From an uncultured Bacteroidales bacterium (GTDB taxonomy: Bacteria; Bacteroidota; Bacteroidia; Bacteroidales; Bacteroidaceae): a stretch of 37,633 bases of DNA. Position numbers and translations under genes: made by a program. This document shows positions 1 through 37,633 of this stretch, in pieces (positions within the stretch are counted from its first letter, which is position 1; each line of letters starts with the position of its first letter). Location: the NCBI GenBank assembly GCA_902785075.1, contig CACZXN010000019.1, positions 1-37,633 on the forward strand, read 5' to 3'. A model generated the notes under the pieces. The model did not search any database. It was given only the letters and a program-made list of their open reading frames with translations, and was not told where the DNA came from.

Positions 1-322
1 CCTAATAGCCAGAGTGGACGAGGTCATCGCTCAGTATGCAGACATTGCTTCCGTCAATACTACCAGTGCATACACACGACTTGTGAAGGCACGCGACTAC
101 TATAGCGGTGATTCAAAAATCAAGAACGACACCGTCATCCTTAACTCCATCAAGCAGTTGACATCATATCTTGACAAGCTACTGAGTCTGACCTCCGGTA
201 TTGATGAGATAACAGCTGTGAAAGAGGCAAACAGCAAATACTATAATTTGCAAGGCCAGCAAATCGACTCCTTACATAAAGGTATTCATATCATCAATGG
301 AAAGAAAGTACTGGTGAGGTGA
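1..322 (+). CDS. C-terminal end of a secreted Bacteroidales protein (partial)
   Basis: The reading frame is open from the window edge, so the GTG at 14 is probably internal and the gene starts upstream. What remains is about 105 residues. The last 40 carry a YYNLQGQ motif, a short linker, a GIHIINGKK motif and a basic end (VLVR). This is the compact C-terminal domain found on many exported Prevotella proteins and is thought to act in sorting or surface attachment. The preceding helical part (NSIKQLTSYLDKLLSL) gives no family. The stop codon lies directly against a tandem repeat array. Function of the whole protein cannot be told from this fragment. Confidence 0.75.
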   Translation, partial: LIARVDEVIAQYADIASVNTTSAYTRLVKARDYYSGDSKIKNDTVILNSIKQLTSYLDKLLSLTSGIDEITAVKEANSKYYNLQGQQIDSLHKGIHIINGKKVLVR

Positions 323-325
323 AGG

Positions 326-720
326 GCTGGAGAGCTGTAGAGCTGTAGAGCTGTAGAGCTGTAGGGCTGTAGAACTGTAGGGCTAAGGACTGTAGAGCTA
401 AGGGCTGTAGAGCTGTAGAGCTGTAGAGCTGTAGAGCTGGAGAACTGGAGAGCTAAGGGCTGTAGAGCTAAGGACTGTAGAGCTAAGGACTGTAGAGCTA
501 AGAACTGTAGAAAAAGGGCTGTAGAGCTGTAGAGCTGTAGAGCTGTAGAACTGTAGGGCTGTAGAACTGTAGAGCTGGAGAGCTGGAGAGCTGGAGAACT
601 AAGGGCTGTAGAGCTGTAGGGCTGTAGGGCTGTAGAACTGTAGGGCTGGAGAGCTGTAGAATTGTAGAGCTAAGGACTGTAGGGCTAAGGACTGTAGAGC
701 TAAGGACTGTAGAATTGTAG
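326..720. repeat. Degenerate octamer tandem array, left arm
   Basis: About 395 bp of head-to-tail short units with consensus AGCTGTAG and variants GGCTGTAG, AACTGTAG, GACTGTAG, AGCTGGAG and the 7-mer AGCTAAG. There are roughly 50 units, counted by eye. There are no spacers, so it is not a CRISPR array. It fills the whole gap between the upstream stop codon and the ATG of the four-helix-bundle gene, ending 3 bp before that ATG. A matching array lies on the other side of the gene. Confidence 0.95.
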
Positions 721-723
721 GAT

Positions 724-1116
724 ATGGAAGTAAAATTGTTTTATAAGAACTTGAAGGTGTATCAAGATGCTAAGGGATTAGTGAATGATGTATATAAACT
801 GATGAAGAAATTCCCAGCAGAGGAACGTTTTGGTCTTTGTGATCAATTAAGAAGGGCAATTATCTCTGTTCCATCGAATATTGTTGAAGGATTATCCAGA
901 CAATCGGATAAAGAGAAACATAATTTCCTAAACATAGCTTATGGTTCATTGATGGAGACTTTATGCCAACTTGATATTGCTACCGACCTCGGATATATTA
1001 CGGAGGAAGAGCTAAAAGATGTAGAGCTAAGAGCCGTAGATTTGATTCGTATGTTAAAAGGAATAATGAGGAAGTTGGACTGTAGAGCTAAGAGCTGTAG
1101 GACTGTAGAGCTGTAG
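724..1116 (+). CDS. Four-helix-bundle protein, S23/IVP family
   Basis: This 130-residue protein belongs to the S23 ribosomal/23S rRNA intervening-sequence protein family. It shows the usual start (FYKNLKVYQDAKGLV), then DQLRRAIISVPSNIVEG, the centre (FLNIAYGSLMETLCQLDIA) and a last amphipathic helix. Family members form small helical bundles; some are encoded within 23S rRNA insertions and the related Avd protein binds a retroelement reverse transcriptase, but the function of most is unknown. The natural family end is near MRKL. The last 12 residues and the TAG stop are read from the repeat array that begins there. The gene is flanked on both sides by the same octamer array, which makes a role linked to the repeats possible but unproven. 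It sits directly against the left array with no visible promoter or Shine-Dalgarno site. Confidence 0.9.
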   Translation: MEVKLFYKNLKVYQDAKGLVNDVYKLMKKFPAEERFGLCDQLRRAIISVPSNIVEGLSRQSDKEKHNFLNIAYGSLMETLCQLDIATDLGYITEEELKDVELRAVDLIRMLKGIMRKLDCRAKSCRTVEL

Positions 1117-1497
1117 GACTGTAGAGCTGTAGGGCTGGAGGGATGGAGAGCTAAGAGCTAAGGGCTGGAGAGCTGTAGGACTGTAGAGCTGTAGAACTGT
1201 AGGGCTGTAGAGCTGTAGGGCTGTAGAGCTAAGGGCTGGAGGGCTGTAGAACTGTAGAGCTGTAGGAATGGAGAGCTAAGAGCTGTAGGACTGTAGAGCT
1301 GTAGAAAAAAGGGCTGTAGAGCTAAGGGCTGTAGAGCTGTAGGACTGTAGAGCTGTAGAGCTGTAGAGCTAAGGACTGTAGAGCTGGAGAGCTGTAGGAC
1401 TGGAGAGCTGTAGGACTGAAGAGCTGTAGAGCTGTAGGACTGTAGAGCTGTAGAAAAAAGGGCTGTAGAACTGGAGAGCTGTAGAGATAAGAAATAA
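1079..1497. repeat. Degenerate octamer tandem array, right arm
   Basis: This array uses the same unit family and orientation as the left arm (AGCTGTAG with GACTGTAG, GGCTGTAG, AGCTGGAG and AGCTAAG variants), with roughly 50 units over about 420 bp. It starts inside the 3' end of the four-helix-bundle gene and supplies its last codons and stop. A few interruptions of the type AAAAAAGGGCTG occur, as in the left arm. It ends at GAGATAAGAAATAAATAAA before the transporter gene. Confidence 0.95.
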
Positions 1498-1559
1498 ATA
1501 AAAATAACATCCCCTTTTGGGGGCGTGTGCTTGAAAACCACGCTAAAAAAACAAGAAAC

Positions 1560-2351
1560 ATGAAACAAAACAAATCAGAGAGCGCTACAATTGTTGGCAA
1601 TCCGTCATCCCCTTTTAAAGGGGACAAAAAAAGAACTTATGTGAGTATTTCCTTCATGCTGATGGGAATCCTCTTCTGTGTATGTCTTATCACTTCTAAC
1701 CTGCTTGAGACCAAGGTGTTCCGCGTCTATGGCGACATCTCACTCACCTGCGGTTTCATTATCTTCCCTATCTCGTACATTCTCAATGACTGTATTGCAG
1801 AAGTATGGGGGTATCGTAAAGCCCGACTGATTATCTGGGCGGGGTTCTTGATGAATTTCTTCGTCGTTTTAATGGGAGCCATTGCCTGTTATCTCCCTGC
1901 GCTCGACCCAGAGAGCGATCTTGCCTTCCGCCAGACATTCATGTTTGCACCCCAAGTCACTATGGCCAGCTTCATCGCCTTCGTGATAGGATCGTTCCTC
2001 AATGCATGGGTGATGAGCAAGATGAAATTAGCAAACAGGAACAAAGGACATAAAAACTATTATTTCTCCCTCAGAGCCATCGCATCTACTATTGTAGGCG
2101 AAAGTGCTGACTCCATCATCTTCTTCCCATTGGCCTTCTACATCTTCCCTACTATTATCGAAGGTGCTCCCAAAGTACCGTTCGAGGTACTGATCAGCCT
2201 AATGGTCACCCAAGTCATTGCTAAGACACTCTACGAGATTGTCGCACTGCCAATCACCATCCGTGTGGTCAACTACGTGAAGAAACATGAGGGTACCGAT
2301 GTATATGATGATGACGTATCGTACAACGCATTTAAGATAAAAGAACTATAA
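1560..2351 (+). CDS. Queuosine precursor transporter (YhhQ/QueT type, DUF165)
   Basis: This multi-pass inner-membrane protein (263 residues from this ATG) imports queuosine precursors such as preQ0 or preQ1. Family marks are the segment ITSNLLETKVF after the first helix, the motif SYILNDCIAEVWGYRKAR, the ASFIAFVIGSFLNAWVMSK helix and ASTIVGESADSIIFFPLAF. About six hydrophobic stretches are visible. The ATG at 1560 follows an A-rich leader and is preferred over an in-frame start at 1527. The N-terminus is about 30 residues long before the first helix, and part of it (PSSPFKGD) is read from a palindromic repeat also seen upstream at 1508, so it may be a repeat insertion. queF follows after a 312-bp repeat tract, which fits a precursor-salvage pathway. 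Confidence 0.9.
   Translation: MKQNKSESATIVGNPSSPFKGDKKRTYVSISFMLMGILFCVCLITSNLLETKVFRVYGDISLTCGFIIFPISYILNDCIAEVWGYRKARLIIWAGFLMNFFVVLMGAIACYLPALDPESDLAFRQTFMFAPQVTMASFIAFVIGSFLNAWVMSKMKLANRNKGHKNYYFSLRAIASTIVGESADSIIFFPLAFYIFPTIIEGAPKVPFEVLISLMVTQVIAKTLYEIVALPITIRVVNYVKKHEGTDVYDDDVSYNAFKIKEL
1606..1624. repeat. Palindromic repeat copy inside the transporter N-terminus
   Basis: The sequence CATCCCCTTTTAAAGGGGA has a near-perfect dyad (CCCCTTTTAAAGGGG) and lies in frame in the first 25 codons of the transporter. A related copy, CATCCCCTTTTGGGGGCG, lies upstream of the gene at 1508-1525. I read it as a dispersed intergenic repeat that has entered the 5' end of the coding region. Confidence 0.55.
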
Positions 2352-2657
2352 TAGGTGAGAGGTGAGAGGTGAGAGTCGGAAGGCTGAAGGCTGAAGGCTG
2401 AAGGCTGAAGGCTGAAGGCTGAAGGCTGAAGGCTGAGGGATGAAACGAAGGCTGAGGGATGAGGGATGAGGGGCGAATTCTGGTTAAGGGTTAAGGGTTA
2501 AGGATTCAAGATTCAAGATTCAAGATTCAAGATTCAGGATTCAGGATTCAAGAGTCAAGGTTCAGGATTCAGGATTCAGGATTCAAGATTCAAGATTCAG
2601 GATTCAAGATTCAGGATTCAAGAGTCAAGAGTCAGGATTCAAGATTAAGAAAGATAA
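2352..2657. repeat. Composite heptamer tandem arrays
   Basis: The whole 306-bp gap between the transporter and queF consists of successive blocks of different 7-bp units, all in the same orientation: GGTGAGA (3 copies), GGCTGAA (about 8), GGGATGA (several), GGTTAAG (3), then a long run of GATTCAA/GATTCAG/GAGTCAA (over 20). There are no spacers and no coding potential. Blocks of one unit change abruptly into blocks of the next. Confidence 0.95.
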
Positions 2658-2663
2658 GATAAT

Positions 2664-3122
2664 ATGGAACGAAATGAAGAAGGTTTGCAGTCATTAGGAC
2701 GTAAGACCGAATATAAGACCGACTATGCACCAGAGGTGTTAGAAACATTTGTGAACAAACACCCAGAGAATGACTACTGGGTACAATTCAACTGTCCGGA
2801 ATTTACCAGTCTCTGTCCCATCACCGGTCAGCCCGACTTTGCAGAGATACGTATCAGCTACCTACCCGACCAACGAATGGTTGAAAGCAAGAGTCTGAAA
2901 CTCTATCTCTTCAGTTTCCGCAATCATGGAGACTTTCATGAAGACTGTGTCAATGTCATTATGAAAGACCTTATCCGTCTGATGGACCCTAAGTACATAG
3001 AAGTGACAGGGTTCTTCACCCCACGTGGCGGCATTTCAATCTATCCATATGCCAATTATGGACGTCCAGGTACCAAATACGCAGAACTGGCCACTTATCG
3101 AATGCAGAATCATAACCTGTAA
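2664..3122 (+). CDS. queF: NADPH-dependent 7-cyano-7-deazaguanine reductase QueF
   Basis: QueF reduces preQ0 to preQ1 with NADPH in cytosolic queuosine synthesis. The 152-residue length fits the single-domain (YkvM/B. subtilis) type. The catalytic segment [13 protein letters not shown] carries the nucleophilic Cys (residue 51) and the Asp seven residues on. The substrate-binding stretch [20 protein letters not shown] and the end [11 protein letters not shown] are typical. No queC, queD or queE is seen in the window. The neighbouring transporter suggests that precursor is taken up. An 11-bp gap to the DUF4421 gene suggests cotranscription. Confidence 0.97.
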
Positions 3123-3133
3123 TCACTACATAC

Positions 3134-4234
3134 ATGAAACAAAAGATCCTCATACTCGCATTAATGATGCTCCCCATGACTGCATGGGGACAGGGATTGA
3201 CTCAATGGGTATTGGATCGTCTTGACTCGATGGCTACCAAAGGAATCGATCGTAACTACATCGACCTACCCAAGCATCCATGGACAATAGAAGCCCGTAT
3301 CACGGAAAGTAACTCAAGGATGAACATGACGTCCAGATGGGAAGATGAAGAAGAATTAGACGGTACGGCAGACTTCAGCATCACAACCCATAATGGCTAT
3401 CATCCTGCGTTAGGATTGAAAATCAGTTATCGAGGGACAGGCATCGGTTTTTCCAAGCGGTTGAGCAGCAAAGGCTCCAGTTTCTCCTTTAACTCAACGA
3501 GTGGACATTATGGATTTAATTTAAGCCTGAAATCATTCGAAAACACCAATGCAGATTTCCTCGCATCAGGTTATGAAGAAGGCGTCCCTACTCAACTACA
3601 AGACAATTTAGAGGTGGAGCATCCTATCAAGGTACGTTCACAGTTCCTTGATGCCTACTACATGTTCAACGGCTCACACTACTCATACGCAGCAGCCAAT
3701 AAGCCAGGACTGATACAGCGGCGCTCAGCTGGTTCGGTGGTAGCAGGCATCATGTATTATCACGCCAGTGTGGACTTCATCAGTAACAACATCTCTAACG
3801 TCATCTTAAACATACTGATGCACAACATCGGAAAACAAAAGATGTCACAAGCCAGTATTGGGGTTGGGTATGCTTATAATTGGGTACCAGCACGCGGATG
3901 GTTGATCGGTGCTGTAGTCATGCCTATGTTCACTTTCTATAACCGCACTAAAACCTATCGCTATGAAGTGACTTATATTGGAGACAAAGAAATTGAAGAT
4001 GATGATTTTTTTGAAGAAGGTGATGACATGTTCTTAGTGTCAGATCCAATGATAGAGCGCACCCCTAACAAATTAGAGTTCAACTATGACGGTCGCTTAT
4101 CCATTATCCGTAACTGGGAACGTTTCCATGTACGGCTAACTGGTCAATACCACCATTTCACTTATGGAAACGACGACACCCACGGATGGCTTTCAGACTG
4201 GTCTGCTTATCTATCTCTGGGTTATCGGTTTTAA
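3134..4234 (+). CDS. DUF4421 outer-membrane protein
   Basis: The 366-residue product starts with a signal peptide (KILILALMMLPMTAWGQ). The rest is rich in alternating aromatic/polar strands and ends in LSLGYRF, with a terminal Phe as in outer-membrane beta-barrels. The segment HPALGLKISYRGTGIGFSK and the body match the DUF4421 family of Bacteroidetes. An acidic loop (EIEDDDFFEEGDD) near residue 285 is probably exposed. Its substrate is unknown. It lies 11 bp after queF, but nothing in it points to a queuosine role. Confidence 0.8.
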   Translation: MKQKILILALMMLPMTAWGQGLTQWVLDRLDSMATKGIDRNYIDLPKHPWTIEARITESNSRMNMTSRWEDEEELDGTADFSITTHNGYHPALGLKISYRGTGIGFSKRLSSKGSSFSFNSTSGHYGFNLSLKSFENTNADFLASGYEEGVPTQLQDNLEVEHPIKVRSQFLDAYYMFNGSHYSYAAANKPGLIQRRSAGSVVAGIMYYHASVDFISNNISNVILNILMHNIGKQKMSQASIGVGYAYNWVPARGWLIGAVVMPMFTFYNRTKTYRYEVTYIGDKEIEDDDFFEEGDDMFLVSDPMIERTPNKLEFNYDGRLSIIRNWERFHVRLTGQYHHFTYGNDDTHGWLSDWSAYLSLGYRF

Positions 4235-4339
4235 GTGACTGCACTCACAAATCGGTCATTTTTCATCGACCTAGGTGAATTTCTTATGTTCAACAAAAAA
4301 AAAATTGCAAATCGTAAATGGTATTTGGAAAACATTTAC

Positions 4340-4347
4340 TAACTTTG
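4340..4347 (+). promoter_or_regulatory. -7 box of the pgk promoter
   Basis: TAACTTTG matches the Bacteroidetes primary-sigma -7 box TAnnTTTG and lies about 50 bp before the pgk ATG in an AT-rich leader. A TTTG at the usual -33 spacing is not clear. It probably drives pgk and the four genes after it. Confidence 0.6.
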
Positions 4348-4397
4348 CATTCAAATATGTGCTTAAATTTTTAATTTTTTAATTAAAACGTAATAGT

Positions 4398-5663
4398 ATG
4401 AATATCAAAGATTACAACTTCGACGGCAAAAAAGCTATCGTACGTGTTGACTTCAACGTGCCTATTCAGGACGGAAAGATCACAGACATGACTCGTATCA
4501 ACGGTGCAGCTCCAACTCTCAAACTGATTCTTGAGAAAGGTGGAAGCCTTATCATCATGTCACACATGGGTAAGCCAAAAGGCAAAAAGAAACCAGAACT
4601 CTCACTCAGCCAGATTGTTGACGCAGTAAGCCAGACTCTGGGTGTTCCTGTTAAGTTCGCTCCAGACTGTGCTGACGCATCAGAAGCTGCAGCAGCCCTG
4701 AAGAAAGGTGAGGTATTGTTGCTTGAAAACCTCCGTTACTATCCAGAGGAAGAAGGCAAACCTGTAGGTATAGAGAAAGATGATCCTGCATATGAGGATG
4801 CTAAGAAAGAAATGAAAGGTCGTCAGAAGGACTTCGCAAAGAAGTTGGCTTCATACGCTGACTGTTATGTGATGGATGCCTTCGGAACAGCTCACCGCAA
4901 GCATGCATCTACAGCAGTCATCGCTGACTACTTCGATGCAGACAACAAGATGTTAGGCCTGTTGATGGAGAAGGAAGTACAAGCTGTTGATAATGTCCTC
5001 AGCAACATCAAGCGTCCATTCGTTGCCATTATGGGTGGTTCAAAGGTTTCTACCAAGATCGGTATCATTGAGAACCTTCTCGGTAAGGTAGATAAGCTCA
5101 TCCTCTGTGGTGGTATGACTTATACATTCATGAAGGCTCACGGTGGTAACATCGGCAACTCAATTGTTGAGCTTGACAAGCTCGACGTAGCTCTCGGTGT
5201 AGAGGAAATGGCAAAGAAGAACGGTGTTGAACTCGTTCTCGGTGAAGACTCTGTATGCTGCACTGGCTACGACTTCTCTACTTTCTCAGTTAAGCCAGGT
5301 GCTCAGATCAAGACTTTCCCATCAAACGCTATCGAAGACGGATGGGACGGCCTCGATGCAGGACCAAAGAGTCGCGAGAAATTTGCAAAGGCAATCGAAG
5401 GTGCTAAGACTATCCTTTGGAACGGTCCTGCAGGATGCTTCGAATGCGAAGACTTCACTCCAGGTTCACGCGCTGTAGGCGAGGCTGTAGCAAAGGCAAC
5501 AGCTGAAGGAGCATTCTCACTCATCGGTGGTGGTGACTCTGTTGCTTGTGTCAACAAGTTTGGATTGGCAGACAAGGTTTCTTACATCTCAACAGGTGGT
5601 GGTGCACTGCTTGAAGCAATCGAAGGTAAGGTACTTCCAGGTGTAGCTGCTATCAAAGGTTAA
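4398..5663 (+). CDS. pgk: Phosphoglycerate kinase
   Basis: This enzyme of glycolysis transfers phosphate from 1,3-bisphosphoglycerate to ADP in the cytosol. The full-length 421-residue protein shows RVDFNVP at the start, the [16 protein letters not shown] segment, [36 protein letters not shown] and the nucleotide-binding [13 protein letters not shown] with [14 protein letters not shown] near the end. The start follows an AT-rich leader with a -7 box. It heads a compact same-strand cluster: the next gene starts 3 bp after its stop. Confidence 0.98.
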
Positions 5664-5666
5664 TCA

Positions 5667-6407
5667 GTGAAAGTATCTATTTCAATACTGTTAACAGCTG
5701 TCGTACTGAGCATGTTCAGCGCATGCCAGTACGGCAGTGTTGATAATACAGGAACAAGAGCAGACTCCGATTCAACGACTATCCACATTGCTGTGCTACC
5801 TACAGCGGAATGTCAACCTTTCTATGTAGCACAGCAGCGGGGATTGTACGACTCGTTGGGGATTAGCGTATGTCTTGATACATTCTTTGCCGCTATGGAT
5901 GCAGATACAGCCTTTATGAACAACCAGGTGCAGCTGTTGATATCCGACTCCCTAAAAGCCCGGTATCTCAACCGTTTGGTTCAAAAAGACTCTATCGTTT
6001 CCATTATCTCAGACACCTTACGGCTATCGATGATGACAGGCAAACCCACCCGAATCAAGTCAATCAACAGCCTAAAAGAGAAAATCATTGCGGTAACACG
6101 CAACTCTGCTATCGACTACTTTGCCGATCAGACCATGGACAAAGCCAAAATAAAACGAGAGTATCTCAATCGCCCACAAATTAACAACATCGCACTAAGA
6201 GCAGACATGCTTAACCTGAACCAGTTTGACGGTGCCATCTTACCCGAACCGTTCGCTACTCAATGTGAAGCATTAGGTGCCTATCGGATAAACAGTACAA
6301 AGGAACCCCTCATGCGAGTGCTGGTCAAATCAAGTGTGATGAAGAAACGCAAACAAGACATCCAGAAAATTATTGAAGCCTACTCGATTGCCAAACATGT
6401 CGAATAA
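5667..6407 (+). CDS. Substrate-binding lipoprotein, ABC-transporter type (SsuA/NMT1-like)
   Basis: The 246-residue protein has a lipoprotein signal (lipobox FSAC, Cys about residue 20) and a periplasmic-binding fold of the SsuA/ThiY/NMT1 kind: IHIAVLPTAECQPFYVAQQ near the start, then QRGLYDSLGI, and DGAILPEPFATQ. The start is GTG, 3 bp after the pgk stop; no better ATG fits the signal peptide. No permease or ATPase gene is nearby, so the binding protein is an orphan here and its ligand is unknown. Its end overlaps the next gene by 11 bp, supporting translation as one unit. Confidence 0.8.
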   Translation: MKVSISILLTAVVLSMFSACQYGSVDNTGTRADSDSTTIHIAVLPTAECQPFYVAQQRGLYDSLGISVCLDTFFAAMDADTAFMNNQVQLLISDSLKARYLNRLVQKDSIVSIISDTLRLSMMTGKPTRIKSINSLKEKIIAVTRNSAIDYFADQTMDKAKIKREYLNRPQINNIALRADMLNLNQFDGAILPEPFATQCEALGAYRINSTKEPLMRVLVKSSVMKKRKQDIQKIIEAYSIAKHVE

Positions 6408-8622
6408 GAATATATATAGCGAACTGCAAGACGGAAACCTGGTTGATGCACTGATGATGCTGAAGACCAAGGTTGACCATTTAGGGGACTGGCAACTCCA
6501 ACAAGAGTTGGAACAAATCCAATCCACCTATACTTCCATGCTATCGTATCTGACACAAGGCATCGAAGACCCAGAGGCGATGAACATACGCGGGAAACTG
6601 ATTCAGCAGGCCTATTCTATCAATGACAGAGCCAACCGCTCCATCACCTTAAGGAAGCAACCGTTCAACAAGTATTGTCAGACTTATACAACCAGTAGGG
6701 CTGAAAGTATTGATGTTCCAACGACCGTGGTAGCATTAGAGACCATCGGAACCACCATGAAGGATTTAAAATCCGACGAAATGCGTGAAAGCATCCGCCG
6801 TCATGATATGGAACAGACCATCAAGCAGCGAGACGAACTAATGGGAAAGTTGTTTGACCATACATGGACTTCCGATATCTGGACAAAAAGCGATTATGCC
6901 AATTATTCCAACCTCTTCGCAAGTGAGCAACTGCCAGCATCAGACAAAGCTATCATCGTCAGTGCGATTACACTGGCATGCTACGAGCTGTTTGATGTAC
7001 AGAAACTGATGCTATTATTCGATGTCTATCTGCATCATGACATCGAAATCAGCCAACGGGCACTTGTAGGATTACTCCTACTTATTATCCGCTATGACAA
7101 CCGCCTGACCTATTATCCACAAGTAAAATCGCGGTTCAGCCTCTATTGTGAGAACCACCAGTTTGTGGAAGACTGCTTCCGCATCTTTATGCAATTGCAG
7201 TACAGCAAGATGACTGACGCTGTCACAGCCAAGATGACTAACGACATTATGCCAGCCATCCTACGTTCGTCACGTTTCAATGGAATTGACCTTCGCAAAC
7301 TCGACAGCGAGTTGACCAAGAATGGAGAGAACCCTGAGTGGCATCAAAATACCAAGGATGACAGCAAAGCAGAGAAGAAAATGCGGCAAATGGCTGACAT
7401 GCAGACCGAAGGTGCAGATGTCTATTGGACATCATTTGTTTCACTCAAAGGATTTCCTTTCTTCCAACAACTCTACCATTGGGTAGCACCATTCTCGTTT
7501 GAATACCCAGAACCATATCGGTTGGCCAACTCTATGCGGCCAGAGATCCTGAAAACAGTAACGACACTTTTCCAACTCGCTCCCTTCTGCAGCAGCGACA
7601 TGTTTTCCTTCATCTTCATGATTGAAAGTGTGAAACAAATGGGACAAGACGTGATTGCCGACCAAATCAATTCGCAGTTGAACGAAGAAGGAGCACAAGA
7701 CCTGTTTGAACACATCAAACCACGTGAACGTAAGGCTATTGATGTATCACGTTGCTACATCTACGACCTCTACAGATTGTTCAAAGCCTATCCATACCAT
7801 AGTCAACTGTTTGACCCGTTCTGCAAGCAGTTTGTCAACTTCTCCCCACTCTACTTTGACATTCTCAAACCACTCGCTGAAAACTATGACGAAACCCTCT
7901 CACTGGCAGAGTTCATGATGCGACGAGGAGAATACCACGATGCCATCGCCCTCTTCGGTCATCTCAATCCGAAAGAGCGCGAAGAAGACAGCGACCTGTG
8001 GCAGAAGATGGGATTCTGCCTACAAAAGATCGGAGATAGCGAGACGGCCATCAAGATGTACACCACAGCCTATCAACTGAATCCAAACTCGAAATGGACC
8101 ATCCAACATCTTGCACAGACAGCCTTCGATGACAAAGACTATGCGCTGGCTCTGACATATATCGATATCATCCTCAAAGAAGACGAAGACAATCTAAAGT
8201 GGCTGAGCCGGAAAGCAGAATGTTTGTTCGGTATGGAACAATATGAAGACAGCATTCCTACCCTTTACAAGATAGCCTATCTCGACGAGCAGTCGGAAAA
8301 GGCACAAGAGATGCTCGCATGGGGGCTACTGATGACTGGCAACACGGAGAAAGCAACAAAGATACACAGCGAACTGATGGAACAAAACCCTTCGGTTCGC
8401 AACAACATCAATCTGGCGCATCTCCTTATCTTAAAAGGAGAAATACAAGAAGCCTATCATCTCTATGACGCAGCCTATCAACTGGCAAAGGACGAGGAGG
8501 AGTTTCGCAAGGCATTCTGGGAATGGAAGAATTATCTGGAGAGAATTGGACTGGATGCAGGCAAATTGCAGTTATTGTTCGATACAGTAAGAACCATCAG
8601 AAACGGAGGGCAAAGTGATTAG
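6397..8622 (+). CDS. Large tetratricopeptide-repeat protein
   Basis: This 741-residue protein has no signal peptide. Residues about 515-720 carry several TPR units (for example ETAIKMYTTAYQLNPNSKWT and DYALALTYIDIILKEDEDN). The N-terminal two thirds are helical and unrecognised. I chose the ATG at 6397, which overlaps the previous gene by 11 bp, rather than an upstream TTG at 6373. The end overlaps the RNA methyltransferase start by 8 bp. TPRs usually mediate protein contacts; no partner can be named. Confidence 0.8.
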   Translation: MSNKNIYSELQDGNLVDALMMLKTKVDHLGDWQLQQELEQIQSTYTSMLSYLTQGIEDPEAMNIRGKLIQQAYSINDRANRSITLRKQPFNKYCQTYTTSRAESIDVPTTVVALETIGTTMKDLKSDEMRESIRRHDMEQTIKQRDELMGKLFDHTWTSDIWTKSDYANYSNLFASEQLPASDKAIIVSAITLACYELFDVQKLMLLFDVYLHHDIEISQRALVGLLLLIIRYDNRLTYYPQVKSRFSLYCENHQFVEDCFRIFMQLQYSKMTDAVTAKMTNDIMPAILRSSRFNGIDLRKLDSELTKNGENPEWHQNTKDDSKAEKKMRQMADMQTEGADVYWTSFVSLKGFPFFQQLYHWVAPFSFEYPEPYRLANSMRPEILKTVTTLFQLAPFCSSDMFSFIFMIESVKQMGQDVIADQINSQLNEEGAQDLFEHIKPRERKAIDVSRCYIYDLYRLFKAYPYHSQLFDPFCKQFVNFSPLYFDILKPLAENYDETLSLAEFMMRRGEYHDAIALFGHLNPKEREEDSDLWQKMGFCLQKIGDSETAIKMYTTAYQLNPNSKWTIQHLAQTAFDDKDYALALTYIDIILKEDEDNLKWLSRKAECLFGMEQYEDSIPTLYKIAYLDEQSEKAQEMLAWGLLMTGNTEKATKIHSELMEQNPSVRNNINLAHLLILKGEIQEAYHLYDAAYQLAKDEEEFRKAFWEWKNYLERIGLDAGKLQLLFDTVRTIRNGGQSD

Positions 8623-9334
8623 CAAGAACCAAATCAAACATATCAGAAGTCTGGAACACAAGAAATTCAGAGACCAATATGGTGTGTTCGTCGCTGAAGG
8701 GCCAAAAGTAGTGAACGACCTCAAGGGACATTTCGAGTTGGTGGAACTATTCGAAGGCGAAGATGCTGACAAAGTCAGTTTTCTTGACACCCCACAACAT
8801 CTACTTGCCATTTTCAAGAAACGCGATAGCAGTTCTGCCCTTCAATCGTATTTCGCTGCCATGAAACGTCAGCAACCGACATTGTCACTTGCACTCGACA
8901 ACGTACAGAACCCAGGTAATCTAGGTACCATCATACGCCTTGCCGACTGGTTTGGTATCGAACATATTTTCTGCTCGCCAGGCTGTGCCGACATTTATAA
9001 TCCCAAAGTCGTACAAGCCACAATGGGTGCCCTTGCACGTGTTCAGATACATGAAGTCAACCTTCCGCAATTCATGACAGAGGTACAGGAAGCAGGAACA
9101 GATTTCCCTATCTATGGGACATTCCTAGACGGTGAAAACATTTACAACACATCGTTGAAGCCTCACGGATTGATTGTGATGGGTAATGAAGGGCATGGGA
9201 TTTCTGCAGAGGTGGCAAAACTCGTCACACACCGACTACTCATTCCCAACTATCCGCAAGGTCGCGAAACAAGTGAATCACTCAATGTAGCCATCGCTAC
9301 AGCTATCGTATGCTCGGAATTCAGAAGAAGATAA
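8615..9334 (+). CDS. TrmH/SpoU-family RNA 2'-O-methyltransferase
   Basis: This SPOUT methyltransferase should transfer a methyl group from S-adenosylmethionine to a ribose 2'-OH in rRNA or tRNA. All three SpoU motifs are present: NPGNLGTIIRLADWFGI, MGNEGHGIS and ESLNVAIATAIV. The N-terminal 90 residues (SKNQIKHIRSLEHKKFRDQ, then VAEGPKVV) are the substrate-binding domain seen in RlmB/TsnR-like members. The start is GTG at 8615, preceded by GGAGG five bases upstream, one of the few clear Shine-Dalgarno sites here. The target nucleotide cannot be deduced. Confidence 0.92.
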   Translation: MISKNQIKHIRSLEHKKFRDQYGVFVAEGPKVVNDLKGHFELVELFEGEDADKVSFLDTPQHLLAIFKKRDSSSALQSYFAAMKRQQPTLSLALDNVQNPGNLGTIIRLADWFGIEHIFCSPGCADIYNPKVVQATMGALARVQIHEVNLPQFMTEVQEAGTDFPIYGTFLDGENIYNTSLKPHGLIVMGNEGHGISAEVAKLVTHRLLIPNYPQGRETSESLNVAIATAIVCSEFRRR

Positions 9335-9342
9335 ATCGCTTG

Positions 9343-11658
9343 ATGAAAGCTGTCAACCATACTGCACTAGCCGTCATCATCTTGTTGCTAACGATGTTAG
9401 CTTCAGGTTGTTCTGTTGACCGTTTCATTAGCGAAGATGAATACTTCCTGAAACAAACACAAGTGGTTTCCGCCAACCCGAAAGCAACGAAAAACCTACT
9501 ACTCGAGGACTATATCCTACAGACCCCCAACAGCAAATGGTTTGGAGCAAAGATTCCACTCAAGATTTACTGTCTGGGAGGTGTTGACACAACCAACTGG
9601 GCAACACGATTGTTCCGTAAGATTGGTCAAGACCCCGTTATCTTTGACCAACTCAAGGCAGAGCGTACCATGCAAGACCTCCAACAAGTGTTGTACAATG
9701 AAGGGTATATGCATGCAGATATCCAACTTGGCAAGACCGTCAAAGGAAAGAAGATTAACATCACCTATCTCGTAGATCCAGGTACACAGTTCAGCATCCG
9801 CAACATCAAACGTAATATTGATGACCCTGTGCTTGAACAATTAATCAGTCATGACGACACCTTAAACTCTTTGCTGCAACACGGAATGCCGTTCAACATC
9901 AACCGCCTCAACGAAGAGCGCAACCGAATCACTACCTATCTACGCACAACTGGCTACTATAAATTCTACAAGGAGCTCATCACCTTTGAGGCTGACACTT
10001 GTAGGGGTAGCACAGAGGTAGACATCACCATGAACATACCTCTCTATCTTGACAACAACCGCTCCACCCCACATCAGCACCAGCAGTACCACATCGGTAA
10101 CCTCAATTACTTTGTCGATACAAACGGTTTAACAGATACGCTTCAGCTCAATTGTATCAGACACAAGGGAACCAACATCTACTACAGCGACCGACTGCGC
10201 TACCGTCCGAATTTGCTTACCTCCAACACATTGCTTCGGGCTGGTGACCTCTACAACGAAAACTATCAGAAACTCACGTATAGATACCTCACACGGCTTC
10301 AAGCCCTCAGTTATTCGAACATCAAGTTTGAAGAACAAGACGATGAACCCGATCCTATCCTCGACTGTAACATTATCGTCAATCATGCTGCATCGAAATC
10401 CATTAGTTTCGACCTCGAAGGCACGAACTCAGCAGGCGATCTCGGAATTGCTGCCAGTACGTCCTTTCGTCACAAAAACCTGTTCCGAGGCTCTGAAAGT
10501 CTGATGGTGAAACTTCGTGGGGCTTATGAAGCCATCACAGGTCTTGAAGGCTATGACGGACACAACTATATTGAATTAGGCGGAGAGGCCACATTGGGTT
10601 TCCCTGGTTTTCTGATGCCAGTTGTCAGCAAACGATTCGGAGCACTTCACAGTGCCACATCTGAAATATCGTTGCAATACAACATGCAAAACCGTCCTGA
10701 ATTCAACAGACGTGTGCTTACTGCAGCATGGAGATACAAATGGAGCAATGTCAATCAGAAAACAGCACACCGTTTTGACCTGTTGGAAATTAACTATGTC
10801 TATATGCCTTGGATATCAAAGACCTTCAAGGAACAGTATCTTGATTCACTGGGTAAGACAAATGCCATCTTGAAATACAACTACGAGAACCTTCTGATTA
10901 CCAAACTGGGATACACCTACGCCTATAATTCCTTGGGTACAGCTACAACGACCACGTATGGAAAGAATGCATATACCATCAAGTTCAATATCGAGACAGC
11001 AGGTAACCTTCTGGAAGGCTTAACAGGCATTTTCGAAACCAAATACACCGAAGACGGGAAACGGAAGTTCTGCGGCATCGCTTACGCACAATATGTAAAA
11101 GGAGATTTTGACTTCTCGAAGAGTTTCCGAATTGACAAAAACAACTCGGTTGCCTTCCATGCTGCCATAGGGGTTGCTTACCCATACGGTAACTCCAACA
11201 TCTTGCCTTTCGAGAAACGCTATTTCGCTGGTGGAGCCAATAGTGTGAGAGGATGGTCAGTACGTTCGCTTGGACCAGGAAAGTATAACGGAGCTGACCG
11301 AGGTATCAACTTCATCAACCAGTCAGGTGACCTGAAACTCGACCTCAGCATTGAATATCGTGCATTCCTGTTCTGGAAATTCAATGGAGCATTGTTCATT
11401 GATGCAGGAAACATCTGGACCATACGCGATTATGCTGATCAACCTGGCGGAGCATTCCGACTGAACGAATTCTACAAACAGATTGCAGTTGCCTATGGAC
11501 TTGGTCTGCGAATGAACCTCGACTTCTTTATTCTACGCTTCGATGCGGGTATGAAGGCCATCAATCCTGCCTATAAGGGACGTGACCACTACCCTATCGC
11601 TCATCCTGTTTTAAGTCGCGATTTCACCTTCCACTTTGCTGTCGGATTACCATTCTGA
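9343..11658 (+). CDS. tamL: BamA/TamA-family outer-membrane lipoprotein (TamL-like)
   Basis: The 771-residue protein begins with a lipoprotein signal (LLLTMLASGC, Cys 23), continues with POTRA-like repeats (residues about 40-320, including RNITYLV-type strands and HGMPFNINRLNEERNRI) and ends in a 16-strand-type barrel with the signature ARYFAGGANSVRGW-like segment (RYFAGGANSVRGWSVR) and a terminal Phe (FAVGLPF). The lipid anchor on an Omp85 barrel is the mark of the Bacteroidetes TamL type, thought to insert outer-membrane proteins with TamB. No tamB is present in this window. The ATG at 9343 gives a proper signal peptide and is preferred over 9310. It lies 8 bp after the methyltransferase gene. 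Confidence 0.88.
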   Translation: MKAVNHTALAVIILLLTMLASGCSVDRFISEDEYFLKQTQVVSANPKATKNLLLEDYILQTPNSKWFGAKIPLKIYCLGGVDTTNWATRLFRKIGQDPVIFDQLKAERTMQDLQQVLYNEGYMHADIQLGKTVKGKKINITYLVDPGTQFSIRNIKRNIDDPVLEQLISHDDTLNSLLQHGMPFNINRLNEERNRITTYLRTTGYYKFYKELITFEADTCRGSTEVDITMNIPLYLDNNRSTPHQHQQYHIGNLNYFVDTNGLTDTLQLNCIRHKGTNIYYSDRLRYRPNLLTSNTLLRAGDLYNENYQKLTYRYLTRLQALSYSNIKFEEQDDEPDPILDCNIIVNHAASKSISFDLEGTNSAGDLGIAASTSFRHKNLFRGSESLMVKLRGAYEAITGLEGYDGHNYIELGGEATLGFPGFLMPVVSKRFGALHSATSEISLQYNMQNRPEFNRRVLTAAWRYKWSNVNQKTAHRFDLLEINYVYMPWISKTFKEQYLDSLGKTNAILKYNYENLLITKLGYTYAYNSLGTATTTTYGKNAYTIKFNIETAGNLLEGLTGIFETKYTEDGKRKFCGIAYAQYVKGDFDFSKSFRIDKNNSVAFHAAIGVAYPYGNSNILPFEKRYFAGGANSVRGWSVRSLGPGKYNGADRGINFINQSGDLKLDLSIEYRAFLFWKFNGALFIDAGNIWTIRDYADQPGGAFRLNEFYKQIAVAYGLGLRMNLDFFILRFDAGMKAINPAYKGRDHYPIAHPVLSRDFTFHFAVGLPF

Positions 11659-11670
11659 TAATAAACAAAA

Positions 11671-11696
11671 AGAACGCAAACCTGGGTTTGCGTTCT
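11671..11696 (+). terminator. Hairpin terminator after the pgk-tamL unit
   Basis: The inverted repeat AGAACGCAAAC / GTTTGCGTTCT with a short loop begins 12 bp after the tamL stop. The T tract that follows is weak. It lies in a convergent gap and may also serve the minus-strand gene that ends at 11740. Confidence 0.75.
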
Positions 11697-11739
11697 GAAT
11701 TTGTAGCGGCTACAGAATCTTTTTCATATCCATGTTTCC

Positions 11740-12870
11740 TTACCTGATCACTATCTTATGACCATTCTTTATATATAAGCCGGGGACGGTGGGCTTGCCT
11801 GTAAGGCGACGACCCTGTAGGTCGTAAATCTCTGAACTCTCAACTTTCAACTTTCCACTTTCAACTTGATAAATGCCGGTTATGTCGTTGACGGTAATCA
11901 GGATATCATCCAGCGCGATGTAGTTGTTGTCGTAGCCGTGGTGGTAGAAGGCAATCCAGACGCTCTGCCCGGCGTAGGCCGAGAGGTCGAGGGTCTGCTG
12001 CGTCCAGTCGCCCTGCTCTGCGGTGGGCGTTATGTCGACGAGGGTGGTCCTGCCCGTGTCGTTGCCCCACAACATTACGGAGTACTTGTCCTCAGGGTAT
12101 TCTTTGTTGACGCGGAACCACCACGAGAGGGTGACCTTCTGACCGGCTGACAGGACAATCTCAGGCGATACCAGATAGTCGTCGGCCTGCATACCTTCTC
12201 CTATCCACGAGTACGAGGTGGCAAGACGTTCGCCGGAATGGGCGGTCAATTCGGTGCTGGTGGGTTGTATCATCCAAGAGATGAAGTCCTGGTTGGCGTT
12301 GATGACCGTCCAACCGTCCAGACCGTTCTCGAAGTCCTGGCTATAGGGGAATTCGGTGACGGGTTGGCTAGTTTCCACAGGCCGGTAGATGGCCTGGCTA
12401 TAGCCATCGGCATCTGTATTGTACAGCGCCTCGGTCTCTCCATCGGCAGAGAGGAAGCGCTCAAAGATTTCGTCGCAGAACTCCACTGTCTCGCCAGTGG
12501 AATGGAAGCCCTGATGATAAAGCGTGTTGACGAACTTCTCGGCAGGCACGGTGTTGTTCCAGCAGATACTGATGGCATAGCGCAGGTTCTGGCCGTCCTC
12601 AGTCTCGAAGAGGTACTGCTCGGTGAGTTCGTTGGTGGCGTCTACCCAATACCATTTGTGCCAGCTTTGGTACGGGTCTTCCCAGTATTCGAGCTGGTTG
12701 TTTCCGTCCTGCCACCACTCCTTCTTCTGCATGTGCTGCTCCACATCAGCGATGCTGCAGCCCCACTGACGCAGGGGATCGAAGTTGAGGATGTCGGACT
12801 CTGTTGTCTGTGCATTTACTTGGAATGCCACGGCGCATATCAGCGCCACGATGGTTACGATTCTTTTCAT
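11740..12870 (-). CDS. Secreted choice-of-anchor J domain protein with C-terminal sorting tail
   Basis: The 376-residue protein has a signal peptide ending AFQVNAQ. Residues about 22-165 are unrecognised. Residues about 170-325 form a choice-of-anchor J/MAM-like beta-sandwich (FPYSQDFENGLDGWTVIN, SPEIVLSAGQKVTLSWWF, YIALDDILI). The end (EIYDLQGRRL, GLYIKNGHKIVIR) is the same type of tail as in the protein at the window start. Between the domain and the tail, five 7-bp repeat units are read in frame. The DNA looks GC-richer than the genes on either side of the cluster. It is probably surface-exposed or secreted; binding target unknown. Confidence 0.8.
   Translation of the reverse strand: MKRIVTIVALICAVAFQVNAQTTESDILNFDPLRQWGCSIADVEQHMQKKEWWQDGNNQLEYWEDPYQSWHKWYWVDATNELTEQYLFETEDGQNLRYAISICWNNTVPAEKFVNTLYHQGFHSTGETVEFCDEIFERFLSADGETEALYNTDADGYSQAIYRPVETSQPVTEFPYSQDFENGLDGWTVINANQDFISWMIQPTSTELTAHSGERLATSYSWIGEGMQADDYLVSPEIVLSAGQKVTLSWWFRVNKEYPEDKYSVMLWGNDTGRTTLVDITPTAEQGDWTQQTLDLSAYAGQSVWIAFYHHGYDNNYIALDDILITVNDITGIYQVESGKLKVESSEIYDLQGRRLTGKPTVPGLYIKNGHKIVIR
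11831..11865. repeat. In-frame heptamer array inside a coding region
   Basis: Five 7-bp units (TCTGAAC, TCTCAAC, TTTCAAC, TTTCCAC, TTTCAAC, plus-strand reading) lie in the linker of the secreted protein and encode VESGKLKVESSE-like residues. The same unit family recurs at 18081 inside another gene. Confidence 0.85.
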
Positions 12871-12912
12871 GATTTTATTTATTTAGAATTAATGAATGAT
12901 TATACCTTATTA

Positions 12913-13101
12913 TTATAGAATTCCTGCTTTCCGCATCTTTTGGCGCTGCTCTTCGTTCTGGTGAATGAAGCGCTCAATGAAGACGTTCTGATCGCCTATA
13001 CGCCACCGTTGGTAAATGATGACGGCCACAAGCACCAGCACCACCACGATAAGGGCGGCGGCTAACGCAACTGTGAGGACGAGTGTTATATCCATAAGCA
13101 T
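12913..13101 (-). CDS. Small single-pass membrane protein
   Basis: This 62-residue (or 60 from a second Met) product has a long N-terminal hydrophobic helix (LVLTVALAAALIVVVLVLVA) followed by a basic/polar tail (YQRWR, then FIERFIHQNEEQRQKMRK). A longer open frame reaches 13347, but it would run through the promoter box and into the neighbouring gene, so I chose the short form. It lies between a regulator gene and a secreted protein on the same strand. Function unknown. Confidence 0.6.
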   Translation of the reverse strand: MLMDITLVLTVALAAALIVVVLVLVAVIIYQRWRIGDQNVFIERFIHQNEEQRQKMRKAGIL

Positions 13102-13121
13102 CGTATTTTTGAATTTTGCTG

Positions 13122-13129
13122 CAAAATTA
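13122..13129 (-). promoter_or_regulatory. -7 box before the small membrane protein
   Basis: On the minus strand TAATTTTG matches TAnnTTTG and lies about 20 bp before the start codon chosen for the small membrane protein. It could also transcribe the secreted protein gene downstream. No clear -33 TTTG is visible. Confidence 0.5.
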
Positions 13130-13246
13130 CGCTGTTTCTTGGATACAATAGTCCCATGGTAGGAAAAAAAAGTCTCAAAATGAGAAAAACTAAAGCCTGA
13201 CAAAGATTGCCAGGCTTCAATATTTCGATGAAATGGGCGTTTTTTG

Positions 13247-14959
13247 CTATTTTCTTGCCACTTTGCGATAATCCGATGGCGACATGCCGTAAACTTCGCT
13301 AAAGATGCGGAAGAATGAACTGCGGGAGAAGCCCGAGAGTTCGGCAATCAGTGCCACAGGGTCGTTGGTGGTGGCCAGCAGACGGGCAGCATAACGCAGA
13401 CGGTATTCGTTGAGGAAACCATTTACGCTCTTACCATTGGTACAGGTACTGATAGCATCGGTAATGTAGTGCTCGTTGGTTCCAAGGAGCTGGGCCAGAC
13501 GAGTGCGGTCGAGGTCGGCATCAGTATAAATGCTGTCTGACGAGTCCATGAGGTCGCAGATACGGCAGAAGAGCTGCTGATTGGCTGTCAGGTTTTCTTG
13601 AGGTTCAGCCTTTAATTCTTCGATAGCCTGTTGCTGCTCCCGTTCGCGCAGCTCTATCTCGGCCAGCAAGCGGCGGTTCTTCTCAAGGAGCACCTTATTA
13701 TATATACGTGCGCGCACAAAAAGACAACCAATAAGTAGAATGACAAGGACGGCTGCGACAAGCAGGACACGATGGATGCGAGTCTCGCTTTTAGCATCGT
13801 TCAGCGCCAACTCCTTCTCATGGGTCTGGTAGATGAACGCCAGTTCGGTTGCATCGTTTTGCTTCTGCCAGACGAGGGCAGAGTCGATTGCAGCGCTGAC
13901 ACTGTCGGCAAGTACCAGTGCGTCGGCATTGCGTCCAGCCTTTCGGTAGGCCGTGTAGCGTGGAGAGAGACGGTCAGCGATGTTGTCGAATGTCATCTTA
14001 GCGCCGTCGGTAGCCAAATAGGTGCTGTCAAGTTGCTCGTACCAGTAGGCAGCCTCGTCGTAACGACCAGCCGCCATCAGGTATTCGGCAGCCGCGGTGT
14101 AGCCATTGGGCTCCATCAGACGGCTACGGGGAATAGCAGAATAAATGGCGGCAGCCTCGGCAGTATGACCTGATTCTTGCAAGAGCAATGCACGCTGAAG
14201 TGCCACATGGCCTTTCCATTCCTCAATGATTAGCGAGTCATCATGCTCTTGCTCGGCTAGTTCGAGTCCTTGTGCGCTACGGTCAAGCCATGCTAATGCC
14301 CCTTCGAGGTCTCCCGATGTATGGTAAATAGTAGCTATGTTCATACAGACCCAAGCCATACCCCACCCTTTTCTGCTTTCATGTTTGGCATTCTCTTGTT
14401 TTGCCTCGTAGGCTTTCTGTCCCGTGAGCTTTGCTTCATCGAACTGGTGCAACTGCAGTTGGATATCCGCCATGAGCATCAGCAAAGCTGACTCATTATC
14501 TTTGGGGAATGCCTCGTTTCCCTTTGCCAATGACAGCAATTTAGAGATGACGTTCATTGCTCCCTCCATGTCGCCTCGACGGAAGCGAAGATATGCCCAG
14601 CGATATCCTGCATCGGTATAGGTATACCAATCTTGCGAAGGATCTGCGTCATACCCTTCGTAAGCCTTCTTATAGAAATGCTCCGCTATCCGCATCTGCC
14701 ACCCTTGGTCGTAGGCCATCCCTCTCAGATGGTCGGCCTTCGCTGTGCTGACAATCTTTGCCTGCTCCATGCTGTCAATGACGACCAATGTACGTTCCAG
14801 GTCTTTTGCCTGAAACGCTTCATCCAACTGATGCCACGCAGTCTGTTCCTTAACATCAGTCGTCGTATCGCTGCTGTTCGTGCAACCAGTCATCATCGCC
14901 ACTACGGCGACAACGGCAGTCAAGATAACGAAATATCTGCCCTTTCTCATAAGCGTCAT
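13247..14959 (-). CDS. Membrane-anchored TPR/AraC-type transcription regulator
   Basis: The 570-residue protein starts with a hydrophobic segment carrying a lipobox-like MMTGC (Cys 25-26). Residues about 40-380 are helical TPR-like repeats and lie outside the membrane. A transmembrane helix follows (VLLVAAVLVILLIGCLFV, about 390-410), then a coiled coil (LLAEIELREREQQQAIEEL) and an AraC-type HTH domain (LAQLLGTNEHYITDAIS, then YRLRYAARLL and SGFSRSSFFRIFSEVYGMSP). It resembles Bacteroidetes one-component sensors that detect an outside signal and bind DNA at the membrane. ATG at 14959 and 14950 are both possible starts. The two genes just downstream are plausible targets, by position only. Confidence 0.85.
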   Translation of the reverse strand: MTLMRKGRYFVILTAVVAVVAMMTGCTNSSDTTTDVKEQTAWHQLDEAFQAKDLERTLVVIDSMEQAKIVSTAKADHLRGMAYDQGWQMRIAEHFYKKAYEGYDADPSQDWYTYTDAGYRWAYLRFRRGDMEGAMNVISKLLSLAKGNEAFPKDNESALLMLMADIQLQLHQFDEAKLTGQKAYEAKQENAKHESRKGWGMAWVCMNIATIYHTSGDLEGALAWLDRSAQGLELAEQEHDDSLIIEEWKGHVALQRALLLQESGHTAEAAAIYSAIPRSRLMEPNGYTAAAEYLMAAGRYDEAAYWYEQLDSTYLATDGAKMTFDNIADRLSPRYTAYRKAGRNADALVLADSVSAAIDSALVWQKQNDATELAFIYQTHEKELALNDAKSETRIHRVLLVAAVLVILLIGCLFVRARIYNKVLLEKNRRLLAEIELREREQQQAIEELKAEPQENLTANQQLFCRICDLMDSSDSIYTDADLDRTRLAQLLGTNEHYITDAISTCTNGKSVNGFLNEYRLRYAARLLATTNDPVALIAELSGFSRSSFFRIFSEVYGMSPSDYRKVARK

Positions 14960-14995
14960 TCACATAATTGATGCAAACCCTCTTCCTTCTTAGTT

Positions 14996-15031
14996 CTTGA
15001 AACCCTTGAAACTTTTGAAACTCTTGGAACC
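14996..15031. repeat. Nonamer tandem repeat
   Basis: Four 9-bp units, CTTGAAACC, CTTGAAACT, TTTGAAACT and CTTGGAACC, lie head to tail in the gap upstream of the AraC-type regulator. They belong to the same class of short-period intergenic repeats as the arrays near the window start but have a different period. Confidence 0.8.
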
Positions 15032-15104
15032 TCTTACATCATCTTTTGATAAACAGTTTACTTGTTTGCCTAGCGGCGAACTAAAGTTTCTCAGTTCTGG
15101 ATTT

Positions 15105-15338
15105 TTATAAGTTTTTTTCCTTCCAGTCCACACATTGAATATCAGGCATCTGACTAAAGTGCTTGATGTTATGCGTGACAACAGTAAGGCCATAATGACG
15201 AGCGGTGACAGCAATAAGAATGTCAAAGTCACCCACACTCAGTCCCTTACTGGCAAGACTCTGACGGATTTCGGCATAATCACGCACCCAATCTCCAAGT
15301 GGCAAGACTGTAAATGTCGATTCTATCTCTTCAGGCAG
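15105..15338 (-). pseudogene. VapC-like PIN-domain toxin, C-terminal remnant
   Basis: About 78 residues match the C-terminal half of a VapC ribonuclease toxin: LPEEIESTFTVLPLGDW, then GLSVGDFDILIAVTARH and LTVVTHNIKHFSQMPDI, ending DWK. The acidic GDFD and the THNIKHF signature are present. The N-terminal half with the first catalytic Asp is missing, no normal start codon exists, and upstream the sequence switches into an M13 peptidase fragment in another frame. No antitoxin gene is seen beside it. It is almost certainly non-functional. Confidence 0.75.
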
Positions 15339-15346
15339 CCGTGGAC

Positions 15347-15454
15347 AGCCAGGTTCTCGCCGAGGGTCATGCGCCCGTTGGCGTGCAGACCCGGCAACAC
15401 CTCGATGGCATCGAAGAAGTCGGCATACATGTCGGCCTTCTCCTGGAACTTTGC
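15347..15454 (-). pseudogene. M13 (PepO/neprilysin-like) metallopeptidase fragment
   Basis: Translating the minus strand in the frame that stops at 15323 gives AKFQEKADMYADFFDAIEVL, then PGLHANGRMTLGENLA. This is a well-conserved piece of M13 zinc peptidases; the GENxA motif with the third zinc ligand Glu lies at its end. The HExxH part and everything else is absent. It starts directly after the stop of the gene at 15474 and runs into the VapC remnant, so the two form a rearrangement scar. Confidence 0.7.
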
Positions 15455-15473
15455 TGTAGGACTCCCATTCTGA

Positions 15474-16433
15474 TTATTTCAACGAGTACCTATAAATCCT
15501 ATTATAGTCTAGTTCTATCATGCCAAGCTGGTAGAAATACTCAGTATCATACTCGTCTTTCGACATCGCCAGATGGTAGAAACGCCGCATATCCAGCATG
15601 TTCTTACTCACCGCAAAGTGTTGCTTTCCGTCCGAACCAAACCGGACCTTCTCCTTGTACAGAGGATGGTCGAAATTGCTCAAACGCAAGGCCTCAGCGC
15701 TTCCTGCCTCAATATTGCGCACACTCTCGCCCATACCAACGGTGTAATCACCCCGAGAAACGCCCGATATGGTAAAATCGAAAATCGGGTCACACTGGAA
15801 GGTCGTAAAACAGTATGCCTCGCTGTTGAATTTCGTAGAAGCTATACGTAGCGCAGTTCTCGTCAACCGTTCCACACAATCCTCACCTGTAGTAAGGCTC
15901 AATCGATAGTCACAGTCATAGAAGTGCACATTATCGTTGTAGAAACCCTCAGTCATCGTCGAAGGAACATGATAAGCTGTTGCATGACATTCGCTCAGCA
16001 CGTTCGTTGTTCCAAACGGAAGGTCTTCTGTCGGGCCTCCTCCCTTATACATCAACAAGTCGCCCTCAAACTCAGCGAAGCTGCCGTCTTGCGTCATCGA
16101 GCCCTTCACCATATCGAGGTAGCCCACAAGCCTGTATATGGCATCCAGTTTAGGAATTGCATACACATATATACGGTCGTTTGCATGAAACGATGTGCTC
16201 AACCTACGTACAACACGGTTGCTATCGTCAAGTTCGGTCAGCACTAAGTCCATCGCAGCTGCAACTTTCACATGTACCTTACGTGCTGGAGGTGTAACAC
16301 CTGGCAGATGCTCCGGTTCCTCCCAATGGTCGCCACGAGTACAGCTCACCACTCCTGTCAATATCGACACCAAAACAGCCAAGAGACACCATTTCTGACG
16401 ACCCATTTTTCCTATGTCAAGATCTGATTTCAT
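15474..16433 (-). CDS. Lipoprotein of uncertain family, possibly fimbrillin/FimB-Mfa2-like
   Basis: The 319-residue protein has a lipoprotein signal (LVSILTGVVSC; Cys about residue 31, or 22 if the second Met at 16406 is used). The mature part is rich in beta-strand and includes RLTRTALRIASTKF near residue 190, which recalls the core strand of fimbrillin-type proteins. I cannot assign it firmly to FimB/Mfa2. Two cysteine-containing segments (YCFTTFQCDP) could form a disulphide. It has its own upstream -7 box. Its stop abuts the peptidase/VapC scar. Confidence 0.65.
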   Translation of the reverse strand: MKSDLDIGKMGRQKWCLLAVLVSILTGVVSCTRGDHWEEPEHLPGVTPPARKVHVKVAAAMDLVLTELDDSNRVVRRLSTSFHANDRIYVYAIPKLDAIYRLVGYLDMVKGSMTQDGSFAEFEGDLLMYKGGGPTEDLPFGTTNVLSECHATAYHVPSTMTEGFYNDNVHFYDCDYRLSLTTGEDCVERLTRTALRIASTKFNSEAYCFTTFQCDPIFDFTISGVSRGDYTVGMGESVRNIEAGSAEALRLSNFDHPLYKEKVRFGSDGKQHFAVSKNMLDMRRFYHLAMSKDEYDTEYFYQLGMIELDYNRIYRYSLK

Positions 16434-16573
16434 ACATTACGAATTAATTAAAAAGGTTAGTTCAATTTGCGAAGATTCTATTGTTAGTTTTGAATTATAC
16501 TTCCTGATTTACATCCGTTTACATCCCTTTTTGTTTAGGGGCCACATTACAGAACCATCTCAAAATGGCACGA

Positions 16574-16581
16574 CAAAGTTA
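16574..16581 (-). promoter_or_regulatory. -7 box upstream of the lipoprotein gene
   Basis: On the minus strand TAACTTTG lies about 140 bp before the lipoprotein start. The predicted leader is long and AT-rich. A TTTG at 16596-16599 is closer than the usual -33 spacing. Confidence 0.4.
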
Positions 16582-16761
16582 CGAAAAGTTTTTTACAAAC
16601 TTGTCATACATATCCGATTTTGTGAAAAAATGAGCAAAAAAGGAGAATTTTGCAACGTCGAGGTAAGAAAGACGATGTCTATTAGAGTTGTTCATTTGTT
16701 GTTTGACTTTTTGCGTTCAACGATCTTATCATTACCGATCAACATTATCCAAATTGTTTGG

Positions 16762-16793
16762 CCCCTAAGGGAAAAAGTTTTTTCCCCTAAGGG
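16762..16793. repeat. Paired CCCCTAAGGG elements
   Basis: Two copies of CCCCTAAGGG flank an A5-G-T6 centre, so the pair can fold as an imperfect long hairpin. It lies in the 528-bp intergenic region 16434-16961, just before the three GTTGCA hairpins. The rest of that region (16434-16760) has two short TTTACATCC direct repeats and a -7 box, but no credible gene. Confidence 0.6.
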
Positions 16794-16801
16794 TAATTTA
16801 T

Positions 16802-16860
16802 GTTGCAGGTCGTGCAACCTATGTTGCAGGTCGTGCAACGTACGTTGCAGGCCGTGCAAC
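16802..16860. repeat. Three tandem 21-bp hairpin repeats
   Basis: GTTGCAGGTCGTGCAAC occurs at 16802, 16823 and, with one change, at 16844, at a constant 21-bp period. Each copy is itself an inverted repeat (GTTGCA/TGCAAC, 5-base loop). They lie about 100 bp before the FAD-enzyme gene. They could be protein-binding sites or a tandem RNA hairpin; the sequence alone does not decide. Confidence 0.9.
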
Positions 16861-16945
16861 AGAGAATTCCCTTGGGAGAAAGAAAAAACTTCCTTAATTC
16901 AAGGAAATAATGGATGAAATAGTTGCAGAAATCAAGTTTTTTTCC

Positions 16946-16953
16946 GAACTTTG
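16946..16953 (+). promoter_or_regulatory. Probable -7 box of the FAD-enzyme gene
   Basis: GAACTTTG differs from TAnnTTTG at one key base and lies 8 bp before the chosen ATG at 16962, so the mRNA leader would be only a few bases. This supports 16962 over an upstream in-frame ATG at 16923. Confidence 0.4.
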
Positions 16954-16961
16954 CACTTGCT

Positions 16962-18572
16962 ATGATTCAAGAAATACAAATACGGATTCTGCCCGAACAG
17001 GCAGCAAATGAACAGGGCGTCAAGCAGTTTCTGGCAGACGAGAAAGGGCTGGATGCTCGTCGTATTACCCATATCCGCATTCTGAAGCGGAGCATCGACG
17101 CTCGTCAGCGAACAATCTACATCAACCTGACTATCAGGGTGTATATGGATGAGGAGCCTACCGACCAACCTTTCACTCCCATTGAGTATCACGATGTAAG
17201 TTCAAAACCTGCCGCCATTGTGGTTGGAGCAGGTCCTGGGGGCTTGTTTGCAGCTCTTCGCCTCATCGAATTGGGCATTCGTCCCATCGTGCTCGAACGA
17301 GGTAAGGACGTACATGAGCGCCGCAAGGACATCGCAAGGATATCGCGCGAACATGTGGTGAATCCAGAATCGAACTTCTCGTTTGGAGAAGGGGGCGCAG
17401 GAGCATTCTCCGACGGAAAACTCTACACGCGTAGCAAGAAACGCGGCAATGTGGACCGCATCCTTCAGATATTCTGTCAGCATGGAGCATCTGAGAGCAT
17501 CCTGGTTGATGCTCATCCTCATATAGGAACAGACAAACTGCCACGCGTCATCGAGAATATGCGCTCGACCATCATCCGTTGTGGAGGCGAGGTACATTTC
17601 CAGACAAAAGTGACAGACCTGCTTATAAATAATAATAAGGTGTATGGAGTCAATGCAATCGACAGCAGCGAAGCGACAGCGAAGACCTTACAATTTGAAG
17701 GACCAGTCATCCTTGCTACAGGCCATTCGGCACGCGATGTCTATCGATGGCTCTATCATAATAAGGTGGAGATAGAAGCAAAGAACCTCGCTGTAGGGGT
17801 GCGACTGGAACATCCTGCCCACCTCATCGACCAAATTCAGTATCATCGCAAGGAAGGCAAAGGTCAGTATCTGCCCACAGCAGAATATTCCTTTGTCACA
17901 CAAGTCGAAGGACGTGGGGTCTATTCCTTCTGTATGTGTCCAGGAGGCACAGTGGTGCCTGCAGCAAGTGGCCCAGAGCAGATCGTCGTCAATGGAATGT
18001 CGCCAAGCCTGCGTAACAGTCCTTGGAGCAACAGCGGAATGGTTGTGGAACTACATTTGGAAGATATCATGTCTTTCAGTTCTCAACTATCAACTCTCAA
18101 CTATCAACAGTCCCCTTTGGCAATGATGGAGTTTCAGGAGAAGTTGGAAAAGCAATGTTGGCTACAAGGCAACCGTCAGCAAACTGCTCCAGCCCAACGA
18201 ATGGCCGACTTTGTCAACAATCGCTTGTCGGCATCGCTCCCTAAGTCGTCCTACCAACCAGGCCTCATCACTTCCCCACTCCACTTCTGGATGCCATCGT
18301 TCATCACCAAGCGTCTCCAGCAAGGATTCCGCCAGTTTGGTCGACAGAGTCACGGATTCCTTACCAACGAAGCCATCATCATTGGTGTGGAAACACGTAC
18401 ATCCTCGCCTGTCCGCATTGTTCGCAACCCCGAAACACTGCAACACGTTCGCCTCGAAGGTCTGTTCCCATGCGGCGAAGGAGCCGGCTATGCAGGGGGG
18501 ATTGTATCTGCAGGTATTGATGGAGAACGTTGCGCAGAAAATTTAGCCCAGAAAATTAATAATAATGCGTAA
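16962..18572 (+). CDS. FAD-dependent oxidoreductase of the COG2509 type
   Basis: The 536-residue flavoprotein has an N-terminal domain of about 85 residues, then the dinucleotide-binding motif IVVGAGPGGLFAALRLIELG, the family stretch FGEGGAGAFSDGKLYTRSKK, VRLEHPAHLID, and the C-terminal FPCGEGAGYAGGIVSAGIDG that closes over FAD. COG2509 proteins are conserved but their substrate is not established. Around residues 371-383, about 35 bp of heptamer repeat is read in frame (QLSTLNYQQ), in what should be a surface loop. A recA promoter lies just after the stop. Confidence 0.88.
   Translation: MIQEIQIRILPEQAANEQGVKQFLADEKGLDARRITHIRILKRSIDARQRTIYINLTIRVYMDEEPTDQPFTPIEYHDVSSKPAAIVVGAGPGGLFAALRLIELGIRPIVLERGKDVHERRKDIARISREHVVNPESNFSFGEGGAGAFSDGKLYTRSKKRGNVDRILQIFCQHGASESILVDAHPHIGTDKLPRVIENMRSTIIRCGGEVHFQTKVTDLLINNNKVYGVNAIDSSEATAKTLQFEGPVILATGHSARDVYRWLYHNKVEIEAKNLAVGVRLEHPAHLIDQIQYHRKEGKGQYLPTAEYSFVTQVEGRGVYSFCMCPGGTVVPAASGPEQIVVNGMSPSLRNSPWSNSGMVVELHLEDIMSFSSQLSTLNYQQSPLAMMEFQEKLEKQCWLQGNRQQTAPAQRMADFVNNRLSASLPKSSYQPGLITSPLHFWMPSFITKRLQQGFRQFGRQSHGFLTNEAIIIGVETRTSSPVRIVRNPETLQHVRLEGLFPCGEGAGYAGGIVSAGIDGERCAENLAQKINNNA
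18074..18108. repeat. In-frame heptamer array inside the FAD-enzyme gene
   Basis: Units TTTCAGT, TCTCAAC, TATCAAC, TCTCAAC and TATCAAC follow each other without interruption inside the coding region. They share the unit family of the array at 11831. Translation continues through them without a stop. Confidence 0.85.
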
Positions 18573-18577
18573 TTCCT

Positions 18578-18609
18578 ATTGCATTATTCACAAGAAATTA
18601 CTAACTTTG
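18578..18609 (+). promoter_or_regulatory. recA promoter (-33 and -7)
   Basis: ATTG at 18578-18581 and TAACTTTG at 18602-18609 are separated by 20 bp, the usual Bacteroidetes spacing. The start codon is 36 bp downstream. I see no obvious SOS operator in this stretch. Confidence 0.7.
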
Positions 18610-18644
18610 CAGCAGAAGTAAAACGAACAAAAACAAATATAATT

Positions 18645-19661
18645 ATGGCAAACTCAACTGAAGAAAAACTGAAAGCCTTGCAAGCCGCAATGGCGAAAAT
18701 CGAGAAAAGCTACGGACACGGTTCCATCATGCGCCTCGGTGAAGAAAACATAGAGAAAATCGACAGCATACCAACAGGTTCGATTGGCTTGAATGCAGCA
18801 TTAGGTGTGGGCGGCTATCCCAAAGGACGTATCATCGAGATTTATGGTCCAGAGTCATCTGGAAAGACCACATTAGCTCTCCATGCAATCGCAGAAAGTC
18901 AGAAGCAAGGAGGTGTAGCAGCATTTATCGATGCAGAACATGCTTTCGACAGATTCTACGCTTCAAAACTAGGCGTCAACATCAACGAATTACTCATTTC
19001 CCAACCAGATAATGGAGAACAGGCACTCGCGATAGCTGACCAGCTCATCAGCTCCGCAGCTGTTGACATCATCGTGATTGACTCCGTTGCTGCCCTCACG
19101 CCAAAAGCAGAAATTGAAGGCGACATGGGTGAAAACAAAGTAGGACTGCAAGCACGACTCATGAGCCAAGCATTGCGTAAGCTAACGGCTACCATCAGCA
19201 AGACAAAGACCACCTGTATCTTCATCAACCAGTTACGCGAGAAGATCGGAGTCATGTTTGGAAACCCAGAAACCACAACAGGCGGTAATGCCCTCAAGTT
19301 CTACGCATCTGTACGTATTGATATCAGAAAGAAGGAAGCTATCAAAAGCGGCGATCAAATCGTTGGAAACACAGTAAAAGTGAAGATTGTGAAGAACAAA
19401 GTAGCTCCACCTTTCCGCAAATGCGAATTCGACATCATGTTCGGAACAGGTATCTCTCGTAGCAGCGAACTGGTAGATTTGGGTGCTTCACTTGACATTC
19501 TTAATAAAAGCGGTAGCTGGTTCAGCTACGAAGGCAGTAAACTGGCTCAAGGACGCGAAGCTGCAAAACAAGTATTCGAAGACAACCCTGAACTTGCAGA
19601 GGAGGTTGAAGCAAAAATCATGGAAAAACTCTCAGGCACAGATATTCCAGAGTTGGATTAA
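18645..19661 (+). CDS. recA: Recombinase RecA
   Basis: This 338-residue ATPase polymerises on single-stranded DNA and drives homologous recombination. It shows the Walker A motif GPESSGKTT, the Walker B region [18 protein letters not shown], loop L1 ([14 protein letters not shown]), and L2 ([20 protein letters not shown]). Length and order match other RecA proteins and no intein is present. The ATG at 18645 ([13 protein letters not shown]) is the true start; the open frame from 18579 would include the promoter. A strong hairpin terminator follows. Confidence 0.99.
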
Positions 19662-19670
19662 AAACAAAAA

Positions 19671-19695
19671 ACAGAGGATTCGTCCTCTGTTTTTT
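19671..19695. terminator. Bidirectional terminator between recA and the ROK kinase
   Basis: The stem ACAGAGGA/TCCTCTGT with a TTCG tetraloop is followed by T6 on the plus strand and by a T run on the minus strand. It lies between two convergent genes and can end both. Confidence 0.92.
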
Positions 19696-19717
19696 ATTGA
19701 TTCACATTCTAGTTATG

Positions 19718-20662
19718 CTACACTTTCAGAGCAGCAGCGCCTAAAACCGCAGCATTTTTATCCATTAGCTCCGAAACCAAAAACTTGCAACGATGGCGGT
19801 AAATCGGCATAACCTGCTCATTATAGGAAGAAATAATGGAAGGCATGATAAACTCGCTTGCACGCATCGGGCCTCCAAAGAAGATGTATGCCTCAGGGCT
19901 GCAGAACGTAGTAATGTCAGCACATGCTTTTCCTAATGTTTCGCCTGTTATGCGGAAAGTCTCCAATGCAACCTCATCGCCTTGCTTGGCAGCCTTGTAT
20001 ATCTCGTAGGAAGAAAGTTCACCAACCTCGCTCAACAAAGTCATACGTCCTGCATCAATAAAATCCTGAGCCGTTCGCACAATACCTCGAGCACTACAAT
20101 AAGTCTCAAGACATCCACGACGACCACATCCACACAAACGAGCTTCAGCACTGCGATCGACAATCATATGACCTAACTCACCAGCAAACCCATCGCTTCC
20201 GTAAACCAACTTCCCATCAATCACAATACCGCTACCTACACCCGTACCTAACGTGATAACAACAAAGTTACGCATGCCCTTAGCTGCCCCATAAGCCATC
20301 TCGCCCATTGCTGCAGCATTAGCATCATTCGTCATAACGACATCCAAATGCAAACGCTCAGACAACAATTTGGCAAGCGGTACTTTTCCCTTCCAAGGTA
20401 AGTTCGGAGCCTCCTCAATCGTTCCAGTGTAATAGTTAGCATTAGGCGCACCAATCCCCATTCCGCCAATCACTTCCATCCCCCCTACTCCTTCGATAAG
20501 CGGTTCCACACATTGAGCACAAGCCTCAACAAAATCTTCAACCCGAGGAAAGCTCTGCGTTTTCACGGAGTCTTCCTTAATGATGTTACCCTCGCCATCT
20601 ACAATTCCAAATACGGTGTTAGTTCCACCAAGATCAACACCAATCAGATAGTTTTGTCTCAT
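19718..20662 (-). CDS. ROK-family sugar kinase (probable glucokinase)
   Basis: This 314-residue cytosolic kinase probably phosphorylates glucose or a related hexose with ATP. It shows the phosphate-binding DLGGTNTVFGIVD, the catalytic MTNDANAAAMGE with its Asp, LGTGVGSGIVIDGKL, the GELGHMIVD motif, and the zinc-binding CGCGRRGCLE that is the ROK signature. Glucose is the most common substrate of such Bacteroidetes proteins but is not proven by sequence. It is divergent from the hydrolase gene, with its own promoter. Confidence 0.9.
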   Translation of the reverse strand: MRQNYLIGVDLGGTNTVFGIVDGEGNIIKEDSVKTQSFPRVEDFVEACAQCVEPLIEGVGGMEVIGGMGIGAPNANYYTGTIEEAPNLPWKGKVPLAKLLSERLHLDVVMTNDANAAAMGEMAYGAAKGMRNFVVITLGTGVGSGIVIDGKLVYGSDGFAGELGHMIVDRSAEARLCGCGRRGCLETYCSARGIVRTAQDFIDAGRMTLLSEVGELSSYEIYKAAKQGDEVALETFRITGETLGKACADITTFCSPEAYIFFGGPMRASEFIMPSIISSYNEQVMPIYRHRCKFLVSELMDKNAAVLGAAALKV

Positions 20663-20681
20663 ATTTTTCCAATTCTTTTTG

Positions 20682-20712
20682 CAAATTTAAAAAGTTTTGC
20701 GTTACTTTGCAA
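20682..20712 (-). promoter_or_regulatory. Promoter of the ROK kinase gene
   Basis: On the minus strand TTTG at 20709-20712 and TAAATTTG at 20682-20689 are 19 bp apart, a good match to the -33/-7 pair. The start codon lies 20 bp further. The 66-bp divergent gap must also hold the promoter of the hydrolase gene, for which only TTACTTTG (20703-20710, one mismatch) is seen. Confidence 0.7.
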
Positions 20713-20728
20713 ATGAATTACAAATAAA

Positions 20729-21583
20729 ATGTATATGAAGTCGATAATTATGATGATTTTGACCTGTTGTTGCGCTGCAATCGCATCTGCACAACAACCA
20801 ATAAACATTGATTTATGGCCAAATGGACTGCCAAACAGCAACGGGATTGACAAGACTCCATTTGATGATGCACGTCAGAACTTTAAACCCACAATCAGGG
20901 TATTCCTACCTGAGAAGATGAAAGCAAACGGAATGGCTGTTGTGTGTTGTCCTGGCGGAGGATACACACATCTTGCCACAGATCATGAGGGATATGACTG
21001 GGCTCCGTTCTATAATGACCTCGGTATTGCTCTGATCGTCTTGAAATACAGAATGCCTCATCAAGTGAAGGAAGTACCTATATCAGATGCATTTGAGGCA
21101 CTGAGAGTGGTTCGTGAACACGCATCAGAATGGAATATTGACCCCAAGAAAGTAGGAATCATGGGATCATCTGCAGGAGGACATCTGGCTTCGACAATCG
21201 CCACACATGCCGACGATGCTTCAAGACCTAATTTCCAAGTGTTGTTCTATCCTGTCATTTCGATGCAACCAGGTGTTACTCATCAGGGGTCGCACGATGG
21301 GCTTTTGGGACGTGATGCAAAACCCGATATGAATGTTCTCTATAGTAATGCCTCACAGGTAACAGCACAAACCCCTCCAGCCATCATGCTCCTTTCGGAT
21401 GACGACAGAGCTGTAATACCTCAGAATAGTGCTGAGTACTATTTAGCACTAAAGAAGGCTGGTGTAAAAGCAGCAATTCACATCTATCCTTCAGGAGGAC
21501 ATGGTTGGGGTTATCGTTCCAACTTCAAGTATCACGATAGTATGATTAATGATTTAAAAGATTGGCTTAAGAGTTTATGGTAA
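20729..21583 (+). CDS. Secreted alpha/beta hydrolase (esterase-like, BD-FAE/acetyl esterase group)
   Basis: The 284-residue protein has a signal peptide ending AAIASAQ, the LWPNGLP start common in exported Bacteroidetes esterases, the oxyanion segment CCPGGGYTHLA, the nucleophile elbow GSSAGGHLAS (Ser about 148), an Asp in LLSDDDRAV and the catalytic His in GGHGWG. Close relatives often remove acetyl groups from plant polysaccharides, but no other polysaccharide genes are nearby. ATG at 20729 or 20735 are both possible. Its end overlaps mtnN by 7 bp. Confidence 0.87.
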   Translation: MYMKSIIMMILTCCCAAIASAQQPINIDLWPNGLPNSNGIDKTPFDDARQNFKPTIRVFLPEKMKANGMAVVCCPGGGYTHLATDHEGYDWAPFYNDLGIALIVLKYRMPHQVKEVPISDAFEALRVVREHASEWNIDPKKVGIMGSSAGGHLASTIATHADDASRPNFQVLFYPVISMQPGVTHQGSHDGLLGRDAKPDMNVLYSNASQVTAQTPPAIMLLSDDDRAVIPQNSAEYYLALKKAGVKAAIHIYPSGGHGWGYRSNFKYHDSMINDLKDWLKSLW

Positions 21584-22257
21584 TAGCAGTAATCGTAGCA
21601 ATGCAGAAAGAGATGGCAAGTCTGTCAGCATTGCTTCACAATAGAAAAGATGAAACGATTAATGGTTTCAATTATATTACAGGAGAATTAGGAAACAAGA
21701 CACTCGTTCTCTTTCAGTGCGGAATTGGGAAAGTAAATGCAGCAGTTGGCGCCAGCGAACTGATACGCAACTACCATCCCGACTACCTCATCAGTTCCGG
21801 TTGCGCTGGAGGATTGGATGCAAAGTTAAAGGTTATGGAAGTGATTGCCAGCACTACCACCATCTATCACGACATTTTTGTGGGCGAAGCTGGTGAAGGT
21901 CTCGACATAGAGTTGCCATATCCAAGCGACACCTATTTAATAAATAAGGTGAAAGAACTAAGTCAAAGTTCAACCGTAAAGATTCATCAAGGACAGATTT
22001 GTACAGGCGACCAATTTGTGACTGAGCGAGAGAAACTTGAGTCTATCAAACAACGATTTCCTAATGCATTAGCTGTTGATATGGAATCCTGCGCTATCGC
22101 ACAGACATGCAAGATTTATGGTACACCATTTATCTCGTTCCGCATTATCAGTGACACGATTGATTCCAACTTTCACGTTGACGAATACAAGAACTTCTGG
22201 GCGGAAATGGCCGACCATTCATTTAGCGTGGTAAAAACATATTTGGAAATACTCTGA
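21577..22257 (+). CDS. mtnN: 5'-methylthioadenosine/S-adenosylhomocysteine nucleosidase
   Basis: MTAN cleaves adenine from methylthioadenosine and S-adenosylhomocysteine, recycling products of SAM-dependent reactions and supplying the precursor of AI-2. The 226-residue protein carries VAMQKEM with the first catalytic Glu, ISSGCAGGL, the CTGDQF loop, DMESCAIAQ and the RIISDT segment with the catalytic Asp. The start overlaps the hydrolase stop. It faces the histidine kinase gene convergently, with a 23-bp gap. Confidence 0.95.
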   Translation: MVIAVIVAMQKEMASLSALLHNRKDETINGFNYITGELGNKTLVLFQCGIGKVNAAVGASELIRNYHPDYLISSGCAGGLDAKLKVMEVIASTTTIYHDIFVGEAGEGLDIELPYPSDTYLINKVKELSQSSTVKIHQGQICTGDQFVTEREKLESIKQRFPNALAVDMESCAIAQTCKIYGTPFISFRIISDTIDSNFHVDEYKNFWAEMADHSFSVVKTYLEIL

Positions 22258-22280
22258 AAGGAAACCAAAAGTCCGAATCA

Positions 22281-23585
22281 CTAATTGTTAGAATTCGGAA
22301 TCTGGAAGATAAATCGTGCACCTTTCTTATAGGTAGTATCAAGCTTTACAACACCATTGAGTTTCGTAGCAATCATGCGACAGATGCTAAGCCCAAGTCC
22401 TGTTCCCTGTGCAAAAGCGTCAAGTTTCGTAAAGCGTTCAAATATCTCTTCAGCTTTTTCTTCTGGGATTCCTTCGCCTGTATCAGCCACAGAATATGTG
22501 ATAAAACCTGGGCGCTCTTTGACAGAACAGTGGATATGAATTTCGCCCTCTTTGGTATGCTTGCATGCATTGGTGATATAATTAACCAATACCTGTTGAA
22601 CGCGATGTACGTCTGTAGTAATCATGTATTCGTCATCAACCTCTGTGGTAAAATACATACGTACACCTGCAGGTACTCTCAATTCTGAAGTCTTCATAGC
22701 AGCCTCTACAGGTGCATTACATTTTGCTTTAGATAGGGTAACGCGATAGTTGCCACTTTCGACATCAGACAAATTTAGAATATCGTCAACAAGCATTGTC
22801 AACATGTTGGAATTCGTGAGAATATATTCACCATACTTTGCCTTTTCTTCCTCTGAGATAACACCATCAGGCAGAGCCAACAACTGGGAGAAACCAACAA
22901 TCGCATTTAGAGGAGTACGAATCTCATGACTCATGTTCTGCACAAACATCGTTTTCATGTCACTCACGGTTTGCAGGCTACGATTGTGTGTGACAGCGGT
23001 ATAAATTATTGCAACAAGCAATGCCATAATCATCAAGAAAAACAAAGTGAGAACCACCTGACTACTTTGGGAACGGTCTTTCTGCAGCATCATCTGGCGT
23101 TCGGACATTACTTCTGAATGGTCAACAGCATCATACACACTACTTTCAAAAACCCGATAAGCTTCCTGTGCCTCAACCAACCTATTTTCAAGAATAAGAG
23201 TGTTGGCTATTTTATCATAAGCATCGAACAGCAGGATAGGATAACCTTTCTTTTGAGCGATTTCAGCTTGACGACGTGCTGCATCAATAGCTCGGTCATT
23301 AAAACCTTGCGTGAGATAAATCGTCGAAAGTATTTTGTAGTAATAGAGTTTAGCCAATGAAGAACCGCTCACGTCAGCCTCCTGACGTAGCAACTCTGCA
23401 TAATACATACAAGAATCGTTGTGCAAATTATTGATCGTCTTAATGACCAGGTCATACCCAGAGTCACCCTCTTTTAAAAATTGGGGTGTACGTTCATTTT
23501 TTTTCTGAGCAAAAACCAACATTGGTAATGCTGCCATCAAAATCAGCACAAAACAACATATAGTATGTTTTCTACCCAATAACAT
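22281..23585 (-). CDS. Membrane sensor histidine kinase
   Basis: The 434-residue protein has a signal peptide/first helix (CCFVLILMAALPMLVFAQ), a periplasmic helical region (about 28-175) with TPR-like character, a transmembrane helix (about 180-200), HisKA with NMSHEIRTPLNAIVGFSQ (His about 219) and HATPase with NYITNACKHT, DTGEGIP, FERFTK and GTGLGLS. There is no receiver domain and no response-regulator gene nearby, so its partner is elsewhere. I chose the ATG at 23585; an upstream TTG would overlap the -7 box. Signal unknown. Confidence 0.92.
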   Translation of the reverse strand: MLLGRKHTICCFVLILMAALPMLVFAQKKNERTPQFLKEGDSGYDLVIKTINNLHNDSCMYYAELLRQEADVSGSSLAKLYYYKILSTIYLTQGFNDRAIDAARRQAEIAQKKGYPILLFDAYDKIANTLILENRLVEAQEAYRVFESSVYDAVDHSEVMSERQMMLQKDRSQSSQVVLTLFFLMIMALLVAIIYTAVTHNRSLQTVSDMKTMFVQNMSHEIRTPLNAIVGFSQLLALPDGVISEEEKAKYGEYILTNSNMLTMLVDDILNLSDVESGNYRVTLSKAKCNAPVEAAMKTSELRVPAGVRMYFTTEVDDEYMITTDVHRVQQVLVNYITNACKHTKEGEIHIHCSVKERPGFITYSVADTGEGIPEEKAEEIFERFTKLDAFAQGTGLGLSICRMIATKLNGVVKLDTTYKKGARFIFQIPNSNN

Positions 23586-23618
23586 TACTTGCGCTATTTT
23601 TGTTCGATTTACAAAATG

Positions 23619-23626
23619 CAAAAATA
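23619..23626 (-). promoter_or_regulatory. -7 box of the histidine kinase gene
   Basis: On the minus strand TATTTTTG matches TAnnTTTG about 33 bp before the chosen ATG. It rules out the longer TTG start that would lie inside the box. The surrounding 23586-23793 gap is AT-rich and holds nothing else I can identify. Confidence 0.5.
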
Positions 23627-23793
23627 CTTCTTTTTATTAAATGAAACTAATATTTACGTAAAAAAATGAGTTTTTCAGCAAAAATATGCAAAGAATGTAC
23701 AACAATTGATATATTTGATTAGAAAAAACATATTATTTACAATACGAATCATTCGTTAAAATCATAAACTGAAAATTGCTTCCACTGAGGAAA

Positions 23794-24288
23794 TCAAAAA
23801 CAATAATACCAGATTGCACTACCCGCACACATTAAAAGAATCGCAATACAGGTGACGAGCTTAAACATAGTACCAACAATAATTGAAAGAAACGTATAAG
23901 CTGCCACTTTCAATGACTGTTTTGCTTTATGAGAATCAATATATTCTCCAGCAAAAGCGCCAATAAACGGTCCGAGAATTAAACCAAACGGAGCGTAAAA
24001 CAAACCGACAAACAGACCAATAGTCGCTCCCCACACAGCTTTCTTGCAACCTCCAACTTTATTTGTAAGCCATCCAGGAACGACAAAATCGAGAATGGTT
24101 ACAATCAAAACCAAAAAGAACATTACAACAGACAGGACAATAATGATTGGATTTGGATCTGCAATACAGCACAATACCAAGCCAACAAAACTAAGTGGAG
24201 GACCAGGAAGTCCTGGTACTACGGTTCCAGCCAATCCTACGACATTCAACACCGCTGCACACAAAAACAAAATATCAGGAATATCCAT
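23794..24288 (-). CDS. DUF456 membrane protein
   Basis: The 164-residue protein has about five hydrophobic helices with glycine-rich turns. The motif VVPGLPGPPLSFVGLV near residue 22, FVVPGWLTNKVGGCKKAVWG, and GLILGPFIGAFAGEYI are the DUF456 signature. The family's function is unknown; the glycine-zipper-like segments suggest a pore- or membrane-shaping role, which is inference. It is the last gene of the unit led by the MORN protein, 13 bp after the DUF4369 gene. Confidence 0.88.
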   Translation of the reverse strand: MDIPDILFLCAAVLNVVGLAGTVVPGLPGPPLSFVGLVLCCIADPNPIIIVLSVVMFFLVLIVTILDFVVPGWLTNKVGGCKKAVWGATIGLFVGLFYAPFGLILGPFIGAFAGEYIDSHKAKQSLKVAAYTFLSIIVGTMFKLVTCIAILLMCAGSAIWYYCF

Positions 24289-24301
24289 CTGCTACTTACT
24301 T

Positions 24302-25006
24302 TTAGTTATTCACTTGACTCATATAACTTGACACCAACTTATTCTTTTTGAAATTATCTGGTGCTTGCATATAGATCTCATCAATTTGTGGAGTTGTAGT
24401 TACGAAGCCATAGAAATCTCTTGCCTCATAACAAAGGCGCAAGAACCAAGTAACACCCAGTACATTATCATAGTTGTCTTTCACAAAACCAGTTTCAAGG
24501 CGATCCACCTCATCTTGCAGCCTAAGTTCTTCTGCTCCAAGTTCCTGAATGATTTCTTGCTGAGTATAGCCATCCAAATACATCTTGCTTTCACGTTTTG
24601 GCAGGTCATCATACAATATCTTCAACGAATCTCTCTTCGTAAGAAAGGCATAAAGTCTTTCATTCAGTTCTGTGCCCTCAATCTTTACGATATTGTCTGC
24701 AATACTGATGGTCACCTTTCCTGGCTCCAATACCATTGGAAAGTTATCCGAACCCATATACAGACGCACCATCATGGTTGAATCGAGCGCACCTGTCATA
24801 TCGAATTTCCCATGGAGCACCTCACACGAGTCTATGGCCTTGAAGTCGATATCGTGCGACCCGATTTCAAACTGTTTGATATATGCTACCGTCCCATCTT
24901 GAAAATATTGTGATGTCGTTCCTTCTATCACGTACTTATCGGCACATGCAACACAAATCAACACAATTAAAGATGACACAAATACTACATTAATTCTGTT
25001 CTTCAT
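24302..25006 (-). CDS. DUF4369-domain lipoprotein
   Basis: The 234-residue lipoprotein has a lipobox at VLICVAC (Cys 21). A DUF4369 beta-domain follows (YVIEGTTSQYFQDGTVAYI, then GKFDMTGALDSTMMVRLYMG and LEPGKVTISI). In most family members this domain sits before a thioredoxin fold; here there is no CxxC domain, only a helical C-terminus. It probably faces the periplasm. Gaps of 16 and 13 bp to its neighbours support an operon. Confidence 0.82.
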   Translation of the reverse strand: MKNRINVVFVSSLIVLICVACADKYVIEGTTSQYFQDGTVAYIKQFEIGSHDIDFKAIDSCEVLHGKFDMTGALDSTMMVRLYMGSDNFPMVLEPGKVTISIADNIVKIEGTELNERLYAFLTKRDSLKILYDDLPKRESKMYLDGYTQQEIIQELGAEELRLQDEVDRLETGFVKDNYDNVLGVTWFLRLCYEARDFYGFVTTTPQIDEIYMQAPDNFKKNKLVSSYMSQVNN

Positions 25007-25022
25007 CTATATTCTTTTCTTT

Positions 25023-26198
25023 TTAATTATCTAAATACCACCAGAGCGTATTACCATACGAACGTCTTAACCTATTCTTTCGGACAAGATCACTCTCGTC
25101 GGCATCCATTATTGCACAATAATCTTTATAGTTGCTTAGCATCAATGTATCAACGAATGCATTGAGCGAATCCCGACCTATTGCCTTAGCCTGGAGCAAC
25201 ATTGCTTCACGATAAGCTTTGGGGAGGTCTCTCACATTTACAGGTGATGACAAATCGTAATACCGCTTAATGACCTGCGTAAACCCACGCAAATCCTTTT
25301 CCAGCAATTTTCCACAGAGGATATAATCTGCCAACAATGGATTGTGACATGTTGAAGGATTCTTTCTCAATAAATCCACATAATGGTCGAAAGACGTAAC
25401 GGATGTATTTGCCCATGCTCCCAACGCCTTCTGTATATTCTTACATGTAAAGCGATGTAAACGGGTAACCGTATCATCCATCATCATTAGCGACTGTGTA
25501 GCATAAGGTTGTGGATAATCAAATAGTTTCTCACCTAATAGTCCTTGTCGAGCCAACGCATACATACGCATTTCATTCAATCGCGGAGATGTATTCATAG
25601 ACTTCTCTCCCACCCTACTAGCCCCTTCGAAATTGTCTTCAAGTAGCAGTCGTTCTGCCTTCAATTCATACATAAAGACATCATCTGCTGAGGCATTTGC
25701 ACCACACACTAACATCATCAGAAACATGACTGCATAATTTGGCCACAAATATCTTGATAGATGATAATCACCATCATCGATACTCTCTCCTGGTAATCGT
25801 CTTTTAATGTACAACAAGAGTATAAAAAGAACTATTAGCAGCGGAAGAGCCCATACCCACTGGCCAAATGAGAAATCCTCAATCACAGCACGATTGAGAC
25901 TAGTGAGAATTGCCAAAACCACAAACGAAGGAAAAAACGTGAGTGCATACCAACGTCCAACCAACTTAGATGCCTTTGCAACGTAATACTGAATAACCAA
26001 CAAGAATCCTGTGATTATCAGTGCTCCCCACAATCGGGAATATGTCGTTAAGCCACCCGAAAAAACATATTGTGCTTCAGCCAGCACATCATTCTGAATA
26101 CAAAACAGATAGATGAAACTGAACAAAGCAAAGAGGACAATTGTTGTCAACTTTATGATGTTGTTGATGGATGATGGTAATGGATTGTTATAATTCAT
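25023..26198 (-). CDS. DUF6057-like membrane protein
   Basis: The 391-residue protein has about five transmembrane helices in the first 170 residues (for example VLFALFSFIYLFCIQ, ALIITGFLLVIQYYVA, WALPLLIVLFILLLY) and a soluble helical second half with the segment AERLLLEDNFEGASRVGEK. This layout and the end NTLWWYLDN fit the DUF6057 family of Bacteroidetes. Function unknown. Its start overlaps the glgB stop by 4 bp (ATGA type), so the two are very likely translated together. Confidence 0.65.
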   Translation of the reverse strand: MNYNNPLPSSINNIIKLTTIVLFALFSFIYLFCIQNDVLAEAQYVFSGGLTTYSRLWGALIITGFLLVIQYYVAKASKLVGRWYALTFFPSFVVLAILTSLNRAVIEDFSFGQWVWALPLLIVLFILLLYIKRRLPGESIDDGDYHLSRYLWPNYAVMFLMMLVCGANASADDVFMYELKAERLLLEDNFEGASRVGEKSMNTSPRLNEMRMYALARQGLLGEKLFDYPQPYATQSLMMMDDTVTRLHRFTCKNIQKALGAWANTSVTSFDHYVDLLRKNPSTCHNPLLADYILCGKLLEKDLRGFTQVIKRYYDLSSPVNVRDLPKAYREAMLLQAKAIGRDSLNAFVDTLMLSNYKDYCAIMDADESDLVRKNRLRRSYGNTLWWYLDN

Positions 26199-28225
26199 TG
26201 TTTTTTCAGTACGACAGCTGTTCGGGCAGGAATGTAGAGTTTCAGCCAGCCTTTATGCTGCTTAGTGTATAATGCGTCAGGGATTGTGAAATGCTCGATT
26301 GTATCGTCAGTAAGATGATTGCCTCCAAACTCACTGGAATCAGTATTGAGGACCACCTTGTATGAACCTTCCATAACAAGGAAACCATAATCAGTAAACG
26401 ATTTGTCGGGACTGAAGTTAAACACAAATAACAGGTCGCCACGCATATATGCCAAAATCTGGTCACCATCATTGTGCCACACCTCCTGCACCTTCGTTTT
26501 CTGAAATCCTTTCACCCCTCCAATAAGGTGTATCATCGCATTGTCGAAGTCACCTAAATAATGATAACACAACTCTTTGTTATCTACAAGGTTCCATTGA
26601 CGACGAGCATACTTATGACTCCAGCCATTACCTTCACGAGGGAAGTCTATCCACTCCGGATGTCCAAACTCGTTACCCATGAAATTGAGATAACCTCCAT
26701 TGATGGTGGAAGCTGTCAGCAATCGAATCATCTTGTGCAAAGCGATTCCTCGATTCACCATGAAATTTTCGTCTCCTTTCTTAAAGTGCCAATACATGTC
26801 AGCATCTATGAGACGGAATACGATGGTCTTATCACCCACAAGTGCTTGATCATGACTCTCGGCATAAGAGATTGTCTTCTCGTCAGCACGACGATTTGTC
26901 AGTTCCCAGAACATCGACGAAGGTTTCCAATCTTCATCCTTCAGTTCCTTGATTGTCTTTATCCAATAGTCAGGAATATTCATCGCCATACGATAGTCGA
27001 AACCATAACCGCCATCCTTAAAAGGTGCAGCCAGACCTGGCATACCACTTACTTCTTCTGCTATGGTAATTGCTCCTGGATGTACTTCATGAATCAACAG
27101 GTTGGCCAAAGTAAGGTAAGCAATCGCTTCATCATCTTCATGTCCATTATAGTAATCGCCATATCCACCAAAGGCTTCACCTAATCCATGACTATAATAC
27201 AACATACTGGTAACACCATCAAAACGGAAACCGTCGAAATGGAACTCCTCCAGCCAATACTTACAATTGCTGAGCAAATAGTGAATCACCTCATTCCTTC
27301 CGTAATCGAAGCAAAGGCTATCCCATGCGGGATGTTCGCGTCGTCCTCCCTGCATAAAATACTGACATGGATCACCTGCAAAGTTACCAAGTCCTTCCAT
27401 CTCATTCTTCACAGCATGCGAATGAACAATATCCATGATAACTGCTATTCCGTTGCGATGAGCCTCATCAATGAGTGCTTTCAACTCTTCAGGTGTACCA
27501 AACCGACTCGAAGGAGCAAAGAAATTGCTGACATGATAACCGAAACTACCATAATACGGATGTTCAGCAATTGCCATAATCTGTATGCAGTTATATCCAT
27601 CTGCAATAACGCGTGGCAACACATTATCCTTGAATTCTGTGTAGGTTCCTACCTTTTCGGCATCCTGAGCCATACCTATATGACACTCATAAATAAGAAG
27701 CGGAGAAGTATTCGGTTTAAATTTCTTCACCTTCCATTTATAAGCATCTTCAGGTGCCCATACTTGAGCTGAAAAAATCTTCGTAACATCATCTTGAACC
27801 ACTCGATTTGCCCATGCGGGAATACGTTCGCCCTCACCTCCATTCCAATGGATACGAAGTTTAAACAAATCTCCATGCTTCATGGCACGTGCAGGAAGAC
27901 TCAACTCCCAAATCCCGTTTTTCTTAGCTTTTAACTGATATTGGGGCAATTCTGTCCAACTATTGAAATCACCTACCATGTATATGGCTGTAGCATTCGG
28001 AGCCCATTCACGGAAAATCCATCCTTTCTCTGTTTTATGCAGACCAAAGAACAGATAGCCAGAGGCAAAGTCCGATAATGTCTGTTTACCTCCATTCGTG
28101 AGTTCTTTTATCTTATATAATGCATGTTCATGACGTCCCACAATCGCAGCCTCATAAGGTTCGAGCCATGAATCATTCTTAACGAGACCTATTTTCTCGA
28201 TTTTTATTACATTTTTCTTAGGCAT
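26195..28225 (-). CDS. glgB: 1,4-alpha-glucan branching enzyme
   Basis: GlgB makes alpha-1,6 branches in glycogen in the cytosol. The 676-residue protein has an N-terminal CBM48 (about 60-160, FREWAPNATAIYMVGDFNSW) and a GH13 barrel with DIVHSHAVKN, DGFRFDGVTSM (catalytic Asp), TIAEEVSGMPG (acid Glu) and SHDQALVGDKT. Segments such as GNEFGHPEWIDFPR are those of the eukaryote-like GH13_8 branching enzymes that many Bacteroidetes carry. No other glycogen genes are in the window. It lies in a unit with a MORN protein and YhcH upstream. Confidence 0.97.
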   Translation of the reverse strand: MPKKNVIKIEKIGLVKNDSWLEPYEAAIVGRHEHALYKIKELTNGGKQTLSDFASGYLFFGLHKTEKGWIFREWAPNATAIYMVGDFNSWTELPQYQLKAKKNGIWELSLPARAMKHGDLFKLRIHWNGGEGERIPAWANRVVQDDVTKIFSAQVWAPEDAYKWKVKKFKPNTSPLLIYECHIGMAQDAEKVGTYTEFKDNVLPRVIADGYNCIQIMAIAEHPYYGSFGYHVSNFFAPSSRFGTPEELKALIDEAHRNGIAVIMDIVHSHAVKNEMEGLGNFAGDPCQYFMQGGRREHPAWDSLCFDYGRNEVIHYLLSNCKYWLEEFHFDGFRFDGVTSMLYYSHGLGEAFGGYGDYYNGHEDDEAIAYLTLANLLIHEVHPGAITIAEEVSGMPGLAAPFKDGGYGFDYRMAMNIPDYWIKTIKELKDEDWKPSSMFWELTNRRADEKTISYAESHDQALVGDKTIVFRLIDADMYWHFKKGDENFMVNRGIALHKMIRLLTASTINGGYLNFMGNEFGHPEWIDFPREGNGWSHKYARRQWNLVDNKELCYHYLGDFDNAMIHLIGGVKGFQKTKVQEVWHNDGDQILAYMRGDLLFVFNFSPDKSFTDYGFLVMEGSYKVVLNTDSSEFGGNHLTDDTIEHFTIPDALYTKQHKGWLKLYIPARTAVVLKKQ

Positions 28226-28249
28226 AAATATGGTAATTAATCGTTGCTC

Positions 28250-28693
28250 TCATTGTTTAACCTTAAAGATTACTTTCTTTAAATGCTCCGTTTCTGCAAT
28301 CGCTGGTGCGTGCCCATCCTCTGGGAAGAAAATTGCAAACATTCCTGGAAAGACAGTCACGTATTGCTGTGCAAATCCTTCATAGAAAGTAATGTCTTTC
28401 TCCGAATTGTAGGGTTGCTCATTTAAGTCCACACGAGGAGTATAACCCATGATTTCTGCTCCGCTGATTGGTATTTGAATATCAATCATCTTATCATGCG
28501 TTTCCAACTTTGCCTCTTCCTTTGTTTTGCCCTTGGTTACAACAAAGTTTGCAAATAAATCTTCTCCTTTAATGTTTACCTTTCCTTCTGCCATAGATGC
28601 CAAGTCATTATTATGCACATAGTCTGCTACATCCTGAAACAGAGGATTTAAAGACACATATTTCTCAATGTTGGTTAAAGAATCAATAATCAT
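28250..28693 (-). CDS. YhcH/YjgK/YiaL-family protein
   Basis: The 147-residue cytosolic protein belongs to the YhcH/YjgK/YiaL (DUF386) beta-sandwich family: IDIQIPISGAEIMGYTPR, FAIFFPEDGHAPAI and KKVIFKVKQ at the end. The His in EDGHAP and the acidic residues are the putative metal site. Some members help sialic acid use (NanQ) as sugar anomerases, so a sugar-related role is plausible beside glgB. Substrate unknown. It lies 14 bp after the MORN gene and 24 bp before glgB. Confidence 0.9.
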   Translation of the reverse strand: MIIDSLTNIEKYVSLNPLFQDVADYVHNNDLASMAEGKVNIKGEDLFANFVVTKGKTKEEAKLETHDKMIDIQIPISGAEIMGYTPRVDLNEQPYNSEKDITFYEGFAQQYVTVFPGMFAIFFPEDGHAPAIAETEHLKKVIFKVKQ

Positions 28694-28707
28694 AGCCGTT
28701 TTTTTGA

Positions 28708-29838
28708 TCAGTTATTATTTGTTACTTCAATTACACCTTTTTTATAATAACCTTTGCGGATTACTGCCCCATTACGGTCTTTCTCCACAAATGCGCCATC
28801 GCGGACATCATCGACGTATGTACCTTCAAAACGAGTGCCGTCCTTATCCTCTTCAACACACTTACCGTTCTTCTTGCCGTTACTGAAAATACCCTTGAAC
28901 TTATATCCGTCTTTCATACGCAACACTCCCTCTCCATGCATCTCTCCTGCTTGCCAGTTTCCGTCATACAAATCGCCTTCCTTATTGGTGTATTTTCCTC
29001 GTCCTTGCTGATGATCTTCAGACCAATAACCTTCATAGACAGAGCCGTCTGCCCAAGTATAAGTTCCAAAGCCATCCATCATTCCATTCTTGAAGGTTCC
29101 CATATATCTGTTTCCGTCTACATACGTAAAAATGCCTTGTCCTTGACGTTTGCCTGCCACATATTCACCCTCATATTTATCCCCATTCTTAAAGGTATAA
29201 ATACCCTTTCCGTCCATCATGTCGTTCTTCCACTGCCCTTTATACGTATCTCCGTTTGCATAATTGTATGAGCCGTAGCCTTCACGAACATCATCTTTCA
29301 TTTCACCATAATAGGTAGAGCCGTCTGCCCAATCAAACAGACCTTTCCCATTCTTCTTGTCACCTGCCCAAGAACCACGATAGAAGGCACCATTCGACCA
29401 TGTATAAACACCTTCTCCCTCACGCATATCTTGATGCCAATTGCCAACGTACTTATCTCCGTTGTGATAGTACATTGTTCCTTCGCCCTCTTGATAATCA
29501 GTATACCACAGTCCTTCGTATTTGTTACCATTCGAAAAGACGTAAACCCCATGTCCATGCTGATGATCGTTCACCCATGATCCAACATACTTCTCGCCAT
29601 CAGTGAATGCGTAAGTTCCCTCACCATGACGCTTTCCTTTCAAATACTCCCCCTCGTAGGTATCACCTGTTTGAAAGACAGTCTTCCCCCTTCCGTTGGG
29701 TTTTCCATTCGTCAACTGTCCATTATAGACAGCTCCGTCTTTAAAAGTATATTGCCCAACAGTTATCTTTTGACAATACGACATTTGAGTAGCAAACATC
29801 AACCCACAAAACAACAGATATTTATATAGTTTCTTCAT
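28708..29838 (-). CDS. Secreted MORN-repeat protein
   Basis: After a signal peptide (KKLYKYLLFCGLMFATQMSY) the protein is nearly all MORN repeats: about 14 units of 23 residues with the pattern YxGxWxxGxxxGxGxY (for example YEGEYLKGKRHGEGTYAF and YKGQWKNDMMDGKGIYTF). The last two units are degenerate. MORN arrays form elongated beta-hairpin solenoids and often bind lipids or proteins. I chose the Met at 29838 (376 residues), though 29862 is possible. It heads the six-gene minus-strand unit containing glgB. Confidence 0.9.
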   Translation of the reverse strand: MKKLYKYLLFCGLMFATQMSYCQKITVGQYTFKDGAVYNGQLTNGKPNGRGKTVFQTGDTYEGEYLKGKRHGEGTYAFTDGEKYVGSWVNDHQHGHGVYVFSNGNKYEGLWYTDYQEGEGTMYYHNGDKYVGNWHQDMREGEGVYTWSNGAFYRGSWAGDKKNGKGLFDWADGSTYYGEMKDDVREGYGSYNYANGDTYKGQWKNDMMDGKGIYTFKNGDKYEGEYVAGKRQGQGIFTYVDGNRYMGTFKNGMMDGFGTYTWADGSVYEGYWSEDHQQGRGKYTNKEGDLYDGNWQAGEMHGEGVLRMKDGYKFKGIFSNGKKNGKCVEEDKDGTRFEGTYVDDVRDGAFVEKDRNGAVIRKGYYKKGVIEVTNNN

Positions 29839-29885
29839 TGACACATTTTCCTGAATATTCATAACTTTCGCACGTTTTATGTGCA

Positions 29886-29917
29886 CAAAATTACAAATTA
29901 TTATCGAAACACACAAA
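29886..29917 (-). promoter_or_regulatory. Promoter of the MORN-glgB operon
   Basis: On the minus strand TTTG (29914-29917) and TAATTTTG (29886-29893) are 20 bp apart, matching -33/-7. The transcription start would be near 29879, giving a leader of about 40 bases to the chosen start. No terminator or promoter is evident between the six genes that follow. Confidence 0.7.
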
Positions 29918-29958
29918 CATATTAAGATTATTTATGATTTTTCTTTGGATTAAGTGGT

Positions 29959-32900
29959 TTATCCTGTAACAAAGCAAGTACCTTGCTTATCTAATGAGCA
30001 TTGTTCTGCATAGTTAATCAGTTCACGATAAACCGGGTTACGGTTCAACAATTGACGGTTGCCAAGAACAAAAAGCTGACAACGGGCACGAGTAACTGCC
30101 ACATTGAGTTTGCGATCTACTTTGCTCCCGCTAACATCAATGATGTTGGAAAGTGTCTCCAATTCATAAGGGCGAGTAACCGTTGTACCATAGATAATGA
30201 CATCACGCTGGCTACCTTGATAACGTTCAACCGTATCTATCATCATTTTATCTACATCTTTGATACCTTGTGCATATAGGGCTTGCCGCACAGCAACAAT
30301 CTGCCGTCGAAACGGGACAATGATTCCCAGTCCTTTACTGGTGTCGAACGGAATATGGTTTTCGTCTGCAAGATGAATGATTTCCTTGACTAAAACTGAG
30401 ATAATATGCGCTTCTGCCAAATTCATCTTTGGTTGTCGTTCAGCCAGAGAAGGTAGCGGAATATCAATAAAACCAAAACGTGTGGTAGCCACAAATGATT
30501 CTTCCTGTGTATGAATGGGGAAACACAGGTTCTCTGTTTGGTGCTTCAACCCTACTGGTTTCAACCTTTCATCGTAGAACATACGATTAACGAATGCAGC
30601 AATTTCCGGATGCATTCTTCCTTGAAGATCCAGAGAAGCCGTCACACATAGGTCAGAGCTTTGCGTTGCCATACGGAACAAGCGCTCAAACAAAGAATTG
30701 CTGCAATTGGTTAACCCAATCGCCTTCAGTTGTGCCGAATCCACCTTAGCCATCTCTTCCTCTTGTGCGACTACAGCTGGCAACTGCTTGTGGTCACCTA
30801 TCATAATGAACTTACCTATTGAAGGTACCCCATTATGCTCATCGCATAGTAATCCAAGCAACTGGGGTTCAAGTATTTGTGATGCCTCATCAAAGATGGC
30901 TACATCAAACTGTCGGAACTTGAATAATTCCCTATGAGATTGCACAGAACTGACTGTTCCCACAAGAATCGGTATGTTCTGCAACATGGTGCGTACATCA
31001 TGACGATTCACATCATCGCCCACCATCATTTCGAGCAAATGAGACCGATAGGCTGGATCACACGAAAGCTCACGTCCAACACGGATATAAGGCAGATCAT
31101 GTAAAGTCTCACAGATTTCATCAACAGCACGATTGGTATATGCTAACAACAGCAGCGATTGATGCTCTAAAAGACATTCCTCCACCATTGCCTTCAAGGC
31201 TACAGATGTTTTTCCCGTTCCAGGAGGGCCTACAAGGAGGAAATAGTCCTGTGCCTGTTTGGCCTGTAATACGATATTGGCTATCTGAGGACTGGTGTAG
31301 TTGCCCTTGAGTATTAATGTATGATCTACTTCTGGCTTTCTTCGTCCTAACAACAGATCTCGCCGCCGTTGAGAGACCTTGAGAAAGGCATAGAGTCCTT
31401 TATAATGCTGACGCATCGAAGCGTCCATATAGTCATGTTCTACGGCATAGTGACTCTTGGGGTTAAACCATCGCATATTAGACTGTGGATGATTCAACAG
31501 AAGGGTTAACGTATCGTTGTCAAATCCCTCTACAGTACATCGTTGCACCTGACAGGTTACTGCATTGTCTGAAGGTTTGTTACGTTGATAAAGGATAACA
31601 GGGTCTCCCACCCTGAAATTGGGCGGAAGCTCTTTCATGGCTGTCTCTACAGGTTTCAACAAAGTAATATGACTGATTGACTCACAAGACCACATATCAT
31701 CATCTGCTGAAAGAGTGAGGTCAATCATGATATCGCCATTCTGTATCTTAGTTTCCAAATCTGCATTCCACAAGCTAGCCATTCCCCGAGTAGAATCCGG
31801 ACGATTATCTCCCACTTTTGCCATATATTGCTCACGTGCTACGAACGTGAAAAAGGTATAAAAATAGTCAGCTGTGAGACCATCCATGTCTTGTATGGGT
31901 CGCAACAACGCTTCCAAATCTGGTTTGTTATAATCAGTCCACAATTTACCATTATCGCCTTTTTGATTGAGGTCGTCTGCTGTGAGATGCTCTAGATAGT
32001 CACGCACTTTTCCGTCTCTCACATTACGTTCCAACGTCACAATACTATTACGAATCGACATCATTTGACGCACCATCTCACGAGCAGTTCTCTGCTCTTG
32101 GAGCATTGGATATCGGGAGTAGAAAATGTAACCGTTGACAGAACTCTGCGGAATGCCTAGATTATGATACAGTATCTCCTTATAAAGTATCATTTGCATG
32201 ATATGCTCAGGTTTAGCTGTCTGATGGTAATGGTCCCATTGACCTGATTTCATCTCTATAAGGTTTTTATAGTCATCCTGCATAAAATCGAATCGTCCTT
32301 GAATGCCTAATGCCTCACAGAAGAAAGAGGGTTCCAACTGAACATGTCCTTCTGCTCCTAAGAAATCTGGTGAGGCAAAGAGTTGATCAATGGTCCGCCT
32401 GATATTGTCAAATTGTTTCTTGCAGTCATTAAAAAACGTAGCATCAATATCTTCGCATGCTGTGATTTCCACCATATTTGCCTTGAAAGACTTTCGCATC
32501 GACTCCAAATAGGTGGCTTGTGGATGATTGATACAGTCATCGAGGAACTGCCCTGCTATATTACCGAGAATGATTGCTTTTGACAAAACGTCGTCCGACA
32601 ATTTATCCAGCAGATAATTGAGGGGTGAATGGCCATACGCTTTCATACAGCGACAAACGGAGGTAACATCCACCAAATAGTCGGGTTCTATAATCAACAT
32701 CTCCGGTACAACGATGCCGCTCTGCTCATCCATTGTACAGGTCACAGCATTGAACTGCATACCATCCTCAAGCATTGCCGCAGCCTCAACGGTCTGCTCG
32801 TTTTGGCTAAAGTCTATCTTCCATAAATCTTCACGAGTTTTCTGGCGACAAAGACTGTATATGTATTGATTGTCCTTACTGCAAGCCACAAACCTCATAG

Positions 32901-33318
32901 ACCGATAACGGCTATCCCCCACCCCTTTGGGCTGATGCTCTTGAGCTGGCTTTCGTACATCGAGTTTTTCCTTTATCGCCTTACTCAGCTCATCAGGAAT
33001 CGGACTTTGGGTGAAATGGGCATAGGCCTCGACAAATGCACGCACATCTGTCTCGTATACATCCGACACAGGAATCTCATCGCCCTGCATCACATGTCGT
33101 GCACGCCAGCGAAAACGATCGACTTCAAGCAGACGATAGTTCGTCTGTCGACACACAGCCTGAAGTCGGGAAAAGAAGTCGTTGTATTCAACTGTAAGAC
33201 CTCTTAGTTTCTCTGTACATACCCTATGCAATGTATGGTAAAAAAAGGTATATTTAACCTTTAACGGCTGTTCCGAGCCATACATTTCTATGATATCGTT
33301 CCAATGTTCCTGATTCAT
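29959..33318 (-). CDS. Dna2-like nuclease-helicase (PD-(D/E)XK nuclease plus SF1B helicase)
   Basis: This 1119-residue protein combines a Cas4/RecB-type nuclease (about 320-400: GRFDFM, then LIEMKSGQWDHYHQ and an Ile/Met-rich helix with QMILYKE) with a superfamily 1 UPF1/Dna2-type helicase: Walker A LVGPPGTGKTS near 698, Walker B AIFDEASQIL near 809, MIGDHKQLPAV, VERYQGSQRDVIIYG and VAVTRARCQLFVLGN near 1074. It probably unwinds and trims DNA in repair or replication, or RNA/DNA hybrids. The cysteines of an iron-sulfur nuclease are not obvious. The start at 33318 is preferred; the upstream 33354 start would lie in the SRP RNA terminator. It is a single gene, not beside other defence genes. 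Confidence 0.9.
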   Translation of the reverse strand: MNQEHWNDIIEMYGSEQPLKVKYTFFYHTLHRVCTEKLRGLTVEYNDFFSRLQAVCRQTNYRLLEVDRFRWRARHVMQGDEIPVSDVYETDVRAFVEAYAHFTQSPIPDELSKAIKEKLDVRKPAQEHQPKGVGDSRYRSMRFVACSKDNQYIYSLCRQKTREDLWKIDFSQNEQTVEAAAMLEDGMQFNAVTCTMDEQSGIVVPEMLIIEPDYLVDVTSVCRCMKAYGHSPLNYLLDKLSDDVLSKAIILGNIAGQFLDDCINHPQATYLESMRKSFKANMVEITACEDIDATFFNDCKKQFDNIRRTIDQLFASPDFLGAEGHVQLEPSFFCEALGIQGRFDFMQDDYKNLIEMKSGQWDHYHQTAKPEHIMQMILYKEILYHNLGIPQSSVNGYIFYSRYPMLQEQRTAREMVRQMMSIRNSIVTLERNVRDGKVRDYLEHLTADDLNQKGDNGKLWTDYNKPDLEALLRPIQDMDGLTADYFYTFFTFVAREQYMAKVGDNRPDSTRGMASLWNADLETKIQNGDIMIDLTLSADDDMWSCESISHITLLKPVETAMKELPPNFRVGDPVILYQRNKPSDNAVTCQVQRCTVEGFDNDTLTLLLNHPQSNMRWFNPKSHYAVEHDYMDASMRQHYKGLYAFLKVSQRRRDLLLGRRKPEVDHTLILKGNYTSPQIANIVLQAKQAQDYFLLVGPPGTGKTSVALKAMVEECLLEHQSLLLLAYTNRAVDEICETLHDLPYIRVGRELSCDPAYRSHLLEMMVGDDVNRHDVRTMLQNIPILVGTVSSVQSHRELFKFRQFDVAIFDEASQILEPQLLGLLCDEHNGVPSIGKFIMIGDHKQLPAVVAQEEEMAKVDSAQLKAIGLTNCSNSLFERLFRMATQSSDLCVTASLDLQGRMHPEIAAFVNRMFYDERLKPVGLKHQTENLCFPIHTQEESFVATTRFGFIDIPLPSLAERQPKMNLAEAHIISVLVKEIIHLADENHIPFDTSKGLGIIVPFRRQIVAVRQALYAQGIKDVDKMMIDTVERYQGSQRDVIIYGTTVTRPYELETLSNIIDVSGSKVDRKLNVAVTRARCQLFVLGNRQLLNRNPVYRELINYAEQCSLDKQGTCFVTG

Positions 33319-33340
33319 TTTTCGCTTTTTTAAGAAGAAG

Positions 33341-33372
33341 AAAAGGAAGACCACGGTGTGAGTCTCCCTTTT
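33341..33372 (-). terminator. Terminator of the SRP RNA gene
   Basis: On the minus strand AAAAGGGAGAC pairs with GTCTTCCTTTT around a 10-base loop, just after the SRP RNA and followed by a CTTCTTCTT tract. It ends before the helicase start codon. Confidence 0.65.
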
Positions 33373-33381
33373 CCTATGGGG

Positions 33382-33479
33382 TGGGTAAGCAATCTACATC
33401 GCGCCGCTACAACCTGCTGCCTTTGCTGCGATCAAGCCCTGGAGGATTAACAAGGAGCTGGCCGTATAGGACTTACCCA
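33382..33479 (-). ncRNA. ffs: Signal recognition particle RNA, small bacterial type
   Basis: On the minus strand a 98-base region is closed by GGGTAAG/CTTACCC at its ends. It contains CTTGTTAATCCTCCAGG, then TTGATCGCAGCAAAGGCAGC and GTTGTAGCGGCG. The CAGG...AGCA pair is the conserved internal loop that binds Ffh. This layout is that of the 4.5S-like SRP RNA in Bacteroidetes. It has a -7 box 13 bp upstream and a hairpin downstream. The exact ends are not certain. Confidence 0.85.
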
Positions 33480-33491
33480 TTTTTGTGGATG

Positions 33492-33499
33492 CAAAGTTA
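33492..33499 (-). promoter_or_regulatory. -7 box of the SRP RNA gene
   Basis: On the minus strand TAACTTTG lies just before the RNA, at the right distance for initiation near 33480-33485. A -33 TTTG is not evident in the AT-rich upstream sequence. Confidence 0.65.
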
Positions 33500-33615
33500 T
33501 GAATATTTTATGATTTACGATTGATATTTTTCGATTTTTTTGAGATTACCCATGAAAAAACAAAATGATAGATACATTTTTTACTTTTCTCAATTCACTT
33601 TTCACTGAAAATCAC

Positions 33616-33623
33616 TAACTTTG
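33616..33623 (+). promoter_or_regulatory. -7 box of the DedA-ffh genes
   Basis: TAACTTTG lies 19 bp before the DedA start codon. It may drive both the DedA gene and ffh, which follows after 58 bp without a visible terminator. Confidence 0.6.
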
Positions 33624-33642
33624 CACTCCGAATTAGAAAAAT

Positions 33643-34275
33643 ATGGAAGAATTCATACTCAATCTTACTAACGGAGCGCTCGACAACCTCAACTACGGAT
33701 GGATCATCCTGTTCATGACCATTGAGAGTTCCTTCATACCGTTTCCTTCTGAAGTCGTGATGATTCCTGCTGCATATATGGCTGCAGAGACTGGAGAAAT
33801 GTCGTTCCCCATGATTATCACTTGCGGTTCAATTGGTGCTTTGTTAGGAGCACTTATCAACTACATTTTGGCTCGTACACTTGGACGACCCATTGTTTAT
33901 GCCTTTGCGAATAGCCGATTCGGACACATGTGCCTTATTGATGCAGCGAAGGTTGAGAAAGCCGAGAAGTATTTCGACAAATACGGAGCAGTATCAACGC
34001 TCATCGGACGTATGATACCGGCTATCCGACAACTGATATCAATTCCTGCTGGTCTGGCAAAGATGAACATTCTGCCGTTCATGCTTTATACCACCATCGG
34101 GGCTACTGTATGGAATAGTATCCTCGTAGGAATCGGGTATGCTTTCCATAGCACAATGCCGAAACAAGAGTTGATTGACATCATCGCTCATTACAGTCAT
34201 ATTATTGGCATCACAGCGATTGTACTTGTCATTGCGCTCATCGCATTCTTTATTTACAAAGGTGTAAAGAAATAG
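33643..34275 (+). CDS. DedA-family membrane protein
   Basis: The 210-residue inner-membrane protein carries the VTT/DedA domain. Characteristic segments are IESSFIPFPSEVVMIPAAYMA, the glycine-rich GSIGALLGALINY, LGRPIVYAF and the IGRMIPAIRQLISIPAGLAKM motif with conserved Arg and Pro residues. Family members are proposed lipid scramblases or flippases (for example for undecaprenyl phosphate) and affect membrane potential; the substrate here is not known. It is followed by ffh on the same strand. Confidence 0.93.
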   Translation: MEEFILNLTNGALDNLNYGWIILFMTIESSFIPFPSEVVMIPAAYMAAETGEMSFPMIITCGSIGALLGALINYILARTLGRPIVYAFANSRFGHMCLIDAAKVEKAEKYFDKYGAVSTLIGRMIPAIRQLISIPAGLAKMNILPFMLYTTIGATVWNSILVGIGYAFHSTMPKQELIDIIAHYSHIIGITAIVLVIALIAFFIYKGVKK

Positions 34276-34333
34276 GTTGTGCGTTGAAAAAGAGTTATAC
34301 ATATTACATATTATCAACTATACATTAAATTAG

Positions 34334-35659
34334 ATGTTTGAAAACCTAAGCGAACGACTGGAACGGTCGTTTAAAATATTAAAAGGTGAAGGAAAAATCA
34401 CCGAAATCAACGTAGCGGAAACCCTCAAGGATGTTCGCAAGGCATTGCTCGAAGCCGATGTAAACTACAAAGTAGCCAAAAATTTCACCGACACTGTGAA
34501 GCAAAAGGCGCTGGGACAAAACGTGCTTACAGCCGTGAAGCCTAGCCAGTTGATGGTTAAAATTGTTCACGATGAGTTGACGGAGCTGATGGGTGGGAAA
34601 GCCACAGAACTCAACCTCACCAACCGCCCTGCAGTCATTCTCATGGCTGGTTTGAATGGTGCTGGTAAAACCACCATGAGTGGTAAGCTTGCTCTCCTGC
34701 TCAAAAATCAGCAACACCGTAAGCCACTCCTTGCTGCCTGCGACACATTCCGTCCTGCTGCTATGGAGCAGTTACGTGTATTGGCCAATCAAGTTGGTGT
34801 GCCTATCTTCATGGAACTTGGTGCAAACGATCCTGTTGAAGTCGCTCAGAAAGCAATTGCAGAGGCACGTGCAAAGGGTTATGATACCGTTATTGTCGAT
34901 ACTGCCGGTCGTCAGTCCATCGATGAGGAGCTGATGTTACAGATTCAGCAAATAAAGTCTGCATGCAATCCCGACGAAACCCTTCTTGTGGTCGATGCAA
35001 TGACAGGTCAAGATGCTGTCAACACAGCTAAGATATTCAACGAGCGACTTGAAATCGATGGTGTGATATTGACCAAGCTCGATGGTGATACGCGTGGTGG
35101 TGCAGCCCTTTCCATTCGTACGGTTGTCGACAAGCCTATCAAGTTCGTAGGTACTGGTGAGAAGATGGAGGCTCTTGATGTTTTCCATCCTGCACGTATG
35201 GCAGACCGAATCCTCGGTATGGGCGACATTGTCAGCCTCGTAGAACGTGCCCAGCAACAGTTCGATGAGAAGGAAGCCAAGCGATTGGAGCAGCGCATCA
35301 AGAAGAACAAATTCGACTACAATGACTTCCTAAGCCAGATTCAGCAGGTAAAGAAGATGGGTAACATCAAAGACCTCGCATCCATGATACCTGGTGTAGG
35401 CAAGCAAATCAAAGACCTCGACATTGATGACAATGCCTTCAAGAGTGTAGAAGCGATGATCAGTTCCATGACTCCTTACGAGCGCGAACATCCTGATTGC
35501 ATCAACCAGAGCCGCAAGATACGTATAGCCAAAGGTAGTGGAACATCTATCGACGAGGTAAACCGTATCACCAAGCAGTTTGAACAGATGCGTAAGATGA
35601 TGAAGATGATGACAGGAAACAAATTCGGAAACCTCATGCGCAACATGCCAAAGAGATAA
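34334..35659 (+). CDS. ffh: Signal recognition particle protein Ffh
   Basis: Ffh binds signal sequences as they leave the ribosome and takes ribosomes to FtsY at the membrane. The 441-residue GTPase has an N domain, the G motifs GLNGAGKTTMSGKLA, DTFRPAAMEQL, DTAGRQ, TKLDGDTRGGAAL, and a methionine-rich M domain ending in FEQMRKMMKMMTGNKFGNL. The RNA-binding KIRIAKGSGTSIDEV helix is intact. Its RNA partner is coded 850 bp upstream on the other strand. Confidence 0.98.
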   Translation: MFENLSERLERSFKILKGEGKITEINVAETLKDVRKALLEADVNYKVAKNFTDTVKQKALGQNVLTAVKPSQLMVKIVHDELTELMGGKATELNLTNRPAVILMAGLNGAGKTTMSGKLALLLKNQQHRKPLLAACDTFRPAAMEQLRVLANQVGVPIFMELGANDPVEVAQKAIAEARAKGYDTVIVDTAGRQSIDEELMLQIQQIKSACNPDETLLVVDAMTGQDAVNTAKIFNERLEIDGVILTKLDGDTRGGAALSIRTVVDKPIKFVGTGEKMEALDVFHPARMADRILGMGDIVSLVERAQQQFDEKEAKRLEQRIKKNKFDYNDFLSQIQQVKKMGNIKDLASMIPGVGKQIKDLDIDDNAFKSVEAMISSMTPYEREHPDCINQSRKIRIAKGSGTSIDEVNRITKQFEQMRKMMKMMTGNKFGNLMRNMPKR

Positions 35660-35664
35660 TATCC

Positions 35665-35718
35665 AATAAGGCTCATAAGCCCTATAAGGCCCATTAGCCC
35701 AATAAAAACCCCAAAACC
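35665..35718. repeat. Nonamer-period intergenic repeat
   Basis: Successive 9-bp units AATAAGGCT, CATAAGCCC, TATAAGGCC, CATTAGCCC and two weaker ones fill the ffh-folD gap almost completely, ending 2 bp before the folD start codon. It is a further example of the short-period repeats in this window. Confidence 0.75.
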
Positions 35719-35720
35719 CA

Positions 35721-36602
35721 ATGACTCTGATAGACGGAAAAGCTGTCGCAACAGCCATCAAACAAGAAATAGCACAGGAAGTGGAACAAATACTGCATGC
35801 AGGAGGCAAGCGTCCTCATCTTGCAGCAATCCTCGTTGGACACGACGGAGGCAGTGAAACTTATGTGCACAACAAAGTGCTCTCATGTGAGCAATGTGGA
35901 TTCACCTCAACACTAATTCGCTACGAAGACGATGTGACAGAGGCAGAATTACTTGCTCAGGTCGAAAAACTCAATAACGACCCAGATGTTGACGGGTTCA
36001 TCGTACAACTTCCTTTGCCAAAACATATCTCTGAACAGAAGATTATCGAGGCAATCGATTATCGCAAGGATGTCGATGGATTCCATCCTATCAACGTCGG
36101 ACGTATGGCAATAGGTCTTCCCTGTTATATCAGCGCCACTCCTAATGGCATACTCCAATTATTTAAATACTACAACATCGAAACCAGTGGCAAGCATTGT
36201 GTCATCTTAGGCCGCTCGAACATTGTTGGAAAACCTATGGCACAACTCATGATGCAGAAACGCTATCCAGGCGATGCAACAGTTACCGTATGTCACAGCC
36301 ACACACCCAACATCAAGGAAGAGTGTCTGCGTGCCGACATTATCATTGCCGCTCTTGGACAACCTCACTTCGTGACTGCCGATATGGTAAAAGAAGGAGC
36401 TGTAATCATCGATGTGGGTACTACCCGAGTACCCGATGCTACCCGTAAGAGCGGATTCCGCTTATGTGGAGATGTCGACTTCGACAACGTAGCCCCAAAA
36501 TGCTCATTCATCACACCTGTACCAGGAGGCGTAGGTCCTATGACCATCTGTTCACTCATGAAGAATACACTCTCTGCAGGAAAGAAAGAATTCTATAAAT
36601 AA
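35721..36602 (+). CDS. folD: Bifunctional methylenetetrahydrofolate dehydrogenase/cyclohydrolase
   Basis: FolD interconverts 5,10-methylene-, methenyl- and 10-formyl-tetrahydrofolate with NADP in one-carbon metabolism. The 293-residue protein has [14 protein letters not shown] (catalytic Lys), [26 protein letters not shown], the cofactor-binding [17 protein letters not shown] and [21 protein letters not shown]. It begins directly after the nonamer repeat and ends 49 bp before a hairpin. Confidence 0.98.
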
Positions 36603-36651
36603 CTATCGCAGTATTTTAGCCTAATCACCAATTAGGACTTAATACAACGAC

Positions 36652-36687
36652 AAACGGACAGGGAATATCTTCTTGTCCGTTTTTTTG
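36652..36687 (+). terminator. Terminator after folD
   Basis: AAACGGACA pairs with TGTCCGTTT around a 13-base loop, followed by a T-rich run (TTTTTTTG). It is a typical intrinsic terminator. The next open frame starts 8 bp after it. Confidence 0.88.
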
Positions 36688-36694
36688 TTTAAGT

Positions 36695-37075
36695 ATGTCA
36701 ATGTACCTGTCTCGATGGGCTTATCAGGGCGTTCTGCGTCGCGACACGGATGCCGATGTCGATGAATTCCTCTGCCGCGATGCTCACTACACGTTCATCG
36801 AGACAGTTCCTCAGAAGTCTTGCAAGCGCAATCCGCGTGTGTTCGACGGACATGCTCACTACACGTTCATCGAGACAGTTCCTCAGAAGTCTTGCAAGCG
36901 CAATCCGCGTGTGTTCGACGGACGGTACCTCACCATTACCCGCCGCAGCGACGGCAGCCTGTGGCCTAACTTCAAACCGATGAAGACCGGTAAGGGTTTC
37001 AGCCTCGAGCGATATACCTTCAATGTCTATCTTGAACTTCATAAAGCACTGAAAGGCCTGGTAGGGAATGAGTGA
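36695..37075 (+). CDS. Small hypothetical protein with an internal 24-residue duplication
   Basis: This 126-residue frame is GC-richer than its neighbours. It contains two identical 24-residue copies (AHYTFIETVPQKSCKRNP...) and then RYLTITRRSDGSLWPNFKPM, then GFSLERYTFNVYLELHKAL. I recognise no family with certainty; the C-terminal part looks like short conserved Bacteroidales hypothetical proteins. Without the second copy it would be about 102 residues. No promoter is visible between it and the folD terminator, so the N-terminus may be truncated or wrongly placed. The opposite strand is also open here, but its protein shows no domain-like composition. Confidence 0.5.
   Translation: MSMYLSRWAYQGVLRRDTDADVDEFLCRDAHYTFIETVPQKSCKRNPRVFDGHAHYTFIETVPQKSCKRNPRVFDGRYLTITRRSDGSLWPNFKPMKTGKGFSLERYTFNVYLELHKALKGLVGNE
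36780..36923. repeat. Perfect 72-bp tandem duplication
   Basis: 36780-36851 and 36852-36923 are identical by eye. The unit is a multiple of three, so the reading frame is kept. Identity over the whole unit suggests a very recent duplication or an assembly artefact. Confidence 0.95.
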
Positions 37076-37090
37076 AGAATCAACCCAAAA

Positions 37091-37303
37091 TCACAGTATC
37101 ACAAATCACAGTTTTAAAAAAGGGTACCCCCTATATCGGCTTCCCCTTCTTTTATTATTTAAAAAAGGGTACCCCCTATATCGGCTTCCCCTTCTTTTAT
37201 TACTTATAACTTATTGATTATTAGATATATATATAATATATATAGATATAAAAGAGGGGAATGGGATACCCTTAAAAAAAAACTGTGATACTGTGATTTG
37301 TGA
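37091..37303. repeat. Large imperfect inverted repeat with AT-rich centre
   Basis: The left arm (from 37091) holds TCACA motifs, then T/A tracts, GGGTACCCC and CTTCTTTTA. The right arm (37248-37303) is its imperfect reverse complement, with GGGATACCC and TGTGATACTGTGATTTGTGA. The arms are about 55-60 bp, the centre about 45 bp of mostly A/T (TTATTGATTATTAGATATAT and on). Each arm carries several ATCACA/TGTGAT heptamers, like iterons. It may be a binding region, a replication- or transfer-related site, or an element end. Confidence 0.75.
37113..37202. repeat. Perfect 45-bp tandem duplication in the inverted-repeat arm
   Basis: 37113-37157 and 37158-37202 are identical by eye and include the GGGTACCCC half of the left arm. 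The arm can pair with the right arm through either copy. Confidence 0.95.
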
Positions 37304-37535
37304 TAGCTTGGAATAATTAACAACTTAATTTATTTAGAATCAATGAATTACGATATTTTTAGTCGCACCGCTCCGGCGATGCCAAAGCCTGGAAAAGGCA
37401 CAGAATGTATCAAAATCCTGCTATTTTGGCATCAAAAATCATGCATGAACCCTTGGTTCCGATGATTTTTCCTGTACTTGGCGCATAAATGAGTGATGTA
37501 GAATTTCTGCCTTTTTACCTCAATTGAGGGGAACC
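37304..37535. other. Non-coding stretch, no gene recognised
   Basis: This stretch holds a 40-codon open frame (37343-37465) without family features, a perfect 12-bp palindrome CCTCAATTGAGG at 37518-37529 and inverted GATGCCAAA/TTTGGCATC copies. I see no RNA gene or promoter box. Confidence 0.4.
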
Positions 37536-37633
37536 ATGTGGCAAATGGCCAATTTGGTTGCAGAAAGTGGGGGTAATAAGGGTCAATTGTCACACTTAGT
37601 TGATGCTATTTGCCGTGATTTTCGTCTGCACGA
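37536..37633 (+). CDS. Possible start of a gene cut by the window edge
   Basis: A frame from an ATG at 37536 stays open to the end (32 codons) and reads like a real protein start, with NLVAESGGNKGQLSHLVDAI and CRDFRLH. It is too short to recognise a family. It begins just after a 12-bp palindrome. Confidence 0.3.
   Translation, partial: MWQMANLVAESGGNKGQLSHLVDAICRDFRLH

What the first reader, a model, noticed from the sequence alone, without database searches (positions are those of the whole stretch)
323..1500. Four-helix-bundle gene embedded between two long octamer arrays: a possible undescribed element
The S23/IVP-type gene starts 3 bp after one array of AGCTGTAG-like units and ends inside a second array of the same unit and orientation. 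Both arms are about 400 bp. Known relatives of this protein family are found inside rRNA intervening sequences or with diversity-generating retroelements (Avd), so a link to nucleic-acid rearrangement has precedent. The layout recalls REP sequences with their RAYT gene: a small protein that may bind or spread its flanking repeat. Seen: the arrays and the gene. Known: the family. Inferred: any functional tie.
Basis: partly seen in the sequence, partly recalled or inferred. Interest (0 to 1): 0.8.

Follow-up and report, generated by a model that had tools for sequence, protein, structure and literature searches.

The report
Paired-array elements carrying S23 genes
A small gene of unknown function (the family known from inserts in ribosomal RNA genes) often sits, in bacteria of several phyla, between two short-repeat arrays that can pair with each other, wedged between neighbouring genes, which points to an unrecognised kind of mobile element and gives a handle on what this protein may do.

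Summary
In detail: an intact S23/23S-IVP (PF05635) ORF at 724-1116 lies between two ~400-bp arrays of AGAGCTGTAG-like 8-mers in one orientation. In relatives, arrays lie within 100 bp on both sides of 37 of 90 S23 genes versus 10 of 498 control ORFs, but the rule is INVERTED arrays: strong inverted match in 47 of 90 versus 5 of 498. A second set from several phyla agrees (26 of 81 versus 4 of 191). Elements sit between co-directional genes; in 72 selected loci the arms start a median 3 nt after the upstream stop codon and end 9 nt before the next start. sdhA-sdhB is empty in some genomes and filled in others; at three other junctions a GxxExxY (PDDEXK_3) ORF replaces S23. Arm units track S23 protein relatedness across sites; three tested units were dispersed in their own genome and absent or rare elsewhere. 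The window copy belongs to the direct-array minority; its near-palindromic unit still lets the arms pair. I read this as an undescribed intercistronic element class, akin to rRNA IVS and REP/RAYT but a member of neither. Against: no RNA-level (G-U) signature, many gene-less arrays, 43 of 90 below threshold, no functional data.

The parts
14..322 (+). 3' part of the upstream host gene (C-terminus ...GKKVLVR*), stop TGA 320-322; the frame is open from the window's edge
   Evidence: homologous C-terminus ...GKKVLVK* (read from the DNA) in the element-free site of G013 (L037)
323..720 (+). 5' array, about 398 bp of AGAGCTGTAG / AGAGCTAAGGACTGTAG units (period 8/16), starts right after the upstream stop codon
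724..1116 (+). S23 / 23S_rRNA_IVP (four helix bundle protein) ORF, 130 aa; last ~13 codons derive from the 3' array
   Evidence: solved relative 2gsc E=4e-21
1020..1039 (+). 20-bp stretch inside the coding sequence that matches the array (19 of 20 bases to the 3' array; 15-mer exact); score not reached in 300 codon shuffles
1079..1490 (+). 3' array, about 412 bp, same unit, same orientation; overlaps the ORF end
1505..1558 (+). conserved leader of the next gene (GGGGGCGTGTGCTTGAAAACCACGC...), also seen by eye in relatives whose site lacks the element
   Evidence: no Rfam match at gathering threshold
1560..2351 (+). downstream host gene, Vut_1 (PF02592) transporter
2352..2663 (+). orphan 7-bp arrays (GAAGGCT, GATTCAA) without an S23 gene, filling the junction to the QueF-like gene; the two genes nearly abut or overlap in several relatives
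2664..3122 (+). QueF-like gene (PF14489)

Best explanation
The block at 323-1490 is one copy of a widespread class of small intercistronic elements: a short ORF (S23 here; GxxExxY in others) bounded by two arrays of short (mostly 7-11 bp) units that are complementary to each other. Shown: the enrichment, the inverted or otherwise complementary arms, the position between stop and start codons of co-directional neighbours, filled and empty versions of the same junction, arm-only derivatives, the match between arm motif and protein relatedness, dispersal of three tested units in their own genome, and purifying selection on S23. Inferred: (1) arms and ORF move together and insert between cistrons, where damage is least; (2) the closed stem loops the ORF out and brings the neighbouring stop and start codons back to about 10-20 nt, so the operon keeps working, much as complementary ends make rRNA IVS tolerable; (3) the S23 protein, from a family with a pentameric toroidal structure and homology to DGR Avd, binds its cognate repeat unit and thereby maintains or spreads it, a role like that of RAYT proteins for REPs. 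The window copy has lost (or never had) the inverted layout but keeps pairing through a near-palindromic unit, and its arms have expanded to ~400 bp at a site where the next gene has its own conserved leader.
For: Enrichment and inversion: (37 of 90 vs 10 of 498; 47 of 90 vs 5 of 498; inverted score exceeds direct in 75 of 90 S23 loci but 215 of 498 controls), replicated (26 of 81 vs 4 of 191; direct 7 of 81 vs 1 of 191) and weaker (7 of 30, direct 2 of 30, no controls run). Junction position: both neighbours co-directional in 78 of 88 vs 53% of 477 controls; arm-to-stop median 3 nt, arm-to-start median 9 nt in 72 selected loci. Filled/empty: sdhA-sdhB spacer 1-2 bp in G000, G001, G003, G006, G008, G015, G016 vs 457 and 446 bp with S23 in G010 and G014, and 121 bp of arms without ORF in G009 and G011. 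Junctions reused with other units and, at three sites with both neighbours matching, with GxxExxY. Unit follows protein: at different sites arm similarity >=18 in 0.3% of 2073 pairs below 25% identity, 30% of 50 pairs at 55-70%, 3 of 5 above 70%; 0 of 1000 permutations; clade motifs by eye. Dispersal. Pairing: L074 fold, 38 arm-arm pairs, z -6.2; arm duplex stronger than with the reversed 3' arm in 91% of 90, 81% of 80, controls 54% of 150; window arrays -265 vs -148 +/- 9 shuffled. S23 dN/dS 0.06-0.16 in four pairs with usable divergence.
Against: In arm-arm alignments of 137 S23 loci, mismatches that would be G-U pairs in the sense RNA (189) are not commoner than A-C mismatches (218), so selection on RNA pairing is not shown. 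Arrays exist without S23: 8-9% of control gene flanks are periodic, with period 7 also the commonest (27 of 47 5' flanks); 29 intergenic arrays in 438 kb of G000; at least seven places with the window's own unit and no PF05635 match. 43 of 90 S23 genes fall below the inverted-match threshold, 40 of 90 below both thresholds. No clean target-site duplication at sdhA-sdhB. One direct-array locus (L272) does not pair. No binding, transposition or transcript data. Unit dispersal was tested for three units only. MAG assemblies may collapse or break arrays.
Confidence: 0.6

Rival explanations
1. Short-unit arrays are a generic, fast-growing intergenic feature of these genomes; S23 genes merely end up in or next to them, for instance because arrays tolerate insertions.
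For: Orphan arrays are common and share the 7-bp period; the window's unit occurs at several places without S23; sampled G000 arrays show many unrelated units; no G-U signature.
Against: Hitchhiking does not predict inverted, mutually complementary arms (47 of 90 vs 5 of 498), arms nearly flush with the neighbouring stop and start codons, a motif that tracks S23 relatedness at unrelated sites, or a similar layout in other phyla. A relative without a PF05635 match has 2.0 arrays per 100 kb against 7.1 and 7.2 in two carriers (three genomes, about 0.4 Mb each, stretches not drawn at random, the window included).
Confidence: 0.2
2. mRNA intervening sequence: the arms are selected only as an RNA stem that RNase III cuts or that loops out, as in 23S rRNA IVS; the S23 protein is a passenger.
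For: Arms form 38 pairs with each other in the predicted fold of L074; position at cistron junctions; Coxiella IVS has an S23 ORF, complementary ends and RNase III excision (PMC4990558, abstract and introduction read); GxxExxY arms do show more G-U than A-C mismatches (46 vs 24, 17 loci).
Against: No excess of G-U over A-C mismatches for S23 (189 vs 218); protein under purifying selection; the motif-protein match is unexpected for a passenger.
Confidence: 0.3
3. Non-autonomous DNA transposon: arms are terminal inverted repeats acted on by an unlinked transposase or helper; S23 and GxxExxY are interchangeable cargo.
For: Two unrelated ORF families and ORF-less versions share the layout; the mismatch pattern in S23 arms is strand-symmetric.
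Against: Arms are tandem arrays of variable length rather than fixed termini; no clean target-site duplication seen at the one site examined; motif follows S23 relatedness, so S23 is not freely interchangeable.
Confidence: 0.2

Closest known systems
Intervening sequences (IVS) of 23S/16S rRNA
   Same: S23-family ORF between complementary ends that form a stem; sporadic, selfish-looking distribution; insertion where continuity matters least (PMC4990558, abstract and introduction)
   Different: The elements here lie between protein-coding genes (one after a tmRNA, L288), carry short-unit tandem arms whose sequence changes from copy to copy, and have a protein under purifying selection, whereas the Coxiella ORF is described as undergoing reductive evolution
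REP sequences with RAYT transposases
   Same: A small gene flanked by a repeat that is also dispersed, genome-specifically, at other intergenic places
   Different: No Y1/HUH tyrosine transposase; a four-helix-bundle protein instead; units are short tandem repeats, not imperfect palindromes (RAYT and REP features recalled; only listings seen)
MITEs that sit in intergenic regions and operons (Correia, ERIC, Chunjie)
   Same: Inverted ends, intergenic, transcripts with stem-loops, RNase III cutting reported for Correia-containing transcripts (PMC10969869, passages)
   Different: Here an intact conserved ORF is present, ends are tandem arrays, no parent IS or target-site duplication identified
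DGR accessory protein Avd
   Same: Weak profile match (NF033474 E=1e-6; bAvd E=3.5e-6); homology to PF05635 noted in PMC10053308 (passages)
   Different: No reverse transcriptase match (PF00078) in the window's genome (genome 85.5% complete)
Intergenic TAACTGA heptamer repeats (Beggiatoaceae, Cyanobacteria, some Bacteroidetes)
   Same: Heptamer tandem repeats just upstream of start codons, some inside operons (PMC4679880, passages)
   Different: Described as direct repeats; the text holds no mention of S23, 23S rRNA or helix bundle (0 hits)

Membership tests
rRNA intervening sequence (IVS) | located inside a 23S or 16S rRNA gene | tested here: not met
   Window copy lies between protein genes and window 1-12000 has no Rfam match. 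Forty S23 loci (L001-L003, L006-L034, L187-L194) gave no Rfam match at gathering threshold; nine more gave one tmRNA, one tRNA and one group II intron, no rRNA. The other loci were not scanned.
rRNA intervening sequence (IVS) | complementary ends forming a stem around the ORF | tested here: met
   Inverted arms in 47 of 90; fold of L074; window arms pair through a near-palindromic unit
rRNA intervening sequence (IVS) | excised from the transcript by RNase III | not testable with these tools
   needs RNA data
S23 / 23S_rRNA_IVP protein family | PF05635 / TIGR02436 profile over cut-off | tested here: met
   127 bits vs cut-off 33.8; 120.9 vs 24
REP/RAYT | Y1 HUH tyrosine transposase | tested here: not met
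   The only sense-strand ORF of 80 aa or more inside the block is the PF05635 gene; antisense array ORFs were not searched; the rest of the genome was not searched for Y1 transposases
REP/RAYT | flanking repeat dispersed elsewhere in the same genome | tested here: met
   Three units tested in 61 genomes: the window's unit in G000 only; ATAGTSC in G026 only; GAGAAGTTR in G006 and G029, both with an S23 gene carrying this unit (the G029 gene holds stops), plus one match each in G010, G014 and G056, about the level of the reversed control
MITE / insertion sequence | fixed terminal inverted repeats with target-site duplication | tested here: inconclusive
   Inverted ends yes; no clean duplication at sdhA-sdhB; one site examined base by base
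Diversity-generating retroelement | reverse transcriptase with template/variable repeat pair | tested here: not met
   No PF00078 match in G000; genome incomplete (85.5%); template/variable repeats not searched

The most novel reading that the evidence does not exclude
S23-family proteins are sequence-specific factors that create, extend and spread their own short repeat: each protein clade has a cognate unit, seeds complementary arrays at cistron junctions across the genome, and travels between two of them. rRNA IVS would then be one specialised insertion niche of a much larger class of array-bounded intercistronic elements, spread over many phyla, that also includes GxxExxY elements.
Probability: 0.35. 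Interest if true: 0.95.

Novelty: categorically new. Interest (0 to 1): 0.86.

Why it matters
The S23/IVP family was found in 235 of 296 sampled genomes of the window's phylum, has solved structures and no known function (stated in PMC4990558). Linking protein clades to cognate short repeats gives a direct biochemical test of function. The elements sit between genes of core operons (acetate kinase, succinate dehydrogenase, 2-hydroxyacid dehydrogenase, ribosome recycling factor, ABC export; Pfam check), so they may alter operon expression, and they offer a natural route by which operons gain tandem arrays and new small genes. They also suggest where rRNA IVS could come from.

Tried and rejected
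Rejected as membership: rRNA IVS (not in rRNA), REP/RAYT (no Y1 transposase in the block), DGR (no RT match).

Negative or weak results: the G-U versus A-C test gave no RNA signature for S23 (189 vs 218 in 137 loci; GxxExxY 46 vs 24, p 0.01, 17 loci; all together at the stricter threshold 190 vs 175). Rfam gave nothing in window 1-12000. The alignment of 15 S23 proteins was too diverse for a collection scan; four closer ones worked. First regular expressions for sdhA-sdhB failed and were corrected. The first S23 seed alignment contained wrongly stranded rows; it was rebuilt from hits above 60 bits. GxxExxY loci also show direct matches (6 of 27). Reversed-pattern controls gave no hit, one (G058) and three (G043, G050, G056). 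Literature: nine searches of the open-access library; the listings and the passages I opened hold no description of S23 or GxxExxY genes between paired short-unit arrays; I did not open the other listed papers, and subscription papers and preprints are mostly not held.

Rows dropped: of 99 unique S23 ORFs nine with under 200 bp flank or a score up to 45 bits were left out; not every match listed was fetched (94 loci in all). Two of the 90 lacked a neighbour within 1 kb. Of 89 S23 ORFs in the 80 genome-contig loci, 81 had 150 bp on both sides; the scan itself kept the best 80 of 560 relatives. Of 32 GxxExxY hits 27 were scored (three short, two duplicates). Of the five control ORFs with inverted score >=18, two are GxxExxY genes (L098 2485, L117 13280) and two adjoin one (L117 13772, L123 4136). 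The control count 253 of 477 used for Fisher was derived from the rounded 53%. Genes and neighbours are mechanical ORFs, not annotated genes.

Full report
What is there. The window is contig C19 of an incomplete genome in 105 contigs (G000, 85.5% complete). At 323, directly after the TGA (320-322) of an upstream ORF, an array of 8-bp units (AGAGCTGTAG, AGAGCTAAGGACTGTAG and variants) runs to 720; an intact 130-aa S23/23S_rRNA_IVP ORF starts at 724; a second array of the same unit and strand runs from 1079 to about 1490 and supplies the last ~13 codons of the ORF. Next come a conserved leader and a Vut_1 transporter gene, then 312 bp of other, gene-less 7-bp arrays before a QueF-like gene. In G013 (L037) the same upstream C-terminus (GKKVLVK*) is followed by a short spacer without visible arrays, the same leader and the same transporter gene: an element-free version of the site. 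In several relatives the transporter and QueF-like genes nearly abut or overlap.

Does the association hold elsewhere? I searched PF05635 in 61 related genomes (39 positive), fetched 94 loci and obtained 99 unique S23 ORFs. Ninety with usable flanks were compared with 498 control ORFs from the 60 fetched regions. Arrays (TRF, period 6-24) lie within 100 bp on both sides in 37 of 90 against 10 of 498. A strong inverted match between the 150 bp upstream and downstream (local score >=18) occurs in 47 of 90 against 5 of 498; a direct match in 5 of 90 against 8 of 498 (Fisher p 7e-25, 2e-38 and 0.035). Size-matched controls (up to 180 aa) give 2 of 119 for each of the first two measures and 0 of 119 for the third. 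Four of the five inverted controls are, or adjoin, GxxExxY genes. Forty of the 90 S23 genes pass neither threshold, though several of these show short inverted matches by eye. A second set of 80 loci from the GTDB species collection, with titles including Verrucomicrobia, Acidobacteria, Ignavibacteriae, Cloacimonetes, Clostridia and Planctomycetales, gave 26 of 81 against 4 of 191 inverted and 7 of 81 against 1 of 191 direct. Thirty further loci from the same phylum gave 7 of 30 inverted and 2 of 30 direct (no controls). Period 7 is the commonest (41 of 65 and 25 of 44 periodic 5' flanks), but it is also the commonest in periodic control flanks (27 of 47).

Where do they sit? Both neighbouring ORFs run in the S23 direction in 78 of 88 loci, against 53% of 477 controls, and in 73% of 78 loci of the second set. 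In 72 loci chosen for co-directional neighbours, 25-250 nt spacers and an arm score >=14, the 5' arm begins a median 3 nt after the upstream stop codon, the 3' arm ends a median 9 nt before the next start, and a closed stem would put stop and start a median 14.5 nt apart. Sites recur: phosphotransacetylase-acetate kinase, succinate dehydrogenase flavoprotein-iron-sulfur subunit, class-V aminotransferase-2-hydroxyacid dehydrogenase (serC-serA by my reading), before ribosome recycling factor, ABC exporter pairs (Pfam check). At several of these sites different genomes carry different units. At three sites with both neighbours matching, one genome holds S23 and another GxxExxY (L019 vs L092/L133/L134; L088/L089 vs L129; L032 vs L132); other shared sites match on one side only. 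GxxExxY (TIGR04256, PF13366) loci have a strong inverted match in 11 of 27 and a direct one in 6 of 27.

Filled, empty and remnant sites. At sdhA-sdhB (16 loci from 15 of 17 genus genomes) the spacer is 1-2 bp in G000, G006, G008, G015, G016, G003 and G001, 5-16 bp at five other loci (G002, G004, G007, G012 and a second copy in G010), 457 bp with S23 and inverted arms in G010, 446 bp with S23 in G014, and 121 bp of arms without ORF in G009 and G011 (alignment). At pta-ackA (16 of 17 genomes) G013 holds an S23 element; G008, G015 and G016 hold 43 bp that resemble, by eye, the 3' arm of elements at this site in other genomes; G014 holds a gene-less array; the other eleven spacers are 16-100 bp. 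A scan of 121 stretches for inverted array pairs gave 64: 34 around S23, 2 around GxxExxY, 15 close pairs without ORF, 13 others, mostly host genes between arrays (half of the stretches had been chosen for S23).

The arms go with the ORF. For S23 pairs at different sites, arm similarity rises with protein identity: score >=18 in 0.3% of 2073 pairs below 25% identity, 7% of 243 at 45-55%, 30% of 50 at 55-70%, 3 of 5 above 70%; 0 of 1000 permutations reached the observed correlation (r 0.27). Protein clusters show shared motifs by eye, for example AAT(T/G)NNN heptamers, GAAGTTA-type 9-11-mers and ATTTACTATT. The unit can be dispersed in the host genome: the window's unit pattern gives 77 overlapping matches in G000, 44 of the 65 listed ones in the window, the rest on contigs C5, C7, C10, C22, C57, C58 and C74, and none in 60 other genomes; G026's ATAGTCC/GC unit lies at three further places in G026 and nowhere else; G006's GAGAAGTTA unit lies at further places in G006 and in G029, whose own S23 gene (holding stops; 65% identical over 72 residues) has this unit, plus single matches in G010, G014 and G056, about the level of the reversed control. 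I tested three units only. S23 proteins are under purifying selection: dN/dS 0.06, 0.14, 0.15 and 0.16 in four pairs with usable divergence, 0.27 and 0.41 in two nearly identical pairs; in the remaining compared pairs (60% identity or more) silent sites are saturated and pN is well below pS.

The window as a special case. Its arms are direct repeats, but AGAGCTGT is nearly self-complementary (as good or better in only 2% and 0.5% of shuffled units for two registers; a longer variant unit is ordinary, 45%), and the two arrays form a far stronger duplex (-265 kcal/mol) than with a shuffled (-148 +/- 9) or reversed (-107) 3' array. Of ten S23 loci with a direct match above the inverted one, nine pair better than the reversed control, two of them marginally (L092, L257); L272 clearly does not. 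Overall 91% of 90 and 81% of 80 S23 loci and 78% of 27 GxxExxY loci beat the reversed control, against 54% of 150 controls. A 20-bp piece of the window's coding sequence (1020-1039) matches the array with one difference, beyond 300 codon shuffles, so array and gene end have exchanged sequence or share an origin. A pseudouridine-synthase gene in the same genome (L379, Pfam) also ends in array-encoded residues (RAKSCRTVEL).

Mechanism. Shown: a discrete, recurrent layout; complementary arms; junction placement; gain or loss at fixed sites; arm-protein association; dispersal for three units. Inferred: that the ORF and arms move together, that pairing protects the operon, and that S23 binds its unit. 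The test that could have shown RNA-level selection did not: G-U-type mismatches 189, A-C-type 218 in 137 loci. I therefore leave open whether pairing acts in RNA or DNA. In the 60 nt before S23, G exceeds C in 74%, 77% and 94% of loci of the three sets (90, 81, 33), against 38% of 279 controls; C exceeds G in the 60 nt after it in 57%, 69% and 85%, against 43%; GxxExxY shows no such bias. So the unit tends to have a fixed strand relative to the S23 gene. No reverse transcriptase match was found in G000.

Against known kinds. rRNA IVS share the ORF family and complementary ends (PMC4990558: abstract and introduction read) but are defined by their place in rRNA; 40 of 40 S23 loci scanned have no Rfam match and nine more have no rRNA. 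RAYTs share the logic of a gene flanked by its dispersed repeat but not the enzyme (RAYT features recalled). MITEs in operons share hairpins (PMC10969869, passages). Heptamer TAACTGA repeats upstream of start codons (PMC4679880, passages) may be gene-less relatives of these arrays. Nine literature searches of an open-access library turned up no description of the S23/GxxExxY layout in the listings and passages I saw. I therefore rate it categorically new, with the reservation that subscription papers and preprints were mostly not searchable.

Noticed in passing
window 2352-2663: Gene-less GAAGGCT and GATTCAA arrays fill the junction between the Vut_1 and QueF-like genes, which nearly abut or overlap in several relatives; probably a remnant or independent array.
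   Followed up: partly
L117:13280-13651, L098:2485-2919, L123:5485-5916 and other loci: GxxExxY (PDDEXK_3) genes show a similar paired-arm layout with 9-11 bp units and share some junctions with S23 elements.
   Followed up: yes
L306:125-246, L309:254-307, L311:230-313, L313:229-303, L315:92-208: Several contig ends of the window's genome lie about 90-250 bp from short-unit arrays (four of these five are 11-mers), so arrays may break the assembly.
   Followed up: no
L288:3602-4372: In a Cloacimonetes MAG the S23 ORF starts 57 bp after a tmRNA gene.
   Followed up: partly
window 1505-1558: Conserved leader GGGGGCGTGTGCTTGAAAACCACGC upstream of the Vut_1 gene, seen in relatives too; looks like a riboswitch-type leader but has no Rfam match at gathering threshold.
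   Followed up: partly
L379:1763-2584 (minus): A tRNA pseudouridine synthase gene runs into an AGCTGTAG array and gains the tail RAKSCRTVEL, the same tail as the window's S23 ORF.
   Followed up: partly
window 36780-36923: Two perfect 72-bp tandem copies inside a short ORF.
   Followed up: no
window 37113-37206: Two 45-bp tandem copies (97% matches) near the contig end.
   Followed up: no
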